A stretch of 64,000 nt of DNA from positions 868,001-932,000 of the forward strand of contig CANLXL010000001.1 of the NCBI GenBank assembly GCA_947495125.1. Direction: 5' to 3'. The translations under genes and the position numbers were made by a program. Below are positions 1 to 64,000 of this stretch, piece by piece (position 1 is the stretch's first letter; each line of letters opens with the position of its first letter). The notes under the pieces were generated by a model. That model did not search any database and was not told the DNA's origin. It worked only from the letters and a program-made list of their open reading frames with translations. This stretch comes from an uncultured Flaviramulus sp. (GTDB taxonomy: Bacteria; Bacteroidota; Bacteroidia; Flavobacteriales; Flavobacteriaceae).

Positions 1-1876
1 AACCTGCTCTTAATTTTAATTGATTAAGTTCTGGAATATCAAAAATTTCATTTAAACTTAAGCCTCCACTTATGGCCCAAAATGTACCATTACGATTATT
101 AGCACCAAATCTTGAAGACTCTTCATTACGAACACTTGCAGATAAGAAAGCTAAATTTTTATAATTTAAGTTGAATCTTCCAAAAATGGATGATAATTTT
201 GCCTCTTGGCGAAATGATGCTATATGAGCATTGTTTAAATCTGTAATACCTAAGCCTAAACCTAAATTATTAAATGTAACTTCATCAGTAATAAAATCAC
301 TATTACTAGCTGACAATCCTTGAAAGTCAAACTTTTGAAAAGAATATCCTCCTAAAACATTATAGTTAAAATCATTAAACTTTCCATTATAAGTAGTAGT
401 AACTTCAAAAAGATTTGACGTATTACGGTCAGATGAACGTGCTGCAAAACCACTTCTGGCTAGCCCCCTAAACTGTGCATCACTCGGAAAAAACTCTCCT
501 TTTAAAATGTTGGTTACTTCTCTGGAATAATTTGCACTCACTATTAAATTATTTACAAGTTGCAAATCTGCTTTAAAATTGGTAAAAAGGGTTGTTCTTT
601 CTTCTTCTCTTAGATTTTGTTTGGTAATTGCAACAGGGTTAAAAACATCTTGTGCTCCAGTTTCAAAAAAACTTCCATCAGTATCAAAAATTGGTGCTGT
701 TGGATTAAATGTTAAGGCATAACGCTGTGCTTGTGAAAAACCTATATCACTATGACGATCGGTATTAGATATAATTCCTGTTAATTTTAATTTATCATCA
801 AATAGCTTTTGCGTAACATTAATACGTGTATTAAGTTGATCGAATCCTGTACCATTGGTAACTGCCTCTATATCCCTATAGTTAACAGAAGCTCTATAGT
901 TAAGTCCATTCTGAGAAGAACCAGAGTACGAAATATTATGAACATTAGACACTGCTGTTCTTGTTGTTTCATCCAACCAATCCGTATCAGATCCTAAATC
1001 CAAACCTCCATTAGCTAAAAATTGTTCTCTATTGGCAATAGATATAATATTGCCTAGATTTTCAACAGCCATATAACCTCTATATTCCAATACAGGCTTA
1101 CTTTCTCCTTTACCAGATTTGGTTGTGATAATAATTACACCACTGCTACCTCTAGTTCCATAAATAGCTCCAGCAGAAGCATCTTTCAAAACATTTATAG
1201 AAGCTATATCGCTAGGATCTACAGAATCAATGGAGCCTCCAATGACACCGTCGATTATTACTAAAGGCTGTGCATTAGCTCCAAAGGTACTTAAACCACG
1301 TAGTCTAATAGCAAAAGGCTGATTTGGGTCACCTCCTACTTTAGAGATATTCAACCCAGCTACCTTTCCTTGTAACAATTGGTTTGCATCATTTACATTG
1401 CCGGCATTAAATGATTCTGCATCTATTCTAACAATTGAACTAGTAATTTCCTCTTTCTTTTGAGTACCATAACCTATTAGGACTATTTCGTCTAGTTGAG
1501 ATGTATCTTCTTCTAAAATTAAATCAATGTTAGTCTGACCTTTTAGAGGCACTTCTATGTTTATATACCCTAAATAAGATACAACTAAAATTGCATTAGC
1601 ATCAGAAACCGTAATAGTAAAATTACCATCAAAGTCAGATTGTATTCCATTTGATGTTCCTTTTTCAATAATATTTGCTCCTATTAATGGCTGCCCATTA
1701 ATATCCTTCACAGTTCCATTTACTGTTTGTCCCTGAATTATATAATTATCAATAGATACAAATTCATTTTTATTAGACGCGTAAGTAAAAGAAACAAATA
1801 ATATTAATATATATATTAGCTTCTTCTTTTTTAAAGATAAAAAGCTAATCTCTACTATTCTTTTTATTTTTCTCAT
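1..1876 (-). CDS. SusC-like TonB-dependent outer-membrane transporter, N-terminal part only
   Basis: The frame opens at the ATG complementary to 1874-1876 and stays open to the window edge, so about 625 N-terminal residues of a roughly 1000-residue protein are seen. A signal peptide (hydrophobic core IYILILFVSF) is followed by a carboxypeptidase-regulatory-like domain (GQPLIGANIIEKG). The SusC plug comes next, with LDEIVLIGYGTQKKEEI, then VIIDGV and GAIYGTRGSSGVIIITTK, and then barrel sequence rich in aromatic and Asn residues. The family imports oligosaccharides through the outer membrane with a SusD partner, which would lie beyond the window. There is no STN domain, unlike the SusC at 45519-48893, so sigma/anti-sigma signalling is not expected. 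The gene is divergent from the hybrid two-component regulator at 2167, which is its likely controller. Confidence 0.95.
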   Translation of the reverse strand, partial: MRKIKRIVEISFLSLKKKKLIYILILFVSFTYASNKNEFVSIDNYIIQGQTVNGTVKDINGQPLIGANIIEKGTSNGIQSDFDGNFTITVSDANAILVVSYLGYINIEVPLKGQTNIDLILEEDTSQLDEIVLIGYGTQKKEEITSSIVRIDAESFNAGNVNDANQLLQGKVAGLNISKVGGDPNQPFAIRLRGLSTFGANAQPLVIIDGVIGGSIDSVDPSDIASINVLKDASAGAIYGTRGSSGVIIITTKSGKGESKPVLEYRGYMAVENLGNIISIANREQFLANGGLDLGSDTDWLDETTRTAVSNVHNISYSGSSQNGLNYRASVNYRDIEAVTNGTGFDQLNTRINVTQKLFDDKLKLTGIISNTDRHSDIGFSQAQRYALTFNPTAPIFDTDGSFFETGAQDVFNPVAITKQNLREEERTTLFTNFKADLQLVNNLIVSANYSREVTNILKGEFFPSDAQFRGLARSGFAARSSDRNTSNLFEVTTTYNGKFNDFNYNVLGGYSFQKFDFQGLSASNSDFITDEVTFNNLGLGLGITDLNNAHIASFRQEAKLSSIFGRFNLNYKNLAFLSASVRNEESSRFGANNRNGTFWAISGGLSLNEIFDIPELNQLKLRAG

Positions 1877-2166
1877 AAAAGTTTGTTTAATAATTCGTGT
1901 TTGGTTCTTGATTTAATTTATTTTTTTTGTTCTCCTTGTAGTTTTTCTTCATAAAATTCAGTTTTAAAATTAGTTAGTAATCTTTACTAATTCAAAACAA
2001 CATAATTATTAACATTAAAATATTTCATTTTATACCATTATTTCAAACTAATTGGTCAAAACACCGTATAATTCAACTTTAAATATAATTTTTGAACAAA
2101 AAAGTATACATCTGACACATTTTGTAGAATATTAGTTTTTACTTTTACGTTAAACTTTATATAGCT

Positions 2167-5100
2167 TTGAATAGGTCTTTATTTTTTATTTTTTCCTTTT
2201 TCATCATATACTCTAACTATTCTCAGGAGCTTTTCTTTGAGCATTTTGATATTACAGATGGTTTACCTCATAACACTATTCATTGTTCTACCCAAGATTA
2301 TTTAGGATTCATGTGGTTTGGAACAAAAAGTGGACTTACAAGATTTGATGGTTATGATTTTAAATTATATCGAAATAATAGCTTGGAAACAAATTTATTT
2401 GGAAGTAATAACATTTGGTGTATAGAATCTTTTAAGAATGAGTTATGGCTTGGTACTTTCAGTGGATTATTTAGGTTTGATATTCAATCAGAAAAATTCA
2501 ATCTTATAGAAATAACCAGAGATAAAAGCATAACTAGTGTTGTATCGGATGAACAATCTATATTTTTTGTTTCAGAGGGTGAAGTTTTTAAATATAATAA
2601 CCTAACCAAAGAAACTCATCAAATATTTTCTCAAACAAATAAAACCATTGAGCACTTAACTATTACCCAAAGTAAACAAGTCTGGTTCTCATCGAATACT
2701 AATAAATTATTTAATTATACAAATGGTATAATAACCGAATATGATTTAAACCCTTTATTAATTAATTATAAATTATTCGATATTACAGATATTTACGCCT
2801 TAGATGATAATTCTTTAATAATAGGAACAACTAATAATGGTATTTATATTTATGATATAGAGAATCATTCTATAAAAAAAATCCAAATAACAGAAAACGA
2901 GTTATACGTCAGAGACATATTAGTAATAAATGATGATATATGGCTAGCTACGGAATCTGGTATTTATATATATAATTTAAAAACCAAAAAGAGTTTAAAC
3001 TACAAAAAAGATCATACAAATCCATATGCTATATCAGATAATGCCATTTATAGTCTTAGTACAGATAATTTAGGAGGCATTTGGATTAGCTCATATTTTG
3101 CTGGTCTTAATTATATACCAAAAACAATAACACCATTTAATAAGTACTATTATATTAGTCATAAAAATTCCATTAGTGGTAACTCAGTTAGAGAAATAAC
3201 AAGTGACGAATCTGGCCTTTTATGGATTGGAACAGAAGACTCTGGATTAAACACATTTAATACAAAGTCTAAAAAATTTAAAAAAATAGTACTAAAAAGA
3301 AATTCTAATAATTTTCAACACGATAATATTCATGGTATACTAGTTATTAAAGACAGGGTGTGGGTAGGCACTTTTGAAAATGGGCTTTATGTGGTTAACC
3401 GAAAAAGTGGGAAGGTTTTAAAACATTATGAAATAGGTAAAAAAAGTGGGCTTAAAAGCAATTTCATACATGGTGTTTATAAAATATCCAATGGTTCTTT
3501 ATTTATTACCACATCAAAAGGTCTTTATCAATATAATAAGGATAAAGATAAATTTTATATTGTAAAAGCCTTTCATTCTAACATAGGTTACACTTGTTTT
3601 ATGGAAGATTCCGAAGGACGCATATGGGCTGGAACATACAACGAAGGTCTTTACCGTTACGACCCAATGACTAACATTTTAACAACCTATAAACAAAATA
3701 GCTTAAATAACATAAGTTGTAATGCCATTAATAATATATTTCAAGATAGTGAAAATAATATATGGGTTACTACTGAATATGGCTTAAATCTATTAAAATC
3801 TGACAGTAATGCGTTTGAGATTTTTTCAATTAAAGATGGATATCCAAGTAACATTTTTTACTCAGTGGTAGAAGATAAAAATAATTCTCTTTGGATTAGT
3901 ACTGCAAATGGTCTAGTACATTATGATACCAAAACAAAAAATATACGAACACACTTAAAAGAAAATGGTATTTTATCTAATCAATTTAACTATAAATCGG
4001 GATATCTTGATTCAAATGGCATATTATACTTTGGCAGTAATAAAGGAATGATTTCTTTTAATCCAAATAATTTTTTAAAAAAATCAAGAGCAGATGAAAT
4101 AGTATTAACAGAATTATTAATAAATAATAAAAAAATCTCTATTGCTGATGAAGATTCTCCCTTGAAAAAATCAATAACATTAACTAATACTATAAATCTA
4201 AATCATAAACAATCTACTATTAAAATTAACTTTTCTTCATTAGATTTTCATAATAACGGTTTATATAAATACGCTTATAAGCTAAAAGGCATAGATGATG
4301 AATGGACTGAATTAGGTCATGATAACAGCGTGTCCTTAGCTAAAATAAACCCAGGAAATTATGAATTTTTAATAAAATCTTCTAAAGAAGATAATATTTG
4401 GAGTGAAGAAAAAGTGTTGCTTAAAATTAACATAAAGCCTATATTTTGGGCTAGTAATTTAGCGTATTTCTTATATTTTATAATACTTTGTATAATATTC
4501 TATTATATATTAAGATATCATTACTTACAGCTTAAAAGCAAAAACTCCCAAAAACTCAATGAGCTTAATAATAGAAAAGAAAAGGAGATTTATGAAGCTA
4601 AAATCGACTTCTTCACTAATATTTCTCACGAAATAAGAACTCCACTTACACTTATTAAAAGTCCCTTAGATAAATTGCTTAAAATAAATTATGATGATTC
4701 TAAATTAAAAGAGAATCTATCAATAATGAGTAAAAACACCAACCGTTTACTAGATTTAACTAAGCAATTACTGGATTTTAGAAAAACAGAAATGGAAAAA
4801 ATAAGTTTAATTTTTATTGAAACGAACATTTCAGAATTAATTCGAAGTATCCATTTAAGGTTTAAACCAGCCCTTGAAGATCAAAATATAGATTTCACCC
4901 TTAACATTCCAGTCGCTGACATAATAGCTTATGTAGATGCTGAAGCTCTAAAAAAAATATTTAGTAACCTTTTTAGTAATGCATTAAAATATTCAGACAA
5001 AAAAATAGAACTCTTTTTAAAAGAAGAAGACTTGTTTTTTAAATTTCAACTAAAAAACGATGGTCCACTCATTCCATCACACCTGAGAGAAAAAATATTT

Positions 5101-6114
5101 GAACCTTTTTATCGTATTTCTGCAAATAGAGCTACACCCGGATCAGGAATAGGGCTTTCTTTAGCTCTGTCGCTCACAAAGCTTCATCAGGGAACTTTAA
5201 AATTAGACGCTAGCAACTCATTAATGAATTGCTTTATTTTAAAGCTCCCATTACATCAAGAAAGAGAGTTTAATAGCTTATCATCACCAAAAAAATATTT
5301 AGAAGACTATTACGTTGATACTGAAAATAGGGAAACATCTAAGCAAAATGGGCATAGATCAGCTATTTTATTAGTAGAAGACAATGAAGATTTATTAGAC
5401 TTTGTTGCTAAAGATTTAACAGAAAATTATCTTGTTATTAAAGCTACTAATGCCGAAGATGCTTTGAAAATAATTCAGACGGAGACTATACAACTTATTA
5501 TTAGCGATGTTATGATGCCTGGGATGAATGGTTTTGAATTATGTACTAAAGTGAAAACTGATGTAGAATCAAGTCATATACCTATAATTCTTTTAACTTC
5601 AAAAAGTGCTATTGAGGCAAAAATTGAAGGATTAGAATCTGGAGCTGATGCATATATAGAAAAACCCTTTTCTATAGATTATCTAAAACATCAAATTGAA
5701 AACCTCGTAAAAAACAGAAAACATATCATTAACCATTTCTCTACCTCTCCTTTAGCTCATATAAGAAGTATTGCCCACACTGAAATTGATGAAAAATTTA
5801 TTAAAAAACTTGATGAAATTATTATCAATAATATTTCTAACGCAAATTTAAATGTTGATACTCTTGCAGAAATAATGAATATGAGTCGGTCATCTTTATA
5901 TAGAAAAATAAAAGATATTTCTAATTTAAGCCCTAATGAACTTATTAATATAAGTAGATTAAAAAAAGCGGCAAATCTATTAAAAACTAATGATTATAGA
6001 ATTTATGAAGTTGCAGAGATGGTTGGATTTAATTCAGCGACAAGCTTTGGAAGGAGTTTTCAAAAACAATTTAACATGACACCAACTGAGTATGTGAAAT
6101 TTGAAGAGCGATAA
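2167..6114 (+). CDS. Hybrid two-component system regulator (HTCS) with periplasmic propeller sensor
   Basis: This 1315-residue one-protein sensor/regulator is typical of Bacteroidota glycan loci. Order of parts: signal peptide (1-19), two-component propeller repeats (about 25-650, recurrent LWIG/IWVTTEYGL motifs), Y_Y_Y domain (about 690-755), membrane segment (about 760-785), histidine kinase with H-box NISHEIRTP (His about 821), N-box NLFSNALKYSD and G-box GSGIGLSLAL, receiver domain (VEDNEDLL; phospho-acceptor Asp about 1114 in ISDVMMPGMNGFE) and a C-terminal AraC helix-turn-helix (about 1215-1312). The family binds an oligosaccharide in the periplasm and activates adjacent susCD genes. 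The start is a TTG codon: an in-frame stop lies at 2125-2127, no ATG follows it, and the next internal Met is already inside the propeller. It faces the divergent susC at 1876 and the sulfatase at 6306. Confidence 0.95.
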   Translation: MNRSLFFIFSFFIIYSNYSQELFFEHFDITDGLPHNTIHCSTQDYLGFMWFGTKSGLTRFDGYDFKLYRNNSLETNLFGSNNIWCIESFKNELWLGTFSGLFRFDIQSEKFNLIEITRDKSITSVVSDEQSIFFVSEGEVFKYNNLTKETHQIFSQTNKTIEHLTITQSKQVWFSSNTNKLFNYTNGIITEYDLNPLLINYKLFDITDIYALDDNSLIIGTTNNGIYIYDIENHSIKKIQITENELYVRDILVINDDIWLATESGIYIYNLKTKKSLNYKKDHTNPYAISDNAIYSLSTDNLGGIWISSYFAGLNYIPKTITPFNKYYYISHKNSISGNSVREITSDESGLLWIGTEDSGLNTFNTKSKKFKKIVLKRNSNNFQHDNIHGILVIKDRVWVGTFENGLYVVNRKSGKVLKHYEIGKKSGLKSNFIHGVYKISNGSLFITTSKGLYQYNKDKDKFYIVKAFHSNIGYTCFMEDSEGRIWAGTYNEGLYRYDPMTNILTTYKQNSLNNISCNAINNIFQDSENNIWVTTEYGLNLLKSDSNAFEIFSIKDGYPSNIFYSVVEDKNNSLWISTANGLVHYDTKTKNIRTHLKENGILSNQFNYKSGYLDSNGILYFGSNKGMISFNPNNFLKKSRADEIVLTELLINNKKISIADEDSPLKKSITLTNTINLNHKQSTIKINFSSLDFHNNGLYKYAYKLKGIDDEWTELGHDNSVSLAKINPGNYEFLIKSSKEDNIWSEEKVLLKINIKPIFWASNLAYFLYFIILCIIFYYILRYHYLQLKSKNSQKLNELNNRKEKEIYEAKIDFFTNISHEIRTPLTLIKSPLDKLLKINYDDSKLKENLSIMSKNTNRLLDLTKQLLDFRKTEMEKISLIFIETNISELIRSIHLRFKPALEDQNIDFTLNIPVADIIAYVDAEALKKIFSNLFSNALKYSDKKIELFLKEEDLFFKFQLKNDGPLIPSHLREKIFEPFYRISANRATPGSGIGLSLALSLTKLHQGTLKLDASNSLMNCFILKLPLHQEREFNSLSSPKKYLEDYYVDTENRETSKQNGHRSAILLVEDNEDLLDFVAKDLTENYLVIKATNAEDALKIIQTETIQLIISDVMMPGMNGFELCTKVKTDVESSHIPIILLTSKSAIEAKIEGLESGADAYIEKPFSIDYLKHQIENLVKNRKHIINHFSTSPLAHIRSIAHTEIDEKFIKKLDEIIINNISNANLNVDTLAEIMNMSRSSLYRKIKDISNLSPNELINISRLKKAANLLKTNDYRIYEVAEMVGFNSATSFGRSFQKQFNMTPTEYVKFEER

Positions 6115-6305
6115 AATAGTTGAGCAAATTTCATTTCAAGTTAAATTTGATTAATTCCTCTATTAATTTAGATATAGCTCTATTATTAAAATTGAATTAT
6201 AAAACAAAATAAATTATAGCATATTGATTTAATCTCAGTCAAAAAGAGGATAGTCTACAACTATATATATTTTATATTCAATGAATATTATATTTTTGAA
6301 ATATT

Positions 6306-7841
6306 ATGAAGAAAATTATACCGTATAAATTATTTTTTTTTGGATCTTTAATTATTTTACTAACATGTGAGTCAGCAAAAAAAAAGGAAGGGAAAAAAGT
6401 TTCTGTCCAAGAAAAAAACAAAACTGAAAGCTTAAATATATTACTCATAACTGCTGATGATTTAAATAAAAATTCAGTTGGAGCTTTTGGTTCTGTAGTT
6501 CCAAATATTACACCCAATATTGATAAATTAGCTTCACAAGGAGTTCGTTTTAAAAATGGACATGTAAACGTTGCAGTATGTCAACCCTCAAGAGGAATTT
6601 TAGCTACAGGTAAATATTCTCACAATAGTGGTATAGAAGGTTTTTTTCATACCAAGAAAGAGATTCCAGATGTTGTTACAACTTTAAAAATAAATGGATA
6701 TTACACGGGTATTTTAGGGAAAGTAAAACATTCATCGCCTAAAGAATTAACACCCTGGGATTTTCAGTTAGATATGAATGATTTAGGTATGGGGCGTAAT
6801 AAAGAGCGTTATTATACCGAAGCAAAAAACATAATTAAAAATGCAAAACAAGCGGGAAAACCATTTTATATGATGGCAAACTCTCATGACCCTCATCGTC
6901 CATTTGCATTTACAAAACAAGAAGAAATATGGATGAGTCATGGGAATGAAATTTTAAAACCTTCTCGAGTTTACAATGAAAGTGAAGTTTCGGTCCCAGG
7001 CTTTTTACCTGAATTACCATTGGTGCGGAAAGAAATAGCCCAATATTTTAATTCGGTTAGAAGATTAGATGATACTGTCGGTAGAATTTTAGATGTTTTA
7101 GAAGAAGAAGGCGTTGCAGATAATACCATTGTTATGTTTTTGTCTGATAACGGTATGGCCTTTCCATTTTCTAAAACCAACTGTTACTTACAATCAACAA
7201 ACACACCTTGGATTGTACGCTGGCCAGGAAAAGTAACACCAAATACAATCAATACAAAAGATTTTATTTCAGCTATCGATTTTTTTCCAACGGTTTTAGA
7301 AGCTGCTGGTTTGCAAACTCCTGATGGCATAGATGGAACTTCGTTTGTTTCCACTTTATTAGGAAAGAAACAAAAGGGAAGAAACAAAGTATTTACTCAA
7401 TTTTTTGAAACATTTGCAAAAAGACAATTTCCAATGCGTTGTATACAAGATATTAAATATGGATATATCTTTAACGCATGGTCAGACGGTGAAACAAAGT
7501 TTAGAAACGAATCACAAAACGGATATACTTACAAGGCAATGGTAGAGGCAGGTAAAACGAATCCCAAAATTGCGGCTCGAGTAAAACTCTTTGATAATAG
7601 GGAAGTAGAGGAATTTTATGATTTTGAAAATGATCCTAATGCACTACATAATTTAATTAAAGATCCTGAATACACAGAAATCATTAATAAATATCGAATA
7701 GACATGGAACTTTGGATGGAGAAAGTAAACGACCCTGCTTTGGTGTTTTTTAAAGTTAAAAACGATAAAACAGAAATGGCTCGTTTGTTGGCTATGGAAC
7801 AAGAAAAAATTGATAAGCGAAGGAAAAAGTTAGTTCAATAA
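6306..7841 (+). CDS. Lipoprotein sulfatase (S1 family, formylglycine-dependent)
   Basis: This 511-residue sulfatase removes sulfate esters from imported oligosaccharides. The N-terminus is a lipoprotein signal with lipobox LLTC, so it should be anchored to a membrane facing the periplasm or surface. The metal-binding start NILLITADDLN precedes the activation motif CQPSRG, whose Cys (about residue 92) is the residue converted to formylglycine in this family. FLSDNGMAFPF supplies the later metal-binding Asp-Asn, and PWIVRWPGK the usual strand after it. The length is normal for S1 sulfatases. A -7-like box TATTTTTG lies at 6291-6298, very close to the ATG at 6306. The sulfate position and sugar cannot be told from sequence alone. 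Beside the HTCS and the fucose genes, a sulfated fucan is the natural substrate guess. Confidence 0.92.
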   Translation: MKKIIPYKLFFFGSLIILLTCESAKKKEGKKVSVQEKNKTESLNILLITADDLNKNSVGAFGSVVPNITPNIDKLASQGVRFKNGHVNVAVCQPSRGILATGKYSHNSGIEGFFHTKKEIPDVVTTLKINGYYTGILGKVKHSSPKELTPWDFQLDMNDLGMGRNKERYYTEAKNIIKNAKQAGKPFYMMANSHDPHRPFAFTKQEEIWMSHGNEILKPSRVYNESEVSVPGFLPELPLVRKEIAQYFNSVRRLDDTVGRILDVLEEEGVADNTIVMFLSDNGMAFPFSKTNCYLQSTNTPWIVRWPGKVTPNTINTKDFISAIDFFPTVLEAAGLQTPDGIDGTSFVSTLLGKKQKGRNKVFTQFFETFAKRQFPMRCIQDIKYGYIFNAWSDGETKFRNESQNGYTYKAMVEAGKTNPKIAARVKLFDNREVEEFYDFENDPNALHNLIKDPEYTEIINKYRIDMELWMEKVNDPALVFFKVKNDKTEMARLLAMEQEKIDKRRKKLVQ

Positions 7842-7928
7842 AAAATAAAACCAAAAAGCCAACAAGCAAACGATAATTAGAACAAGGACTGTCAAGGATT
7901 GTATGGGTATTCTATCTGTAGAATATTC

Positions 7929-7944
7929 ATAAAAACCTTTGCAT
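7929..7944. promoter_or_regulatory. Degenerate copy of the ATGCAAA-NN-TTTGCAT operator-like element
   Basis: ATAAAAACCTTTGCAT agrees at 14 of 16 positions with the reverse complement of the perfect sites at 21571 and 37692. One half-site is intact (TTTGCAT) and the other is changed at two bases. It could be a weak site for the same regulator or chance in AT-rich DNA. Confidence 0.3.
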
Positions 7945-8426
7945 TTATTGAACCATTTCGTCTTCTCAAGATACTAAAATAGTATTGAATAGATTTACTA
8001 TTTAACGCTAAGAACTACATCCATATAACGTAGAAAAAGAAAATCATCAGTATGTTCATCTCGCACTATTCCAAGTATTTAATTTGTGCTTTCATTTTTT
8101 CACAAAGGTTGCTATAATATTATATCACATAGAATATACAGATTCGTCAATGGAGACATAATTCTCCAATGCTCCTAATTCTTCCAAACAGCATCCCAAT
8201 TAGAAAAACCCAAAGACGATAAAACAACTATCTGAAACTAAAAGATTTTTAAGGATTTTGAATCAAATAATGAATATGAAAGAGAAAAAGCAAGAATAAG
8301 AAAAATAAAATTGACAAAGACCAAAAATTGATAGTGTTTATACAGTTCATGACAGTTGGTAATATTATGTATTAACCAAAATTTAGTCAATACATAATTT
8401 GTTCATTTAAAAAACATGTTGTTTAT

Positions 8427-8446
8427 TTGCTAAATCGATTAAGCAA
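8427..8446. promoter_or_regulatory. LacI-type operator-like palindrome, copy 1 of 3 (before the sugar-acid operon)
   Basis: TTGCTAAATCGATTAAGCAA is an inverted repeat with a central CG and only one mismatched base pair. It ends 65 bases before the SDR start codon. The same core recurs at 14619-14638 (before the fucose permease) and 55578-55597 (before GH95). A central CG in a symmetric site of about 20 bases is typical of LacI-family operators. The regulator at 13558 is the obvious candidate to bind it (inference). Confidence 0.75.
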
Positions 8447-8511
8447 AATCAATAAAATATTTCAATTTTGACTTATACCTAACTAAATTTTAATAACTAA
8501 GTAAAAAATTA

Positions 8512-9306
8512 ATGAATTTAAACTTAAAAAATAAAGTAATTATTATAACTGGTGGTACTAAAGGAATTGGCGCAGGAATATCGAAAATGATTTCTGAAGA
8601 AGGCGGAATTCCTGTGTTTATTGGTAGAGGTAAAGATGCTGGTCAGGAATTATTAAATTCACTTCAAACAAAAGGATTAAAAGGGTTCTTTATTCAAGGT
8701 GATATAAGTAAACTCGAAGACTGTAAACGTATCGTAGAAGCTTCAGTAAAAAAGTTTGGAAGTATTTATGGCCTTGTAAATAACGCTGGTAGAAATGATG
8801 GTATTGGCTTAAAAGATGGAACTCCAGAGCAATTTAAAGCATCATTAAACGATAACTTATATCATTATTATAACATGGCACACCTCTGTCTGTCTTATTT
8901 AATTAAGAGTAAAGGGTCCATTGTAAACATCAGTTCAAAAACGGCATTAACAGGACAAGGAAATACATCTGCCTATGCAGCGGCGAAAGGCGCACAATTG
9001 GCAATGACGCGAGAATGGGCTGTAGAATTATTGAAATATTCCATTAGAGTAAATGCCATAATACCAGCCGAAGTATTTACACCTATGTATAAAAACTGGA
9101 TAGAAACATTTGATAATCCAGTGGAGAAAGTTAAAACGATTACAGAAAAAATTCCATTTGAAAATAGAATGACAACTGAAGAAGAAATTGCAAAAACGGC
9201 GGCTTTCTTACTTTCCGATGCATCCTCACATACCACAGGTCAGCATATTTTTGTTGATGGAGGTTATGTGCATTTAGATAGATCATTAAATACATTGAAT
9301 AATTAA
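8512..9306 (+). CDS. SDR-family sugar or keto-deoxy-sugar-acid dehydrogenase
   Basis: A 264-residue classical short-chain dehydrogenase. The NAD(P)-binding TGGTKGIG lies at about residues 14-21, NNAGRND at about 89-95, the catalytic Ser in NISSKTAL and the Tyr/Lys pair in YAAAKG. HIFVDGGYVHLDR is the usual C-terminal region. It heads a tight operon with a UxaA-type dehydratase, a FAH-family enzyme and an aldehyde dehydrogenase. In known oxidative L-fucose pathways SDR enzymes do two jobs: oxidation of L-fucose to the lactone, and oxidation of 2-keto-3-deoxy-L-fuconate at C4 to supply the FAH-family hydrolase. Only one SDR is present here, so which step it does, or whether it does both, is not settled. 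The operator-like palindrome at 8427 suggests LacI control. Confidence 0.85.
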   Translation: MNLNLKNKVIIITGGTKGIGAGISKMISEEGGIPVFIGRGKDAGQELLNSLQTKGLKGFFIQGDISKLEDCKRIVEASVKKFGSIYGLVNNAGRNDGIGLKDGTPEQFKASLNDNLYHYYNMAHLCLSYLIKSKGSIVNISSKTALTGQGNTSAYAAAKGAQLAMTREWAVELLKYSIRVNAIIPAEVFTPMYKNWIETFDNPVEKVKTITEKIPFENRMTTEEEIAKTAAFLLSDASSHTTGQHIFVDGGYVHLDRSLNTLNN

Positions 9307-9320
9307 TTAAAAACTATGAA

Positions 9321-10976
9321 ATGTATAAAGTTTTAAGAATCCATCCAGAAGATAATGTTATTGTTGCACTTGAAGATTTAAACGAAGGCGCAGTAATTAA
9401 TTATGAAGACCAACAATATACAATGGTACATTTGGTTAGTGCCAAACATAAATTCACAACTCAGGATAGAAATATAGGAGATAAAATAATTATGTACGGC
9501 GTTGTCGTTGGAGAAGTAATTCAACCTTTAAAACGAGGTCAATTAGTAACCACTGAAAATATTAAGCATAAAGCAAATGTATACTCTTTAAATGAATTTA
9601 AAGCTAAAGATAATTGGGAAGCCCCAAAGACGGATACATGGAAAAACCGAACTTTTGATGGCTATCATCGAGAAGATGGCTCGGTTGGAACACAAAATGT
9701 ATGGCTGGTTATTCCATTGGTGTTTTGTGAAAACAGGAACATTCTCGCTATAAAAAAAGCTTTAGAAGAACGTTTAGGGTATAATAACTCACAAGAATAT
9801 AGACTTGATGTCGACGAATTGATTAATGGCTATAAAGACGGGAAAGAGGTCTCTGAATTATTGAATTCAGATCTTGTAATTCCTACACAAAAAGAGAAAG
9901 ATAAAAGGCTTTTTAAAAATGTAGACGGGCTTAAGTTTATTACGCAAAACACTGGATGTGGAGAAACAAGACAAGATTCAGAAGCGTTGTGTAATCTATT
10001 GGCCGGGTATATAACAAATCCAAATGTGGCAGGAGCAACCATATTAAGCTTGGGCTGCCAAAATGCACAAGCGAGTATCTTTTTAAAGGCGGTTAAAGAT
10101 AGAATTCCAAATTTTAATAGGCCCCTATATATTTTAGAACAGCAGCAAAGTATTTCAGAAAGAGAATTTATAGCCGAAGCCGTTAAGAAAACATTTATAG
10201 GGCTCATAGAAGCGAATAAAACCAGTCGCCAACCAACACCTTTAGATAAGATTGTGTTGGGATTAGAATGTGGGGGATCTGATGGTTTTTCTGGAATTTC
10301 GGCGAACCCTGCCGTTGGTCATTGTTCAGATTTATTAGTAGGTTTAGGAGCTAAAGCTATTTTGGCCGAGTTCCCAGAATTGAATGGTGTTGAACAAGAA
10401 CTTATCAACAGATGTAGAACCATAGAAATGGCACAAAAATTTTCTAAACTCATGGCAGCATATAACAAAAGAGCCGAAGAGTCAGGTTCAGGTTTTCATG
10501 CCAATCCATCTCCCGGAAATATTAAAGATGGTTTAATTACCGATGCTATTAAATCGGCTGGAGCAGCAAAAAAAGGAGGCACATCGCCTGTAAATCAAGT
10601 ACTAGATTATACCGAAAGAGTTACAGAAAAAGGGTTGTCATTATTATGCACGCCCGGAAATGATGTAGAATCTACAACAGGTATAGCGGCTTCTGGAGCA
10701 AATATGATTCTGTTTACAACAGGACTAGGAACACCAACGGGTAATCCAGTTGTGCCAGTTATTAAAGTTTCTAGTAATACGACTCTTTATAATAAGATGC
10801 AAGATATTTTAGACTTTAATACAGGTGCTGTTATAGAAGGCACAGAAACTATTGAGGAATGTGGCGAGAAACTTTTAGATTTAATTATAGAAGTTGCAAG
10901 TGGAAGAAAACAAACAAGAGCAATGACTTTAGGTCAAGATGATTTTATTCCTTGGAGAAGAGGGATATCTCTTTAA
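9321..10976 (+). CDS. UxaA/altronate-dehydratase-family sugar-acid dehydratase
   Basis: A 551-residue protein with the full UxaA layout: an N-terminal SAF-like domain (about 1-90, GEVIQPLKRGQLV) and a large C-terminal GD_AH_C domain. The latter has NTGCGETRQDSEALC, LGCQNAQAS, GLECGGSDGFSGISANPAVG and CTPGNDVEST; the conserved Cys and His residues bind iron in this family. The family dehydrates altronate, galactarate and related acids to 2-keto-3-deoxy acids. In this operon the likely substrate is L-fuconate, a role played in other bacteria by an unrelated enolase-superfamily enzyme. That assignment is inference from context. It starts 14 bases after the SDR stop, so it is co-transcribed. Confidence 0.88.
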   Translation: MYKVLRIHPEDNVIVALEDLNEGAVINYEDQQYTMVHLVSAKHKFTTQDRNIGDKIIMYGVVVGEVIQPLKRGQLVTTENIKHKANVYSLNEFKAKDNWEAPKTDTWKNRTFDGYHREDGSVGTQNVWLVIPLVFCENRNILAIKKALEERLGYNNSQEYRLDVDELINGYKDGKEVSELLNSDLVIPTQKEKDKRLFKNVDGLKFITQNTGCGETRQDSEALCNLLAGYITNPNVAGATILSLGCQNAQASIFLKAVKDRIPNFNRPLYILEQQQSISEREFIAEAVKKTFIGLIEANKTSRQPTPLDKIVLGLECGGSDGFSGISANPAVGHCSDLLVGLGAKAILAEFPELNGVEQELINRCRTIEMAQKFSKLMAAYNKRAEESGSGFHANPSPGNIKDGLITDAIKSAGAAKKGGTSPVNQVLDYTERVTEKGLSLLCTPGNDVESTTGIAASGANMILFTTGLGTPTGNPVVPVIKVSSNTTLYNKMQDILDFNTGAVIEGTETIEECGEKLLDLIIEVASGRKQTRAMTLGQDDFIPWRRGISL

Positions 10977-11018
10977 GACTTCGTCTATAGACAATTAAAA
11001 ATTATAAAATTAATAAAC

Positions 11019-11870
11019 ATGAAATTATATAAATTAGAAGATTCAATTTTAATTGAGTATCAAAACAGGTTATACAAAAATGATTTAGATAACTGGGATA
11101 ATTTTATTAACAGAAAAAACCTGTATCAGCATTTATTAGATGAAGTGTCTCAGTTATCATCAATAGATGGAGATATAAAAGAGGTGTTGAGTCATGCTAA
11201 AATTAAAGCACCTATTGGTTCTCAAGAAGTTTGGGCGTCTGGAGTAACATATATGAGAAGTAAAGAAGCTCGTATGGAAGAATCGGAAGATGCAGGAGGA
11301 GCAGATTTTTATGATAAAGTATACGATGCTGATAGACCAGAATTATTTTTTAAGGCCTCAGCAAATAGAGTAGTTGGTACAAATGATACTGTATTTATAA
11401 GAAAGGATTCTACTTGGAATGTACCCGAACCAGAATTAACTTTATTGATAAGCTCAGAAGGAACAATTGAAGGATACACAATAGGAAACGACATGAGTTC
11501 AAGAAGTATTGAAGGTGAAAATCCTCTATACCTTCCACAAGCAAAAGTATTTGAACGATGTGCGGGATTAGGGCCATGTATATATGTACCTAAAAATCCA
11601 ATAGACCCCAAGACCTCAATCTCGTTAACGATATTACGTGGAGATAAAATCATGTTTGAAGACCAAATTACCATCGATCAAATGAAAAGAAAACTAACTG
11701 ATCTTGTCGCATATTTATTTAGAGAATGTGATTTTCCTTCGGGGTGTTTTTTAATGACTGGAACGGGAATGGTTCCACCAGATAGCTTTACATTGCAAGT
11801 TGGTGATGTTATAAAAATCACCATTGATTCTATTGGAACATTAATAAATACTGTATCAAAAAAAGCATAG
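11019..11870 (+). CDS. Fumarylacetoacetate-hydrolase-family enzyme (diketo-acid hydrolase or keto-deoxy-acid dehydratase)
   Basis: A 283-residue FAH-superfamily protein. [28 protein letters not shown], the metal-binding [10 protein letters not shown] and [22 protein letters not shown] are all characteristic. The sequence resembles the branch that includes 2-keto-3-deoxy-pentonate dehydratase-like proteins as well as 2,4-diketo-3-deoxy-L-fuconate hydrolases. With an SDR beside it, cleavage of the diketo acid to pyruvate and L-lactate is a good fit. With the aldehyde dehydrogenase that follows, a dehydratase forming a semialdehyde is also possible for a pentose-type substrate. It lies 42 bases after the dehydratase and 3 bases before the aldehyde dehydrogenase gene. 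Confidence 0.85.
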
Positions 11871-11873
11871 TAA

Positions 11874-13460
11874 ATGAATATTACAGGTAAACAATATATA
11901 GGAAGTAGTATAGAATTTGAAGTTATTGAAACATTTCAAGCAATGAATCCAGAAACTGGAGAAGCGCTCCCAATTTCTTTTTTCGAAGCAACAACCCAGG
12001 AAGTTGATAAAGCGGTAAAATTGGCAGAAAATGCTTTTGAAATTTATAAGAGAAAAACGTCTTTAGAAAAAGCATTATTTTTAGAAACAATAGCCGATGA
12101 AATTTTAAACTTAGGAGATGCACTTATTGAAAGATGTATGCAGGAAACCGCCTTACCCAGACCTCGTTTGGAAGGAGAGCGTGGTAGAACCATGGGGCAA
12201 TTAAAATTGTTTGCCTCAGTGTTAAGAGAAGGATCTTGGGTAGATGCAAGAATAGATAAGGCACAAACAGATAGGTTACCATTTCCAAAACCAGATATTA
12301 GACATATGTTAACGGCTATTGGACCTGTTGGAGTATTTGGAGCAAGTAACTTCCCATTAGCATTTTCAGTCGCAGGTGGTGATACTGCCTCGGCTTTAGC
12401 AGCGGGTTGTCCAGTTATAGTTAAAGGTCATCAGGCACATCCGGGGACCTCGGAATTGGTAGCTATTGCAATCTTAAAAGCAGCAGAAAAAACAAATATG
12501 CCTAATGGAATATTCTCTTTAGTTCAAGGGGCTTCAATTAGAGTTGGAGGAGATCTTGTCAAACATCCCGGAATTAAGGCTATTGGTTTTACCGGATCAT
12601 ATAATGGAGGAAAAGCATTATTTGATTTGGCAAATAAAAGAAAAGAACCCATACCAGTTTTTGCAGAAATGGGTAGTACTAACCCCGTATTTATTTTACC
12701 GAACGCTTTACAAGAAAATGGAAATAATATTGCTAAAGGTTTGGTGGGTTCTATAACTTTGGGAGTAGGTCAATTTTGTACTAATCCGGGGTTAATAATC
12801 ATAGAACAATCAAAAGTATCCGAACAATTTGTTTCTCAATTATCAACTGAAATTGAAGGCGTAGAAACAGGGAGTTTATTAACTGATTCAATCAAAGAAG
12901 CTTATAATATAGGTATAACAAATTTTGAAACAAATAACAACGTAGAGATAGTAGCCTCTGGGTTAAGTAACCAAACAAAAGCAAGTGTTGTTCCCAAAAT
13001 ATTTAGCACAACAGTTAGCAACCTATTAGAGAGACCTGAATTGTCTGAAGAAGTGTTTGGTCCTACAAGCATGCTTGTTAGTGCATCATCTAAAAAAGAA
13101 CTTTTGGAAGCAGCAAAAAACTTGGAAGGTCATATTACAGCAACCGTATTTGGAACAAAGGAAGATTTGGTGAATTATGAAGAACTATTTTCTATTTTAG
13201 AAAATAAAGTAGGTAGATTAATTATTAATGGATATCCTACTGGAGTTGAGGTTTGTCATTCTATGGTACATGGAGGGCCTTTTCCTGCTACAACAGCATC
13301 ACAATCAACCTCCGTAGGGACAAATGCAATCAAAAGGTTTGTAAGACCAGTTTGTTTTCAAAATTTCACACAAGAATTATTACCTGAAGCATTGAAGGAT
13401 GAGAATGCATTGAGGATTTGGAGGCTGATTGATGGTAATCTTACAAAAGATAATTTGTAA
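11874..13460 (+). CDS. NAD(P)-dependent aldehyde dehydrogenase, 2-oxoglutarate-semialdehyde-dehydrogenase-like
   Basis: A 528-residue aldehyde dehydrogenase of the branch containing 2,5-dioxovalerate (alpha-ketoglutaric semialdehyde) dehydrogenases. The cofactor region GPVGVFGASNFPLAF, the general base Glu (about 265 in FAEMGSTNPV) and the catalytic Cys (about 302 in GQFCTNPG) are intact. In a fucose operon it could oxidise L-lactaldehyde or the sugar aldehyde itself. By family resemblance it would oxidise a semialdehyde produced by a dehydratase. The start is separated from the preceding stop by three bases, so translation is probably coupled. Confidence 0.87.
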   Translation: MNITGKQYIGSSIEFEVIETFQAMNPETGEALPISFFEATTQEVDKAVKLAENAFEIYKRKTSLEKALFLETIADEILNLGDALIERCMQETALPRPRLEGERGRTMGQLKLFASVLREGSWVDARIDKAQTDRLPFPKPDIRHMLTAIGPVGVFGASNFPLAFSVAGGDTASALAAGCPVIVKGHQAHPGTSELVAIAILKAAEKTNMPNGIFSLVQGASIRVGGDLVKHPGIKAIGFTGSYNGGKALFDLANKRKEPIPVFAEMGSTNPVFILPNALQENGNNIAKGLVGSITLGVGQFCTNPGLIIIEQSKVSEQFVSQLSTEIEGVETGSLLTDSIKEAYNIGITNFETNNNVEIVASGLSNQTKASVVPKIFSTTVSNLLERPELSEEVFGPTSMLVSASSKKELLEAAKNLEGHITATVFGTKEDLVNYEELFSILENKVGRLIINGYPTGVEVCHSMVHGGPFPATTASQSTSVGTNAIKRFVRPVCFQNFTQELLPEALKDENALRIWRLIDGNLTKDNL

Positions 13461-13557
13461 AATTTAAAAATAGAATTATTTAAAAGGTAAATTAGTGTAC
13501 TAAAAATGTGTAATTTCATCAATAGAAAATATTTAAATTATTATGTCGAATTAACAT

Positions 13558-14562
13558 ATGAAAAAAGTTAGTCTAGCAGATATATCAAAAGAATTGGGAG
13601 TATCTAAAACGTTAGTTTCATTTGTGATGAATGGAAAAGCGGAAGAAAAACGTATTAGTACTGAAATGACTGAAAAAGTGTTGCTTAAGGCCAAAGAAAT
13701 GGGATATAAACCCAGTTATTTGGGTAAAGCATTACGAACAGGTAAGTCGAATACAATTGGGTTGATAGTAGCCGATATTTCGAATTCCTTTTTTGCAAAA
13801 TTGGCTAGAAGTATTGAAGATGAAGCGATGAAGTATGGTTATAATGTGATTTTTGGAAGTTCTGATGAAGACAGCCATAAATCAACTCAACTAATAGATT
13901 TATTCATTGATAAAAATGTGGATGGATTGATTATCTGTCCATCAAAAGGAGATGCCAAGTATATTGAGAAATTACAAAACATGAAAACACCCAATGTGCT
14001 AGTAGATAGGTATTTTACTGATATTGATTGTAATGTTGTCGTGGTTGATAACCTTGAAGGATCATTTAGAATTGTGAAAGATCAAATTATTAAAGGTAAT
14101 AAAAGAATTGGTTACGTTAATTTTAATGTTGGATTAACAAATATGGAAGGCAGGCTTGCTGGTTATAAAAAGGCCTTGAAAGCTTCTGGAATCGCATTTG
14201 ATGAAAGTTTGGTGAAAAACGTACCTTTTAAGGGTATTGAAGAGGAAACAGCAAATGCTGTAAGAGAATTACTGAATATGGATAAACCAATTGATGCCAT
14301 TTATTTTGCAAACAACCATTTGGCATTTTTGGGAGTTAAATTTATCAAAGAATATAACAGTAATAAAAAGTCACTAGTCTCGATATGTAGTTTTGATAGT
14401 TTTGAATTTATGAGTTTATTGGATACACCTTTGGTTTATGGTGTGCAGTCTATTGATAAACTTGGTGAAAATGCAGTCGATTTAATTATGAAACAAATAA
14501 ATTCAGTGGCTCAAATAAATGAAATAAGAGTTTTACCAATTGATATTGTTGAAATAAAATAG
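13558..14562 (+). CDS. LacI-family transcriptional regulator, probable controller of the fucose regulon
   Basis: A 334-residue repressor-type protein. The N-terminal helix-turn-helix (VSLADISKELGVSKTLVSFVMNGKAEEKR) is followed by the hinge (YKPSYLGKALRTGKSNTIGL) and a periplasmic-binding-protein-like effector domain (VADISNSFFAKL, DGLIICPS, VLVDRYF, GYVNFN, FANNHLAFLG, ICSFDS). It sits between the sugar-acid operon and the permease, and the palindrome at 14619-14638 lies just after its stop codon. That palindrome also precedes the sugar-acid operon and GH95. The effector is likely L-fucose or a catabolite (inference). A decayed relative of this gene is visible at 55706-56010, again next to a copy of the palindrome. 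Confidence 0.92.
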   Translation: MKKVSLADISKELGVSKTLVSFVMNGKAEEKRISTEMTEKVLLKAKEMGYKPSYLGKALRTGKSNTIGLIVADISNSFFAKLARSIEDEAMKYGYNVIFGSSDEDSHKSTQLIDLFIDKNVDGLIICPSKGDAKYIEKLQNMKTPNVLVDRYFTDIDCNVVVVDNLEGSFRIVKDQIIKGNKRIGYVNFNVGLTNMEGRLAGYKKALKASGIAFDESLVKNVPFKGIEEETANAVRELLNMDKPIDAIYFANNHLAFLGVKFIKEYNSNKKSLVSICSFDSFEFMSLLDTPLVYGVQSIDKLGENAVDLIMKQINSVAQINEIRVLPIDIVEIK

Positions 14563-14618
14563 GCTAAATATTTAGCGGTTTATAACGAGGATATAATAAT
14601 ATAGAGTTGTTTGTCTTT

Positions 14619-14638
14619 TTGCTAAATCGATTAAGTAA
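14619..14638. promoter_or_regulatory. LacI-type operator-like palindrome, copy 2 of 3 (before the fucose permease)
   Basis: TTGCTAAATCGATTAAGTAA differs by one base from the copy at 8427. Upstream flanks are also alike (a TTGTTT run precedes both), which suggests a shared promoter architecture and not only a shared palindrome. It ends 73 bases before the permease ATG and lies 57 bases after the lacI stop. Confidence 0.75.
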
Positions 14639-14711
14639 CGAATAAGTAGAAAGTGAAAATATTAATTTATAAAATTGAGGTAAAACTTAAATTTTAAATA
14701 AACCGTAAAAT

Positions 14712-16034
14712 ATGGCAGAAAACAATTCAACAGAAAACGTACAGAAAATGGATAAAAAAATCCCCGTTGTTTCAAAAAATGTCTTGGTACCATTTATACT
14801 AATTACTTCTCTATTCGCATTATGGGGTTTTGCAAATGATATTACCAATCCAATGGTTTCAGCATTTAAAAAAATTATGGAGTTAGACAACTTTCAAGCA
14901 TCTCTCGTACAATTGGCTTTCTATGGTGGTTATGGTACTATGGCTTTGCCAGCGGCTATATATATTAAAAAGTATACGTATAAAAAGGGGATATTATTTG
15001 GGCTTGCACTTTACGCCGTAGGAGCATTATTATTTTATCCTGCCGCAGTATTCGAAGAATATTATTTCTTTTTGGCAGCATTATATATTTTAACCTTTGG
15101 TTTAGCATTTTTAGAGACAACGGCCAACCCTTATATTTTAGCTATGGGAGATGAGCGTACTTCAACACAGCGTTTAAATTTGGCTCAAGCATTTAATCCG
15201 ATTGGAGCCTTGGGAGGATTATTTGTTGCACAAACTTTTATTTTAGGAGCATTACAATCTGATAATGTTGACTTTTCTTCTTTAGGCGAAGAGGCAAAAG
15301 GAATCATAAAAACAGCAGATTTATTGGTAATTAGAGATCCATATGTTGCCTTGGGAGTTTTTGTATTAATGATGTTGGGGATTATTGCATTTGTAAAAAT
15401 GCCTGAAAGCACCGAAAAAAATAATTCGAGTGTATGGAACTCTATTAAACGCTTATTTAAGAAAGAACGTTTCGTTGGTGGCGTTGTCGCTCAAACATTT
15501 TATGTTGGTGCACAAATTATGTGTTGGACTTACATTTATCAATATGCAGAAACCTTAGGAATTGACAACCAAACAACAGTTTATTATGCTATGACAGCAT
15601 TAGGTGTATTCTTAGCAGGACGTTGGATTTGTACTTTTTTATTAAAATATATCAATTCTGGAAAATTGTTAATGATATTGTCTATGGGAGCTATAATCTG
15701 TACTCTTGGAGCCATATTTATTCAAGGTATGTGGGGCTTATATAGTCTAGTAGCTATTTCATTTTGTATGTCGTTGATGTTTCCAACCATTTATGGAATT
15801 GCGTTGAAAGGTTTGGGCGAAGATGCAAAATATGCTTCTGCATTTTTAGTCATGGCTATAGTTGGTGGAGCTATTATGCCTTCTTTACAAGGTCTAATTT
15901 TAGATATTGGAGGTTCAGGGTATCAAGATGTTACCATATTGGGTGTTCCAGAAGTGAATTTTTCATTTATTCTACCATTGTTGTGTTATGTAGTCGTGGC
16001 ATGGTATGGATTTCGAGCAACCCAGTATAAATAA
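14712..16034 (+). CDS. fucP: L-fucose:proton symporter (FucP-type MFS permease)
   Basis: A 440-residue major facilitator protein with about twelve hydrophobic segments. The FucP signatures are present: FALWGFANDITNPM in the first helix, with the acidic residue known to be essential in E. coli FucP, and GLAFLETTANPYI in helix four, with the second key acidic residue (Glu). It should bring free L-fucose through the inner membrane after periplasmic fucosidases release it. Closely related permeases carry other hexoses, so the sugar is inferred from the surrounding fucosidases. It has its own operator-like site at 14619 and is followed after 36 bases by a lipoprotein gene, so it probably heads an operon running to the GH29 gene. 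Confidence 0.88.
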   Translation: MAENNSTENVQKMDKKIPVVSKNVLVPFILITSLFALWGFANDITNPMVSAFKKIMELDNFQASLVQLAFYGGYGTMALPAAIYIKKYTYKKGILFGLALYAVGALLFYPAAVFEEYYFFLAALYILTFGLAFLETTANPYILAMGDERTSTQRLNLAQAFNPIGALGGLFVAQTFILGALQSDNVDFSSLGEEAKGIIKTADLLVIRDPYVALGVFVLMMLGIIAFVKMPESTEKNNSSVWNSIKRLFKKERFVGGVVAQTFYVGAQIMCWTYIYQYAETLGIDNQTTVYYAMTALGVFLAGRWICTFLLKYINSGKLLMILSMGAIICTLGAIFIQGMWGLYSLVAISFCMSLMFPTIYGIALKGLGEDAKYASAFLVMAIVGGAIMPSLQGLILDIGGSGYQDVTILGVPEVNFSFILPLLCYVVVAWYGFRATQYK

Positions 16035-16070
16035 TTTAGAAAAGTATTCTTTAATTTAAAAAGACTAAAA

Positions 16071-17330
16071 ATGAAAAGTGTAATTATAAAATCAAGTATA
16101 CTCCTATTAATTTTAAATGTTATGACTTTTTGTGGTTCAAAAGGTAAGAAGAAAGTAGAAGAACAAAAAAGTACAGAAAATACTATTGTTAAGGGAACTT
16201 ATGGTTATGACAAATCCTTCTTGAAAAAGCATTATGAAAATACCATAGTCTTAGAAAGTGAAGATGGTAAATCCAGTATTATCCTGTCACCAGAATTACA
16301 AGGGCGAGTTATGACAAGTACTTTGGCTGGTGATGAAGGGATGAGTTTTGGATGGTTAAACTACGATTTGATCAGTTCAAAAGAAAAGAAAGAACATTTC
16401 AACCCTACAGGGGGAGAGGAACGCTTTTGGTTAGGTCCTGAAGGCGGGCAATATTCTATATATTTTGAAAATGATAAACCATTTGAATTTGAAAACTGGT
16501 ATGTGCCTGCTGTTATAGATACTGAAGCATTTGAAGTTAAGAAACGAAGTTCAAACAGTGTTGTTTTCCAAAAAGAAATGAATCTTGTTAATTATTCTGG
16601 CACAAAATTCAATCTCGATGTGCAACGAAATGTTAAGCTACTATCAAATAAGCAAATAGAGGATTTATTACAAATAACTATGGATGGTTTGTCATCAGTG
16701 GCCTATGAAACTGAAAATATTGTAAAAAATGTTGGAGATCTGGCATGGGAGAAAAAATCAGGATTAGTATCAATTTGGTTATTGAGTATGATGACACCCT
16801 CGCCGGAAGTAACTGTAATAGCTCCAATAAAAGAAGGAGCTGAAAGTGATAAAGGTATTAAAGTAAACGACAATTACTTTGGAAAAGTAGATGCCAGTCG
16901 ATTAAAAACCACAGAAAAAAATGTGTTTTTTAAAGCTGATGGAAAAAGCCGTGGAAAGATTGGGTTCTCACCAAAACGATCTACTGCTTTTATTGGAAGT
17001 TATGATGGGCAAAATAAAGTATTAACCATTTTGCAGATTACTGAACCAAAGGCTGAAGACAAATATGTGAACTCAGCTTGGGAGTTACAGGAAAACCCAT
17101 ATTCTGGAGATGTTTTGAATTCTTATAACGATGGACCACTCGAAGATGGTTCACAAATGGGACCATTTTATGAATTAGAGAGTTCTTCCCCGGCATTAGA
17201 TCTAAAATCAGGGGAAAGTTATGAACATACACAACGTATTTATCATTTCAAAGGACCTAAGGATGTTTTAGATCAAATAGCAAAAAAAATATTAAAAGCT
17301 TCTATTGATGAAATTGAAGCTGTCTTTTAA
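16071..17330 (+). CDS. Lipoprotein of unknown function, mutarotase-like beta-sandwich (DUF6786-like)
   Basis: A 419-residue protein with a lipoprotein signal (lipobox around MTFC, then GSKGKKK), so it is exported and lipid-anchored. The body has ILSPELQGRVMTSTLAG, FNPTGGEERFWLGPEGGQYSIYF and GPFYELESSSPALDLKSGES. This pattern recalls the DUF4380/DUF6786 proteins related to the galactose-mutarotase fold, where the His/Glu-bearing beta-sandwich binds a sugar. I do not recognise a proven function. It stands between the fucose permease and a fucosidase, and no separate fucose mutarotase is visible in the window. A role in binding or epimerising released sugar in the periplasm is therefore a reasonable but untested idea. 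It abuts the GH29 gene directly. Confidence 0.8.
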   Translation: MKSVIIKSSILLLILNVMTFCGSKGKKKVEEQKSTENTIVKGTYGYDKSFLKKHYENTIVLESEDGKSSIILSPELQGRVMTSTLAGDEGMSFGWLNYDLISSKEKKEHFNPTGGEERFWLGPEGGQYSIYFENDKPFEFENWYVPAVIDTEAFEVKKRSSNSVVFQKEMNLVNYSGTKFNLDVQRNVKLLSNKQIEDLLQITMDGLSSVAYETENIVKNVGDLAWEKKSGLVSIWLLSMMTPSPEVTVIAPIKEGAESDKGIKVNDNYFGKVDASRLKTTEKNVFFKADGKSRGKIGFSPKRSTAFIGSYDGQNKVLTILQITEPKAEDKYVNSAWELQENPYSGDVLNSYNDGPLEDGSQMGPFYELESSSPALDLKSGESYEHTQRIYHFKGPKDVLDQIAKKILKASIDEIEAVF

Positions 17331-17345
17331 TTGGAATTTAGAATA

Positions 17346-19556
17346 ATGATGGCAATGAACAAAATTTTAAATATTCTATTTTGTACGACACTGTCCTTAG
17401 CAGCTTTTGCTCAGGGTCAACGTACTATTAAAATTGAAAAAGGAGATTCGCATAACGATATTATTGAAAAAGCAGCCTTAGTAGTTCCTACAGCTAACCA
17501 ATACGCTTATAAAAAGTTAGAATTCACTTGTTTCATTCATTTCGGAGTAAATACGTTTACCCGAAAAGAATGGGGAAACGGGTTTGAAGACCCTAAAATT
17601 TTCAATCTTCAAAATTTAGATACAGATCAATGGTGTAGAACGGCTAAAGAAGCTGGTATGAAGCTAGTCATGTTTACGGCCAAACATCACGATGGATTTG
17701 TGTTATGGCGGTCGCGTTATACCAAGCACGGGGTCATGTCTTCACCATTTAAAGATGGTAGTGGAGATGTATTAAAAGAACTATCAGCATCCTGTAAAAA
17801 ATATGGATTGAAGTTAGGTGTATATCTTTCTCCAGCAGACTTGTACCAGATAGAAAATAAAGAAGGTCTTTATGGAAACTTAAGCGAATACACAGAACGT
17901 GTAATTCCTAGACCTGTGGCAGGAAGACCTTTTGCGAATAAAACGACCTTTAAGTTTAAGGTGGACGATTACAATGAATACGTTCTTAATCAGCTTTTTG
18001 AATTGTTAACAGAGTATGGACCTATTCATGAAGTCTGGTTTGATGGGGCGCATCCTAAACGTAAAGGAGGGCAAAAATACAATTATTTGGCATGGAAAAA
18101 GTTGATCCAAACTTTAGCCCCCAATGCGGTTATTTTTGGAAAAGAAGATGTGCGTTGGTGTGGTAACGAATCTGGAGCTACCCGTGAATCTGAATGGGAT
18201 GTGGTTTCATTTGATCAGGACCCTCATCAAATGAATCTTTTTCCAGATATGCATGGAGATATAGGAAGTAGAGAAAAACTATTGAATGCAAAATATTTAC
18301 ATTATTTGCCAGCAGAAACAGATACTTCTATTCGAGAAGGATGGTTTTATAGAGATGAGACAGACCAAAAAGTACGTAGCACAGATGATGTGTTTGATAT
18401 TTACGAACGTACAGTTGGAGGAAATGCTACATTATTATTAAATATACCACCCAATAGAGAAGGAAAATTTTCTGATGAAGATGTACGCGTACTTAAAGAA
18501 ATAGGTAAAAGGATAAGAGAAACCTACGGCACTAACCTCTTAAAAGGAGCCAAAGGAGAAAATGCTATTCTGGATGCAAATGAAAACACATATGTTTTGG
18601 GAGAAAACGGTAAAGGCAATTTTATCATTGACTTACCGAATGCTATTACATTAAACCGTTTTGTATTACAAGAAGCCATTCAAACTCATGGGCAGCGTAT
18701 AGAAAAACATGCATTAGATGCTTGGATAAACAATAAATGGCAGGAAATAATAGAAAGTACAGTAGTAGGTTATAAAAGAATATTAAGGTTTTCAGATGTA
18801 ACGACTAATAAGCTCAGATTAAGAGTAACTGAAGCACGTTCTAAACCTTCCGTGTCTGGTGTATCAGCACATTATTATTCACCACGGCCACCACAATTAT
18901 CAATTAACCGAAACCTTGACGGACAAGTAACCATTGCTCCTAAAAAAAGTGATTTCAGATGGAAATCTCATGGAATTGATTTTCAAAAGAACTTATCAAG
19001 TAGTTTGAAAATTAGATATACCACAGATGGCACTGTTCCTAATGAAAACTCTAAAATTTATGCTAACAGTTTTTTCTTAAAATCTGGTGAAGTAAAAGCA
19101 ATAGCATTCGAAAAGAAACAAACAGGAAGTTTGTTGGTAAGAGAATTTGGAATGATTAAAAAGGACTGGACTGCAAATGGAAAATCCTACAGGAATAAAA
19201 ACAAAGTGGAAAATGCAATAGACGCTGATGTGAATACTTATTGGAATTCTGGTGAGGGCGAAACCAAAATAATTATTGATTTAAAGGAAACTAAAACGAT
19301 TCAAGGCTTTATTTATACGCCACCTTTAAATTTTAAAGAAGGACTTATTGAAAAGGGACTCATCAGAGTAAGTGAAAATGGAAAATCGTGGAAAACAGTA
19401 CAGATATTTGATTTAGGAAACCTTATCAATGATCCAATAGCACGCACAATACATTTTGTTAAAAAAGTAAAAGGACAATACATTCAAATAGAAGCAATAA
19501 GAGGAGCAGGAGGAAGTACTTCTGCGACAATAGCCGAAATTGATTTTTTGGAATAA
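17346..19556 (+). CDS. GH29 alpha-L-fucosidase with C-terminal accessory and F5/8-type-C (CBM32-like) domains
   Basis: About 736 residues with a signal peptide (NILFCTTLSLAAFAQ). The GH29 barrel shows FIHFGVNTFTRKEW, MFTAKHHDGFVLW and the nucleophile motif EVWFDGAHP, with the Asp about residue 233 from this start. After the barrel come a chitobiase/FN3-like segment (IRYTTDGTVPNENSKIY) and a discoidin-like sugar-binding domain (NAIDADVNTYWNSGEG). It hydrolyses terminal alpha-L-fucose from oligosaccharides in the periplasm or at the surface. The frame can be read back to a TTG at 17331, but ATG codons at 17346, 17349 or 17355 are more likely starts. It follows the mutarotase-like gene without a gap and closes the permease operon. 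Confidence 0.92.
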   Translation: MMAMNKILNILFCTTLSLAAFAQGQRTIKIEKGDSHNDIIEKAALVVPTANQYAYKKLEFTCFIHFGVNTFTRKEWGNGFEDPKIFNLQNLDTDQWCRTAKEAGMKLVMFTAKHHDGFVLWRSRYTKHGVMSSPFKDGSGDVLKELSASCKKYGLKLGVYLSPADLYQIENKEGLYGNLSEYTERVIPRPVAGRPFANKTTFKFKVDDYNEYVLNQLFELLTEYGPIHEVWFDGAHPKRKGGQKYNYLAWKKLIQTLAPNAVIFGKEDVRWCGNESGATRESEWDVVSFDQDPHQMNLFPDMHGDIGSREKLLNAKYLHYLPAETDTSIREGWFYRDETDQKVRSTDDVFDIYERTVGGNATLLLNIPPNREGKFSDEDVRVLKEIGKRIRETYGTNLLKGAKGENAILDANENTYVLGENGKGNFIIDLPNAITLNRFVLQEAIQTHGQRIEKHALDAWINNKWQEIIESTVVGYKRILRFSDVTTNKLRLRVTEARSKPSVSGVSAHYYSPRPPQLSINRNLDGQVTIAPKKSDFRWKSHGIDFQKNLSSSLKIRYTTDGTVPNENSKIYANSFFLKSGEVKAIAFEKKQTGSLLVREFGMIKKDWTANGKSYRNKNKVENAIDADVNTYWNSGEGETKIIIDLKETKTIQGFIYTPPLNFKEGLIEKGLIRVSENGKSWKTVQIFDLGNLINDPIARTIHFVKKVKGQYIQIEAIRGAGGSTSATIAEIDFLE

Positions 19557-19670
19557 ATAAATGCTGAAGATCTTTTGAATAAATTAAAATATTCTATCCA
19601 TCAAAAAAAAATGAATAATAAAATAGTAATCCATTTAAATCGAAATTAATGTAAAATTATGAAACACTTG

Positions 19671-19722
19671 TTCTTTTATTGGATTAGTAAATATGGGCAA
19701 TTGTTACGCTCCAATAAAAGAA
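19671..19722. other. Perfect 13-base-pair inverted repeat with 26-base loop
   Basis: TTCTTTTATTGGA at 19671-19683 is perfectly complementary to the arm at 19710-19722. It lies between two GH29 genes that converge on it (plus-strand gene ending 19556, minus-strand gene ending 19841). It may work as a terminator stem, though no clean T-run follows directly. It could also be the relic of a small mobile element. Confidence 0.4.
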
Positions 19723-19840
19723 AAGAATGGTTTTATATTCAAAAGTATTTCCAAATAGTTCCCAAAGGTGGGGAGACACTATGAGTAATGTCTGAAAACA
19801 AAAATGGATTAAAGAGTCATTTCTCAAGAAAAACTATTGT

Positions 19841-21208
19841 TTATTTATTTTTAAGCACTACCTCTAATACTGTAACAACATCGTTACTAGAAGGCACTGT
19901 AAAAGTTACTTCTTTTCCTTTTTTCTTAAATTTAATATGACTTTTAGAATCATATTGAATAATTTTTTTAATCTTTTTTTGGGATTGAAATGTAATTACT
20001 TTTGTAGCTTTATCTAAAATGTGAAAAAAGAGTCTATTATCTTTTTGAGTAACAACATACTCTTTTGATGGTGTTATTGGACCACCTCTGGTACCATAAA
20101 TGGTTTCTCCATATTTATCCATCCATTGCCCTAATCCTCTTAATGATTCTATATGCTCGTTCTGAATCCGCCCGTTTGACATAGGTCCTACATTTAACAG
20201 AAAATTAGTATTACGTCCTGCTGAATTAACTACATACTTAATTAACTCTTCTACTGTTTTATGATTATTGTCCATTAGATTAAATCCCCAAGAACCGTTA
20301 ATCGTTTCACAGGTTTCAAGAGGTAATTGGCCTATATCATCGGATGAAGTTCCAAATCCAGTAGTGTTTTCTCCCGGAAGGTCTTTTTCAAACATTTGAA
20401 AATCTTCGCCTTGAAATGGAGCTTCATGATGATTATTTCCTATCAATAAATTTGATTTTACAGAATGGATTATTCTATATGTTTCTTCTAGATTCCAATC
20501 TGCTTCATTATGATTAATTCTATAATCTTTACGCTTTTTCCATGCTGATTTATGAGATGCTTGATCCCACCATCCATCAAACCAAAATCCTGAAATATCA
20601 TAATTCTCTGCTAATTCTTTAATCTGGGCATTCTGATAATTAATATATTTACCCCAATCACCAAACTCCGGACGTTCTGTATTTCTTCCCGTCCAACCTC
20701 TTGGATAATAATCCGGATGATGCCAATCTAATTGAGAGTAATAAGCAAAGAGTTTAAGACCTTGTTCTTTACATTCTCGTTCTAATTCTTTTAATATATC
20801 CCTACCATAAGGTGTGCTCTTTACTATATTATAGTCAGAAACTTTTGAATTGTACATTGCAAAACCATCATGATGTTTCGTTGTAATAGTAATATATTTC
20901 ATACCAGCCTGTTTTGCAATAGCAACCCATTCTTTAGCATTAAATTGAACCGGATTAAAATTTAATGGCAATTTTTCATATGCGCTTACTGGGATTTTTT
21001 TATTTTCCATAATCCATTCACCAATTTTTGTTTCGCCTCCACCACCCATTAAACTATATACACCCCAGTGTATAAACATTCCTAATTTATCATTTTGAAA
21101 CTCTTCTCTTGCTTTAATATTTTCTGCACTTGGTATGTACACATTTTGTGCATATGCAAATAATAAATTATAAAAAGTTATGATAAAAAATACATGTTTT
21201 TTTAACAT
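19841..21208 (-). CDS. GH29 alpha-L-fucosidase
   Basis: A 455-residue enzyme with a signal peptide (FFIITFYNLLFAYAQ). The GH29 motifs are clear: KLGMFIHWGVYSLMGGGGE, ITTKHHDGFAMYNS, YYSQLDWHHPDY and the nucleophile motif ISGFWFDGWWD, with the Asp at about residue 208. TNFLLNVGPMSNGRI marks the end of the barrel, and a short beta-sandwich follows. It lacks the sugar-binding domain of the other GH29 at 17346, so the two probably act on different linkages or chain lengths. The operator-like ATGCAAAGGTTTGCAT lies 363 bases upstream, and a LacI gene is the next gene upstream. Confidence 0.93.
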   Translation of the reverse strand: MLKKHVFFIITFYNLLFAYAQNVYIPSAENIKAREEFQNDKLGMFIHWGVYSLMGGGGETKIGEWIMENKKIPVSAYEKLPLNFNPVQFNAKEWVAIAKQAGMKYITITTKHHDGFAMYNSKVSDYNIVKSTPYGRDILKELERECKEQGLKLFAYYSQLDWHHPDYYPRGWTGRNTERPEFGDWGKYINYQNAQIKELAENYDISGFWFDGWWDQASHKSAWKKRKDYRINHNEADWNLEETYRIIHSVKSNLLIGNNHHEAPFQGEDFQMFEKDLPGENTTGFGTSSDDIGQLPLETCETINGSWGFNLMDNNHKTVEELIKYVVNSAGRNTNFLLNVGPMSNGRIQNEHIESLRGLGQWMDKYGETIYGTRGGPITPSKEYVVTQKDNRLFFHILDKATKVITFQSQKKIKKIIQYDSKSHIKFKKKGKEVTFTVPSSNDVVTVLEVVLKNK

Positions 21209-21796
21209 AATAATCTAGATTAAATGATTAAAAATAATTTTTATCGGTTTTCCATTGCTGTTATTGAACTGCATTAATCGGAGAAAATAATGCTACAACA
21301 TTATGCGCGTTACTATGATTTATCCAAACAAGCTTAATGTTATATTTTTATCGTTTATCCTATATATATTATTAAATATTAGTACAATTTCTTACTAATT
21401 AGTCTTATTTAAATTATAAAAGAAAGCTTTATTATTTATTCAAACACTGGTAACGTGCAATTTTTCATAATTAACATTTAAAACAATAGTAATAAGCTCA
21501 TATCAGATACATATTAATGTAAATATATAAGGATTTTTTTAGTTATATGGAAAATCAATTTAGAAATACAATGCAAAGGTTTGCATTTAAGTTTTCCTAA
21601 ATTTTCTTAAATTGATAAATCAAAAATTGTTTAATTACAATCGAATCGGTACAAAAACTTAAAAATATTATTCATGTTTATTTATCTAACCGAACTCGTC
21701 TATGTAAACTTATTGAAATTGAGCGACCATTAACACAAAAGAATCATATGAATAAACAAATTGCCATTCTAGCCAAAATAAATTATAACAATGTAA
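21209..21796. other. 588-base regulatory gap between GH29 and lacI
   Basis: No coding sequence is evident. The gap holds the perfect operator-like element at 21571-21586 and otherwise AT-rich sequence. It lies upstream of the GH29 gene and downstream of the lacI gene, both on the minus strand. Confidence 0.6.
21571..21586. promoter_or_regulatory. Operator-like inverted repeat ATGCAAA-GG-TTTGCAT, copy 1
   Basis: ATGCAAAGGTTTGCAT has perfect 7-base arms around a GG spacer. An identical 16-base copy sits at 37692-37707, upstream of the GHL6/GH151-like gene. Both copies lie upstream of minus-strand fucosidase-type genes. The adjacent LacI regulator (21797-22819) is the natural candidate to bind it (inference). 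Confidence 0.7.
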
Positions 21797-22819
21797 TTAT
21801 TTTTTAGAAGAATTTCTAATTACAAGTTCAGGTTTAAACACTTCTTTTCTAAAAGTGAATGAATCCTCATTAGTTTCAATTCTTTTTAATAATATTCGAA
21901 TAGCAAGCATTCCAATACTATAGACAGGTTGCCAAATAGTTGACAATGATGGCGTAAAATATCTAGAATGGGGTTCATCATCAAAACCAACAATAGAAAT
22001 GTCTTCAGGAATTCTTAACTCCATTGTTTTTGCTACAAATATAGCCGAAATTGCAATACAATCGTTAATTGCAAAAATAGCATCTGGAGGGTTTTTTAGT
22101 TTTAATAATGCCTTTGATGGTTTTATACCATCTTCATGTGTAAAACCTGAAACATGTTTAACATATCCATCTCTTACAGGAATTTGGTATTTCTTTAAAG
22201 CATCTTTATAACCTTCTAGTCTATGACTAGTTGTTGATAGGTTTATAGGCCCCGCCAAATGAGCAATTTTTTTACAACCCGCATTAATTAAATAGTCTAC
22301 CGCTTGAAAAGCCCCCTCATAATCATCAACAAGAACTTTGTCAGATTCTACACCAGGGCAATCTCTATCAAAAAGAACAAAAGGAATACCATTTTTTTTT
22401 AATTTCAAAAAATGATCATTTTTTTTGGTAGAAGATGAGGGGGATATCAAAACACCATCTACTCTTATTCTTATCATATGCTCAACTATGGCAACTTCCT
22501 CTCTATAAGATTCATTAGATTGAGTTATTATAAGACTATAACCCGATCCTTTTAAAATATCTTGAATTCCTGTAATAACTGATGAAAAAAAATGACTTGT
22601 AATTTCAGGTACTATCACTACAATGGTGTTCGTCTTCTTTTGTAACAAATTTAAAGCTAATAAATTCGGATAATAGTTTAATTTTTTAGCTAAATTCTGA
22701 ACCTTTTTTTTAGTTTGAATACTTATAGCAGGATGGTCATTCAAAGCTCTAGACACGGTCGAAATAGCCATATTTAACTCATTGGCAATATCTTTAATGG
22801 TAACTCGATGTTTTTTCAT
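21797..22819 (-). CDS. LacI-family transcriptional regulator, second copy
   Basis: A 340-residue LacI protein. The helix-turn-helix VTIKDIANELNMAISTVSRALN is followed by the hinge (YYPNLLALNLLQKKTNTI) and the effector domain (PEITSHFFSSVITG, DGVLISPSSS, VLFDRDC, IAHLAGP, FAINDCIAI, IVGFDDEPHSRYF, STIWQPV). It differs strongly from the LacI at 13558, so the two should read different operators. The perfect element at 21571 lies between this gene and GH29, and an identical one lies before 35200-37275. That makes a second regulon plausible. Confidence 0.93.
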   Translation of the reverse strand: MKKHRVTIKDIANELNMAISTVSRALNDHPAISIQTKKKVQNLAKKLNYYPNLLALNLLQKKTNTIVVIVPEITSHFFSSVITGIQDILKGSGYSLIITQSNESYREEVAIVEHMIRIRVDGVLISPSSSTKKNDHFLKLKKNGIPFVLFDRDCPGVESDKVLVDDYEGAFQAVDYLINAGCKKIAHLAGPINLSTTSHRLEGYKDALKKYQIPVRDGYVKHVSGFTHEDGIKPSKALLKLKNPPDAIFAINDCIAISAIFVAKTMELRIPEDISIVGFDDEPHSRYFTPSLSTIWQPVYSIGMLAIRILLKRIETNEDSFTFRKEVFKPELVIRNSSKK

Positions 22820-23339
22820 GAATAAATTTGGCTTAAAAATTAAATATTAAAAATAAATGACTAAAATGTTCTAATTTAAAATAATAAATAATTTTCAGAA
22901 ACATGGTCTAAAATTTTTAATAACGAAGCGTCATGAATCGAATATTTGATCAAATCAACAAGAACAAAGTAACATTTATAGAATATATTAATTTCCTTCT
23001 GCTAGCAACTGTTCAATAAAAGGAAAGTTATCAGAATATTTACCAAAATTTATCCTTTAACCATGTTTTCCATTTATTGTTTTTAAAAAGATAGAAAATC
23101 ACATTATATATCTATTTTAACTGAAGTGATTTAACTTTTTTTAAACTAAGCGACCTTTTATTATATACAGTTTATTAAACAAAGGTACTATGGAAATGGA
23201 GAGTATTTCAACTCTCATACTAAAATAAATTTTTACAACTAGAGTTCCATTAGCAGAGGTTATAAATGTTCTAATTTTATAGTAAACTTTAAGGTATAAA
23301 ACTAGAAGCAGAAATGTATAACTAAAATGTAACAACTCA
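22820..23339. other. 520-base stretch without a supportable gene
   Basis: AT-rich sequence between the second lacI and the sulfatase relic. One minus-strand open frame (23141-23335, 64 codons) has no recognisable motif and looks accidental. The stretch may contain further debris of the relic at 23340-23623, but I could not align any of it to a known family. Confidence 0.5.
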
Positions 23340-23623
23340 TATCTTACAATTAATTGTCCTTTTTTTTATTGCAAGTCCAGTGTACATAGGGGTGGAATAA
23401 CAAAAGTTAAACCGCATTCCTTCATTGGCAAGCTTAACTAAATTGAGTGTTTTATAGCTATTGCCATTATATATTATATCCCTGATGCTTCATAACCAAG
23501 ATCATAAGCCTTAATTAAAATAATGTTAGATCTTTGATCTGATTTATGAATAATCATATTAGATTTACATCCATAAATAAGAGTCATTAAAAATATGATC
23601 AAGCAATTTTTTATTTTATTTAT
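23340..23623 (-). pseudogene. Decayed N-terminal fragment of a lipoprotein sulfatase
   Basis: Reading the minus strand from 23623 gives a lipoprotein signal (CLIIFLMTLIYGC) and then RSNIILIKAYDLGYEASGI. This matches the sulfatase start NIILIMADDLGYEALG, with one metal-binding Asp changed. After a stop and a frame change the text resumes as NSYKTLNLVKLANEGMRFN and FCYSTPMYTG, the segment that normally runs into the CxPSR activation motif, which is lost here. The start codon position reads ATA where ATG is expected. Homology is lost beyond about 23340. Two other sulfatase genes follow on the same strand, one intact and one also decayed. Confidence 0.75.
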
Positions 23624-23689
23624 CTTTTATTGACTGAAATTCAATAAATTATAATGTTAAAAGTTTTGAACATACGGATATTTACGACA

Positions 23690-25156
23690 TTATTTATTAT
23701 GCTGTGCTTTTGCATAATCTATTTCCAAATCGTTAGTTCTTACTTCTTTTAATTTCTGCTTTAGCTTTTGTTGAAAATTATTCACTTGGTCTAAATATTT
23801 GGGAAGCAATGCCAAATTAGTGTACTGTCCTGGATCATTTTCCATATCAAACATCTCAATTCCCAAAGAAGCATCCTCACCATACTGTATATAAGCCCAT
23901 TTATCTGTACGCAACAAAAAAGTTTTTCCATTTTGGGTTACAGAAAAAGCCATATTTCGAACTTTATGACTAGGGTCATCTAGTGTTTTGATCAAGCTTT
24001 TTCCTTGGATATGCTTTGAATAAGAAAGACCCGCTAATTCTGCAATTGTAGGATACAAATCCAACAATTCTACGAAGGAATTGCATATGGCTGGCTTTTT
24101 CCCTGGCATTTTTATAATCAGTGGCACCCTAGCAGATTCTTCCTTTACACTAACCTTCATCCAAAATTCATGCTCTCCGAGATGAAATCCATGATCTGAG
24201 GTAAAAATAATAATGGTATTATTTTCCAATCCCTCCTCCTTTAAGGTTTTTAATACCTTACCCACTTGTTTATCCATGTATGCTACAGTTGCATAATATG
24301 CGGCTATGGCTTTCTTTTTCTGGGAAGTATTCATTTGATCTTTTATACTGTTCACATAATTGATTCCCTTTTCAGGAATATCATCCCAGTCCTTCTCAAA
24401 ATTGTAAGGCAAGCTGATTTCTTTATCTGGATAAGCATCAAAATAACGCTTTGGTGCTACAAAAGGTACATGGGGTCTCACAAAACCAACTGCCATAAAA
24501 AATGGTTCATTTTTATGTTTTTTTATCAATTCTGAAACTTTGGCTGCTGTTTTTCCGTCAGCGTGTACCATATCACCTCCTTCAGCTTTTACTATGGTCA
24601 TTACATTCCCTCCTCTAATGGGTTTAGATCCGTCTGGATTTCCTTGAATTAGCTCACCAACTCCCTCGACCGTCCATTCTGGTCCTTTACTATTGTATCG
24701 TTCGGTCCACGAAGCCTCATCATCCGTTCCATTGACCCCAAGTTCTATGTCCCTGGGAACCCGCATATGATATATTTTACTAATCCTTGCTGTATAATAA
24801 CCATTATCCTTAAATAATTGAGGCCAGGTTACTCTCTCTGCTCCTATATTTTCCCTTCCACTGGTATATCCAAAAGTCTGAGTGGCATTTGGATAATAAC
24901 CCGATAAAAACGAGGCTCTTGAAGGACCACAAACTGGATATTGGCAATATGCTCTAGTGTATCTCGTACCTTTGGCAGCAAGATCATCGATATTTGGCGT
25001 TTGGGATACTTTATTTCCATAGGAAGAAACGGCTGTGGTAGTTAAATCATCTGCGATAATAAATAGTACGTTTAATTTTTTATATACCTTGTCATTATTC
25101 TTACATGAAAGCAATGCCAAGCATAAAATCAAATAAATAAGTTTCTTTTTTTTCAT
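23690..25156 (-). CDS. Lipoprotein sulfatase (S1 family, iduronate-2-sulfatase-like)
   Basis: A 488-residue sulfatase with a lipoprotein signal ending at LALLSC. LNVLFIIADDL gives the first metal ligands. PVCGPSRAS contains the formylglycine Cys (about residue 76), and FTSDHGFHLGEHEFWMK gives the later metal-binding Asp/His and Lys. GFVRPHVPFVAPKRYFDAYP is typical of the iduronate-2-sulfatase-like subgroup. It should act on 2-sulfated or similar sugars, but the exact substrate cannot be read from sequence. I start it at the ATG complementary to 25154-25156, since the codon before it is TTG. It is flanked by two non-functional sulfatase genes. Confidence 0.93.
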   Translation of the reverse strand: MKKKKLIYLILCLALLSCKNNDKVYKKLNVLFIIADDLTTTAVSSYGNKVSQTPNIDDLAAKGTRYTRAYCQYPVCGPSRASFLSGYYPNATQTFGYTSGRENIGAERVTWPQLFKDNGYYTARISKIYHMRVPRDIELGVNGTDDEASWTERYNSKGPEWTVEGVGELIQGNPDGSKPIRGGNVMTIVKAEGGDMVHADGKTAAKVSELIKKHKNEPFFMAVGFVRPHVPFVAPKRYFDAYPDKEISLPYNFEKDWDDIPEKGINYVNSIKDQMNTSQKKKAIAAYYATVAYMDKQVGKVLKTLKEEGLENNTIIIFTSDHGFHLGEHEFWMKVSVKEESARVPLIIKMPGKKPAICNSFVELLDLYPTIAELAGLSYSKHIQGKSLIKTLDDPSHKVRNMAFSVTQNGKTFLLRTDKWAYIQYGEDASLGIEMFDMENDPGQYTNLALLPKYLDQVNNFQQKLKQKLKEVRTNDLEIDYAKAQHNK

Positions 25157-25228
25157 CAAACAATGATTTAGGATTTATATTGAAGTATTTTATCAAAAGA
25201 ATTATGTTGCTTTTGTTTCTAAATATTT

Positions 25229-26826
25229 TTACATAAAACTGTTATTAAGTACATCTTTATATTTTATTCTAATGGCCTTTAAACTTCTGTGCATCTGTTT
25301 TTTTACTTCTAGATACATAGGATCATCATAAATATTATTCATTTCTGAAGGATCTTTTTCTAGATCATAGAGCTCCCATTTTAATGCACTATCATAATAG
25401 AAATAGATGAGTTTGTAACAATCAGTACGAATACCATAATGACGTTTGACTTTGTGTTCTCCAGGATATTCGTAATACCTATAATAGATGGTATCTCTCC
25501 ATTTTATATTCTCTCCAACAACTAGTTTTCTAAAGGATTCACCTTGAATTTCGTTGGAAATATGGGCTCCTCCATAATTCAATAATGTGGGGGCAAAATC
25601 TAAATTCTATACCATTTCACTAACAATTGTACCCGCCTTTATTTCTTTAGGATAGTGCATTAAAATGGGGGTTCTAAAAGATTCTTCATACATAAACCGC
25701 TTATCAAACCAGCCATGTTCCCCTAAATAGAATCCTTGATCAGACGTATAGACTACAATAGTATTCTCTGATAATCCGTTTTATCTAAATACTCTAACAA
25801 CTCTCCCACGCCGTCGTCAACAGATTGTATCGTACTTAAATAATCCTTCATATAACGATTATATTTCCATAAAGCCAGTTCCTTTCCTTTTAGTGTATTC
25901 TTTTTAAACTTCTCAATAATGGGGTTGTAATAAGCATCCCAGCTCTCTCGTTGCTCCTCATTCATCCTATCATACATTATATGAGCATTATTTCTATATT
26001 TAGTTTGAAACTCACCTTCTTTATCTAACGTTTTTAAATCGTAAACGATATCCATGTCTTCATAAATTCCCATTTCATGCGAAGCAGCTGCGTTTTTATT
26101 CTTATAATCATCAAATAAATTTTTAGGTAATGTAAAGGTTTTTTCATCCAATAATGACAAATATTTTTCCTCAGGCACCCATGTTATGTGTGGTGCTTTT
26201 TGATGATACAAGAGTCAAAAGGGTTTGTTTTTATCTCTTTTAGTGTCTAGCCAATCTAAAGCAATCTCCGTAGTTATTTGAGTTACATAGCCTTCAATCT
26301 GTTTCCTTTTACCATTTTCAATAAATTCAGGATTGTAATATTGCCCCTGCCTTGGTAAAACATTGGAATAATCAAATCCTTAAGGTAAGCCATCCATATG
26401 GATTTTACCCACCATTGCTGTTTGATACCCACTTTTTTGCAAAGTTTTTGCAAAACTTTCCTGATTCCAATTAAAAGCATGTACATTATCAACTTTACCA
26501 TTGATATGGCTATGCTTTCCTGTCAGCATAACAGTTCTACTGGGAGCACAGATTGAATTCGTCACAAACCCTCGGGTAAAAAGACCTCCTTCCTTTGCAA
26601 TTCTCTCTATGTTCGGAGTATTATTGATTTCATGTCCGTAAGCACTTATTGCTTGATAAGCATGATTGTCACTCATAATAAAAACAATATTGGGCGGAGA
26701 CATTTTATTTCTTTTCATTTTCGAAGAACTACTACAGGAACAAAGCCCACCAATTATTATATAAATAAGTATCATTCTTTTTGGTGGAAATACTCTGAAA
26801 TATTTATGAATAAAGTTTTTTATCAT
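25229..26826 (-). pseudogene. Sulfatase gene broken by two stops and two frameshifts
   Basis: Pieces in different frames join into one S1 sulfatase: lipobox signal (GGLCSC), [19 protein letters not shown], activation motif [67 protein letters not shown] and the C-terminal WELYDLEKDPSEMNN. Defects: a stop directly after the MDGLP segment near 26380, a frame change near 26215, a missing base near 25778 and a TAG stop at 25607-25609 where Gln is expected. The catalytic Cys is still present. Decay is probably recent, since every motif is recognisable. Sequencing error could explain one defect but hardly four. Confidence 0.88.
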
Positions 26827-26982
26827 TGAAAAGTCTATTTTGAATTATGGTTTGCTTAATAGTAAAAATTAGAAGTTTTTAGAATACCTAAATAAGAATA
26901 TTATTTAGTCTAGCTTAAGCATTGAATTTGAATTTTAAAGTCAAGTCTAAATCGAATATCATCGTAGATTACGACCTTAATT

Positions 26983-28440
26983 TCATTTTACAATTTCATC
27001 AATAAAATCTTGTTTTGTTACAATTTCCCATGTCTGTCCATTGTCATCAGACATTGCCAATACACGACGGAAATCCCAAGTCTTGTAATCTGCACCACTA
27101 TTAGGTGTCCAAGAAATAAAAACCCTGTTTTTTTTATCCATATACACATGATGATAATATACTCGATATCCTACTTTTGAATTTTGATCTACAAATAACT
27201 TTCCATTATCATTTGCATAACCTTTTTTTATATCTTCAACTTGATACCAGAGTTTATAAGGACTTCCTGATCTGAAAAATGAATGCTTTTTACCAGAGCT
27301 ATCAAACAGCAAAGAGCTATACGTTCGATTACTACCAATATTTTTGATTTCTTCCCAAGCAGTAATATCCAATTTCTTAGTAGATCTTGTACTGATAAAT
27401 GGTCCGGTAGGGTTATTCGCATGCGCTCCACTTTGTATATACAAATAACCGTCTTTGTCAACTGCTATAACCGGCACGCTATGCCCATCTGCAAAAGAAG
27501 GAGTAGCATCAAACAAAAACTTCCTTTCGGATTCAAATTTGTTCGATTTTCTATTAAACTTTTTCACATAACCTGCATTGTTTCCGTCTGGGTCTTTATT
27601 AGGATCTGAATCATGCCTTGTATAAGTTACAAAAGCATATTTACCTATAGTCACTGCAAAATTCTCACCACCTGAATGTTTGGTAAATCCAGGAATATTG
27701 GTATCAAGTAATACCGGTTCTGCAAAAATTAAATTACCCCTATCAAAATAACCATTTAATATATATGCACGATTATAACTTTTCTGTGCCCAAATTGAAG
27801 GGGTGTTATACGGGAAATTTTGTTGTGGTCTTAAAAATGTTAATAATGGGGCATATTTTTCATTCCCGTTAAAACTATTTCTGGTCTCCATTTTTGCCAT
27901 TCGTGAATCAGCAGGAATAACGTCTTTAATTATAAAATCACCTTTAAAATCATCACGTCCTATATTACTCGCATAGAGAACAATACTTCTTCTAGTTATT
28001 TTACCATCTGTCTTTTTAAACATCACATCAATCAATGCTATCAAATTATCATTATCATCAATCATTAATTGACAGGATCTGGATGCATTATGACCCTGAT
28101 ACGCTTCATCATCTTTATTTATATAAAGGCTATCACCAAATATTCTTATCAATTCGTCCTTATAGCTATAGTTTACCCATCGATTGTTTCGAAGGGTAGT
28201 AATTTGATATACTCCATTTTTTATATTGTGACCTACAAGCGTATTATTGATAATATAAGGCCTGTTCTTTTTATCAAAATCCAATGCTAGAGGTGCTTCA
28301 TAACTTAAATCTTCTATAAATTGCTCAGAACTACCCTTTTGTTCATGATAGAATATAGGTTGTCTGTTTGGTTCTTGCGAAAAACATCTATTTCCATTTA
28401 CTATTAATACTACTAATATGATAAAGTATTTTAAGCGCAT
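26983..28440 (-). CDS. Secreted BNR-repeat beta-propeller protein (BNR_4-like), possible polysaccharide lyase
   Basis: A 485-residue protein with a signal peptide (YFIILVVLIVNGNRCFSQ). The body shows repeated propeller-blade motifs: LALDFDKKNRPYIINN, SRSCQLMIDDNDNLIALID, VPVIAVDKDGYLYIQSG, MDKKNRVFISWTPN and AMSDDNGQTWEIV. It resembles the BNR_4 family. Some seven-bladed propeller proteins from marine flavobacteria are uronate-polysaccharide lyases, and conserved-looking His and Tyr residues occur (GHNASR, DGHSVPV, YTRHDSD). It stands in line with GH172-like and GH88 genes. GH88 needs an unsaturated uronic acid that only a lyase makes, so a lyase role is an attractive inference but not proven. 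Confidence 0.75.
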   Translation of the reverse strand: MRLKYFIILVVLIVNGNRCFSQEPNRQPIFYHEQKGSSEQFIEDLSYEAPLALDFDKKNRPYIINNTLVGHNIKNGVYQITTLRNNRWVNYSYKDELIRIFGDSLYINKDDEAYQGHNASRSCQLMIDDNDNLIALIDVMFKKTDGKITRRSIVLYASNIGRDDFKGDFIIKDVIPADSRMAKMETRNSFNGNEKYAPLLTFLRPQQNFPYNTPSIWAQKSYNRAYILNGYFDRGNLIFAEPVLLDTNIPGFTKHSGGENFAVTIGKYAFVTYTRHDSDPNKDPDGNNAGYVKKFNRKSNKFESERKFLFDATPSFADGHSVPVIAVDKDGYLYIQSGAHANNPTGPFISTRSTKKLDITAWEEIKNIGSNRTYSSLLFDSSGKKHSFFRSGSPYKLWYQVEDIKKGYANDNGKLFVDQNSKVGYRVYYHHVYMDKKNRVFISWTPNSGADYKTWDFRRVLAMSDDNGQTWEIVTKQDFIDEIVK

Positions 28441-28452
28441 TTGTTTTAATAT

Positions 28453-29670
28453 TTAATATTCTATATCTAAAATATTTTTGGACGGCAATGAGGGAAAAGT
28501 AGTGTGTGGCTCGGTTTGATACCAAAATGCGACTGAAGAAACATCATCTTCAAGCGGTAAATAGTTACCATCATCATCCCAACCTAAACATTGAATTTGA
28601 ATTTTAAAATCTGATTTGAAGCGAATAGGGTCATAAATATGCCATCTATATTGACCAAAACGACCAACAAATTCTCCGTTGTGCTCCACATGATAAAAAC
28701 CGGAATAAGGAGTGTTGTAGTCATCATATTTAAAATTCTTCCATCCTTCATCGAAGAACTTTTTGTAAGCATAAGAGCCTAAAAAGTAATCTTCTTCACC
28801 TGTTCCGTTAATGGTTGGGTATTCTTTATCCCCATCAATAAACATTTGCACTTCACCTTCACCCCACCAACGATTACTGCGAGTCCCACGAGAAAGAAAC
28901 GTTCCAACATAGTGTCCGCGTCCTCTAATATCATCGACTATGACATACTCTTCTTTGAAAGGAACTTTCTTCACTCTACGAAATTGCGCATGGAAATAAG
29001 CTGCATTTTCGGGAACTGGAGTTAAGTTATAATCTATTTGATAATAGAGTGTCGTTCTTGATTCAGTCAGATTTTCCATAGTTATTTTACATTTCTTTCG
29101 AAACGGCATCTGCCAAAAACTATTAAATCCATTTAAAGGATTTACACAAACTGCCAATGAATTGATACTGGTCTGATTTTTACTTCCCCAAGCATTACAG
29201 AAGAAATCACCAACAGGTGATTCTACAGATGGTTCGGTTTCATCATCCCAATAAATACGGATAATCCTAAGTCGGTCATTTTCATTACGTCCTGGGGTCA
29301 TCCATATATGGTTGATAATACCTGACCCTGTAATGTTCGCCAATACTTTTTCTTCTCCTGGTTCAATAAAAACATAAGGATTGGCCTTCCAACCATATTT
29401 TTTTGCTGCTCTTACCGCATTCCCTTTTTCAGCACTAACACGACCTCCTTGACCTTTTTCTCCTGTCAGATTTTCAGGACTAATGGAACGACTTTCAGCA
29501 TCGTTCATAAGAAACAAATTATTCATCCCGGGTATTAGTACAGATGATGAGTTTTCTTGTAAATTTTTCGTTTCATTTTCTTGCTTACATCCTGAAATAC
29601 AGGCGAAAACCAAGCTAAATAATAGAAAACTAAAATTCTTAATCATTTTTATTTGTTTGTTCATAATCAT
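28453..29670 (-). CDS. DUF2961 / GH172-like lipoprotein glycosidase
   Basis: A 405-residue protein with a lipoprotein signal ending at ISGC. VLANITGSGIINHIWM, IYWDDETEPSVESPVGDFF, TINGTGEEDYFLGSY, YRWHIYDPIRF and the C-terminal SSVAFWYQ are hallmarks of DUF2961, now family GH172. The Glu residues of GTGEEDYF correspond to the catalytic region of characterised GH172 enzymes, which act on fructofuranose or arabinofuranose linkages. No furanose-containing glycan is otherwise indicated here, so the substrate is open. It is 12 bases upstream of the BNR gene and follows GH88 on the same strand. Confidence 0.85.
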   Translation of the reverse strand: MIMNKQIKMIKNFSFLLFSLVFACISGCKQENETKNLQENSSSVLIPGMNNLFLMNDAESRSISPENLTGEKGQGGRVSAEKGNAVRAAKKYGWKANPYVFIEPGEEKVLANITGSGIINHIWMTPGRNENDRLRIIRIYWDDETEPSVESPVGDFFCNAWGSKNQTSINSLAVCVNPLNGFNSFWQMPFRKKCKITMENLTESRTTLYYQIDYNLTPVPENAAYFHAQFRRVKKVPFKEEYVIVDDIRGRGHYVGTFLSRGTRSNRWWGEGEVQMFIDGDKEYPTINGTGEEDYFLGSYAYKKFFDEGWKNFKYDDYNTPYSGFYHVEHNGEFVGRFGQYRWHIYDPIRFKSDFKIQIQCLGWDDDGNYLPLEDDVSSVAFWYQTEPHTTFPSLPSKNILDIEY

Positions 29671-29834
29671 ATTTTATTCATTTTTATTAATCTAATCACT
29701 CCAAAATTAAAACACCTTAATTTAACTTGTTTGCACCTGTCATTATAATACCGCGTTATAATAAATTAATTCATCATTCCATTTGCTCCTACTACGCTTA
29801 AATATTGCTAATGTCTGAAAGAAATAAAATAAAA

Positions 29835-29847
29835 AATCGATTGTATT
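29835..29847. promoter_or_regulatory. Half-site of the ATCGATTGTATT operator-like element before the GH172-like gene
   Basis: AATCGATTGTATT matches one complete half plus the centre of the perfect palindrome at 31147-31168. The other half is poly-A. It lies 165 bases before the start of the GH172-like gene on the minus strand and could be a weaker site for the same protein. Confidence 0.35.
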
Positions 29848-29874
29848 CTACATTTAGTTTTAAGAAAAAAACTG

Positions 29875-31086
29875 TTAAAACCAATTTTTTCTTCTGTACA
29901 ATGCCTCTAAGTAATAATAATCCGCATAGTTCAATGGTACGTCCATTTCCACTTCATCAGGATGACTCCCCACGGAGTGTTTCAGTAAAAACCCATTATT
30001 TGTCCTAAGTTCAGCTCTGTAAGAATCAGATGAAAGGCTTTCAAGAATTTTATCAGCCAATTGTAAAAAATCTTTGGATTCTATTTCAGTCACCATAGTA
30101 CTGAGTTCAATCAATGCTGACGCAGTAATGGCTCCTGAAGATGCATCTCTTTTGGTTTCCGGGCTGGCTATTACATCATAATCCCAAAGCGGAATTTTGT
30201 CCGCTGGAAGATTTGGGTGGCTTTTTATAAATGCTGCTATTTTTTTAGCCTGTTCCAAATATGCTTCATCGTTTGTTTCCCTATAGCAAACTGTAAAACC
30301 GTATAATCCCCATGCCTGACCCCTTGCCCATGCCGAATCATCCTTAAAACCCTGAGCAGTCTTCCTTTGAAGTATTTCTCCATTCTCCCGATTATAGTCC
30401 AAAACATGTATTGAACTATTGTCTTTTCTGAAATGATTCTTCATGGTATTGTTCGCATGCGATACGGCTATATTATAAAAAGTAGAATCTCTAGATATTT
30501 TTGTGGCATGAAACATCAGCTCCAAATTCATCATATTATCAATAATCACAGGACAATTCCATCTTTCACTAGTGCCCCAAGATTGAATGATACCAGCCTT
30601 TGGCACATAACGCGTGGCCAAAGACTTGGCCGTTCGTACAATTATCTCATTGTATGCTTCGATCTTATCATTTGAAAATCGGATTCCGTTTCCATAACTA
30701 CATTCCATGATAAAACCTACATCATGGTTTCCTCCCCAATATTGAATAGTATCCAATTTCTCTGTATATCTTATGGCTCTTTCTTTCCATTTGATATTAT
30801 TGTTAAGGGCGTACATATACCACAACGAACCTGCATAAAAGCCACTAGTCCAATTATAGTTATCTACAAATCTTGTAGTACCATTATCATTAATCGTTCT
30901 TGGAATATAATCTTTCTTTGAAATTTGAGGAGTTGCAGAAGTATGCAAAAATTCATATTGCTCTTCCACCTCAGACAACAATTGTTTTTCCGTAATCTTT
31001 TCTTTGTCAATCGCTGTTTTTTCATTACAACCTAAAATTAATATTGACATAAAACAAATATTGACTTTGTTCTTAAAACGTCCCAT
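29875..31086 (-). CDS. GH88 unsaturated glucuronyl hydrolase, lipoprotein
   Basis: About 403 residues from an ATG at 31086. This start puts a lipoprotein signal (FMSILILGC) directly at the N-terminus; a longer frame to 31179 lacks this logic and would overlap the operator-like palindrome. The (alpha/alpha)6 barrel motifs are VDNYNWTSGFYAG, YWGGNHDVGFIMECSYG (Asp), VIIDNMMNLELMFHA (Asp), DDSAWARGQAWGLYG and RDASSGAITASAL. GH88 removes the 4,5-unsaturated uronic acid left at oligosaccharide ends by polysaccharide lyases. Its presence implies the target polymer contains uronic acid and that a lyase acts earlier. Neighbours are the GH172-like and BNR genes. Confidence 0.92.
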   Translation of the reverse strand: MGRFKNKVNICFMSILILGCNEKTAIDKEKITEKQLLSEVEEQYEFLHTSATPQISKKDYIPRTINDNGTTRFVDNYNWTSGFYAGSLWYMYALNNNIKWKERAIRYTEKLDTIQYWGGNHDVGFIMECSYGNGIRFSNDKIEAYNEIIVRTAKSLATRYVPKAGIIQSWGTSERWNCPVIIDNMMNLELMFHATKISRDSTFYNIAVSHANNTMKNHFRKDNSSIHVLDYNRENGEILQRKTAQGFKDDSAWARGQAWGLYGFTVCYRETNDEAYLEQAKKIAAFIKSHPNLPADKIPLWDYDVIASPETKRDASSGAITASALIELSTMVTEIESKDFLQLADKILESLSSDSYRAELRTNNGFLLKHSVGSHPDEVEMDVPLNYADYYYLEALYRRKNWF

Positions 31087-31146
31087 AACCAAACTATTAT
31101 AATATCTTAAAAAATTTAAATAACAAAAGTAAATAAAATTCAGAAC

Positions 31147-31168
31147 AAAATACAATCGATTGTATTTT
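31147..31168. promoter_or_regulatory. Perfect 22-base palindrome upstream of GH88
   Basis: The core AATACAATCGATTGTATT is perfectly symmetric, and the symmetry extends through flanking A/T bases to 22 bases. It lies 61 bases upstream of the chosen GH88 start. It differs in its arms from the two other operator types in the window, so a different regulator, perhaps outside the window, is implied. Confidence 0.65.
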
Positions 31169-31394
31169 TTTTTAATCACGTCTAACGCCCGAGGTCAAAG
31201 AAATCTTCTAGGTATAGATTAAAAAAGAAAATGAAACTAAATAAAAATAAAGGATCGAAAGAATATCTATTAACTGTTTAATTCTTTATGAAAGATTTCA
31301 CTCTATATAAAGTTACTAATTAAGAATGGTTTATGGCACAAAAAGTATTTATAAAAAATAGACTTACAACAGAACACTGCTCGTAAATATATAG

Positions 31395-31976
31395 TCAACC
31401 AAGTAAAGACAAAGCAACATTTATGGAGTCTATTAGTTTCTTTTTGTTGGGATTGACTTTAGAAGTTACTCGAAGCCCTGCGTAGGTCATATATAATAGA
31501 GAAGCTAATGATTTTAAGTCCTGTTTAGTTTTTAATTGATTCTTCATCTTCCATTTTTCGAGATATTGATAAAAGATATTTTCAATCATTTTATTGTGGT
31601 TTTCTAACAATTTAATAATGCTATCATCATTGGGAATTAGTTCTGTTGTAGTATTAACAACAAAACAGCCTTTTTTATCATTATCCGTAATCGCTTCGTC
31701 TATAGCTATTTTAAATAGTTTTGAAAATCCTTCTTTAATATCTTGGCTATTTTGAAAAAACTGAATTAATCCTTCAATATTTGTTTTACTGTAATGTTCT
31801 AATGCCTTTTTAAAAAGTTTTTCCTTATCACCAAAAGTATCATATAAACTGGCTCTGTTTATACCTAAATGATCAACCAAATCTTGAACAGAAGTCGCTG
31901 AATATCCTTGTTTCCAAAACAAATTCATTGCTTTTTTCAATACTTCATTTTCATCAAACAGTTTAACTCTTGGCAT
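31395..31976 (-). CDS. TetR/AcrR-family transcriptional regulator
   Basis: About 193 residues from the ATG at 31976. The N-terminal helix-turn-helix is clear (KAMNLFWKQGYSATSVQDLV and INRASLYDTFGDKEKLF), followed by a helical ligand domain (KKGCFVVNTTTEL). A longer frame to 32051 adds residues without TetR similarity. Inverted repeats of the GGAAT-N4-ATTCC kind lie upstream of this gene (32024-32041) and upstream of the SDR gene before it (32842-32859). The regulator therefore probably represses itself and the SDR gene. The pair has no evident link to polysaccharide use. Confidence 0.92.
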   Translation of the reverse strand: MPRVKLFDENEVLKKAMNLFWKQGYSATSVQDLVDHLGINRASLYDTFGDKEKLFKKALEHYSKTNIEGLIQFFQNSQDIKEGFSKLFKIAIDEAITDNDKKGCFVVNTTTELIPNDDSIIKLLENHNKMIENIFYQYLEKWKMKNQLKTKQDLKSLASLLYMTYAGLRVTSKVNPNKKKLIDSINVALSLLG

Positions 31977-31987
31977 AATAAAAAAAA

Positions 31988-32012
31988 TGTGGAAGCGATA
32001 TACACTTCCACA
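31988..32012. promoter_or_regulatory. Inverted repeat TGTGGAAG-N9-CTTCCACA before tetR
   Basis: Perfect 8-base arms at 31988-31995 and 32005-32012, starting 12 bases upstream of the tetR start codon. It could act as an operator or as a 5' leader hairpin. Confidence 0.45.
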
Positions 32013-32023
32013 AATATAGGATA

Positions 32024-32041
32024 TTGGAATTTTCATTCCAA
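32024..32041. promoter_or_regulatory. TetR-type operator-like inverted repeat between SDR and tetR
   Basis: TTGGAATTTTCATTCCAA has perfect 7-base arms around TTTC. The GGAAT/ATTCC arms are shared with the sites at 32842 and 32880 upstream of the SDR gene. Confidence 0.55.
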
Positions 32042-32056
32042 ATAAAGTCAAAAAAA

Positions 32057-32812
32057 TTAGCCTAATAGAGGGTTTACATTAATTCCACCATCAATATTAT
32101 ATTCACCACCTGTTATAAAGGAAGCATCATCCGATGCTAAAAACGAAACAAGTTTAGCTATTTCATCCGGTTGTCCAAATCTCTTTAAAGGAATTCGATC
32201 TTGTATAGCTTCTGCAAATCCATTCAATTGTTCTTCTTCCATACCCGTTTTTTCAAAAATCGGAGTTGAAACGGGACCAGGATTGACAGAATTAATACGA
32301 ATTTTTCTTGGCGCTAATTCAATCGCAGCGGTACGAGTATAAGAATTTAATGCCGCTTTTGATGCAGAATAAACAGCTGTATTAGGCATTCCTGTATAGG
32401 CATTTATAGAAGATAAATTTATTATAGAAGCACCCTCATTAAGAATCGGTAAAAATATCTCGGTAGTGAATACAGCTCCTTTAAAGTTAATTCCCATTTG
32501 ATGGTCAAACACTTCTTCACTTATTTGTCCGACTGGTGCCGGTTTGAAAATACCTGCGTTAACAAATAATATATCTATTTTTCCAAGTTCATTTTTGATT
32601 TTCACAACCAAATTTTCTATTGCTTCTAGACTTTGTACATCTGCAACTATACCCCTTACACCAAGTTTTTTTGCTGCCGATTGAACCCTTCCCGAATCTC
32701 TTCCAGTGATTATAACATTGGCACCTTGATTTTTAAACTCTTTAGCAGATGCATAACCAATACCGCTATTACCTCCAGTAACTACGGCAACTTTACCATT
32801 TAATTTACTCAT
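32057..32812 (-). CDS. SDR-family oxidoreductase next to tetR
   Basis: About 251 residues from the ATG at 32812. The cofactor motif TGGNSGIG, NAG in VNAGIFKPAPVG, the catalytic Ser in INLSSINAYTG and the Tyr/Lys in YSASKAALN are intact, as is GGEYNIDGG near the C-terminus. The substrate is unknown. It is divergent in sequence from the SDR at 8512 and belongs to a TetR-controlled pair often used for stress or xenobiotic responses. It is probably not part of the glycan pathway. Confidence 0.9.
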   Translation of the reverse strand: MSKLNGKVAVVTGGNSGIGYASAKEFKNQGANVIITGRDSGRVQSAAKKLGVRGIVADVQSLEAIENLVVKIKNELGKIDILFVNAGIFKPAPVGQISEEVFDHQMGINFKGAVFTTEIFLPILNEGASIINLSSINAYTGMPNTAVYSASKAALNSYTRTAAIELAPRKIRINSVNPGPVSTPIFEKTGMEEEQLNGFAEAIQDRIPLKRFGQPDEIAKLVSFLASDDASFITGGEYNIDGGINVNPLLG

Positions 32813-32841
32813 ATTTCTAATTTTAATAATTAACAATAATA

Positions 32842-32859
32842 TCGGAACGATTGTTCCGA
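32842..32859. promoter_or_regulatory. TetR-type operator-like palindrome before the SDR gene
   Basis: TCGGAACGATTGTTCCGA has 7-base arms around a 4-base centre and ends 30 bases upstream of the SDR start at 32812. It shares the GGAAy-N4-rTTCC pattern with 32024-32041. Confidence 0.6.
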
Positions 32860-32879
32860 TTACAAACATACAAATATTA

Positions 32880-32891
32880 GAATGATTATTC
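32880..32891. promoter_or_regulatory. Second, shorter TetR-type site before the SDR gene
   Basis: GAATGATTATTC keeps the GAAT-N4-ATTC arms. Its centre is 35 bases from the centre of the site at 32842-32859. Confidence 0.4.
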
Positions 32892-33726
32892 CAAATAAAA
32901 ATTAAATTATTCTTTAAACAATATTATTCTTTTACATTTCCACAATTTATTAGAAACATTTTTTAATTGTGATATCAAAAAAACACTATTCTTTCCTGAT
33001 TATTTTGAGATGATATTGGTGGTTTTACTGTTTGATTTATATCTAATTATAAATCATAAACGTAGCTTTATGATGGGGCATTCCCATTCTATGCTCCATA
33101 TTGGATAATATGTTTTTAATCCATATTTTTTTTAATAAAACAGAAGATTATGAGAACAAATGAGGATTAGCACAATATATCTTGGCTAATTTTTCTCTTT
33201 CAGTTTGTTTTATATTTTTGAATATGAATAAAACAAAAAATCATTAAAAAACTAAAAAAATATTAATAAGATAATGTACTCATTGTTGTTGTTTTAGTCA
33301 TCAGTTAGATATCTTATGTTTGTAAAGACTAATCTATCTTGATTTGTGTTTATCTACGATACTTGTCCTGTAGGTTTTCCACACTCCATTAACACTATTA
33401 TTGATAATAATAAGAGACAATTCAATGAAGTTCTTTAAAAAATATCTGTGTAAATAATTGGTGCAATAGAACTATTTGTTTATACCGCACAAAGAATTAC
33501 GTCAACAATCTCAACAAGCAAAATCGAGGAAGGAAAACCTCGTTTTGGTAATGGTATATGCGAAATAATATTTCTATCTCATCAATGTTCAGCATAGTAT
33601 ATATAAAGAGTTGCTTTAAATTGTTACAGCTAGTAACGCAACTTTTACGTTCACTACAAACAGTTGAAATCACTTCATTATAACTATTTTAAATACACCA
33701 TTACCATTTTTTTATGTAAGTAAGAA
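32892..33726. other. 835-base stretch without a supportable gene
   Basis: No intact frame is convincing. A hairpin with GAGG/CCTC stem and T-run lies at 33525-33546. A minus-strand fragment around 33152-33215 reads TEREKLAKIYCANPHLFS before a stop, which could be old coding debris, but I cannot assign it to a family. Confidence 0.5.
33525..33546. terminator. Short stem-loop followed by TTTT
   Basis: CGAGG at 33525-33529 pairs with CCTCG at 33538-33542, and four T residues follow on the plus strand. It is a weak intrinsic-terminator candidate in a region without a clear gene, possibly left over from a lost one. Confidence 0.3.
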
Positions 33727-34887
33727 CTATTCTTTTTTTGTTAAAGATTTAATTAATTTCACCTCGTCTTCAGAAAAGGGTGTTCCATCTTTTCTTAATA
33801 TATCGTGAAACCATACTTCAGGTTCTTCTTTGAATCCCTTAGGCCATGATGACCATGGATAAATTGTATTAGTTTTTCCTGCGACAAAACCCCAATTAAT
33901 AGCACCTATATTTTCCTTCTTAAAAAGAGGCATTATGTCCTTAAAGTGATTGTTATTACCTCTAGCAAGGTACTCAGTGCATATCATTGGGCGACCATAT
34001 TTCTTTAACTCATTTATCTTATGCTGCACATCTTCTATATTATCATCATAGGCATGAAATGTTATAATATCTGAATTTTCTAACATCATTCTATCCAATT
34101 CAGGCAGCTTCTTTGGCGTTCCCCAATTTTCAATTTCACCAAACCATATTCCCATTGAAAGTGGTTGAGAAGGGTTTACTTCTCTAGCCCATTGAAACAC
34201 TTTTTTCGCCAAACGGTATGTATACTTAACTTTTATATCAGCATCTAATTCTGTTTTGAATTCTGAATCCTTCCCATAAGAACTATCGTTTGTATTACTC
34301 GGTTCATTGTATAAGTCCCAAAATAATATCCTATTATCATATTTAAACCTTTGCAAGAGACCTTTTATAAAACCCTCAATTAATGGGTGTTTAGATTCAT
34401 CTTCTAAATATTCTCTCCCAGGAGATTGTACCCAACCCGAATTGTGTTTTCCCTGAACTGGATCAATTTGCTTACCTAACTTAGGATTAGGATCCCATAC
34501 ATTATCTAATAGAACGATTATGGTTTTAATATCATATTTATCTGAAATACTAAGATATTGATCTATTCTATCGAGATATTCTTCCGAATTGTATTCCCAT
34601 ACTAGATTGTGCAAGTAAACCCTATGGGTATTGAATCCTAATTCTGCCGACCACCTTAGTTCTCTATCAATAGTTTCGGGATCAAAAGTTTCCTTCTGCC
34701 ACATTTCTAATTGATTGATTGCTGTACTAGGACCAAAATTGGTTCCTGCCACCCAATCAAATTGAGAATACCATTTATCTACTTTTTTTATAGACCATTT
34801 TCCTTCGTAAATTTCTTGTCCATAAGACAAATTGCAGACCAAATAACTTAAAAGTATTAATCCTATTTTAATGTTTGCTTTTTTCAT
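33727..34887 (-). CDS. Secreted clan GH-A (cellulase/GH5-like) glycoside hydrolase
   Basis: A 386-residue enzyme with a signal peptide (IGLILLSYLVCNLSYGQ). The TIM-barrel pattern is clear: AELGFNTHRVYLHNLVWEYN, DLYNEPSN carrying the acid/base Glu and PMICTEYLARG carrying the nucleophile Glu, then INWGFVAGKTNTIYPW. Such proteins are often labelled cellulase-family or xylanase, but the specificity is not predictable. Beside fucosidases and GH88 it could cleave the backbone or a side chain with a retaining mechanism. A galM relic lies directly upstream. Confidence 0.85.
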   Translation of the reverse strand: MKKANIKIGLILLSYLVCNLSYGQEIYEGKWSIKKVDKWYSQFDWVAGTNFGPSTAINQLEMWQKETFDPETIDRELRWSAELGFNTHRVYLHNLVWEYNSEEYLDRIDQYLSISDKYDIKTIIVLLDNVWDPNPKLGKQIDPVQGKHNSGWVQSPGREYLEDESKHPLIEGFIKGLLQRFKYDNRILFWDLYNEPSNTNDSSYGKDSEFKTELDADIKVKYTYRLAKKVFQWAREVNPSQPLSMGIWFGEIENWGTPKKLPELDRMMLENSDIITFHAYDDNIEDVQHKINELKKYGRPMICTEYLARGNNNHFKDIMPLFKKENIGAINWGFVAGKTNTIYPWSSWPKGFKEEPEVWFHDILRKDGTPFSEDEVKLIKSLTKKE

Positions 34888-34896
34888 AATTGGTTT

Positions 34897-35127
34897 TTAT
34901 TTAGTTGTTGAAAATTTATAAATGCTTATAGAATAATATTCTTCTCTTGGGTTTAATATAGCTATGGGAAAATGAGGTTCATTTGGAGTATTGGGAAAAT
35001 GCTGAGTTTCCAGACAGAAAGCTGTTCTATGTTTATATTTTTTTTCTTCTTTTCCTACAATAGTTCCGTCTAAAAAATCACCTCCATAGTTTGTTATTGA
35101 TATCACTGTATCTTGCTTATTTTTAAG
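34897..35127 (-). pseudogene. galM: galM (aldose 1-epimerase) relic with most of the middle deleted
   Basis: The minus strand reads LKNKQDTVISITNYGG, the typical GalM N-terminus. It continues directly into DFLDGTIVGKEEKKYKHRTA and FCLETQHFPNTPNEPHFP, the typical GalM C-terminus. The roughly 250 residues expected between are missing, so an internal in-frame deletion has fused the two ends. A stop codon interrupts the frame just upstream of LKNK. The product would lack the catalytic centre. A galactose/fucose mutarotase gene was therefore once part of this cluster. Confidence 0.75.
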
Positions 35128-35199
35128 GAACTACAATCTCAATGTAAACCTCGATAGTTCTTTCCGATTAATATATATAATAAAATGATTCTTATTATG

Positions 35200-37275
35200 T
35201 TAATACTCAAATACGATACCAATGTGTCCTTTCATTTCAGCGACATTTATATTAACTTTTGAACCTTCTTGATTAAACTCTAAAGTGTTATTTCCTGGAA
35301 TGGTATAACATTTTTTAATTTTTTGAGGAAGGTTTACGTCTAACGCAATATTATATAAAGGGACAATATCTTCAATGACCTGCGCTATCCCTCTTTGTAT
35401 GGGTACAGCATAGAGCAAATGAGCTACATAACGATTATTTTGTGGTTGGTACAATAGGTTTACTCTCCCCGCACTGGGTAAATTCACGCTAATCATTGGG
35501 TTTTTATGCACTATGTTCAACGCATTTCTAAATATATCTCTGTGTACTTTAGCACCTATCTCAAAATATTGTTCTCCTAATGGATGTGCTATATATACAA
35601 TATTCTCTTTTTGTATAACACTTGGATATGCAGATTTTTCTGTCTTATAAGGAGTATTTCTATGAGAACTGTAATGCTTAAGTGTTCTGCTGAAATAAGG
35701 TTCATGTATATGCCCCAATACTTTGGTACCTGGTTTAGGTGTTACCCTGGTAGCAGCTACATAATTTAAATATGGTGATTTAGGAAGGTTTTTTCCTATT
35801 TTATCTTCTACTAAAGTATAATCATTGTCATAAACCGCCTGCCCTACGTAATCGGCTCCAATATCAATAGTAAATTTTTTAGAATCTTCACTTAGCGTAC
35901 CATTACCCATTATGAGTAGTTTGCCACCTCGTGTTATAAAAGCATTTACCTTTTGTTGTTGATCTATAGATAACTTAATGCCATCATTAAGTATTAAGGT
36001 TTCTAAATTGCTCCAGTCTTTAATATGGTTTACAACAACAAAGTCTAGTTGTTCTTCTAATAGCATTCGTATAGTGCCTTCATCACTGGATTTTTTAAAT
36101 GATAACAAAACTCCAAGACTAGCAATATCATTACTCTCTACACCGTAATCTTCAATTTTTTTCACATAGTCAAAGGCATAACCTATATTTCTATAAGTTT
36201 CTGGTTCCATAACCCCAGAAGGATGCAATTGGTCACCAAAATTGGCTCTGGCACCAAATGCCACCATAGATGCAGCTTCATACCATAAAGCGTCTTTGTT
36301 TTTAAAACCTCCAAATTCTCCCCAGGCTGTATGAAATTTACCGCTCATAGCAACAACTGGCTTGCCTAGTGGTTTAAAAAATTTAGCGCGCATCGGGAAT
36401 ACATCATAACCATCCCAAGTGGTGGGCAAATCTTCTAAATCTTGTTTAGTATTGTATTGATACAAAGTATCGTTTACAACATTGGTAAAACGGAATGAGG
36501 TGCTCCAATTATAAAAGATTGAAGCTCCGGGGTCATATTCTTCTACCAAGGCATTGGTTTTATCAAAAAATTTCTGCATCTTCTTTTTATGATAGGCCAA
36601 AGCTGCTACTTCATTATCAACATCAACACCATTTTGTTTCATGTCCGCCATACTTGCAGCACCATAATTAGGACCATCCATAGGAATAAGGTCAAACCAG
36701 TACCCATCCAAATCATAATTTTCCAACAATTCCTTAGTTTGTTTTAAAATAAGTTCCATATATTCACCTTCAGGAGAGAGTAAGGTCCAATATGTGTAAG
36801 GAAGCAATGCATTTTCATCTTCTTTATTGACTTCGGGTAGTGGTGTATCAATTTGATTATAGACTTTACCGTCTTTATTAATCACCGCCCATTCTGGATG
36901 TTCAACGTAATCATTTTGGGACCAACCAATAGCAAAATAGGCTTGAACACGTACACCTATTTCATGACAGGCTTCAATTTGCGCTTTTAACAAATCAAAA
37001 GAAAGATGCGGATGTTTGTTCCCTATCTTGGTATCATAATAGCACCATCCGTGATGCCCTTTTGCAAATACATTAATAGAGTTTACTTGGCCCAATTTCA
37101 AAGCATCTTGAAATTGTTTTTTATCAAACTGCTTTCCAATATCTGTGATATATTCACTGGTATGAAAATCCAAATGCACCTGCCTTGTGCCTTCTTTCAA
37201 CTGATAATTTTCGGTTTGAGCATAAATAGTAATGATATTCCAGACAATTAAAAAGAATGATATTATATATTTCAT
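35200..37275 (-). CDS. Secreted GHL6/GH151-like hydrolase, probable alpha-L-fucosidase
   Basis: A 691-residue protein with a signal peptide (FFLIVWNIITIYAQ). The first half is a TIM barrel with VHLDFHTSEYI, FAKGHHGWCYYDTK, QAYFAIGW and the likely nucleophile Asp in NYDLDGYWFDLIPMDG. The second half has the beta-galactosidase-trimerisation type fold (LLSFKKSS, FITRGGKLLIMGNGTL). That GHL6-plus-trimerisation layout is the one of family GH151, which contains alpha-L-fucosidases distantly related to GH29. Fucosidase activity is an inference. The ATGCAAAGGTTTGCAT element lies 417 bases upstream. Confidence 0.8.
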   Translation of the reverse strand: MKYIISFFLIVWNIITIYAQTENYQLKEGTRQVHLDFHTSEYITDIGKQFDKKQFQDALKLGQVNSINVFAKGHHGWCYYDTKIGNKHPHLSFDLLKAQIEACHEIGVRVQAYFAIGWSQNDYVEHPEWAVINKDGKVYNQIDTPLPEVNKEDENALLPYTYWTLLSPEGEYMELILKQTKELLENYDLDGYWFDLIPMDGPNYGAASMADMKQNGVDVDNEVAALAYHKKKMQKFFDKTNALVEEYDPGASIFYNWSTSFRFTNVVNDTLYQYNTKQDLEDLPTTWDGYDVFPMRAKFFKPLGKPVVAMSGKFHTAWGEFGGFKNKDALWYEAASMVAFGARANFGDQLHPSGVMEPETYRNIGYAFDYVKKIEDYGVESNDIASLGVLLSFKKSSDEGTIRMLLEEQLDFVVVNHIKDWSNLETLILNDGIKLSIDQQQKVNAFITRGGKLLIMGNGTLSEDSKKFTIDIGADYVGQAVYDNDYTLVEDKIGKNLPKSPYLNYVAATRVTPKPGTKVLGHIHEPYFSRTLKHYSSHRNTPYKTEKSAYPSVIQKENIVYIAHPLGEQYFEIGAKVHRDIFRNALNIVHKNPMISVNLPSAGRVNLLYQPQNNRYVAHLLYAVPIQRGIAQVIEDIVPLYNIALDVNLPQKIKKCYTIPGNNTLEFNQEGSKVNINVAEMKGHIGIVFEY

Positions 37276-37691
37276 AAGTTAAATTTATTATAAATTAGAT
37301 TTTATTATGATTCTTCACCAATTATGCTCTAAAGCATTGTTTGTAATATTTTAAATTTCGTTTTCTGATCATATTCAGTTAATGAAATAATCATTATTAA
37401 ATAGTATTTATCGGAGACGAAGCCATCAAATGGAATAGGCTTTATTGTTAATATCTAATAATCTTTATTTTATTTATTATTAAGAGTTCTTAAATCATGT
37501 TAAGAATTATATTTTACTTTATAGTTTTGAACACTCTACTATCCTAATTAAAAAAGAAATTATAACATCTTCAATTTCAATTAGTATTAACAATTTGATA
37601 ATAAAATATTCTTTAAAAATATAATATCGAATTGAAATTCAAATTTACCTTAATTAATTGTTTATTTCATTGATGTTATGAAACAAACTTA

Positions 37692-37707
37692 ATGCAAAGG
37701 TTTGCAT
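37692..37707. promoter_or_regulatory. Operator-like inverted repeat ATGCAAA-GG-TTTGCAT, copy 2
   Basis: Identical over all 16 bases to the site at 21571-21586, including the asymmetric GG centre and the A before it. It lies upstream of the GHL6/GH151-like gene. Two exact copies 16 kb apart in non-coding DNA argue for a shared regulator. Confidence 0.7.
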
Positions 37708-37810
37708 AGATTTATTTAAAAAAAGGATTTTCATCTTCTTTAAATATTCTACTTTTAATAAAGTTCAGAATACATTTGTCTAAGCATGATAACTTATTTT
37801 AATATAAATT

Positions 37811-37846
37811 TGTAGCCTTCCCTAAAAATGTAGCCTTCCCTAAAAA
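37811..37846. repeat. Perfect tandem duplication of an 18-base unit
   Basis: TGTAGCCTTCCCTAAAAA occurs twice head to tail. The first copy begins inside a TAAATTTG -7-like box. It is probably a slippage duplication. Confidence 0.9.
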
Positions 37847-37976
37847 TTATAAAATAATTAAAACCGAATTATTGTGTTTTTAACCGAATGATCAGCCTTA
37901 TATTAAATTTGTATATTCAAATCATTAAGTCATTTGAATTTAAAAAACTTATAATATAGATTAAAACAATTATAGA

Positions 37977-38885
37977 ATGAAGATTCATAGGAGAACATTT
38001 TTAAAACAATCATCGTTATTTACCATTGCTACAACGGTATTACCATTAAATGCGTGTCAATCGTTTAAAAGCTCACTTAGATTTGGTATAACTACCGATT
38101 CACACTATGCTAATAGACCTTCTGAGGGAACCCGGTTTTATCGACAGTCTTTAGACAAGATGCAAGAGTTTATTAATATGATGAATAAAGAAAAAGTTGA
38201 TTTTATAATTCATTTGGGTGATTTTAAAGATGAAGATATAAATCGAAAAGAAGCGGATACTTTATTTTATTTAAAAGAAATGGAATCCGTTTATGGTAAA
38301 TTCAAAGGTCCTAGATTTCATTGTATTGGAAATCATGATGTTGACAGCATTACAAAAAAACAGTTCCTCGAAAATATAGATAATACAGGTATCTCAAAAA
38401 ATGAAAGCTATTATTCTTTTGATTCAAATAACTTTCATTTTATAGTCTTAGATGCTAATTTCAATAAAGATGGTACTGATCATTTTTTTAAAGAAGGTAG
38501 TAATTGGCAGGATACCAATTTAACTCAAAAGCAAATTGATTGGTTAAAAATGGATCTTAAAAAAACCAATCGACCAATCATAGTTTTCTGTCACCATCCG
38601 CTTTTTGAATATTATCATAAGGGGAATAAATACCATATTAACGATTATGAAATAGTTCAAGATATTTTAGAAAATTCAGGTAAGGTTTTAGCTGCTTTCC
38701 AAGGACATGTGCATAATGAAACATATCAAGAGATTAATAATATTCATTATGTCACCCAATTTGGAATGATTGATTATGACGGATTAGAAAATAATAGCTT
38801 TGCAATTGTTGAACTCACAGAAACTGATATAACAATTAAAGGTTTTAAGAGAACTTCTGGAAAATCTATTAAAGTTTATCAATGA
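37977..38885 (+). CDS. Exported calcineurin-like metallophosphoesterase
   Basis: A 302-residue protein. The N-terminus has a twin-arginine-like start (HRRTFLK) and a possible lipobox (PLNAC). The metallophosphatase ligands are in order: GITTDSHYAN (D-x-H), HLGDFKD (GD), IGNHD (GNHD), FCHHPLFE and QGHVHNE (GHxH). It hydrolyses a phosphate ester in the periplasm or on the surface; the substrate is unknown. Such enzymes are often embedded in flavobacterial polysaccharide loci. It is transcribed away from the GH151-like gene, with a TAAATTTG box at 37904-37911. Confidence 0.9.
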   Translation: MKIHRRTFLKQSSLFTIATTVLPLNACQSFKSSLRFGITTDSHYANRPSEGTRFYRQSLDKMQEFINMMNKEKVDFIIHLGDFKDEDINRKEADTLFYLKEMESVYGKFKGPRFHCIGNHDVDSITKKQFLENIDNTGISKNESYYSFDSNNFHFIVLDANFNKDGTDHFFKEGSNWQDTNLTQKQIDWLKMDLKKTNRPIIVFCHHPLFEYYHKGNKYHINDYEIVQDILENSGKVLAAFQGHVHNETYQEINNIHYVTQFGMIDYDGLENNSFAIVELTETDITIKGFKRTSGKSIKVYQ

Positions 38886-38889
38886 AATA

Positions 38890-38931
38890 TTATTAAATCT
38901 ATCTCTCAGATTTGCCCTTTAAAGGGTCACT
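38890..38931. repeat. Structured direct repeat, copy A (second copy at 56620-56662)
   Basis: It starts with TTATTAAATCTATCTCT and ends in TCACT. Inside are AAATCT/AGATTT arms and a perfect CCCTTTAAAGGG palindrome. Copy B at 56620-56662, next to the integrase gene, matches it almost throughout. An outer inverted repeat TTTGCCCTT (38911-38919) / AAGGGCAAA (38956-38964) overlaps this copy. It lies between the phosphoesterase stop and the unrecognised gene at 39005. Confidence 0.65.
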
Positions 38932-39004
38932 CTGTACTAAACTCTAACAAGGCAGAAGGGCAAAAATTGTTTAAATTGTCCAAAATCTAAAGTAAAAATT
39001 GATA

Positions 39005-39817
39005 ATGTATATATTTAATAGTGAAAAAATAGCGAATTATTTGCGTTATATTCAGAAAAACATTGCCACAACATATCGGTGGAATGCCAATTTGAATGGT
39101 TTGGTTCAGTTAGAAGTGATTTCTATAGAAGAATTATATAATCTAAATCAGCAAACGTTATATGAAAAAGAGGTTGCTCTAAAATTTATATTGGAAGAAA
39201 AATTACAAAAACTTTATAAAACAGATACAGATCAGTTTGAAGCACTATGTATGTGGATTATCCAAGAATGGGGAGGTATCAAAGGAGCTAAACCTCATAC
39301 ATCAATTCCCAGGGTATATGAGTTTATAAATGCCGACAAGCCAAAATACGAAGCGCTACCTAGTGTCTCCAAAGTTGGCATGTTCATGTATCCTCGAAAG
39401 AATATTATTTATGATACCAGAGTGATTTATGCACTCAATTGGGCAATATTATCCCAAAATGCAGGTAGCCATTTTTTTCCAATTCCTGGTGGGAGAAATT
39501 CAAAAATAAATGCTTTTAATATGGAAGTATTAATTCGACTATCAAGAGCAAAAAAATATAAACCTGAAAAGCGATCTGATTTAAATAAACGAAATTATAT
39601 AGATGCAGTTGATCTATCTTTTTTCATTGAAGAAAAAGAGGCATATTATGAAGCAATTAAACTTATAGGGAACATCAATAAAATAATATGGGATGATGAT
39701 AGAACAAAACATCCTTTTTATACTGAAATGCTCTTGTTTTCTTCCGCTGACACTGAAATTTTTCATGATATTACCAATACAGTATCATTGTCGATACAAA
39801 ATATTTCTGACAGTTAA
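39005..39817 (+). CDS. Unrecognised cytoplasmic protein of 270 residues
   Basis: I do not recognise this protein. From the ATG at 39005 it has no signal peptide or membrane segment. It is mixed alpha/beta with many Lys, Tyr and Asn residues. Notable stretches are TTYRWNANLNGLVQLEV, CMWIIQEWGGIKGAKPHT, IIYDTRVIYALNWAIL and FFPIPGGRNSKINAFN. The compact soluble body does not look like a glycan enzyme. It follows the structured repeat A by about 70 bases, stands alone and is flanked by gene-poor DNA. It may be cargo of a past insertion. Confidence 0.7.
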   Translation: MYIFNSEKIANYLRYIQKNIATTYRWNANLNGLVQLEVISIEELYNLNQQTLYEKEVALKFILEEKLQKLYKTDTDQFEALCMWIIQEWGGIKGAKPHTSIPRVYEFINADKPKYEALPSVSKVGMFMYPRKNIIYDTRVIYALNWAILSQNAGSHFFPIPGGRNSKINAFNMEVLIRLSRAKKYKPEKRSDLNKRNYIDAVDLSFFIEEKEAYYEAIKLIGNINKIIWDDDRTKHPFYTEMLLFSSADTEIFHDITNTVSLSIQNISDS

Positions 39818-40314
39818 GAGTATCAGAATTAAGCCACCACACTTCATTTTGTCTTTTATCTGAACAAAAGCCATGTGGAGTGTATAATAAGAATTTTGAC
39901 TAAAATATGACCAGCTCTGATTTCACGAACTCTTAAGAGGTAAAGATTATAACTCTAAAAATCTTTTCTGAACTTTTTCAATTATAGTATAGTATTCAAC
40001 TCATTACTAAAGCCATAAAAAATATGAAAACACAAATTCATCTGCTGTTCTGCTGTAATAATTAGCTTAAAAATATGTACAAAATAGAGCATACCAGACA
40101 TCGCTTTGTAAAGAGTTCCCGTTCAATATTGTGGTTACATTGATCATATACCCCACTATTCCCGAAAAACTTTCAATAAGTATAACATCTATTGAATCTA
40201 ATCAATTAAGTATATTCAGACAACTTATGCTTTATTTGGACATTTTTTGAGATAGTGTCAACACCTTCCTTTAAGGTTATTAAAAATAAAGTTCTTTCTC
40301 ATTCTATTGATCGA
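39818..40314. other. 497-base stretch without a gene
   Basis: Lies between convergent genes (39817 plus, 40315 minus). I see no coding sequence, no clear terminator and no repeat in it. Confidence 0.5.
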
Positions 40315-43300
40315 TCATTGTGCAGGGCGGATCATCATCATTTGCAAGTATCCATTGTTTTTTCCTATGAGCAGCGCTTTTCCAAGTTTTGTATTTATCA
40401 GTTTAACGACTTTTGAATCGCCTTTTATGAAAAGTCCACTCTCATGGGGAGGTACAGTAATAAATTCACCATCTTCATTCCCCTTTAGAAAAAGGCCATA
40501 GCTCGCATCATTTCTGGGAGTTTCTATTTCAGATCCATATAAATTACCTACCAAGACCACATCTTGTAATCCATCCCCGTTAAAATCATGAACCACAGCA
40601 TCGTTTATGGATGAAAATTGAGCCTTAACATCCAATGGGGTTATTTCAAACTTCGCACCTCCTTCGTTCTTGATTATGGAAGATGCAAAGTTTGTTGCGT
40701 TGTAATGCAAGGCATCCTTTAAGGCGTCGTGGCCATAAACATCTAATAATGTAGCCGATCCAAATCCATCATACGTTTTGAACTTATTTTTAATAAACGG
40801 CATTTGACTAGAGCTACATTCCCTGCCCCGTAAAGGAAATAACTCTCCAAAATTATAATATCCCAGTACAATATCCAGAGACCCATTGTTATCAAAATCC
40901 TTTGTATAAATTTCGAATGGTTCTTCCGAACTAGCTTTATATTTATAATTTAATCCTAGATTCCCCAGTATAAAATCCATATCGTTATCTTGATCCACAT
41001 CAATCGGTGTAATGGAATTCCACCAACCAATATCTTTAGAAAGTACATCTTCTTTGACTAGGCGATTTTCTTTATTTAAAAACAGGGTTGGAGACATCCA
41101 TTCACCGACAATTAACAAATCTTTTTTATTATCCTTGTCCATGTCTTCCCAAACGGCCCCAGTGACCATACCTATATTTTTTAGGTGTGCATTTAATTCA
41201 TCCGTCACTTCTTCAAATGAAACCGTCACTTCATTGATATCATTTCTTAGGACATAACTTTTACCCGGATTAGGATACTTACCCGGACTTTGTCTTCCAC
41301 CTACAAAGAGGTCAAGGTCCCCGTCATTATCATAATCTCCCCCCACAACACATGATGTGCTTGAAAACATATTGGGTAAAGCATTAATAGCCCTTAAAAA
41401 GCGGCCATGTCCATCGTTGAGATAGAGACGGTCCTGTAAATACTTTGAACCTTCTTCATATTCATTTCCACCACTGGAAACATATAGGTCTTTATCACCG
41501 TCACGGTCAAAATCTTCAAAAAGCGCACCAACGTCCTCATAGTTTTTATCCTTAGAAAACGGGGTTGTATTTGGCATAAAAGTTCCGTCTACTTGCTGCA
41601 TAAAGAGCTTGCCAGATTTGCCAACAGCACCCCCAAAGTAAAAATCGTCCAGACCATCACCGTTGACATCGGTCACGGCTAATGCGGGACCTAATGTGGA
41701 CATACGATGGGGCAAAAGTTCTTCACGTTCAAAGTCGTTAAAAGGGTTCTCCTGATGCTTGGCTTTGAGTTTTAATGTACTAGTAATATCAACAAATAGA
41801 TATTCGGAATTTCTATCATTATTTATGGCTTCCGCACCAACATTCTTATAATTAACCGAAAGTAGTTGATCTGATTTTATATTTTTTAATACCTGTTTTT
41901 TGCCATCACTCCAGATCACTTCAAGTTTTTCTATTTCCTCAATATCTCCCAATCCAAAATGAAGGGTAGCCGAAACACCCGATTGAAAACCTCTGGTAAC
42001 ATAATTTTCCTTTACCTGTATTCGGTCCTCATGAAAAAGATTGATTCTAGCTCCAATCCCATTTCTATTCTTCTCGGATCCAATGAGCTTAATCTCTAAA
42101 TATTTATTCTTGTTACTTTCCGAGGTATTGTTCTTATATATGAATGCATTATCGTCTACATTGTTTACCACAAAATCTATATCCCCATCATTATCAAAGT
42201 CAGCATAGGCGGCTCCGGTGGAACTAGTTATAGGTTGATTCACCTCTATCTTTTTAAAGGTTAAATTTTTATTATTAAGATAGAAATAATTCTTTTTCTT
42301 CCTATGAGGCATTCTGGTCAAAAGATCGGTAACAAAATTAGTTTTTATATTTTTATCCCCGGCCAAAAGGACTTCTTCACGTTTTCTTCTGTAATTAACA
42401 AAATCATTATTTCTAAAATCTCTTTTTATTCCATTTGATATAAAAAGATCGTTATATCCATCATTGTTCATATCAACAAACAAGGGAGCCCAACTCCAAT
42501 CCGTACTGGCAATATTTCCCAATTGGGCAACTTCAGAAAATTTTGGCAAATTGTCCTTGGGATCCGTGCCATTGTTCAACTGCAGGGTGTTGTACATGTA
42601 TTGATGGTGTAACCCCACATCTACATGGAGCTGGAATTTTTCAGGATCCATACCACTCATACTAGTCTTTATTCCAAAATTATCCTCGGCCATCATGTCT
42701 ACTGTAATTATATCAAGCCATCCATCGTTATTATAGTCGGCCATATCATTCCCCATAGAAAAGTTGGAGATATGTCCCGTGCTTTTTTTTGCAATTTCCT
42801 GAAATGTGCCATTTTGTTGATTGATATACAAATGATCCTGGCCTGAGAAATCATGACTCACGTAAATATCTGGCCATTGATCATTGTTAAGGTCTCCAAA
42901 GGCAATACCCAAACCAAAACCGAGCATATTATTAATGATATTCGCTTCTTGCGTCACATCTGAAAATTTGCCATTGTCATTTCTAAATAAACGTTCACCT
43001 CTATATTGGGAAGATGTGCTTGCAAAATGTGCTATTTCTTGTACTGGATAGGTATCAATACCATGATTTATGAGAAACATATCAAGATCGCCATCGCGGT
43101 CATAATCAAAAAAACCGGCCTGAGTAGAAAAAGAAGGGTTGTCCAATCCATACTCTGAAGCCATTTCCTTGAACTTTGGAATACCGTTTATCACTCCCAT
43201 ATTTACCATCAAGGCATTTTTTCGCGGATCTTCGTCCCTGAACCTTCCGGTACGGCATACATATATATCCAGGAGCCCATCTTGGTTGATATCGACCACA

Positions 43301-43683
43301 GTCACTCCGGTATCGAATCCTTTACCGGTGTCAGCCCCCGAAGCCAATGTAACATCTGTAAAGTTCATGTTTTTTTGATTCAGATATAACTGGTTTTTTT
43401 CTAGGGTAGAGACAAAATAGATATCATCCCATCCATCATTGTTAAAATCACCTACGGCCACACCGCTTCCATTATAAAAATATTCATAAAAGATACCGTT
43501 CAAATATTCGGTCTCCCTCAAGTCATTCCTAAAAGTGATGTGTGACTCAGCAGAAGGTACGACTTCAAATAACTGTAAATCTTCATTTACCTTACTACTC
43601 TTTTTTTGTTCTTGTTCTGTTTTGCAATTGCACATTGCAAACGTTATCAAGCCTATAGCGATAGTGGTCGTTCTTTTGAACAT
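40315..43683 (-). CDS. Large FG-GAP/VCBS-repeat lipoprotein with ASPIC/UnbV domain
   Basis: About 1122 residues from the ATG at 43683, which places a lipobox (FAMCNC) correctly; a longer frame to 43731 would bury it. The sequence is a chain of calcium-binding-like repeats (VAVGDFNNDGWDDIYFV, VVDINQDGLLDIYV, YDRDGDLDMFL, VTDVNGDGLDDFYFGG, DFDRDGDKDLYV), which fold as integrin-like beta-propellers. An ASPIC/UnbV segment lies in the middle (NRNGIGARINLFHED to HFGLGDIEEIEKLEVIWSDG). Proteins of this kind are often encoded next to susCD in marine flavobacteria and are thought to act at the cell surface. The exact role is unknown. It follows susD and is separated from it by a terminator-like hairpin. 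Confidence 0.88.
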   Translation of the reverse strand: MFKRTTTIAIGLITFAMCNCKTEQEQKKSSKVNEDLQLFEVVPSAESHITFRNDLRETEYLNGIFYEYFYNGSGVAVGDFNNDGWDDIYFVSTLEKNQLYLNQKNMNFTDVTLASGADTGKGFDTGVTVVDINQDGLLDIYVCRTGRFRDEDPRKNALMVNMGVINGIPKFKEMASEYGLDNPSFSTQAGFFDYDRDGDLDMFLINHGIDTYPVQEIAHFASTSSQYRGERLFRNDNGKFSDVTQEANIINNMLGFGLGIAFGDLNNDQWPDIYVSHDFSGQDHLYINQQNGTFQEIAKKSTGHISNFSMGNDMADYNNDGWLDIITVDMMAEDNFGIKTSMSGMDPEKFQLHVDVGLHHQYMYNTLQLNNGTDPKDNLPKFSEVAQLGNIASTDWSWAPLFVDMNNDGYNDLFISNGIKRDFRNNDFVNYRRKREEVLLAGDKNIKTNFVTDLLTRMPHRKKKNYFYLNNKNLTFKKIEVNQPITSSTGAAYADFDNDGDIDFVVNNVDDNAFIYKNNTSESNKNKYLEIKLIGSEKNRNGIGARINLFHEDRIQVKENYVTRGFQSGVSATLHFGLGDIEEIEKLEVIWSDGKKQVLKNIKSDQLLSVNYKNVGAEAINNDRNSEYLFVDITSTLKLKAKHQENPFNDFEREELLPHRMSTLGPALAVTDVNGDGLDDFYFGGAVGKSGKLFMQQVDGTFMPNTTPFSKDKNYEDVGALFEDFDRDGDKDLYVSSGGNEYEEGSKYLQDRLYLNDGHGRFLRAINALPNMFSSTSCVVGGDYDNDGDLDLFVGGRQSPGKYPNPGKSYVLRNDINEVTVSFEEVTDELNAHLKNIGMVTGAVWEDMDKDNKKDLLIVGEWMSPTLFLNKENRLVKEDVLSKDIGWWNSITPIDVDQDNDMDFILGNLGLNYKYKASSEEPFEIYTKDFDNNGSLDIVLGYYNFGELFPLRGRECSSSQMPFIKNKFKTYDGFGSATLLDVYGHDALKDALHYNATNFASSIIKNEGGAKFEITPLDVKAQFSSINDAVVHDFNGDGLQDVVLVGNLYGSEIETPRNDASYGLFLKGNEDGEFITVPPHESGLFIKGDSKVVKLINTKLGKALLIGKNNGYLQMMMIRPAQ

Positions 43684-43773
43684 CGGAATATATTTTGCAT
43701 GATGAAAACAATTGGGTAAAATAAAAATCAATACCCAAATTATCTGTTGGCCATTATTTTACACCTTAATACA

Positions 43774-43809
43774 AAAAGGGCACATTCAAACTATAAAATA
43801 TGCCCTTTT
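43774..43809 (-). terminator. Stem-loop after susD, terminator or attenuator
   Basis: AAAAGGGCA (43774-43782) pairs perfectly with TGCCCTTTT (43801-43809), loop 18 bases. On the minus strand the stem is followed by a T-run. It sits between the susD stop and the VCBS gene start, a position where a leaky terminator would lower expression of the downstream gene relative to susCD. Confidence 0.65.
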
Positions 43810-43885
43810 ACTTACTAAACTAACTCAAATAAAATTTTTTAATTGCCAGAAAATTATTTAAACAAATTATTCTCAATTAATTGAC

Positions 43886-45508
43886 TTACCAACCCATATT
43901 TTGGGTCAATTTATCATTTAAGTCCCTTTCTGCTTGGGGAATGGCCCATAAATATGATCTTTCTGGAAATTCTCTTGTCCAAAGGGGTTGACCCCTAAAG
44001 TCCAGCACGTCATGATTCAACCCAAATACCGGATCATCTGTACCTGCGGTTCTCCAACGGAGCTGGTCAAAGAAAAAGATCCCTTCGCCTGGTAACTCAC
44101 GTAATCTCTCTAATCTAATGGTTTCTCTAAGCTCATCAACACTTAATCCTGCTACTTCTGGAATACCCGCTCGCGAACGAACCCTGTTCAACGCATTGAA
44201 CGCTTCAGCCGTTGCTCCTTGTGATTCGTTCAACGCCTCTGCATACATCAACAATACATCGGCATATCTAATAATCGGAATATCAGTGGGAGAATTCCAG
44301 CGTTGTAAATTGTCTTCACCGGGTGTTACGAATTTACGCCATGGAAACAGGGCCACACTAGGCCAGTTTGTTCGATAAGCCGGAACAGGGTCACCCGCAT
44401 GTTCATTATACGGCCAGTTGACCACAAATTCAACATTCTCGTTTCCGATAAAAGTATATCCAGGAACAATTACATTGGCATGTAATCTTTTATCTGCATT
44501 TTGGAATTTATTCTCGTACCATGGTATCAAATCAAGGCCATAATCAAATTCATTAGGATAATCATTAAATTGTGGCATATCTGACCAATCAATATCAGTA
44601 CCATCAGCGTTTGAGTATGCTTGCAATGTAACCCAACTTGCAACACTATTGGTCCATCCACTAGCATTGACCGAGCGACCTCCATAGCGCATATCGTATG
44701 GAGCCCCCAACCCTGGTTCCATAATGGATTTAACTGTCAACACCACTTCAGGGTTATTTTCCGTTTTAAAACTGAACAAATCCGCGTACTCGTCAACTAA
44801 ATCATATCCATATGATGCTTGTTCCAACTTTGCGAATTCTGCCGCAGCCTTATCATATTCCTTATCGTACAGATAAAGTTTACCCAACAAGGCAATAGCT
44901 GCTCCTCTAGTGAAACGCCCATTATCACTTCCTTCAAAAGAAATGGGAAGTATATTGATCGCATCATTAAGATCGCTTATGATAAGTTCCTTTACTTGAG
45001 CTGAAGAACTTCGTTCCAAAAAAGTCTCTTCAGGCAAGACCGGTTCGGTTAAAATAATCACATCGTTATACAAAGTCTTTAAGTAAAAATAAGCTAAGGC
45101 CCTAGTAAATTTAGCCTCAGCGATCCATTGTTGTCCAAGCTCCGGGGTGATGTTAGAATTATCGGTCAAATTTGCAATAGCATCATTGGCAAAATTGATC
45201 AGACGATAATAATCGGTATAGAACCTTCTAAAATTTCCATTAAAGGCATCCGTTCTATTTTGTTCATATCCTCCTCCTGAAAAATTAGCACCATCGGAAC
45301 CAAAACGACTAAATATAAAAGGGTAGTCCACAAAAGTACCTCTATATGAATTGTACATGCCATTTATGGCAAGTTCAGCATTTGTATCATTCGTCCATAT
45401 GGATGAACTTGATATGGAATCAAAAGGAGATCTGTCAAGAAATTCCTTTTCGCACGCAGTCGTAATAAACAAAATTGCTATCGCGTATAATATATATATT
45501 TTTTTCAT
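43886..45508 (-). CDS. SusD-like outer-membrane glycan-binding lipoprotein
   Basis: About 540 residues from the ATG at 45508, which gives a correct lipoprotein signal (AIAILFITTAC) followed by EKEFLDRSPFDSISSSSIWT. SusD features are WIAEAKFTRALAYFYLKTLY with the helical TPR repeats, GKLYLYDKEYDKAAAEF, and the C-terminal RYADVLLMYAEALNESQG, LNRVRSRAGIPEV, RLERLRELPGEGIFFFDQLRW and a final WAIPQAE. It caps the SusC channel and captures the polysaccharide at the cell surface. It lies 10 bases after susC. Confidence 0.95.
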   Translation of the reverse strand: MKKIYILYAIAILFITTACEKEFLDRSPFDSISSSSIWTNDTNAELAINGMYNSYRGTFVDYPFIFSRFGSDGANFSGGGYEQNRTDAFNGNFRRFYTDYYRLINFANDAIANLTDNSNITPELGQQWIAEAKFTRALAYFYLKTLYNDVIILTEPVLPEETFLERSSSAQVKELIISDLNDAINILPISFEGSDNGRFTRGAAIALLGKLYLYDKEYDKAAAEFAKLEQASYGYDLVDEYADLFSFKTENNPEVVLTVKSIMEPGLGAPYDMRYGGRSVNASGWTNSVASWVTLQAYSNADGTDIDWSDMPQFNDYPNEFDYGLDLIPWYENKFQNADKRLHANVIVPGYTFIGNENVEFVVNWPYNEHAGDPVPAYRTNWPSVALFPWRKFVTPGEDNLQRWNSPTDIPIIRYADVLLMYAEALNESQGATAEAFNALNRVRSRAGIPEVAGLSVDELRETIRLERLRELPGEGIFFFDQLRWRTAGTDDPVFGLNHDVLDFRGQPLWTREFPERSYLWAIPQAERDLNDKLTQNMGW

Positions 45509-45518
45509 CGTCTTAATT

Positions 45519-48500
45519 TTAAAGTTTAACATTTAATCCAACAGAAAAAGTTTTCATCAAGGGATATGCTATTACCCCATTATTTTCTGGATCTAGGCCA
45601 GGATATTTGGTGAACGTTAAATAATTTTCAAGGTTTACGTAGACCCTGAGTTGATCAAAGTTGGCTTTTTCAATTATCTGCTGTGGTATGGTATAACCAA
45701 ATTGAAGGGTTTTTAACCTAAAGTAATCCGCTTTGACCAAAAAAGCATCACTAGCTATATTGTTCCTACCATCGCTCGTATAGATTTTTGGAACATCGGT
45801 ATCCCTATTTTCGGGAGTCCACATGTCCAAGGCTCTTACTCCTATTAAATATCCATCGGTACGGATCTGATTACTGACAAAAAGTGTATTGAAATATTTA
45901 TTCCAATTTGCAATTCCATTAAATAAAACATAAAGGTCAAAGTTCTTATAGGACATACTTATATTACCTCCATAGGTATATTTGGGAATAGGATTACCCA
46001 TTAGCACACGATCTTCACTATCAAAGATTCTATCACCGTTGGAATCGTTGTATAAATAATCACCAGGACCTGGTGTAGGGCCGTTCCATGTATAACCGTC
46101 CGCAACGAGTTGATCCACCTCGGATTGTTCTTGGATTATGTGATCCACCTCACGAAGCCAGAATTTTCCAATGGGTTGTCCTTCCGTCCAAACACCAACA
46201 CCACGAGGTTCCAACAAATCCCCTTTGTATTTTTCAATTTTATTTGAATTGTACGTGCCATTAATACTGGCACCAAACTGTAAATTTCCAAATTGTTTGT
46301 TGAAATCTATGGTAAGCTCAACACCGGTGTTTCTTACTTCCGCACTATTTACAAAAGGAGCACTAACACCTCCATTTACCAGTGGAATTGGAAGATCAGA
46401 TAAGATACCATGGGTAAATTTATCATAATAATCCGCAGTGATATTAAAATTATTGAACAAGCCAAAGTCTACACCAATATTCAAGACATTAGTGGTCTCC
46501 CAGGTGATCTGATCATTGGCAATGGCATTCCTCCTTAAACCTTGGGTTATTTGATCCCCAAAGCCATAATTGGCCAATGTGTACACACTTTGCCAAGGAT
46601 AATTGATCCTACCACCACTATCCAAATTATTATTCCCTAATTGCCCCCATGAACCTCTAAGTTTAAAATGATTAAAGGTATTTAGTAAAGGTTCAAAAAA
46701 TGGCTCTTCAGAAATTCTCCACCCGGCACTAAATGACGGAAAAAAACCCCATCTTTCATCTTCTGAAAAGCGCGAACTACCATCGTATCTTGCGTTAGCC
46801 TCAAATAAGTATTTTCCTTTATAATCATAATTTATTCGACCAAAGTAAGAACGTAGACCATAATCAAAAGCATTACCACTAGCAGCTGGCACGTTGGGAG
46901 CGGCATTCAAAACAGGAGTTTGGCTGCTTAACAAGTCTTGTTTGGAAGCACTAAACCATTCGGTAATAAAATTTTCACGATTGTAGCCCACCAAAGCACT
47001 AAAATTATGATCTCCTAACGTCTTCTGATAATTGATGTTGAAATCAATCACTTCTCTTTTTCTCCTTTCATTATAGTTTGAAAGTCTAATGGGATTGGTT
47101 GAATTGTCGTGAACGATCAATTCATTCTGAAAATCCCATCGAGTAGTGGGGGCATTATAATTACTTCTGTTATTATGGTAGAAAAACCTAAAGTAACTTC
47201 CACTTATCTTAAGTCCCTCCAATGGCGTAATATTGACAAATAGTTTTCCATCATATTCTTGGGTAAGATTTTCCCCTCTAGCGGCTTCTATGTTTCCCAC
47301 CAAATTGTTGGCCGCAACCTCACCGCCCTGAGTCTGTGCTGCACCAAAGCGACCATCCGGGTGTTTTGGGACCACTCCGGGAGAGCTTGCCTGAAAAGCG
47401 CCCAACAAATTTTCGATATCAAGTGGATCGGCGTCTCCGAACCGTGCGGAAAGGAGTCCTCCCATTTCTAGCCAATCATTGACCCTGTATGTTAAATTAC
47501 TTTTTAGTGTATATCTCGTAAAGCTGGTATTGTCTATCAAACCTTCATTATCAAGAATACCGAAGGAATTATAAAAGTTCATTTTTTCGTTCCCTCCACG
47601 AGCACTGATGGTATGTGTTTTTATAAGGTTTGTTTTAAGCAATTCATCCCACCAATCGGTATTTGGATAACGAACAGGATCTGTCTGCGATCCTTGCCTC
47701 CACTCAGCTATCCAATCTTCCGGATAGGTCGGGGCCAATCCATTATTAATTTGAACTTGATTAATGATCGATAAATGATCCGCTGTGTTGGTAATCACAT
47801 CAAAAAGTCGTGTGGGTTTTGAAAAACCAGCATTTCCAACATAGCTTAACGTTATTTTACCATCTGTATCTTTCCCCGTTTTTGTAGTAATTAAAATTAC
47901 TCCGTTTGAAGCTCGTGAACCATAAATGGCGGCTGAAGATGCATCTTTAAGGACACTAACATTGGCCACGTCATTGGGATTAATTGAATTAATGTCATTG
48001 GGCACACCATCGACCAAAATCAAAGGAGCCTGGCTCGCATTTAAAGACCCCGTACCACGAATTCGTATGGTCGCCCCATTGTTAGATGGGTTTCCAGAGC
48101 CTTGGGTTATAAACATTCCGGAAGATAAACCCGAAAGAGCTGTGGATACATTTGTCAACGGTCTAGATGCTGTGGCCTCATTTTCAAAATCTACACTGGA
48201 TACAGCTCCTGTTAGATTTGCTTTCTTTTGGGTACCATAACCTACTATTATAATCTCATCTAACTTTGCAGAATCCTCTTGTAATGTTATTGAGAGATTA
48301 GTTTCTCCATTAATTGAAATTTCATTTGTACTAAAGCCTAAATAAGAAATAACAAGAACAGCGTTTTGGTCAGTAACATTTAGTGAAAATTTTCCATCAA
48401 AATCTGATTGTGTCCCATTTGTTGTTCCTTTTTCTAAAATATTTGCGCCTGGTAATGGTTGACCAGATTCGTCGGTAATAGTCCCTCCAATAGCTATTTT

Positions 48501-48893
48501 TTGTAACTTAACAATGTCACCAATCACAACATTCTTCTTAATAAGAATATTGTTGTCTTTTGCTAATTCAAAACTAAAATTATTACCTGACAGACTCTTT
48601 CTTAACAATTCTGTTACTCCAATCTCTCCTTTAGTCAATTGTACTTTTGGCATATCTCTAAATGCTTTTCTAGGATAGACAAAATTAAAATCTGTTTGCT
48701 TTTGTATAATCTTAAATACATAATCAACCGTAACTAATTGATCCTTTTTTATTATTACCTTTTCTTGCGAAAACGAGTTTTTCGTGTTTATACAAAAAAC
48801 AGTTGTACACATTAAAAAGATAAACGTTTTCATAATCACCTTTAGCATCCGTTTTCCTTTATGAGAACGGGCATTAATTAATTTAATTTCCAT
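45519..48893 (-). CDS. SusC-like TonB-dependent transporter with N-terminal STN signalling domain
   Basis: A 1124-residue outer-membrane transporter. After the signal peptide (IMKTFIFLMCTTVFCI) comes an STN domain (VDYVFKIIQKQTDFNFVYP, KGEIGVTELLRKSLSG). A carboxypeptidase-regulatory-like domain (DESGQPLPGANILEKG) and the plug (LDEIIIVGYGTQKKANLTG, PLILVDGVPND, AAIYGSRASNGVILITTK) follow, then the beta-barrel. STN domains pass a substrate signal to a FecR anti-sigma factor, and exactly such a FecR and an ECF sigma factor lie upstream on the same strand. This SusC is therefore probably self-inducing, unlike the HTCS-linked one at 1-1876. The ATG at 48893 gives the usual long basic N-terminus of this subfamily. 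Confidence 0.95.
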   Translation of the reverse strand: MEIKLINARSHKGKRMLKVIMKTFIFLMCTTVFCINTKNSFSQEKVIIKKDQLVTVDYVFKIIQKQTDFNFVYPRKAFRDMPKVQLTKGEIGVTELLRKSLSGNNFSFELAKDNNILIKKNVVIGDIVKLQKIAIGGTITDESGQPLPGANILEKGTTNGTQSDFDGKFSLNVTDQNAVLVISYLGFSTNEISINGETNLSITLQEDSAKLDEIIIVGYGTQKKANLTGAVSSVDFENEATASRPLTNVSTALSGLSSGMFITQGSGNPSNNGATIRIRGTGSLNASQAPLILVDGVPNDINSINPNDVANVSVLKDASSAAIYGSRASNGVILITTKTGKDTDGKITLSYVGNAGFSKPTRLFDVITNTADHLSIINQVQINNGLAPTYPEDWIAEWRQGSQTDPVRYPNTDWWDELLKTNLIKTHTISARGGNEKMNFYNSFGILDNEGLIDNTSFTRYTLKSNLTYRVNDWLEMGGLLSARFGDADPLDIENLLGAFQASSPGVVPKHPDGRFGAAQTQGGEVAANNLVGNIEAARGENLTQEYDGKLFVNITPLEGLKISGSYFRFFYHNNRSNYNAPTTRWDFQNELIVHDNSTNPIRLSNYNERRKREVIDFNINYQKTLGDHNFSALVGYNRENFITEWFSASKQDLLSSQTPVLNAAPNVPAASGNAFDYGLRSYFGRINYDYKGKYLFEANARYDGSSRFSEDERWGFFPSFSAGWRISEEPFFEPLLNTFNHFKLRGSWGQLGNNNLDSGGRINYPWQSVYTLANYGFGDQITQGLRRNAIANDQITWETTNVLNIGVDFGLFNNFNITADYYDKFTHGILSDLPIPLVNGGVSAPFVNSAEVRNTGVELTIDFNKQFGNLQFGASINGTYNSNKIEKYKGDLLEPRGVGVWTEGQPIGKFWLREVDHIIQEQSEVDQLVADGYTWNGPTPGPGDYLYNDSNGDRIFDSEDRVLMGNPIPKYTYGGNISMSYKNFDLYVLFNGIANWNKYFNTLFVSNQIRTDGYLIGVRALDMWTPENRDTDVPKIYTSDGRNNIASDAFLVKADYFRLKTLQFGYTIPQQIIEKANFDQLRVYVNLENYLTFTKYPGLDPENNGVIAYPLMKTFSVGLNVKL

Positions 48894-48942
48894 AAATTTG
48901 TCCTTGTGTTAGTTATACATTAGTTTAATTAATACTATAACA

Positions 48943-48986
48943 GGGACGAAGTTTGTGACACGACCAAATGTTTATACTTCGTTCCC
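48943..48986. other. Long stem-loop in the fecR-susC gap
   Basis: GGGACGAAGT (48943-48952) pairs with ACTTCGTTCCC (48976-48986) with one bulged base. A T-run follows on the plus strand. All nearby genes are on the minus strand, so here it would sit in the 5' leader of susC. It may be a processing or attenuation element. Confidence 0.4.
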
Positions 48987-48991
48987 TTTTT

Positions 48992-50164
48992 TTAATCTAT
49001 TATAATTTTACCATCTTCAATTTTAAAGTTTTTTATAATTCCAAAGTTTTTAATATTATTAAGTATCCCTTCTATCTTTTGATTCTTTCTTAGTACCCCT
49101 ACAAATTCCTCGCTCTCAATTGTTTTATTTTTAAATATAACGTCAACATCATACCAACGAGATAATACTCTCATCATCTCTTTAAGTGTTTTTCCCTCAA
49201 AACTAAACACGCCTTCTTTCCATGATATTTCATTATAAACATCTACACTGTTAATTATTGAAATATTAGTATTGACATCTAGATTTAATTGCTGATTTGG
49301 AATTAAGCCTTGCTTTTTATTTTCAATACGTACATCAACTTTCCCCTCAACCAAAGTTGTATAAATGTTTGCTTCATTTTTATAGGCCTTTATATTGAAT
49401 TCTGTTCCTAAGACTTCTATTTCCTGAGATTGATTAAACACCATGAATTTGGTACCTTTATGTTCTGTACTTGGTGACACATCAAAATAGGCTTCTCCAT
49501 ACACTAATTCTACCTTTCTGGTCTCACCCTCAACAAAATTTACAGGATATTTTAACTGAGATTCTGAATTTAGCCAAACTTGCGTACCGTCTGATAACTT
49601 CACAAAATACTGTCCTCCCCTAGGGATTGTTAAATAATGATAGGCTATTTCTGTTGTGTTTTGCTTACTGGCTTTATAGATAATTTCTTCTCCATTACTG
49701 TTTGCGTTTTCTGAATGAAAAGCATCACCTTTTTTTAAGAACACAGTTGAACCATTCTCTAATCTTAAGGTTGCTTTGTCTGTACCTGGTATGATGTTGG
49801 TCTTTACTATTGTTGGAGCAGTATTTTCTAAATCGTTATTAGAAAAATTGGCTCTGAAGAAATAGCTTGTTGCCAGTATACCGACTAAGGCAGCTGCAGC
49901 GGCATATCGCCAAATACTTCTGGTTGGGGATACTTGTTTTTTACGCTTTGAGATTTTCAATATGTTGCGATAAATATCCTGTGCCCTATCCTGTTCTATA
50001 TCTGGTATTTCCTCAAATTGTTCCATCACCTCCTTAAAACTGGGGAGGTCATCCGTTCCTTTAGCATGTTTCACATAGGCTATAATTGCTTTTATCTCAT
50101 GCTCATTACAATCATTTTTAATAAACTTATAAAGTAGTTTTTGTATATCATGTTCTTCGCTCAT
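48992..50164 (-). CDS. FecR-family anti-sigma factor
   Basis: A 390-residue inner-membrane protein. The cytoplasmic part (about 1-85, DIQKLLYKFIKNDCNEHEIKA start) binds the sigma factor. One membrane helix follows (YAAAAALVGILATSYFF). The periplasmic FecR domain carries ARLENGSTVFLKKGDAFH-like, IPRGGQYFVKLSDGTQVWLN and VELVYGEAYFDVSP motifs, and the C-terminal DUF4974 part ends in FSFEGKTLKEMMRVLSRWYD. It holds the ECF sigma factor (50397-50996) until the STN domain of SusC signals substrate. The gene order sigma, fecR, susC, susD is standard. Confidence 0.93.
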   Translation of the reverse strand: MSEEHDIQKLLYKFIKNDCNEHEIKAIIAYVKHAKGTDDLPSFKEVMEQFEEIPDIEQDRAQDIYRNILKISKRKKQVSPTRSIWRYAAAAALVGILATSYFFRANFSNNDLENTAPTIVKTNIIPGTDKATLRLENGSTVFLKKGDAFHSENANSNGEEIIYKASKQNTTEIAYHYLTIPRGGQYFVKLSDGTQVWLNSESQLKYPVNFVEGETRKVELVYGEAYFDVSPSTEHKGTKFMVFNQSQEIEVLGTEFNIKAYKNEANIYTTLVEGKVDVRIENKKQGLIPNQQLNLDVNTNISIINSVDVYNEISWKEGVFSFEGKTLKEMMRVLSRWYDVDVIFKNKTIESEEFVGVLRKNQKIEGILNNIKNFGIIKNFKIEDGKIIID

Positions 50165-50396
50165 CCATATTTAATTTAATGGTATCTATATAAATAACCA
50201 TTTAGAGGCTCGCTAGTGTTACTCACATTTGGTTTTTTTTTATCTTAAGATGATAAATTAGTAACACGATAAAAATGAAGACCTCTGTAAAACCTATATA
50301 TACTTGAATTGAAACAAATTCGGTGCCAAGAAAACGGCATAATAAAAAATATTAAAAAATTTAAGAAACTTTGAAATTAATTAAGCACAATCATGA

Positions 50397-50996
50397 TTAT
50401 CTTAACCATTCCAATGCTAATATGAATAGTGTAAAGGTGATATCACTATTTTTTAATAGAAATATACGGATTGTTTTGAGTGCTTTGCACATTTGGCTTT
50501 TTACAGTATTCTGTGAAATTCCCAATTCTTGACTAATATCCTCATAACTTTTTCCATCATTACGGGACATTTCAAAAATCAATTTTCTCCTTGGAGGTAA
50601 CAAGTCTATTGCTTTTTCCTGTATATCCTTTAACTCCTTTTCTTGAATCATTTTATATATGGGATCAAAGGATTTTTGACTTTGGTAGAATATTTCTTCT
50701 CGTATTTTTTTATCATATGTTGCTTTTTTTAAAAAATTCAACGACATATTTTTGGTTGTAACAATAAGATACGGTTTTAAAGCTAGTGATTCATTAAAAT
50801 CTTCTCGTTTTAGCCAGACTTTCAGGAATACTTCCTGAACAATATCCTCGGCATAAATTTTCGATTTCAGAATGCTTAAACTATACGCATAAACTTCTTT
50901 TCGATAGGTATTGAAAATGGCAAGGAACGCTTTTTCATTGCCATCGATTAGCTCTTTTAAGTGTCGTTTTTCTGTATATTCTTCTTTCTTAATCAT
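50397..50996 (-). CDS. ECF-type RNA polymerase sigma factor
   Basis: A 199-residue sigma factor. Region 2 is seen as AFLAIFNTYRKEVYAYSLSI and DIVQEVFLKVWLKRE. Region 4 is IDLLPPRRKLIFEMSRNDGK with the helix-turn-helix SYEDISQELGISQNTVKSQM. A hydrophobic tail (FTLFILALEWL) is unusual in length but common in this Bacteroidota group. It is probably freed from FecR by the STN-type SusC and then drives the susCD operon. An inverted repeat GTGTTACT/AGTAACAC (50216-50267) lies between it and fecR. Confidence 0.93.
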   Translation of the reverse strand: MIKKEEYTEKRHLKELIDGNEKAFLAIFNTYRKEVYAYSLSILKSKIYAEDIVQEVFLKVWLKREDFNESLALKPYLIVTTKNMSLNFLKKATYDKKIREEIFYQSQKSFDPIYKMIQEKELKDIQEKAIDLLPPRRKLIFEMSRNDGKSYEDISQELGISQNTVKSQMCKALKTIRIFLLKNSDITFTLFILALEWLR

Positions 50997-51156
50997 GTGT
51001 TTTTGAGAACTTATCTTTTTAGAAACATTGGCTAAAGAGTTTTTAACACCAGCTGTTTGTTTATCCCAAATAATTGCTAGACGTCAGCATCAGAACTAGT
51101 AACAACATTATTTCAAATAGATCAAAATTCGTGTTCATATCACACAATATCTGTTT

Positions 51157-52890
51157 TTATTCTTTCAATCTACTTAAAGCACTAACCCAACCTCCTGAGT
51201 GAGTAATCCAACCTTCATCAGTGAATACCCATGGCCCATCTGTAGAGGCTTTAGGTTCTGCATAAAAAAATTGTTTATCAGATTCAAAACCATTACAAAT
51301 AGTACCAGGAATTTTAGTCCAACTCCCAATATATTCATCACCTACTCCGTAAATCATGCTTTTTGATTTATAAGAACCTTCTTCTAAAACTCCTGTATTC
51401 AAACCAGCTATCCATTGTAAATTACCAATAGCTATTTGATCGAAATTATTATCCCCGGTAAACTTACTCATCTCTAAAGCCAAAGCTGCTGCAGAACCAT
51501 AAGCTCCATTCATACCATGCCACAAACCACTGAATGTTAAAAGTCCTTCATTGGTAAAATAACCAGCTGGTAATAAATAAAACGGGTTATCGAAACAAGC
51601 AGGAAGAAAATACCCATAAGCAAAATTATTTATTGTGTTCTTCCATATATTTACATTAGCGTGCTCTGGCCATAATTTAATCATTTCAAATAATGGAATT
51701 ATATAATGAGGAAAAGTAGCACCTGCATCGTAACCCATATGGTGATGTTCCCAAGCTTTTTCGGTATGGTTTGATGAAGCATAAGCCTTAAAATGCCCAT
51801 AATATTCTCCTTCTGAATCATTTTTGGAAATTTGTCTTTGTGACAGCTTCATTGCATAACGTACGGCAAACTCTTTATATTCTTTCTTACCGGCTTTAGT
51901 AAGCTCCACAGCTGCCCACATCATCATAACAATATCACGGGTCTTCCATTCTTTAGGACGCTTATATCCTTTTGGAGCACCATGTGCAATTCTATCATAT
52001 CCATCATCCGGTTGTATTGTCCCATTAAAATCTGTTCCACCGGGATTATGAATTGCTCCATGTTTATCAAGCCAATCAAATGATCTTATACTTCTTTTGA
52101 GATACTCATTCGCTTTATTATCATTATATCTTGATAATAAATAAGCAGCTCTGGCAAAACATAGTGCTCCCTTAGCTACATCACCTGTAATCACATTACG
52201 ATGTTTAGGCCATTCATGAAGAATAGCTCCTTTTCCTTTTCCTAATTCTTTCGCCTTATCTTGACAAAAAGCTATATAATCTAATCCGATCAAAATTTGT
52301 TCAACAATTTTTTCCTGATCAGAAACTTCAATTTTGTCATGAGAGAATTCCAAAAGATCTAGAAGACCAATAATCATAGTTGCATGACTATTTACTTCAC
52401 GTAGATATCCTCCACAATCTTGCCATCCACCTCCTTGAGCGTGTTCTGGCCCATGTTTTACAACATTTTTATTTCTAAATTCAATTCTAGCTTTCAATTG
52501 ATCCAGAGCAACTATTTTCCAAGTATCTTCCCATAACAACTCGGAATGAATTTTAAATATTCCCGTCTGTAAATGTTGATCATCTTGATTAATTTTACAC
52601 GTATATTCACCTTCCATTTTAAGGTTTGTAAAATCAACTAACCACCAAGAATTTTGCCATTTTTCTCCCCAAAACTTAACTTTACCTTGTAATACTTCTT
52701 TCCCTTCACCATTTAGAATAGTATAAGTAGTATTTTCTTTAATATAATTTTTATTTTCTCCTCTTATAATAATACGTTTGTCATGGCCTGAATCATAACC
52801 AACTCTAGAATAGAGTATACCCGTTTTTTCTTGAGAAAGTAACATTTCAGGAATAAGTAGTAAAACGCATAGAACTAATAATTTATACAT
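51157..52890 (-). CDS. Secreted GH9-like glycoside hydrolase with N-terminal Ig-like (CelD_N) domain
   Basis: About 577 residues from the ATG at 52890 (signal peptide LLVLCVLLLIPEMLLSQ); a longer frame to 52947 adds nothing useful. An Ig-like domain (about 20-110, ILYSRVGYDSGHDKRIIIRG) precedes an (alpha/alpha)6 barrel with GGGWQDCGGYLREVNSHATM and a C-terminal FTDEGWITHSGGWVSALSRL. GH9 enzymes normally have a D-A-G-D motif whose two Asp residues serve as base. Here the second is Gly (DCGGY). The C-terminal Glu survives. The protein may therefore have altered chemistry or a different substrate from cellulose. The next gene upstream is GH95. Confidence 0.8.
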   Translation of the reverse strand: MYKLLVLCVLLLIPEMLLSQEKTGILYSRVGYDSGHDKRIIIRGENKNYIKENTTYTILNGEGKEVLQGKVKFWGEKWQNSWWLVDFTNLKMEGEYTCKINQDDQHLQTGIFKIHSELLWEDTWKIVALDQLKARIEFRNKNVVKHGPEHAQGGGWQDCGGYLREVNSHATMIIGLLDLLEFSHDKIEVSDQEKIVEQILIGLDYIAFCQDKAKELGKGKGAILHEWPKHRNVITGDVAKGALCFARAAYLLSRYNDNKANEYLKRSIRSFDWLDKHGAIHNPGGTDFNGTIQPDDGYDRIAHGAPKGYKRPKEWKTRDIVMMMWAAVELTKAGKKEYKEFAVRYAMKLSQRQISKNDSEGEYYGHFKAYASSNHTEKAWEHHHMGYDAGATFPHYIIPLFEMIKLWPEHANVNIWKNTINNFAYGYFLPACFDNPFYLLPAGYFTNEGLLTFSGLWHGMNGAYGSAAALALEMSKFTGDNNFDQIAIGNLQWIAGLNTGVLEEGSYKSKSMIYGVGDEYIGSWTKIPGTICNGFESDKQFFYAEPKASTDGPWVFTDEGWITHSGGWVSALSRLKE

Positions 52891-53012
52891 AATAATTTTG
52901 TGTTTAGATTGATAAAAAAAAATAAAAATTGAATAACTTGTATACACTGTTATTTTATTTAATATTCTAGTTTTAAATTCATCAAAAATTTTAACACCAT
53001 TTAGATTTTATA

Positions 53013-53026
53013 ATTAAACGTTTAAT
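53013..53026. promoter_or_regulatory. Perfect palindrome ATTAAACGTTTAAT at the GH95 stop / GH9-like leader
   Basis: Fourteen symmetric bases with a central CG lie 123 bases upstream of the GH9-like start and overlap the GH95 stop codon. A LacI-type half-site look (AAACGTTT) is noted. In AT-rich DNA it may be chance. Confidence 0.3.
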
Positions 53027-55427
53027 AAAGTTTTTCAAGGTTTCCATTAAACCATATTTTTTTTCCTCCGGATAATACTACATCTAATTCTGAAGTATCA
53101 TATTTTATAATAACTTTAGTATTGTTCTTAGACAAAACACCTACCCGAATTAATTTTCCATGTTCCCATTCCATATCTACTTCAATATTACCTCTGGCTT
53201 TTAGCCCCGATACTTTTCCTGTATTCCATTCCGATGGCAATGCTGGAAGTAAATGGACATTGTCGGCATGCGATTGTAAAAGCATTTCAGCGATACCAGC
53301 AGTGCCTCCCATATTACCATCTAATTGAAAGGGTGGATGGGTAGAAAAAAGGTTACTATAAATACCACCTCCGTTAGCAAAGGATCCTCCATCTCCAGAA
53401 CCATAATTATTTTTTGCATCAATAAGGTGAATAGACCTTTTAAGCATTTTATGAGCATGGTCACCATCTAACAACCGAGACCAAAAATTAATTTTCCAAC
53501 CAATAGACCATCCGGTCCCTCCATCTCCTCTAGCGTTCAAAGTGACTTTGGCGGCTTCTGAAAGTTTTGGGGTATTAGCAGGATCTATCTGAAATCCGGG
53601 ATATAAGGCATATAAATGAGAAACATGCCTATGTCTGCTATTAGGGTCGTCAACATCTTCGTTCCATTCTTGCAACTGACCCCATTTACCGATCTTTAAC
53701 GGCAATAGTTTTTCTTTCGTTCTTATTAATTTCTCTTTAAATATATCGTCATTTTTTAATATGCTAGAAGCAGCTATACAATTGGTAAAAAGATCCCAAA
53801 CTATCTCAATATCCATATATGCTCCAGTAGAAATCCCACCATGTTCGGGAGAATAAGACGGTGATGAAATAATATAACCTTCTTTATTCTTTGTTAAATA
53901 ATCAAGCCAAAATAGCGCAGCTTCTTTCATGATTGGATAACCTTCATTACGGAGAAAAACAATATCTTGCGTATATTGATAATGCTCCCATATATGGCGT
54001 CCATACCATGCCGCACCGCCAGGGAAAAAGCCCCAAGGGAATTCCCAACCCGGAGCGGTATATCCAAAGGGATTGTTCATGGTGTTAACTATCCACCCAT
54101 CAGCATTAAAAAAATCTTTCGCAGTTTGACGCCCAGGCGCTCTTAACTTATCAATATAATCTAACAAAGGTTCGTGACATTCGGATAGATTAGTCACTTC
54201 AGCCGGCCAATAAATCATTTGTATATTAATATTAGCATGATAGTCTGCTGCCCATGCTGGACGTAACTGATAATTCCATTTCCCCTGAAGGTTTGCTGGC
54301 ATCGTTCCCGGTCTTGAACTACTTATCAAAAGATATCTGCCATACTGAAAAAACAAAGCTTCTAATGCCGGATCGAGTACACCCGAAGTGTAGTCTGCTA
54401 ATCGTTTATTTGTTGCTATTGAATCTTTATCAATTGTACCCAATTGTATATCAACTCTTGAATATAGTGCTGAATAATCATTAATATGCTCTTCTAATAA
54501 TTCATCATATTTTTTATCAGATAGTGCTGCTATGGTTTTTTCATTTAACAATTTAAAATCCCTTCCTTTATATTCAGGATATTCATTTTTGTAATCTGTT
54601 GCTGCCGTTAAATATAGGTTTAAGATTTTTGCTCCTTTAACGTTAAGGTGCCCTTCTGAAAAAGAAATGTTAATAGCATCTGTATCGATCAGCAGTTTGC
54701 TTTCGAAAGCCATATTATTATTCTCTAAATGACCTTTTAATATTAATTGACCATCTTCAAAACTAAGAGCACTATTTTTATGCAATGTTTCCACTCTAAC
54801 GGTATAATCTGTTCCATTAACATGATCATTCGTGAAACGAAATATCAAGGCACGTTTTGGATAACTGGCAAAATACTGTCTTTGATAATGAGTTTCTTCA
54901 ATTTGATAACTAACCGATCCCAAAGCTTCCGAAATATCAAGTTCTCTATGATAATTTTCTAGTTTTCCCGTCCCATGGTGCGTTTTTATGTAAACATCTC
55001 CAAATGGTTGATATGCTCCGAATCCATCCCATGTATGTGCGCCTCTTCTTTCCTTTATAACACCAGTTAATTCTTTGTTCGCCAATTCATGGGCTTCTTC
55101 ATACTTACCCTTATTTAACAACTTTCTTATCTGTGGTAAATATTTGTGAGCATCTTCTCTATTACCTCCATTATACGCATCCCATTCTCCTTTCCCTCCT
55201 GCCCATAGAGATTCTTCATTAAATTGAATATGTTCTTCTTCAACTCCTCCAAAAAACATAGCTCCCATATAGCCATTCCCTATTGGTAACGCTTCCTTCA
55301 TCCAAGAAGAAGCCGGATATTCATACCATAATCTATCCGTTATTTTTTTTTCACTCTCAATTTTATTTTCACAAGCACAAAGCAAAGCTATGATTGCAAC
55401 TAGTATGAGCAATCTATTTTTTTTCAT
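53022..55427 (-). CDS. GH95 alpha-L-fucosidase
   Basis: An 801-residue lipoprotein (LLVAIIALLCAC). GH95 landmarks in order: WYEYPASSWMKEALPIGNG, HIQFNEESLWAGG, the substrate-binding Asn pair in YHANINIQMIYWPAE, the acid Glu in SPSYSPEHGG, RHRHVSHLYALYPG, and the Asp in QLDGNMGGTAGIAEML. The His of HVSHLY, replaced in a GH95 alpha-L-galactosidase, is kept here, which favours fucose as substrate. GH95 enzymes usually hydrolyse alpha-1,2-linked fucose with inversion. The operator-like palindrome at 55578-55597, shared with the fucose catabolic operon, lies 150 bases upstream. Confidence 0.93.
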   Translation of the reverse strand: MKKNRLLILVAIIALLCACENKIESEKKITDRLWYEYPASSWMKEALPIGNGYMGAMFFGGVEEEHIQFNEESLWAGGKGEWDAYNGGNREDAHKYLPQIRKLLNKGKYEEAHELANKELTGVIKERRGAHTWDGFGAYQPFGDVYIKTHHGTGKLENYHRELDISEALGSVSYQIEETHYQRQYFASYPKRALIFRFTNDHVNGTDYTVRVETLHKNSALSFEDGQLILKGHLENNNMAFESKLLIDTDAINISFSEGHLNVKGAKILNLYLTAATDYKNEYPEYKGRDFKLLNEKTIAALSDKKYDELLEEHINDYSALYSRVDIQLGTIDKDSIATNKRLADYTSGVLDPALEALFFQYGRYLLISSSRPGTMPANLQGKWNYQLRPAWAADYHANINIQMIYWPAEVTNLSECHEPLLDYIDKLRAPGRQTAKDFFNADGWIVNTMNNPFGYTAPGWEFPWGFFPGGAAWYGRHIWEHYQYTQDIVFLRNEGYPIMKEAALFWLDYLTKNKEGYIISSPSYSPEHGGISTGAYMDIEIVWDLFTNCIAASSILKNDDIFKEKLIRTKEKLLPLKIGKWGQLQEWNEDVDDPNSRHRHVSHLYALYPGFQIDPANTPKLSEAAKVTLNARGDGGTGWSIGWKINFWSRLLDGDHAHKMLKRSIHLIDAKNNYGSGDGGSFANGGGIYSNLFSTHPPFQLDGNMGGTAGIAEMLLQSHADNVHLLPALPSEWNTGKVSGLKARGNIEVDMEWEHGKLIRVGVLSKNNTKVIIKYDTSELDVVLSGGKKIWFNGNLEKLY

Positions 55428-55577
55428 AATAATATATTTGATTTAATAAGAAAGTGCTTTTAAATTTATCTTTATTATATCTTTTTATTTTTTGTATTGA
55501 AAGCTCAACAATTTTAAAAACAATAAGTCTTTCACATAATTCGCATTAAAATTCAAAAAATTGTTGTTTAATAAAGG

Positions 55578-55597
55578 TCGCTTAATCGATTTAGCTA
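55578..55597. promoter_or_regulatory. LacI-type operator-like palindrome, copy 3 of 3 (before GH95)
   Basis: The minus strand reads TAGCTAAATCGATTAAGCGA. The 16-base core GCTAAATCGATTAAGC is identical to the core at 8427-8446 and nearly so to 14619-14638. Just upstream on the same strand lies the relic of a lacI gene, repeating the lacI-operator-gene order seen at 13558-14712. Confidence 0.75.
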
Positions 55598-55705
55598 AAG
55601 TACATTATTTTTTAATAGTTTGAAATAAAATAACTTAAAAAGAAGTAAATAACTCATAATCAATGAGTAATCAATGGAAAACATGATTTTTTTTAAGTCA
55701 TACTC

Positions 55706-56010
55706 TTAATTTTTAATTTGATTCATAATCAAACTTACAGCAGGTCTCCTAACTCTTCATTTGGTTATACTCCATAAGAGATGGGATTTTGCACTAAAGA
55801 TATAACATCATAATTATCCAACGATAATAAAGAAATTCCATCCAGAATATCTTTATAATTTTCAATAATATACTGGATTCCCAAAAAAACCAGTTGATTA
55901 TTAACTAAAGCAAATAACATTAATTTCTAATTGTATAGCTAATAACTCATCAATAATCACTCGTATTTTTTTCTATATCAAGAAAAGACAAGATTTTTAC
56001 TAACATTAAG
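55706..56010 (-). pseudogene. Decayed C-terminal part of a LacI-family regulator
   Basis: Minus-strand frames give LVKILSFLDIEKNTS, IDELLAIQLEINVICFS, NNQLVFLGIQYIIENYKD, ISLLSLDNYDVISLVQNP, ISYGV and, in another frame, AVSLIMNQIKN. They align in order with LVKNVPFKGIEEET, RELLNMDKPIDAIYFANN, LAFLGVKFIKEYN, ICSFDSFEFMSLLDTP, LVYGV and AVDLIMKQIN of the intact LacI at 13558-14562. At least three stops or frame changes break it, and no helix-turn-helix part remains. It was probably a paralogue of that regulator. Confidence 0.75.
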
Positions 56011-56013
56011 CGT

Positions 56014-56175
56014 TTAAAACTTTTTTTTGTAATTATACCGAAAACAATATAAATATTCTGCTCGCATTTGGTCTGTAGCGATTCCAACTATTAATTTAGG
56101 CTTATCCTTCGTTTGACAATGAACTTGACTACTGAATACTAATCTTGTTAGAATTGTTTTTATAATTATTCTCTT
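56014..56175 (-). pseudogene. N-terminal fragment of a PafA-type alkaline phosphatase
   Basis: A minus-strand frame of about 50 codons reads a short hydrophobic lead, then DKPKLIVGIATDQMRAEYLY and CFRYNY, ending at TAA 56014-56016. Alkaline phosphatases of the PafA group begin with KPKLVVGIVVDQMRYDYL, so the match is close. Nothing of the remaining roughly 500 residues follows; lacI debris takes over directly. It is a breakpoint between two lost genes. Confidence 0.6.
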
Positions 56176-56304
56176 TTAAATTTCATTTTTAAACTTCCCC
56201 TGATTTAGATAAAAAGGGCTAGCTAATAATAAAGCTAACCCTTCGCTTAAAAATAAACTAATTCAAAATTCTTGGATGTTTTAATAAATTTCTTGTTTTT
56301 TTAT

Positions 56305-56602
56305 TTATTCTTTAGAACTATAAGGCCCAGCTTTATTTATTATTTTTAACTCAAAACCATCGTCATCTATTAAATAAACATAATATTCAGATCCCTTTGG
56401 CATAACTCTTATAACAATATGCCCATTTTTTCCTTTGACTAAACCTTTCAATTTTTCAGAAAATAAATTAAAGGTTTCATCATGAAGATTATTAACATAA
56501 AAGCCTGAATTAATATTGACAACTTGTTGTAAAGGTGTAAACTCTTCTTGTTTTTCGTTTTAGTTCGCTAATTAATGAACTAGCACTCTTCTTTTTGTCC
56601 AT
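56305..56602 (-). pseudogene. Small unrecognised gene with one frameshift
   Basis: A start at 56602 gives MDKKKSASSLISELK. One base too many in the run at 56558-56561 then shifts the frame. In the other frame the sequence continues as NEKQEEFTPLQQVVNINSGF, HIVIRVMPKGSEYYVYLIDD and DGFELKIINKAGPYSSKE to the stop at 56305. Together this would be about 98 residues, compact and soluble, with no known domain. A sequencing error in the homopolymer is possible. It lies just downstream of the integrase and repeat B, where integrative-element cargo would be expected. Confidence 0.5.
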
Positions 56603-56619
56603 CTGTTTGCTTTTAAAGG

Positions 56620-56662
56620 TTATTAAATCTATCTCTAAGATTTAACCCTTTAAAAGTTCACT
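56620..56662. repeat. Structured direct repeat, copy B (first copy at 38890-38931)
   Basis: Same orientation as copy A: TTATTAAATCTATCTCT, the AAATCT/AGATTT arms, CCCTTTAAA and a final TCACT are kept. It begins 18 bases from the start codon of the small gene and ends 75 bases before the integrase stop. The copies are 17.7 kb apart and enclose the sigma/FecR/SusCD/GH95 block. Confidence 0.65.
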
Positions 56663-56736
56663 TTTTGCTGACGTCTAACACTAATACTTTCCACTATTTG
56701 AAAAACTCAACTCAGCCAAAAAACCAATTTTTAAAT

Positions 56737-57957
56737 TCACTCCAATATCAATTTTAGTTTTTCCATGTCCTGACTCACCTTTTTTTCAACTACTCTAGCA
56801 TAGATTTGGGTTGTTACCAGCTTTGTATGACCCAAAAGTTTTGAAACGGTTTCTATTGGCACACCATTACTTAAAGTTACGGTTGTGGCAAAGGTGTGAC
56901 GCGCCATATGAAAAGTAAGGTTCTTCTTGATGCCACAATGGTCTGCTATTTCCTTTAGATAGCTATTCAATTTTTGATTAGACAATTTAGGTAGAAGATT
57001 ATCATTATTAGAAGTTCTAAAATTATTTTTATACTTATCGACTAAGATACTAGCCTTAGGAAGTAAAGGTATTTTAAAAGGTGTTCCAGTCTTTGTCCTT
57101 TTCGCCGATATCCAAGAAAGACCATCTATTCCCTTTACTATATTCACGGCTGTCAATCGAACGATATCACTATAAGAAATACCTGTGTAACAACTAAAAA
57201 CAAATAAATCTTTAACAACTACCAGACGCTCAATCTTGGAGGATAAATTCTCAATACTTTGTAATTCCTCGCCAGTAAGAAATTCTCGTTCTTTCTTTTC
57301 AATCTTTATTTTAAAATTAACAAACGGATCTCTATTAATCCATTCCATCTGATAAGCAAGAGTAACCATTCTACGTAATCGTTTAATATGTTTCATAGCC
57401 GTATTATTTCCAATTTCGGATTGTCCACTCTTTGGAATATAGGAGCGCAGAAAATCTTCAAAACCTATTACAAAACTATAATCAAGTTCACAGAGAAGAA
57501 TATCAGTAACTTTATATTCCTTTAAAATATACTCTACCATATACCTTTGACTGGTTTTATATTGACCCATAGTATTTTTATGCAACTTGTGTTGCATCTT
57601 TTCATTATGATAGTCAATAAGGTTTTGAAAAGAAAAACGCCTCCTGTCATCACCTAGATATCTAGCTTTTATCATTTGGGAAGTAAATGGCTTTTCTTCC
57701 TTCTTGAAATCTTCGTAAATCCGATAAACTTTTGATTGTACCTCGTTCAAATAAAGATTTAGAATACGTGAATCCTTATCTGTTCCCCTTGCTCTCTGGG
57801 TTTTTTCATCCCAAGTAGTAATATTAATTTTCTTTTTAAGGCTAATATTAACGCGCTTACCATTTAAGGTAATACGCAAGTAGATATTTACTTGGTCTTT
57901 CATTACTCGTTTACCGTATACCCAAAACAGTACTGAAAATGTTGTTGAAGTTCTCAT
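56737..57957 (-). CDS. Tyrosine recombinase / integrase of the Bacteroidota mobile-element type
   Basis: A 406-residue integrase. Arm-binding domain (about 1-95, VNIYLRITLNGKRVNISLKK), SAM-like core-binding domain (about 105-215, NLIDYHNEKMQHKLHKNTMG) and catalytic domain (about 225-400). Catalytic residues visible are Lys in AKRTKTGTPFKIPL, His/Arg in HMARHTFATT, His in LLGHTKLVTTQIYARV and the Tyr of YARV. The first Arg of the usual set (TGLRxSD) reads TGISYSD, so it is absent; some Bacteroidota integrases are known to lack it. It is 230 bases from the 3' end of tRNA-Asp, the classic position for an integrated island. Confidence 0.93.
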   Translation of the reverse strand: MRTSTTFSVLFWVYGKRVMKDQVNIYLRITLNGKRVNISLKKKINITTWDEKTQRARGTDKDSRILNLYLNEVQSKVYRIYEDFKKEEKPFTSQMIKARYLGDDRRRFSFQNLIDYHNEKMQHKLHKNTMGQYKTSQRYMVEYILKEYKVTDILLCELDYSFVIGFEDFLRSYIPKSGQSEIGNNTAMKHIKRLRRMVTLAYQMEWINRDPFVNFKIKIEKKEREFLTGEELQSIENLSSKIERLVVVKDLFVFSCYTGISYSDIVRLTAVNIVKGIDGLSWISAKRTKTGTPFKIPLLPKASILVDKYKNNFRTSNNDNLLPKLSNQKLNSYLKEIADHCGIKKNLTFHMARHTFATTVTLSNGVPIETVSKLLGHTKLVTTQIYARVVEKKVSQDMEKLKLILE

Positions 57958-58129
57958 AGTTGTCGTCTTTTAATGGTTAAACATTATTGAGACGAAAGTC
58001 AAATCAACTATAATAATATGAGTAAGTTACGTTATTCTGTCAACATAATTAGTAATAAAAAGATATGTTGACGATTTGTGACCTTTTGGAATCAAATAGA
58101 ATCGAATTCTATGATTGCTCTAAAAAGAT

Positions 58130-58163
58130 AAAACCTTGTAAATCATATGATTTACAAGGTTTT
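58130..58163. terminator. Perfect 34-base palindrome, bidirectional terminator between tRNA-Asp and integrase
   Basis: The arm AAAACCTTGTAAATCAT (58130-58146) is perfectly complementary to 58147-58163, so a T-run follows the stem on either strand. It lies 24 bases beyond the 3' end of tRNA-Asp and 172 bases upstream of the integrase start. It should stop tRNA transcription. Confidence 0.85.
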
Positions 58164-58187
58164 GAGGATTTTTGATAATCCTTTTAG

Positions 58188-58261
58188 CGGTCTGGACGGG
58201 ACTCGAACCCGCGACCTTCGCCGTGACAGGGCGACATTCTAACCAACTGAACTACCAGACC
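58188..58261 (-). tRNA. trnD: tRNA-Asp (anticodon GTC)
   Basis: A full cloverleaf on the minus strand, 74 bases. The acceptor stem GGTCTGG/CCAGACC closes it with discriminator G. The D-arm has AGTTCAGTTGGTTAGA. The anticodon stem TCGCC/GGCGA holds loop CTGTCAC with anticodon GTC, and the T-arm has GGTTCGAGTCCC. The CCA end is not encoded. It is probably the integration target of the element whose integrase lies just downstream; I found no second copy of its 3' end in the window. Confidence 0.95.
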
Positions 58262-58327
58262 GTTGCATTATTGCGGTTGCAAATATACATGGCTTTTTTA
58301 ATATCTCAAACGTTTTTTATACATTTT

Positions 58328-59257
58328 TTAAATAAATTTCTGCCGCTCTACCATGTAGGTTGTCAATACACTATTAAAATGATTATTAATATCGGCTTCT
58401 ACATATTTAATCTTGTATTGCGCACATTTTAAACGCAGCGCTTCAAAGTAATCCTTAACCGTTGCATGGTAACTTTCCCGAATACTATCGGCATATAAAT
58501 TAATGTGCTCTCCGGTTTCAACATCTATAAAACGCTTGGGGCTATTATCAAAATCGAAACTTAACTCCTTGTTCTTATCAAACACATGGAACAATATGAC
58601 CTCATGTTTATTATACTTCAAATGCCTTAAAGCTTCAAATAATTTGGTATCATCCTCAGAGGTTTGAAGCATGTCTGTAAACAAAAAGATCATCGAACGT
58701 CTATGGATCTTTTCTGCGATTTGATGCAAATAGGTATAGGTTTCTGTTTTTTTATTCAAAGGTTTGGAAACAACAACATCGCTCAACATATTCAACAGCA
58801 TTTGAAGATGTCTTTCACTACCCTTTTCCGGGGCATAAAAATCGTAGTTATCACTATAAATACTTAAACCTACGGCATCACGTTGTCTTTTAAGCATTTG
58901 CATTAAGGATGCCGCGGCTAAGACCGAAAATGCAATTTTATTAAGCTTATCTATCGAAAAATTATTCATTTCAGGATAGTGCATCGAACTGCTATTATCT
59001 ACAATGATATGGCACCGTAAGTTCGTTTCATCATCGTAACGCTTAGTATAGAGTTTGTCGGTTTTAGCAAACAATTTCCAATCGATATGGCGGGTACTTT
59101 CTCCCTGATTGTATATTTTATGTTCGGCAAATTCGGCAGAAAACCCATGAAACGGACTCTTATGCATTCCCGCAATAAAGCCTTCCACGACTTGTTTGGC
59201 AAGTAGTTCTAAGTTCTTAAAGCCTTCAGCTTTGTTAAGTTCGTCTTGTAAGTTCAT
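58328..59257 (-). CDS. DUF58 protein with von Willebrand A-type fold
   Basis: A 309-residue cytoplasmic protein. DUF58 signatures are GFSAEFAEHKIYNQGESTRH and IDWKLFAKTDKLYTKRYDDE. The metal-binding DxSxS motif of a vWA fold is IIVDNSSSMHYP, with a later FLFTDM. Such proteins are usually encoded with a MoxR ATPase and Bat proteins and are thought to take part in envelope stress tolerance or in assembling metal-dependent complexes. Those partners are not seen here, so they may lie elsewhere. It belongs to the ordinary chromosome on the far side of tRNA-Asp. Confidence 0.9.
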   Translation of the reverse strand: MNLQDELNKAEGFKNLELLAKQVVEGFIAGMHKSPFHGFSAEFAEHKIYNQGESTRHIDWKLFAKTDKLYTKRYDDETNLRCHIIVDNSSSMHYPEMNNFSIDKLNKIAFSVLAAASLMQMLKRQRDAVGLSIYSDNYDFYAPEKGSERHLQMLLNMLSDVVVSKPLNKKTETYTYLHQIAEKIHRRSMIFLFTDMLQTSEDDTKLFEALRHLKYNKHEVILFHVFDKNKELSFDFDNSPKRFIDVETGEHINLYADSIRESYHATVKDYFEALRLKCAQYKIKYVEADINNHFNSVLTTYMVERQKFI

Positions 59258-59321
59258 TGAAAAGAAGTTTTCTTGAATTTAAGCCATCTCAAAGTCCACG
59301 GCCTTATGCCTAATCTCTATT

Positions 59322-59356
59322 ACCTTTTACCTTTTGCCTTTCGCCTTTTGCTTTTC
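59322..59356. repeat. Degenerate 7-base tandem repeat (ACCTTTT/GCCTTTT)
   Basis: About five units of ACCTTTT, GCCTTTC, GCCTTTT type follow one another between the DUF58 and clpP genes. Such pyrimidine-rich strings are frequent between flavobacterial genes. I know of no established function. Confidence 0.7.
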
Positions 59357-59361
59357 CCAAT

Positions 59362-59919
59362 CTAAACAACGGCATCGACAATACCATAAGCTACAGATTC
59401 ATCAGCACTCATCCAGTGGTCGCGGTTAAAATCCTTCATCACTTTGTCAAAGGTTTGCCCACAATTATCGGCCAATATTTGTGCACTTAATTCTTTGGTT
59501 AGAATAATTTCTTTTGCAGTGATTTCTATATCACTGGCCGGTCCGCGTGCACCGCCACTAGGTTGGTGAATCATAACTCGGGCATGAGGTTGTATAAAGC
59601 GTTTTCCTTTTTCACCCGCCGATAATATAATCGATCCCATAGAAGCTGCAAATCCGGTACATATTGTTGATACCGGACTTTTAATGGATTTCATACAATC
59701 GTAAATTGCAAAACCTGAAGTCACATAGCCTCCCGGGCTGTTAACATATAAATGAATGGTTTCATTGGATAAGGCATCTAAATACAATAAACGGTCTACA
59801 ACATGTTTTGCCGAATCGTCATCGACCTGTCCCCATAAAAACACTTTACGTCCTTCTATTAACTTCTGATCTATGGCATCCTGAACTTTATTTCTACTCA
59901 TATCTATTTTAATTTGCAT
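59362..59919 (-). CDS. clpP: ClpP-family serine protease
   Basis: A 185-residue ClpP. YVNSPGGYVTSGFAIYDCM, the nucleophile Ser (about 93) in GFAASMGS, the His (about 118) in MIHQPSGGARG and the acidic region KDFNRDHWMSADESVAYG are all in place, so it should be active in a barrel with a Clp ATPase. It is slightly shorter than a main cellular ClpP and stands next to thioredoxin and not next to clpX, so it may be a second copy (inference). Either the ATG at 59919 or the one at 59901 could be the start. Confidence 0.9.
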   Translation of the reverse strand: MQIKIDMSRNKVQDAIDQKLIEGRKVFLWGQVDDDSAKHVVDRLLYLDALSNETIHLYVNSPGGYVTSGFAIYDCMKSIKSPVSTICTGFAASMGSIILSAGEKGKRFIQPHARVMIHQPSGGARGPASDIEITAKEIILTKELSAQILADNCGQTFDKVMKDFNRDHWMSADESVAYGIVDAVV

Positions 59920-59928
59920 CTAAAATAA

Positions 59929-59960
59929 AAAAAGGTTTGCCATAATGACAAACCTTTTTA
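59929..59960 (-). terminator. Intrinsic terminator of trxA
   Basis: AAAGGTTTG and CAAACCTTT form a stem with a short loop (CCATAATGA). On the minus strand a T-run follows. It lies 21 bases after the thioredoxin stop and directly before clpP. Confidence 0.8.
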
Positions 59961-59981
59961 TTTTTCTTTTCTATTTATTGC

Positions 59982-60299
59982 TTACAAAAGCGAATCGATA
60001 GCTTCTGTATATGCATTTTTAGGCGCGACACCTACTTGTCTTCCAACAACCTCACCACCTTTAAATACTAAAACCGTAGGAATATTACGCACACCATATT
60101 TCGCTGCAAACTCTTGATTCGCATCAACATCTACTTTTCCAACAACAGCTTTACCTTCATATTCTCCACTAATTTCTTCAATGATTGGTCCAACCATTCT
60201 ACAAGGTCCACACCAGGCTGCCCAAAAATCAACCAAAACCGGTTTATCGCTATTTAAAACTGTTTCTTCAAACGTTGCATCTGTTATTTCTAATGCCAT
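59982..60299 (-). CDS. trxA: Thioredoxin
   Basis: A 105-residue cytoplasmic thioredoxin. FWAAWCGPCRMVGPI carries the active-site Cys pair (WCGPC), KVDVDANQEFAAKYGVRNIPT has the cis-Pro segment, and VLVFKGGEVVGRQVG follows. It reduces protein disulfides. The length and motifs are standard. A TAAGTTTG -7-like box lies upstream at 60340-60347 on the minus strand, and a strong terminator follows the gene. Confidence 0.96.
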   Translation of the reverse strand: MALEITDATFEETVLNSDKPVLVDFWAAWCGPCRMVGPIIEEISGEYEGKAVVGKVDVDANQEFAAKYGVRNIPTVLVFKGGEVVGRQVGVAPKNAYTEAIDSLL

Positions 60300-60339
60300 A
60301 ATTTTATAATTTAATCTATTTTACTTTTAATTTATTTTA

Positions 60340-60347
60340 CAAACTTA
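60340..60347 (-). promoter_or_regulatory. Probable -7 box of trxA
   Basis: TAAGTTTG on the minus strand fits the Bacteroidota TAnnTTTG consensus and lies 41 bases upstream of the trxA start. No clear -33 box was found. Confidence 0.5.
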
Positions 60348-60618
60348 GTCAAAAAAATTTCGATAGCTTACACCCTAACAATTTGTTTTGCTTATAACCA
60401 TATTGTTTCAAGTTATTTATACATTTAAACGTAACCACATTTTGTCTTTTTCAACGTTTGAATAGGTATTTATTATAAATTGCTCTGATTGAAAACGTAT
60501 GTATTCTATAAATTATTTTTCTTCGGAAAAACGAAAGAAACCCCAATAAAAATAAGAACTCAAGCCAGATCAAACACACCTGCCCTTTCATCTCTAAGGT
60601 TTTCATATTCAAAATTAC

Positions 60619-60634
60619 GCAACCAAAAAGTTGC
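60619..60634. promoter_or_regulatory. ArsR-operator-like inverted repeat, copy 1
   Basis: GCAACCAAAAAGTTGC has perfect 5-base arms and is followed by ATAATAA. A near-identical copy starts 42 bases further on. It lies upstream of the SRPBCC-ArsR operon and is a good candidate for autoregulation. Confidence 0.6.
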
Positions 60635-60660
60635 ATAATAAATTTATTTGCTTTAGTTTA

Positions 60661-60676
60661 GCAACCGAAAAGTTGC
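60661..60676. promoter_or_regulatory. ArsR-operator-like inverted repeat, copy 2
   Basis: GCAACCGAAAAGTTGC differs by one base from copy 1 and also precedes ATAATAA. The 42-base spacing is four helical turns, which places both sites on the same face of the DNA. It ends 24 bases before the first start codon. Confidence 0.6.
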
Positions 60677-60700
60677 ATAATAATCAAAAATCAAATAATT

Positions 60701-61132
60701 ATGAACGATGTAATATCTAAAGAACACGTGTTTAGTCACACTATCGACAAAGTATGGAATGCCATTTCTAAAGCTGAAGAGATTTCAGCATGGTTTATTC
60801 AGGCAGATTTCAAAGCTGAAAAAGGTTATAAGTATACCTTCACTGCAGAGCCTAACGAAAAAGGTTGTACCATTATTAGCGGTGAAGTGAAAAATGCCAA
60901 CCCCTACGAATTAGTATACACCTGGATCGTTGGCGATACGAAAACAGAAACCACGGTATCATGGAAGTTAGAATCTATTGAAGACGGTACCAAGCTCTAC
61001 TTGGAACACTCCGGTATTTCTAACTATGGTGGTGAAACCGCAGTAAAAATGTTTGAAAGCTTTAATGGCGGTTGGGATAATTGTATTAGCGAGCTTTCGG
61101 GCTATTTAAAAGAAACTGTTCATGCAGGATAA
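60701..61132 (+). CDS. SRPBCC (AHSA1-like) domain protein
   Basis: A 143-residue START/Bet v1-like protein of the AHSA1 group: FSHTIDKVWNAISKAEEISA then WFIQADFKAEKGYKYTF, YELVYTWIVGDT and a C-terminal helix FESFNGGWDNCISELSGYL. The fold makes a hydrophobic pocket for a small molecule, or it may act as a co-chaperone; no ligand can be predicted. It overlaps the following ArsR gene by 11 bases, so they are translated together. Confidence 0.9.
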   Translation: MNDVISKEHVFSHTIDKVWNAISKAEEISAWFIQADFKAEKGYKYTFTAEPNEKGCTIISGEVKNANPYELVYTWIVGDTKTETTVSWKLESIEDGTKLYLEHSGISNYGGETAVKMFESFNGGWDNCISELSGYLKETVHAG

Positions 61133-61451
61133 AATAACCAAACTATTCAAAGCCATTGCAGATCCAACCAGGCGTGATATTTTTCACGCCTTGGTTATTG
61201 CCGGTACAGCACTGTCCATCACACAAATATCCAATCAGTTCGATATTAGTCGCCAAGGGGTGACCAAGCATATCAAGACACTGGAAAATGCTGGTTTGGT
61301 TTTTATCGATGCTCAAGGCCGGGAACGCTTTTGCAATGCCAACCCTAAAGAGCTTAAAGAAGTGAACAAATGGCTGCAATTCTACTCGCAATTCTGGGAC
61401 AACTCCTTACAAAACTTAAGTCAGTATTTAGACCACAAAAAAGATGCTTAA
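61122..61451 (+). CDS. ArsR-family transcriptional regulator
   Basis: A 109-residue winged-helix repressor: KLFKAIADPTRRDIFHAL, ITQISNQFDISRQGVTKHIK as the DNA-reading helix, and LVFIDAQGRERFC as the wing. No metal-binding Cys cluster is seen, so it is probably of the non-metal type that is typically paired with SRPBCC genes. The paired GCAAC/GTTGC sites at 60619 and 60661 are candidate operators. It overlaps both neighbouring genes. Confidence 0.93.
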   Translation: MQDKITKLFKAIADPTRRDIFHALVIAGTALSITQISNQFDISRQGVTKHIKTLENAGLVFIDAQGRERFCNANPKELKEVNKWLQFYSQFWDNSLQNLSQYLDHKKDA

Positions 61452-61881
61452 CGATACCCTAAACACGAAAGACCTTCATTATAAAACGTCTATCGAAACA
61501 ACAGCAAACAAAAAGCTAATATTCTCAGCATTAAATGAAGAGTTGCACGCTTGGTGGGGAAACATCAGCAATTCAAATTTCGAAACCGGAGGTCAATTCA
61601 CCATTACTTTTGAAAATGGATATTGGTGGACCTTTAAAATTTTGGAACATACACCCGACAAGGAGCTTGTTTGGAAATGTATCGATGGTGAACCGGAATT
61701 CAATAAAGAATGGATAGGCCACGTACTACATTGGCACATAGAGGAAAAAGACAAAAAAACGATTCTTAATTTTCATCAAATAGGACTGACACCAAATATA
61801 GCATGTTATGATATCTGTTCATCCACTTGGAATCGATTCCTCACTGAAAATTTAAAGAATTTTGTGGAATTAAAAATATAG
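61444..61881 (+). CDS. SRPBCC domain protein, second copy
   Basis: A 145-residue Bet v1-like protein: YKTSIETTANKKLIFSALNE, HAWWGNISNSNFETGGQFTI, ELVWKCIDGEPEFNKEWIGH and a C-terminal helix TWNRFLTENLKNFVEL. It overlaps the ArsR stop by 8 bases and so ends the three-gene operon. It is closer in pattern to the gene at 62025 than to the one at 60701. Confidence 0.88.
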   Translation: MLNDTLNTKDLHYKTSIETTANKKLIFSALNEELHAWWGNISNSNFETGGQFTITFENGYWWTFKILEHTPDKELVWKCIDGEPEFNKEWIGHVLHWHIEEKDKKTILNFHQIGLTPNIACYDICSSTWNRFLTENLKNFVELKI

Positions 61882-62024
61882 TTTTACCTATTATCAAATT
61901 CAGCATATTCATAAAATAACATACCTATAATTATTCAAAAACCTTTAAGAGAATTTATGAGCTCAGTATTAAATGTGTGTTATAGGACGCTTCATCAATG
62001 AATTAAAAATAAAAACATATAAAT

Positions 62025-62450
62025 ATGGCAAATATTAGACATCATTTAACCATTAAAGCGCCAATCAAAAAAGTATATGAGGCATTGACTTTGGAACAAG
62101 GGTTAAAAGGTTGGTGGACAAACGACACCTCTGCAAAACCCGAAACAGGACATATTAACCATTTCAAATTTGGTTCTGAATATTTCAATAAAATGAAGGT
62201 TACAGAATTAACGCTTCCAACCAAAGTGACTTGGGAGTGCATAGACGGAGACAAAGAATGGATCGGTACTAAATTAACCTTTGAGCTCGAAAATAGAGAA
62301 GGCGAAGTGCTTCTGAAATTTTCTCATTTAAATTGGGCCGAAGAAAGTGATTTTTTTGGTTTTTGTAATCATCATTGGGGAAGATATTTAGATAGCCTAA
62401 AATCTTTATGTGAAACTGGCACCGGACAACCTTACAAACAACAGGAGTAG
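62025..62450 (+). CDS. SRPBCC domain protein, third copy
   Basis: A 141-residue Bet v1-like protein: HHLTIKAPIKKVYEALTLEQ, GLKGWWTNDTSAKPETGHIN, KVTWECIDGDKEWIGTKLTF and FCNHHWGRYLDSLKSLCETG. It lies 143 bases after the previous copy, with its own leader, and is likely a tandem duplicate. Its ligand is unknown. Confidence 0.9.
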   Translation: MANIRHHLTIKAPIKKVYEALTLEQGLKGWWTNDTSAKPETGHINHFKFGSEYFNKMKVTELTLPTKVTWECIDGDKEWIGTKLTFELENREGEVLLKFSHLNWAEESDFFGFCNHHWGRYLDSLKSLCETGTGQPYKQQE

Positions 62451-62545
62451 TCAAAATTACGCAAACTCTACTGAAGCATTAAACTAAAAAAATGCATCGT
62501 AAAGGCACAACGATCGAAAATATATTCAAAAATTAAATGGAAAAA

Positions 62546-62577
62546 TTTGATTTAGTTAGGGATCCTTACTATATTTG
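62546..62577 (+). promoter_or_regulatory. Bacteroidota promoter overlapping a MarR-operator-like palindrome
   Basis: A -33 box TTTG (62546-62549) is followed after 20 bases by a perfect -7 box TATATTTG (62570-62577), 29 bases before the glutaredoxin-like start codon. Between them lies GTTAGGGATCCTTAC (62555-62569), an inverted repeat. A protein bound there would block the promoter. Confidence 0.7.
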
Positions 62578-62606
62578 TATCATAATAACAATTAAATAAA
62601 ACGATT

Positions 62607-62840
62607 ATGAGTAAATCCATTTTTTATCACGCAGGATGTCCGGTATGTGTAAGCGCAGAACACGACATTGTCGCATTAATAGGAGTCAATAATGTAGATA
62701 TTGTACATGTTGGTGAAGACAAATCCAAAATTTCCGTAGCAGAGAATGCTGGTGTTAAATCCGTTCCGGCCTTGGTTACGCCAAACGGAAATGTACTACA
62801 TATTAACTTTGGGGCTTCCATGGAAGACGTTAAAGGATAA
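62607..62840 (+). CDS. Small glutaredoxin/thioredoxin-like protein
   Basis: A 77-residue thioredoxin-fold protein. The active-site motif CPVC sits at once after the first strand (FYHAGCPVCVSAEHDIVALI), and the cis-Pro segment VKSVPALVTPNG follows. The size matches minimal glutaredoxin-like thiol reductases. It has a near-consensus promoter overlapping the palindrome shared with the DUF2024 and MarR genes, so a redox-responsive unit is likely (inference). Confidence 0.85.
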   Translation: MSKSIFYHAGCPVCVSAEHDIVALIGVNNVDIVHVGEDKSKISVAENAGVKSVPALVTPNGNVLHINFGASMEDVKG

Positions 62841-62856
62841 TTTTTTAACCCAAGTA

Positions 62857-62870
62857 GTTAGGAATCCTAC
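62857..62870. promoter_or_regulatory. MarR-operator-like palindrome before the DUF2024 gene
   Basis: GTTAGGAATCCTAC has the same arms as the site at 62555-62569 and lies 29 bases before the DUF2024 start codon. Confidence 0.6.
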
Positions 62871-62899
62871 TTAAATTAACGCTATTAAAATCAATTCAT

Positions 62900-63163
62900 A
62901 TGAAAGTTTCAGTTTGGGATACATACGTAAAAAGAGAAGATGGTAAAGTAATGCACTTTGATATTCTGGTATCAAACGAATTTAACGATGAACAAATCAT
63001 TTTAAACTATGGCGCGATATATTTAAAAACTAAAGCTTTTAAAACAGAACACATCTCATCAAAAGCTTGTAATTTCTGCCATATTGAGCATGCCACAGAT
63101 TCTATTATGGAGGACATTCAAAACAGAGGGTTTTCGATTATTGAGTTGGAAAATTGTGACTGA
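62900..63163 (+). CDS. DUF2024 family protein
   Basis: An 87-residue protein that matches DUF2024 throughout: MKVSVWDTYVKREDGKVMHF, then DILVSNEF and NYGAIYLKTKAF. A Cys/His motif CNFCHIEH sits near the C-terminus. The function is unknown in the family. The CxxCH motif and the shared operator-like sequence link it with the neighbouring glutaredoxin-like and MarR genes and suggest a thiol- or metal-related role (inference). Confidence 0.85.
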   Translation: MKVSVWDTYVKREDGKVMHFDILVSNEFNDEQIILNYGAIYLKTKAFKTEHISSKACNFCHIEHATDSIMEDIQNRGFSIIELENCD

Positions 63164-63187
63164 TTTAATTAGGATTACTAACTTTGT
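63155..63187 (+). promoter_or_regulatory. Promoter and operator-like site of the marR gene
   Basis: A TTG at 63155-63157 is followed after 22 bases by TAACTTTG (63180-63187), a good -7 box. TTAGGATTACTAA (63170-63182) overlaps it and resembles the sites before the two preceding genes, as expected for autoregulation. Confidence 0.6.
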
Positions 63188-63226
63188 CCCGATAACTCCT
63201 GAAAATATTCAGGAGGGGACTTTTTT

Positions 63227-63829
63227 ATGAAGAACAATATTTTTAATCCTACACATCAAGAAAACGATCTTTCGAATAAGATTGTTGCAGGCTTAGAGCG
63301 TGTTTCTGAAGCCTTTAAGGTATTGCTATGGGAAAAAGCCAAGCTTTTAGGATTGAGTCCTATCCAAATTCAAATACTCATTTTTGTAAACTATCATAAA
63401 CTCGAATTTTGCAATGTAAGCCATTTAGCCAAAGAGTTTAATGTTACAAAACCTACTATTAGTGATGCGGTTAGAGTTTTACTTCATAAAGCACTCATTG
63501 AAAAAGTTTATCCTTCGTCAGATAGCCGACGCTATGCCATACAATTATCAGACTCGGGTAAACGCATTGTATTGGAAACGGAAAATTTCGCACATCCGCT
63601 TAAAAAACAACTAAATCATATTAATAAAGACGATTTAGAATCCACTTTTATTACCCTGAGCAAACTTATCTATAAATTAAATAAAATAGGGGTTTTAACG
63701 GTTCAACGTACTTGTTATGCTTGTAAATTCTACGGTAAAACTAATGAACAGCACTATTGTAATTTATTGAAAAAAACATTACAAGATTCCGAGATACGAA
63801 TTGATTGTCCCGAGTTTGAAATAAGTTAG
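63227..63829 (+). CDS. MarR-family regulator with C-terminal Cys/His cluster
   Basis: A 200-residue winged-helix regulator. The DNA-binding core reads LGLSPIQIQILIFV, NVSHLAKEFNVTKPTISDAV and LIEKVYPSSDSRRYAIQLSD. Unlike a plain MarR it has an extra C-terminal segment RTCYACKFYGKTNEQHYCNL and, further on, IDCPEFE. Together these give CxxC, HxC and a final Cys that could hold zinc or an iron-sulfur cluster. The neighbours are a thiol reductase-like gene and a DUF2024 gene with CxxCH. All three have a TTAGGnnnCCT/ACT-like site in front, so a redox- or metal-sensing regulon is a fair inference. Confidence 0.88.
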   Translation: MKNNIFNPTHQENDLSNKIVAGLERVSEAFKVLLWEKAKLLGLSPIQIQILIFVNYHKLEFCNVSHLAKEFNVTKPTISDAVRVLLHKALIEKVYPSSDSRRYAIQLSDSGKRIVLETENFAHPLKKQLNHINKDDLESTFITLSKLIYKLNKIGVLTVQRTCYACKFYGKTNEQHYCNLLKKTLQDSEIRIDCPEFEIS

Positions 63830-63863
63830 AATGCGACATCACATTCAACCTTTAAATGCTATA

Positions 63864-64000
63864 TTATTCAATGGAATCTTTAGAAATTTCGTTACCCCTA
63901 TAATCTAATTCTTTATCTAAGTAATATAATCCGTTTAAACTTGGTAAATAATGTGTTTCCGAAACTCCCGAAGTATTGTTAGTTGGTTTGCCATACTTAT
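63864..64000 (-). CDS. C-terminal end of an unrecognised protein
   Basis: A minus-strand frame runs from the window edge to the stop TAA complementary to 63864-63866. It shows about 45 residues, including KPTNNTSGVSETHYLPSLNG, LYYLDKELDYRGNEI and a final SKDSIE. Too little is visible to name a family. It converges with the marR gene. Confidence 0.6.
   Translation of the reverse strand, partial: KYGKPTNNTSGVSETHYLPSLNGLYYLDKELDYRGNEISKDSIE

Follow-up and report, generated by a model that had tools for sequence, protein, structure and literature searches.

A Cys4 MarR Protein and Its Conserved Operator Define a Probable Redox-Responsive Gene Cassette in Flavobacteriaceae

A MarR-family protein with four invariant cysteines in its C-terminal tail (Cys4 MarR) very probably serves as a local repressor of the small gene cassette in which it is encoded. 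Control of this cassette by oxidants or nitric oxide (NO) through the cysteine tail is the reading that we favor with moderate confidence. The same moderate confidence attaches to the circuit as a whole, in which a repressor is joined to an oxidant- or NO-sensing Cys4 center, and this grading reflects the redox/NO control and not the local repression. The cassette lies at the end of a 64,000-nucleotide stretch of DNA from an uncultured Flaviramulus sp., which we refer to as the window.

Results

Genes and candidate operators in the window

Three genes on the same strand close the window, and they encode a 77-amino-acid thioredoxin-like protein (TRX), a DUF2024 protein and the MarR regulator (Table 1), as proposed in the initial annotation. 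TRX carries a CxxC motif and is homologous in sequence to a solved thioredoxin-like protein (PDB 2k8s, E 8e-24), which places it in the thioredoxin-like superfamily; the Pfam thioredoxin models miss their cut-off on it (16.4 versus 24.8). Both of its cysteines are kept in 101 of 103 homologues, the remaining two having gaps. The second gene product belongs to DUF2024 by its match to PF09630 (101.3 bits, cut-off 27, E 2.7e-29), is similar to PDB 2hfq (6.9e-15), and has residues C57, C60, H61 and C86 that are invariant in homologues (73/73). Upstream of the cassette, positions 60701-62450 of the window hold AHSA1 genes and a gene for an ArsR-like regulator, and such genes (clusters 8, 5 and 12) again adjoin the cassette in several close relatives.

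Table 1. Positions of the cassette genes and of associated elements in the window.
Feature	Position	Strand	Remark
TTTG, -33-like element of TRX promoter	62546-62549	+	20 nt before TATATTTG
Operator 1, GTTAGGGATCCTTAC	62555-62569	+	before TRX, between -33-like and -7 elements
-7 box, TATATTTG	62570-62577	+	abuts operator 1
TRX, 77-aa thioredoxin-like ORF with CPVC	62607-62840	+	ORF and PDB match
Operator 2, GTTAGGAATCCTAC(T)	62857-62871	+	before DUF2024
DUF2024 protein, 87 aa, CxxCH and C-terminal Cys	62900-63163	+	Pfam PF09630
Operator 3, ATTAGGATTACTAAC	63168-63182	+	before marR
-7-like box, TAACTTTG	63179-63186	+	overlaps operator 3
Leader hairpin and T-run, terminator-like	63187-63226 (stem 63196-63215)	+	directly before marR ATG; folding
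MarR-family regulator, 200 aa	63227-63829	+	Pfam profile and model fold
Cys4 tail: Cys163, Cys166, Cys178, Cys194	63713-63808	+	invariant

An inverted repeat centered on TTAGG had been noted in front of each gene, and all three copies were located. All have TTAGG-N3-CCTAA as their core and are imperfect palindromes. The TAnnTTTG boxes that had been described as abutting or overlapping the repeat in two cases are likewise present at sites 1 and 3; these -7 elements, as well as the -33-like TTTG, are named on the basis of the Bacteroidota promoter consensus. No box of this type was seen on inspection of the sequence at operator 2, whose role, with no recognized promoter at hand, may be just to modulate read-through. 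When up to one mismatch is allowed, the pattern TTAGGNNNCCTAA occurs at six sites in 64 kb, three of which occupy the three intergenic gaps of the cassette, and none of 4000 first-order Markov sets placed a site in at least two of these gaps. When 3 mismatches are tolerated, the window as a whole shows no clear enrichment (17 found, 12.6 expected), so the evidence consists of position and conservation, not of count. The Markov result and the conservation in relatives described below led us to reject chance palindromes as an explanation.

Distribution of the cassette in Flavobacteriaceae

Of 199 genomes drawn evenly from the family, 45 encode a MarR homologue with E 1e-10 or better, and a scan of named genomes kept the best 80 of 146 relatives. 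Together with the window end, 125 loci gave 126 sources, of which 111 are distinct in the last 190 MarR residues, with a median pairwise MarR identity of 0.62 and a minimum of 0.29. According to our own ORF calls, the order of genes immediately upstream of and including marR among these 111 is TRX-G3-DUF2024-MarR in 53, TRX-MarR in 26 and TRX-DUF2024-MarR, the type found in the window, in 15; seven have MarR alone, five have TRX-G3-MarR and five have other orders. The gene that follows marR at its 3′ side falls into 82 different clusters among relatives, and the cassette therefore appears to be mobile as one unit. TRX was found in 38 of the 199 genomes, all 38 being among the 45 with MarR, and a TRX match is missing in the other seven; under the assumption of independent genomes, which does not hold, the chance probability of this co-occurrence is 5e-34. 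In Lacinutrix (L096), a gene for HTHP (Pfam 4.7e-34) lies inside the cassette.

The extra gene present in many relatives, G3, encodes a protein of about 240 amino acids whose start resembles, by eye, that of a secreted protein, and whose motifs HPDFDDTPLWDEN and WHxHW are invariant in 51 aligned rows. It has no Pfam or NCBIfam match above cut-off. Its structural model is predicted to be mostly beta (pLDDT 78, with weak stretches), the best Foldseek hit has E 0.36, and an alignment to 2ivf_C by VIA-align (Z 7.0, rmsd 4.4, 147 aligned) was discarded because it lies at the stated noise level of the tool. Given these weak matches and the quality of the model, we make no claim about the fold of G3. 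The family (e.g. L077:4944-5669) is common to Bacteroidota, Roseobacter, Vibrio, Rhizobiaceae and Deinococcus, where it is often beside a Cys4 MarR.

Conservation and reach of the operator

The initial annotation had staked its proposal on conservation of the sites and of the cysteines in homologues. For the sites this is borne out, since most homologous intergenic regions of the family carry them and, in the genomes tested, they occur elsewhere at background level. With at most one mismatch allowed, operators precede TRX in 91 of 101 upstream regions (0.4 in letter shuffles), G3 in 56 of 63 (0.1), marR in 93 of 109 (0.3) and DUF2024 in 9 of 19 (0.1 in shuffles), where the omission of upstream regions shorter than 20 nt from these counts removed most of those belonging to DUF2024. 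The consensus of TRX promoters across relatives is AGTTAGGAWTCCTTACTATATTTG, and TAnnTTTG abuts the operator at the identical position in 88 of 95 of them. Because the operator directly precedes the -7 box, a bound protein should exclude polymerase. The marR operator is followed by CTAACTT[TA][GA] in 87 of 111 loci. Taken together, these arrangements strongly imply repression by occlusion at TRX and, within the family, self-control of marR. A second palindrome-like element, TGCAATAATGCA, is found about 5-14 nt past the -7 box in about two thirds of TRX promoters and is absent from that of the window.

Exact copies of GTTAGGANNCCTWA were sought in 40 of the 45 MarR-positive genomes, leaving aside the five with the weakest MarR matches (G057, G076, G102, G144 and G190), and in 40 of 154 genomes that lack MarR. 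Of the former, 37 contain the sequence, 34 of them at the cassette and the other three (G000, G026 and G129) exclusively at other places; of the latter, four contain it. The genome of the window has no exact match at its own cassette, where the sites are slightly degenerate. Stray sites occur in 6 of 40 MarR-positive genomes, approximately the frequency in genomes without the regulator. Six of the seven sites examined outside the cassette fall inside long ORFs, on which ground a genome-wide MarR regulon was rejected; the seventh (L240), at the start of a 107-amino-acid ORF and about 60 nt before another ORF, may be a true regulon member. Since stray sites stay at background level, the regulon looks close to the cassette alone in the genomes tested, in agreement with the earlier description of the system as self-contained. 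In G102, TRX-G3-DUF2024 with an operator before TRX lies about 26 kb away from the MarR gene.

RNA hairpins at the operators

Among marR leaders, 81 of 87 fold below -4 kcal/mol, a count made without a shuffle control. The hairpin of homologues varies in sequence and mostly keeps its place between operator and start codon. It may end the upstream transcript or limit expression of marR.

In the TRX-G3 gap, the operator makes up the 5′ arm of a probable RNA stem with 14 pairs (alignment A5, e.g. L061:4898-4964). Three of 63 leaders of the secreted protein were skipped for length, and A5 comprises 50 of the other 60. Among the ten omitted as short or odd (L121, L078, L097, L107, L109, L119, L033, L037, L040 and L102) are five, L121, L078, L097, L107 and L109, none of which folds the stem, and the stem count is thus favorable by selection. 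In the alignment, 83.2% of cells are paired, compared with 27.5-53.4% when the arms are slid, 29 cells are changed on both sides compared with 13.0 in shuffles, and 42 of 48 sequences retain the center pair compared with 29.6 when shuffled (0/20000), all of these statistics being drawn from related sequences that are not independent. Pairs with changes on both sides are not outstanding (4 versus 3.0; reached by 72 of 500 shuffles), and RNAalifold returned no structure for A5. We consider it probable that the operator of this gap lies within an RNA stem. The 3′ arms of the stem vary and pairing is mostly kept, including the free center base. Membership of the hairpins in a known RNA family was rejected, as L061 and L198 gave no Rfam match.

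The MarR protein and its cysteine tail

Assignment of the regulator to the MarR family rests on a profile match to MarR_2 (PF12802, 35.2 bits, cut-off 27; PF01047, at 22.4, remains under its cut-off of 24.6) and on its predicted fold. The AlphaFold model (pLDDT 85, core residues 10-156) aligns with 3gfj over 140 residues (Z 15.0, rmsd 2.1, model residues 14-156). Beyond this core lies a small tail modeled with moderate confidence, in which successive ten-residue blocks from position 161 have pLDDT values of 68, 84, 80 and 60. The tail had been annotated as CxxC...HxC...C, and of this motif the cysteines stand, each of the four being conserved in 111 of 111 homologues, whereas the histidine does not, since position 176 is H in 38 and D in 56 of the 111. 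An alignment of 30 sequences across phyla, covering Spirosoma, Hymenobacter, Enterobacteriaceae, Pseudomonas and Phaeobacter among others, has just 12 invariant columns, namely P45, Q47, T77, S79, L85, D99, R101, L107 and the four cysteines. Neither fold comparison nor a sequence search with the tail matched a known metal site resembling it, and identity with a known zinc site was rejected on the phmmer search with the tail alone, whose best PDB match has E 0.46. As an alternative to a sensor, the tail may hold a structural zinc, with another ligand.

Relatives outside the family

A search of the phylum found the regulator in 22 of 296 genomes. Cys4 MarR proteins also occur in other Bacteroidota, Proteobacteria and Deinococcus, where thioredoxin-like, DUF2024, redoxin, HTHP, MOSC, Rof or protoglobin genes are their neighbors. 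In Proteobacteria plasmid records, the MarR gene is divergent from TRX-DUF2024-Rof in Enterobacter sp. 638, Lelliottia and P. aeruginosa, and from TRX-Rof in E. hormaechei. Ruegeria, Phaeobacter, Shinella and Deinococcus combine MarR and G3 with genes annotated as redoxin, HTHP, MOSC or peroxidase-related. The order in Hymenobacter is catalase-G3-HTHP-protoglobin-DUF2024-unknown-MarR, with an Rrf2 gene and a flavohemoprotein nearby; annotated Rrf2 genes lie near three Cys4-MarR loci. Small genes before MarR in Hymenobacter (L180:5291-5578) and Spirosoma (L179:7176-7442) look somewhat like Rof by eye, yet a Pfam search at E 0.01 gave no match for them. A Polaromonas plasmid (L226) encodes a pair of MarR proteins whose Cys tail is a variant; one of the two genes adjoins an aconitate hydratase gene.

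Outside Flavobacteriaceae, the operator is found before TRX at L188, L195, L196 and L200, and with two mismatches at L201. Four loci from genomes that are not among the 22 regulator-positives (L189, L190, L192 and L193) lack it before DUF2024 (best 3 mismatches), a weak control because a DUF2024 gene internal to an operon often has no site even beside MarR; TRX of L192 also lacks it (best 3 mismatches). Before marR, the operator is missing from all 18 loci outside the family (L207-L224; best 2-4 mismatches), which makes a separate operator for marR less likely in those lineages. As judged from these sequences, self-control of marR would be a trait of the family, or would act through the upstream gene in other lineages. 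Protoglobin genes (Pfam matches of 6e-29 in L199, 1.8e-34 in L215 and 2.3e-28 in L219) are preceded by the operators ATAGTTAGGAATCCTTACTATATTTG, TTGTTAGGAATACTAACTAATTTT and ATAGTTAGGAATCCTTACTATTG, respectively; at the other two of five loci where a globin gene adjoins MarR, L213 and L224, no operator precedes the globin.

Operator and recognition helix change together

The palindrome GTATCG-N3-CGATAC is present in perfect form in four gammaproteobacterial MarR/TRX gaps, three of the hosts being Enterobacteriaceae. Each gap alone has P 0.04-0.06 by shuffling, and the shared sequence is the point. Further candidate operators are GTAGCGACTCGCTAC in Phaeobacter, GTGTCGACTCGATAC in Vibrio (5 of 6 pairs), TATAGGACTCCTATA and CATAGGAATCCTATA before marR in Shinella and Sinorhizobium, respectively, and GTTAGGATTCCTAAT before DUF2024 in Spirosoma. 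Ruegeria, Hymenobacter, Deinococcus and Leisingera have no perfect 6-3-6 palindrome; half-sites in Ruegeria were read by eye, and in the other three no operator was found by the scans used.

When half-sites are labeled by hand as TAGG or TCG/GCG, the recognition helix reads PT.[ST]D in five proteins with TAGG operators and GT.SQ in six with TCG/GCG operators. The helices at L199 (KPTVSD), L219 (KATVSD) and L215 (KATISE) broaden the TAGG type to [PA]T.[ST][DE]. No operator is assigned to the Deinococcus (APTVSD) or Hymenobacter (RATISD) protein. The 15-bp, N3-centered geometry is constant across operator types. This joint change of helix and half-site argues for direct binding by MarR and is the best evidence here that the protein would recognize these sites. 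Together with operator conservation, it supports the expectation that a MarR dimer sits on a palindromic operator.

Discussion

In the circuit that we propose, a MarR dimer at the operator would block RNA polymerase, and the four tail cysteines would hold one metal center (zinc or Fe-S) or serve as a thiol switch. Damage to the Cys4 center by an oxidant or NO would release the dimer from DNA and induce the cassette. Its products (TRX and DUF2024, and elsewhere the secreted protein, HTHP, redoxin or protoglobin) would clear the stress or undo damage to thiols, after which repression would be restored. The partners, which include thiol, peroxidase-like and heme proteins, and the Cys4 tail lead us to infer an oxidant or NO as the first candidate signal and an electrophile or metal as the next; the redox, iron or zinc response suggested in the initial annotation would have the same grounds. 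Counting against this circuit, cassette partners vary and several have unknown functions. A broader reading is tentative: the protein could represent a MarR class spread across phyla whose Cys4 center, possibly Fe-S, is a sensor of NO or oxidants and has protoglobin, HTHP and a TRX/DUF2024 repair pair under its control, with an operator code that can be read from the helix and, in cassettes with G3, an operator within an RNA stem that may tune downstream genes.

One rival keeps the repressor circuit and differs in the inducer, which could be a small molecule (an electrophile, a phenolic or a metabolite) that occupies the normal MarR pocket, with Cys4 as a purely structural zinc site. The MarR core is indeed ordinary, and genes for VOC, carboxymuconolactone decarboxylase, PDR/VanB oxidoreductase and MOSC proteins near relatives would fit electrophile or xenobiotic stress. 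However, the invariant positions across phyla are eight core residues and the four tail cysteines, so that constraint on the tail is at least as strong as on any pocket, and we regard this possibility as rather unlikely. That MarR monitors zinc or iron levels for the cassette, as a metallostat and not as a stress sensor, seems improbable. Its motif, CxxC...C...C, is a usual ligand set for zinc or Fe-S, and DUF2024 is called a metal-binding archaeal family in PMC6393860; nevertheless, the cassettes seen include no metal transporter, zinc transport gene or chaperone, and the NCBIfam AdcR model (NF038251) scores far under its cut-off on the window protein (28.6 versus 175 bits). Least probable of all, and very much so, is activation, in which a MarR protein bound beside the -7 box would bend DNA or contact RNA polymerase. 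A few MarR proteins do act as activators, but the near-uniform placement of the operator directly before the -7 box is that of a site whose occupant should exclude polymerase. We retain local repression by MarR, with oxidant or NO sensing by the Cys4 tail, as the preferred reading.

The proposal brings four families of unknown role (DUF2024, the 77-amino-acid CPVC protein, the secreted HPDFDDTPLW protein and the Cys4 MarR) into one predicted circuit, and a predicted operator is now at hand for several lineages. The promoter GTTAGGATTCCTTACTATATTTG provides an inexpensive reporter, and the stress that induces it would thereby be identified. Should the sensor turn out to be the tail, the MarR family would gain a four-cysteine sensor type. 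Our search of the open literature, beyond which most subscription papers lie, found no description of the circuit. The repressor is of a known kind, and the proposed Cys4 oxidant/NO circuit is apparently undescribed.

Among the closest counterparts is the MarR-thioredoxin-DUF2024-Rof cluster of P. aeruginosa, which we take from synteny to be PA0942-PA0939, with PA0942 as the Cys4-MarR homologue. The same Cys4 MarR, TRX and DUF2024 families are adjacent there, but the order is divergent, Rof (a Rho-binding antiterminator) is added, and the operator is of the GTATCG type. A literature search found no functional paper on this cluster, and mentions of PA0942 and PA0939 in the open papers searched are limited to one table, one gene list and one sentence of a discussion. 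One publication tabulates PA0942 as up 1.54-fold, and another counts it as one of seven genes of the oxidative response that are down by 1.52- to 4.16-fold; these expression data give no clear pointer.

Known regulators of related kinds include the MarR thiol switches (OhrR, MexR, SarZ/MgrA and HypR), the zinc-dependent MarR proteins and the Fe-S regulators of the Rrf2 family. The thiol switches resemble the protein described here in their MarR fold, in a suspected cysteine switch and in a small oxidant-defense regulon, whereas our protein has four invariant cysteines in a separate C-terminal tail and other target genes. OhrR has its reactive cysteine in the first helix, a region that matches residues 1-61 of the window MarR, where no cysteine is present, so the latter is not of the OhrR type. 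AdcR and ZitR share the MarR fold (5yi1, Z 14.1, rmsd 6.3, 128 aligned; 5jlu, Z 14.0, rmsd 3.8, 133 aligned) and possibly metal-linked repression, but the ligand set differs and zinc transport genes are not part of the cassettes seen. NsrR and IscR, Fe-S regulators with three cysteines, offer a parallel in their cysteine-ligated sensor and their NO and oxidant theme, and Rrf2 genes lie near some of the loci; they nevertheless belong to another DNA-binding family, and the tail described here has four cysteines in place of their three.
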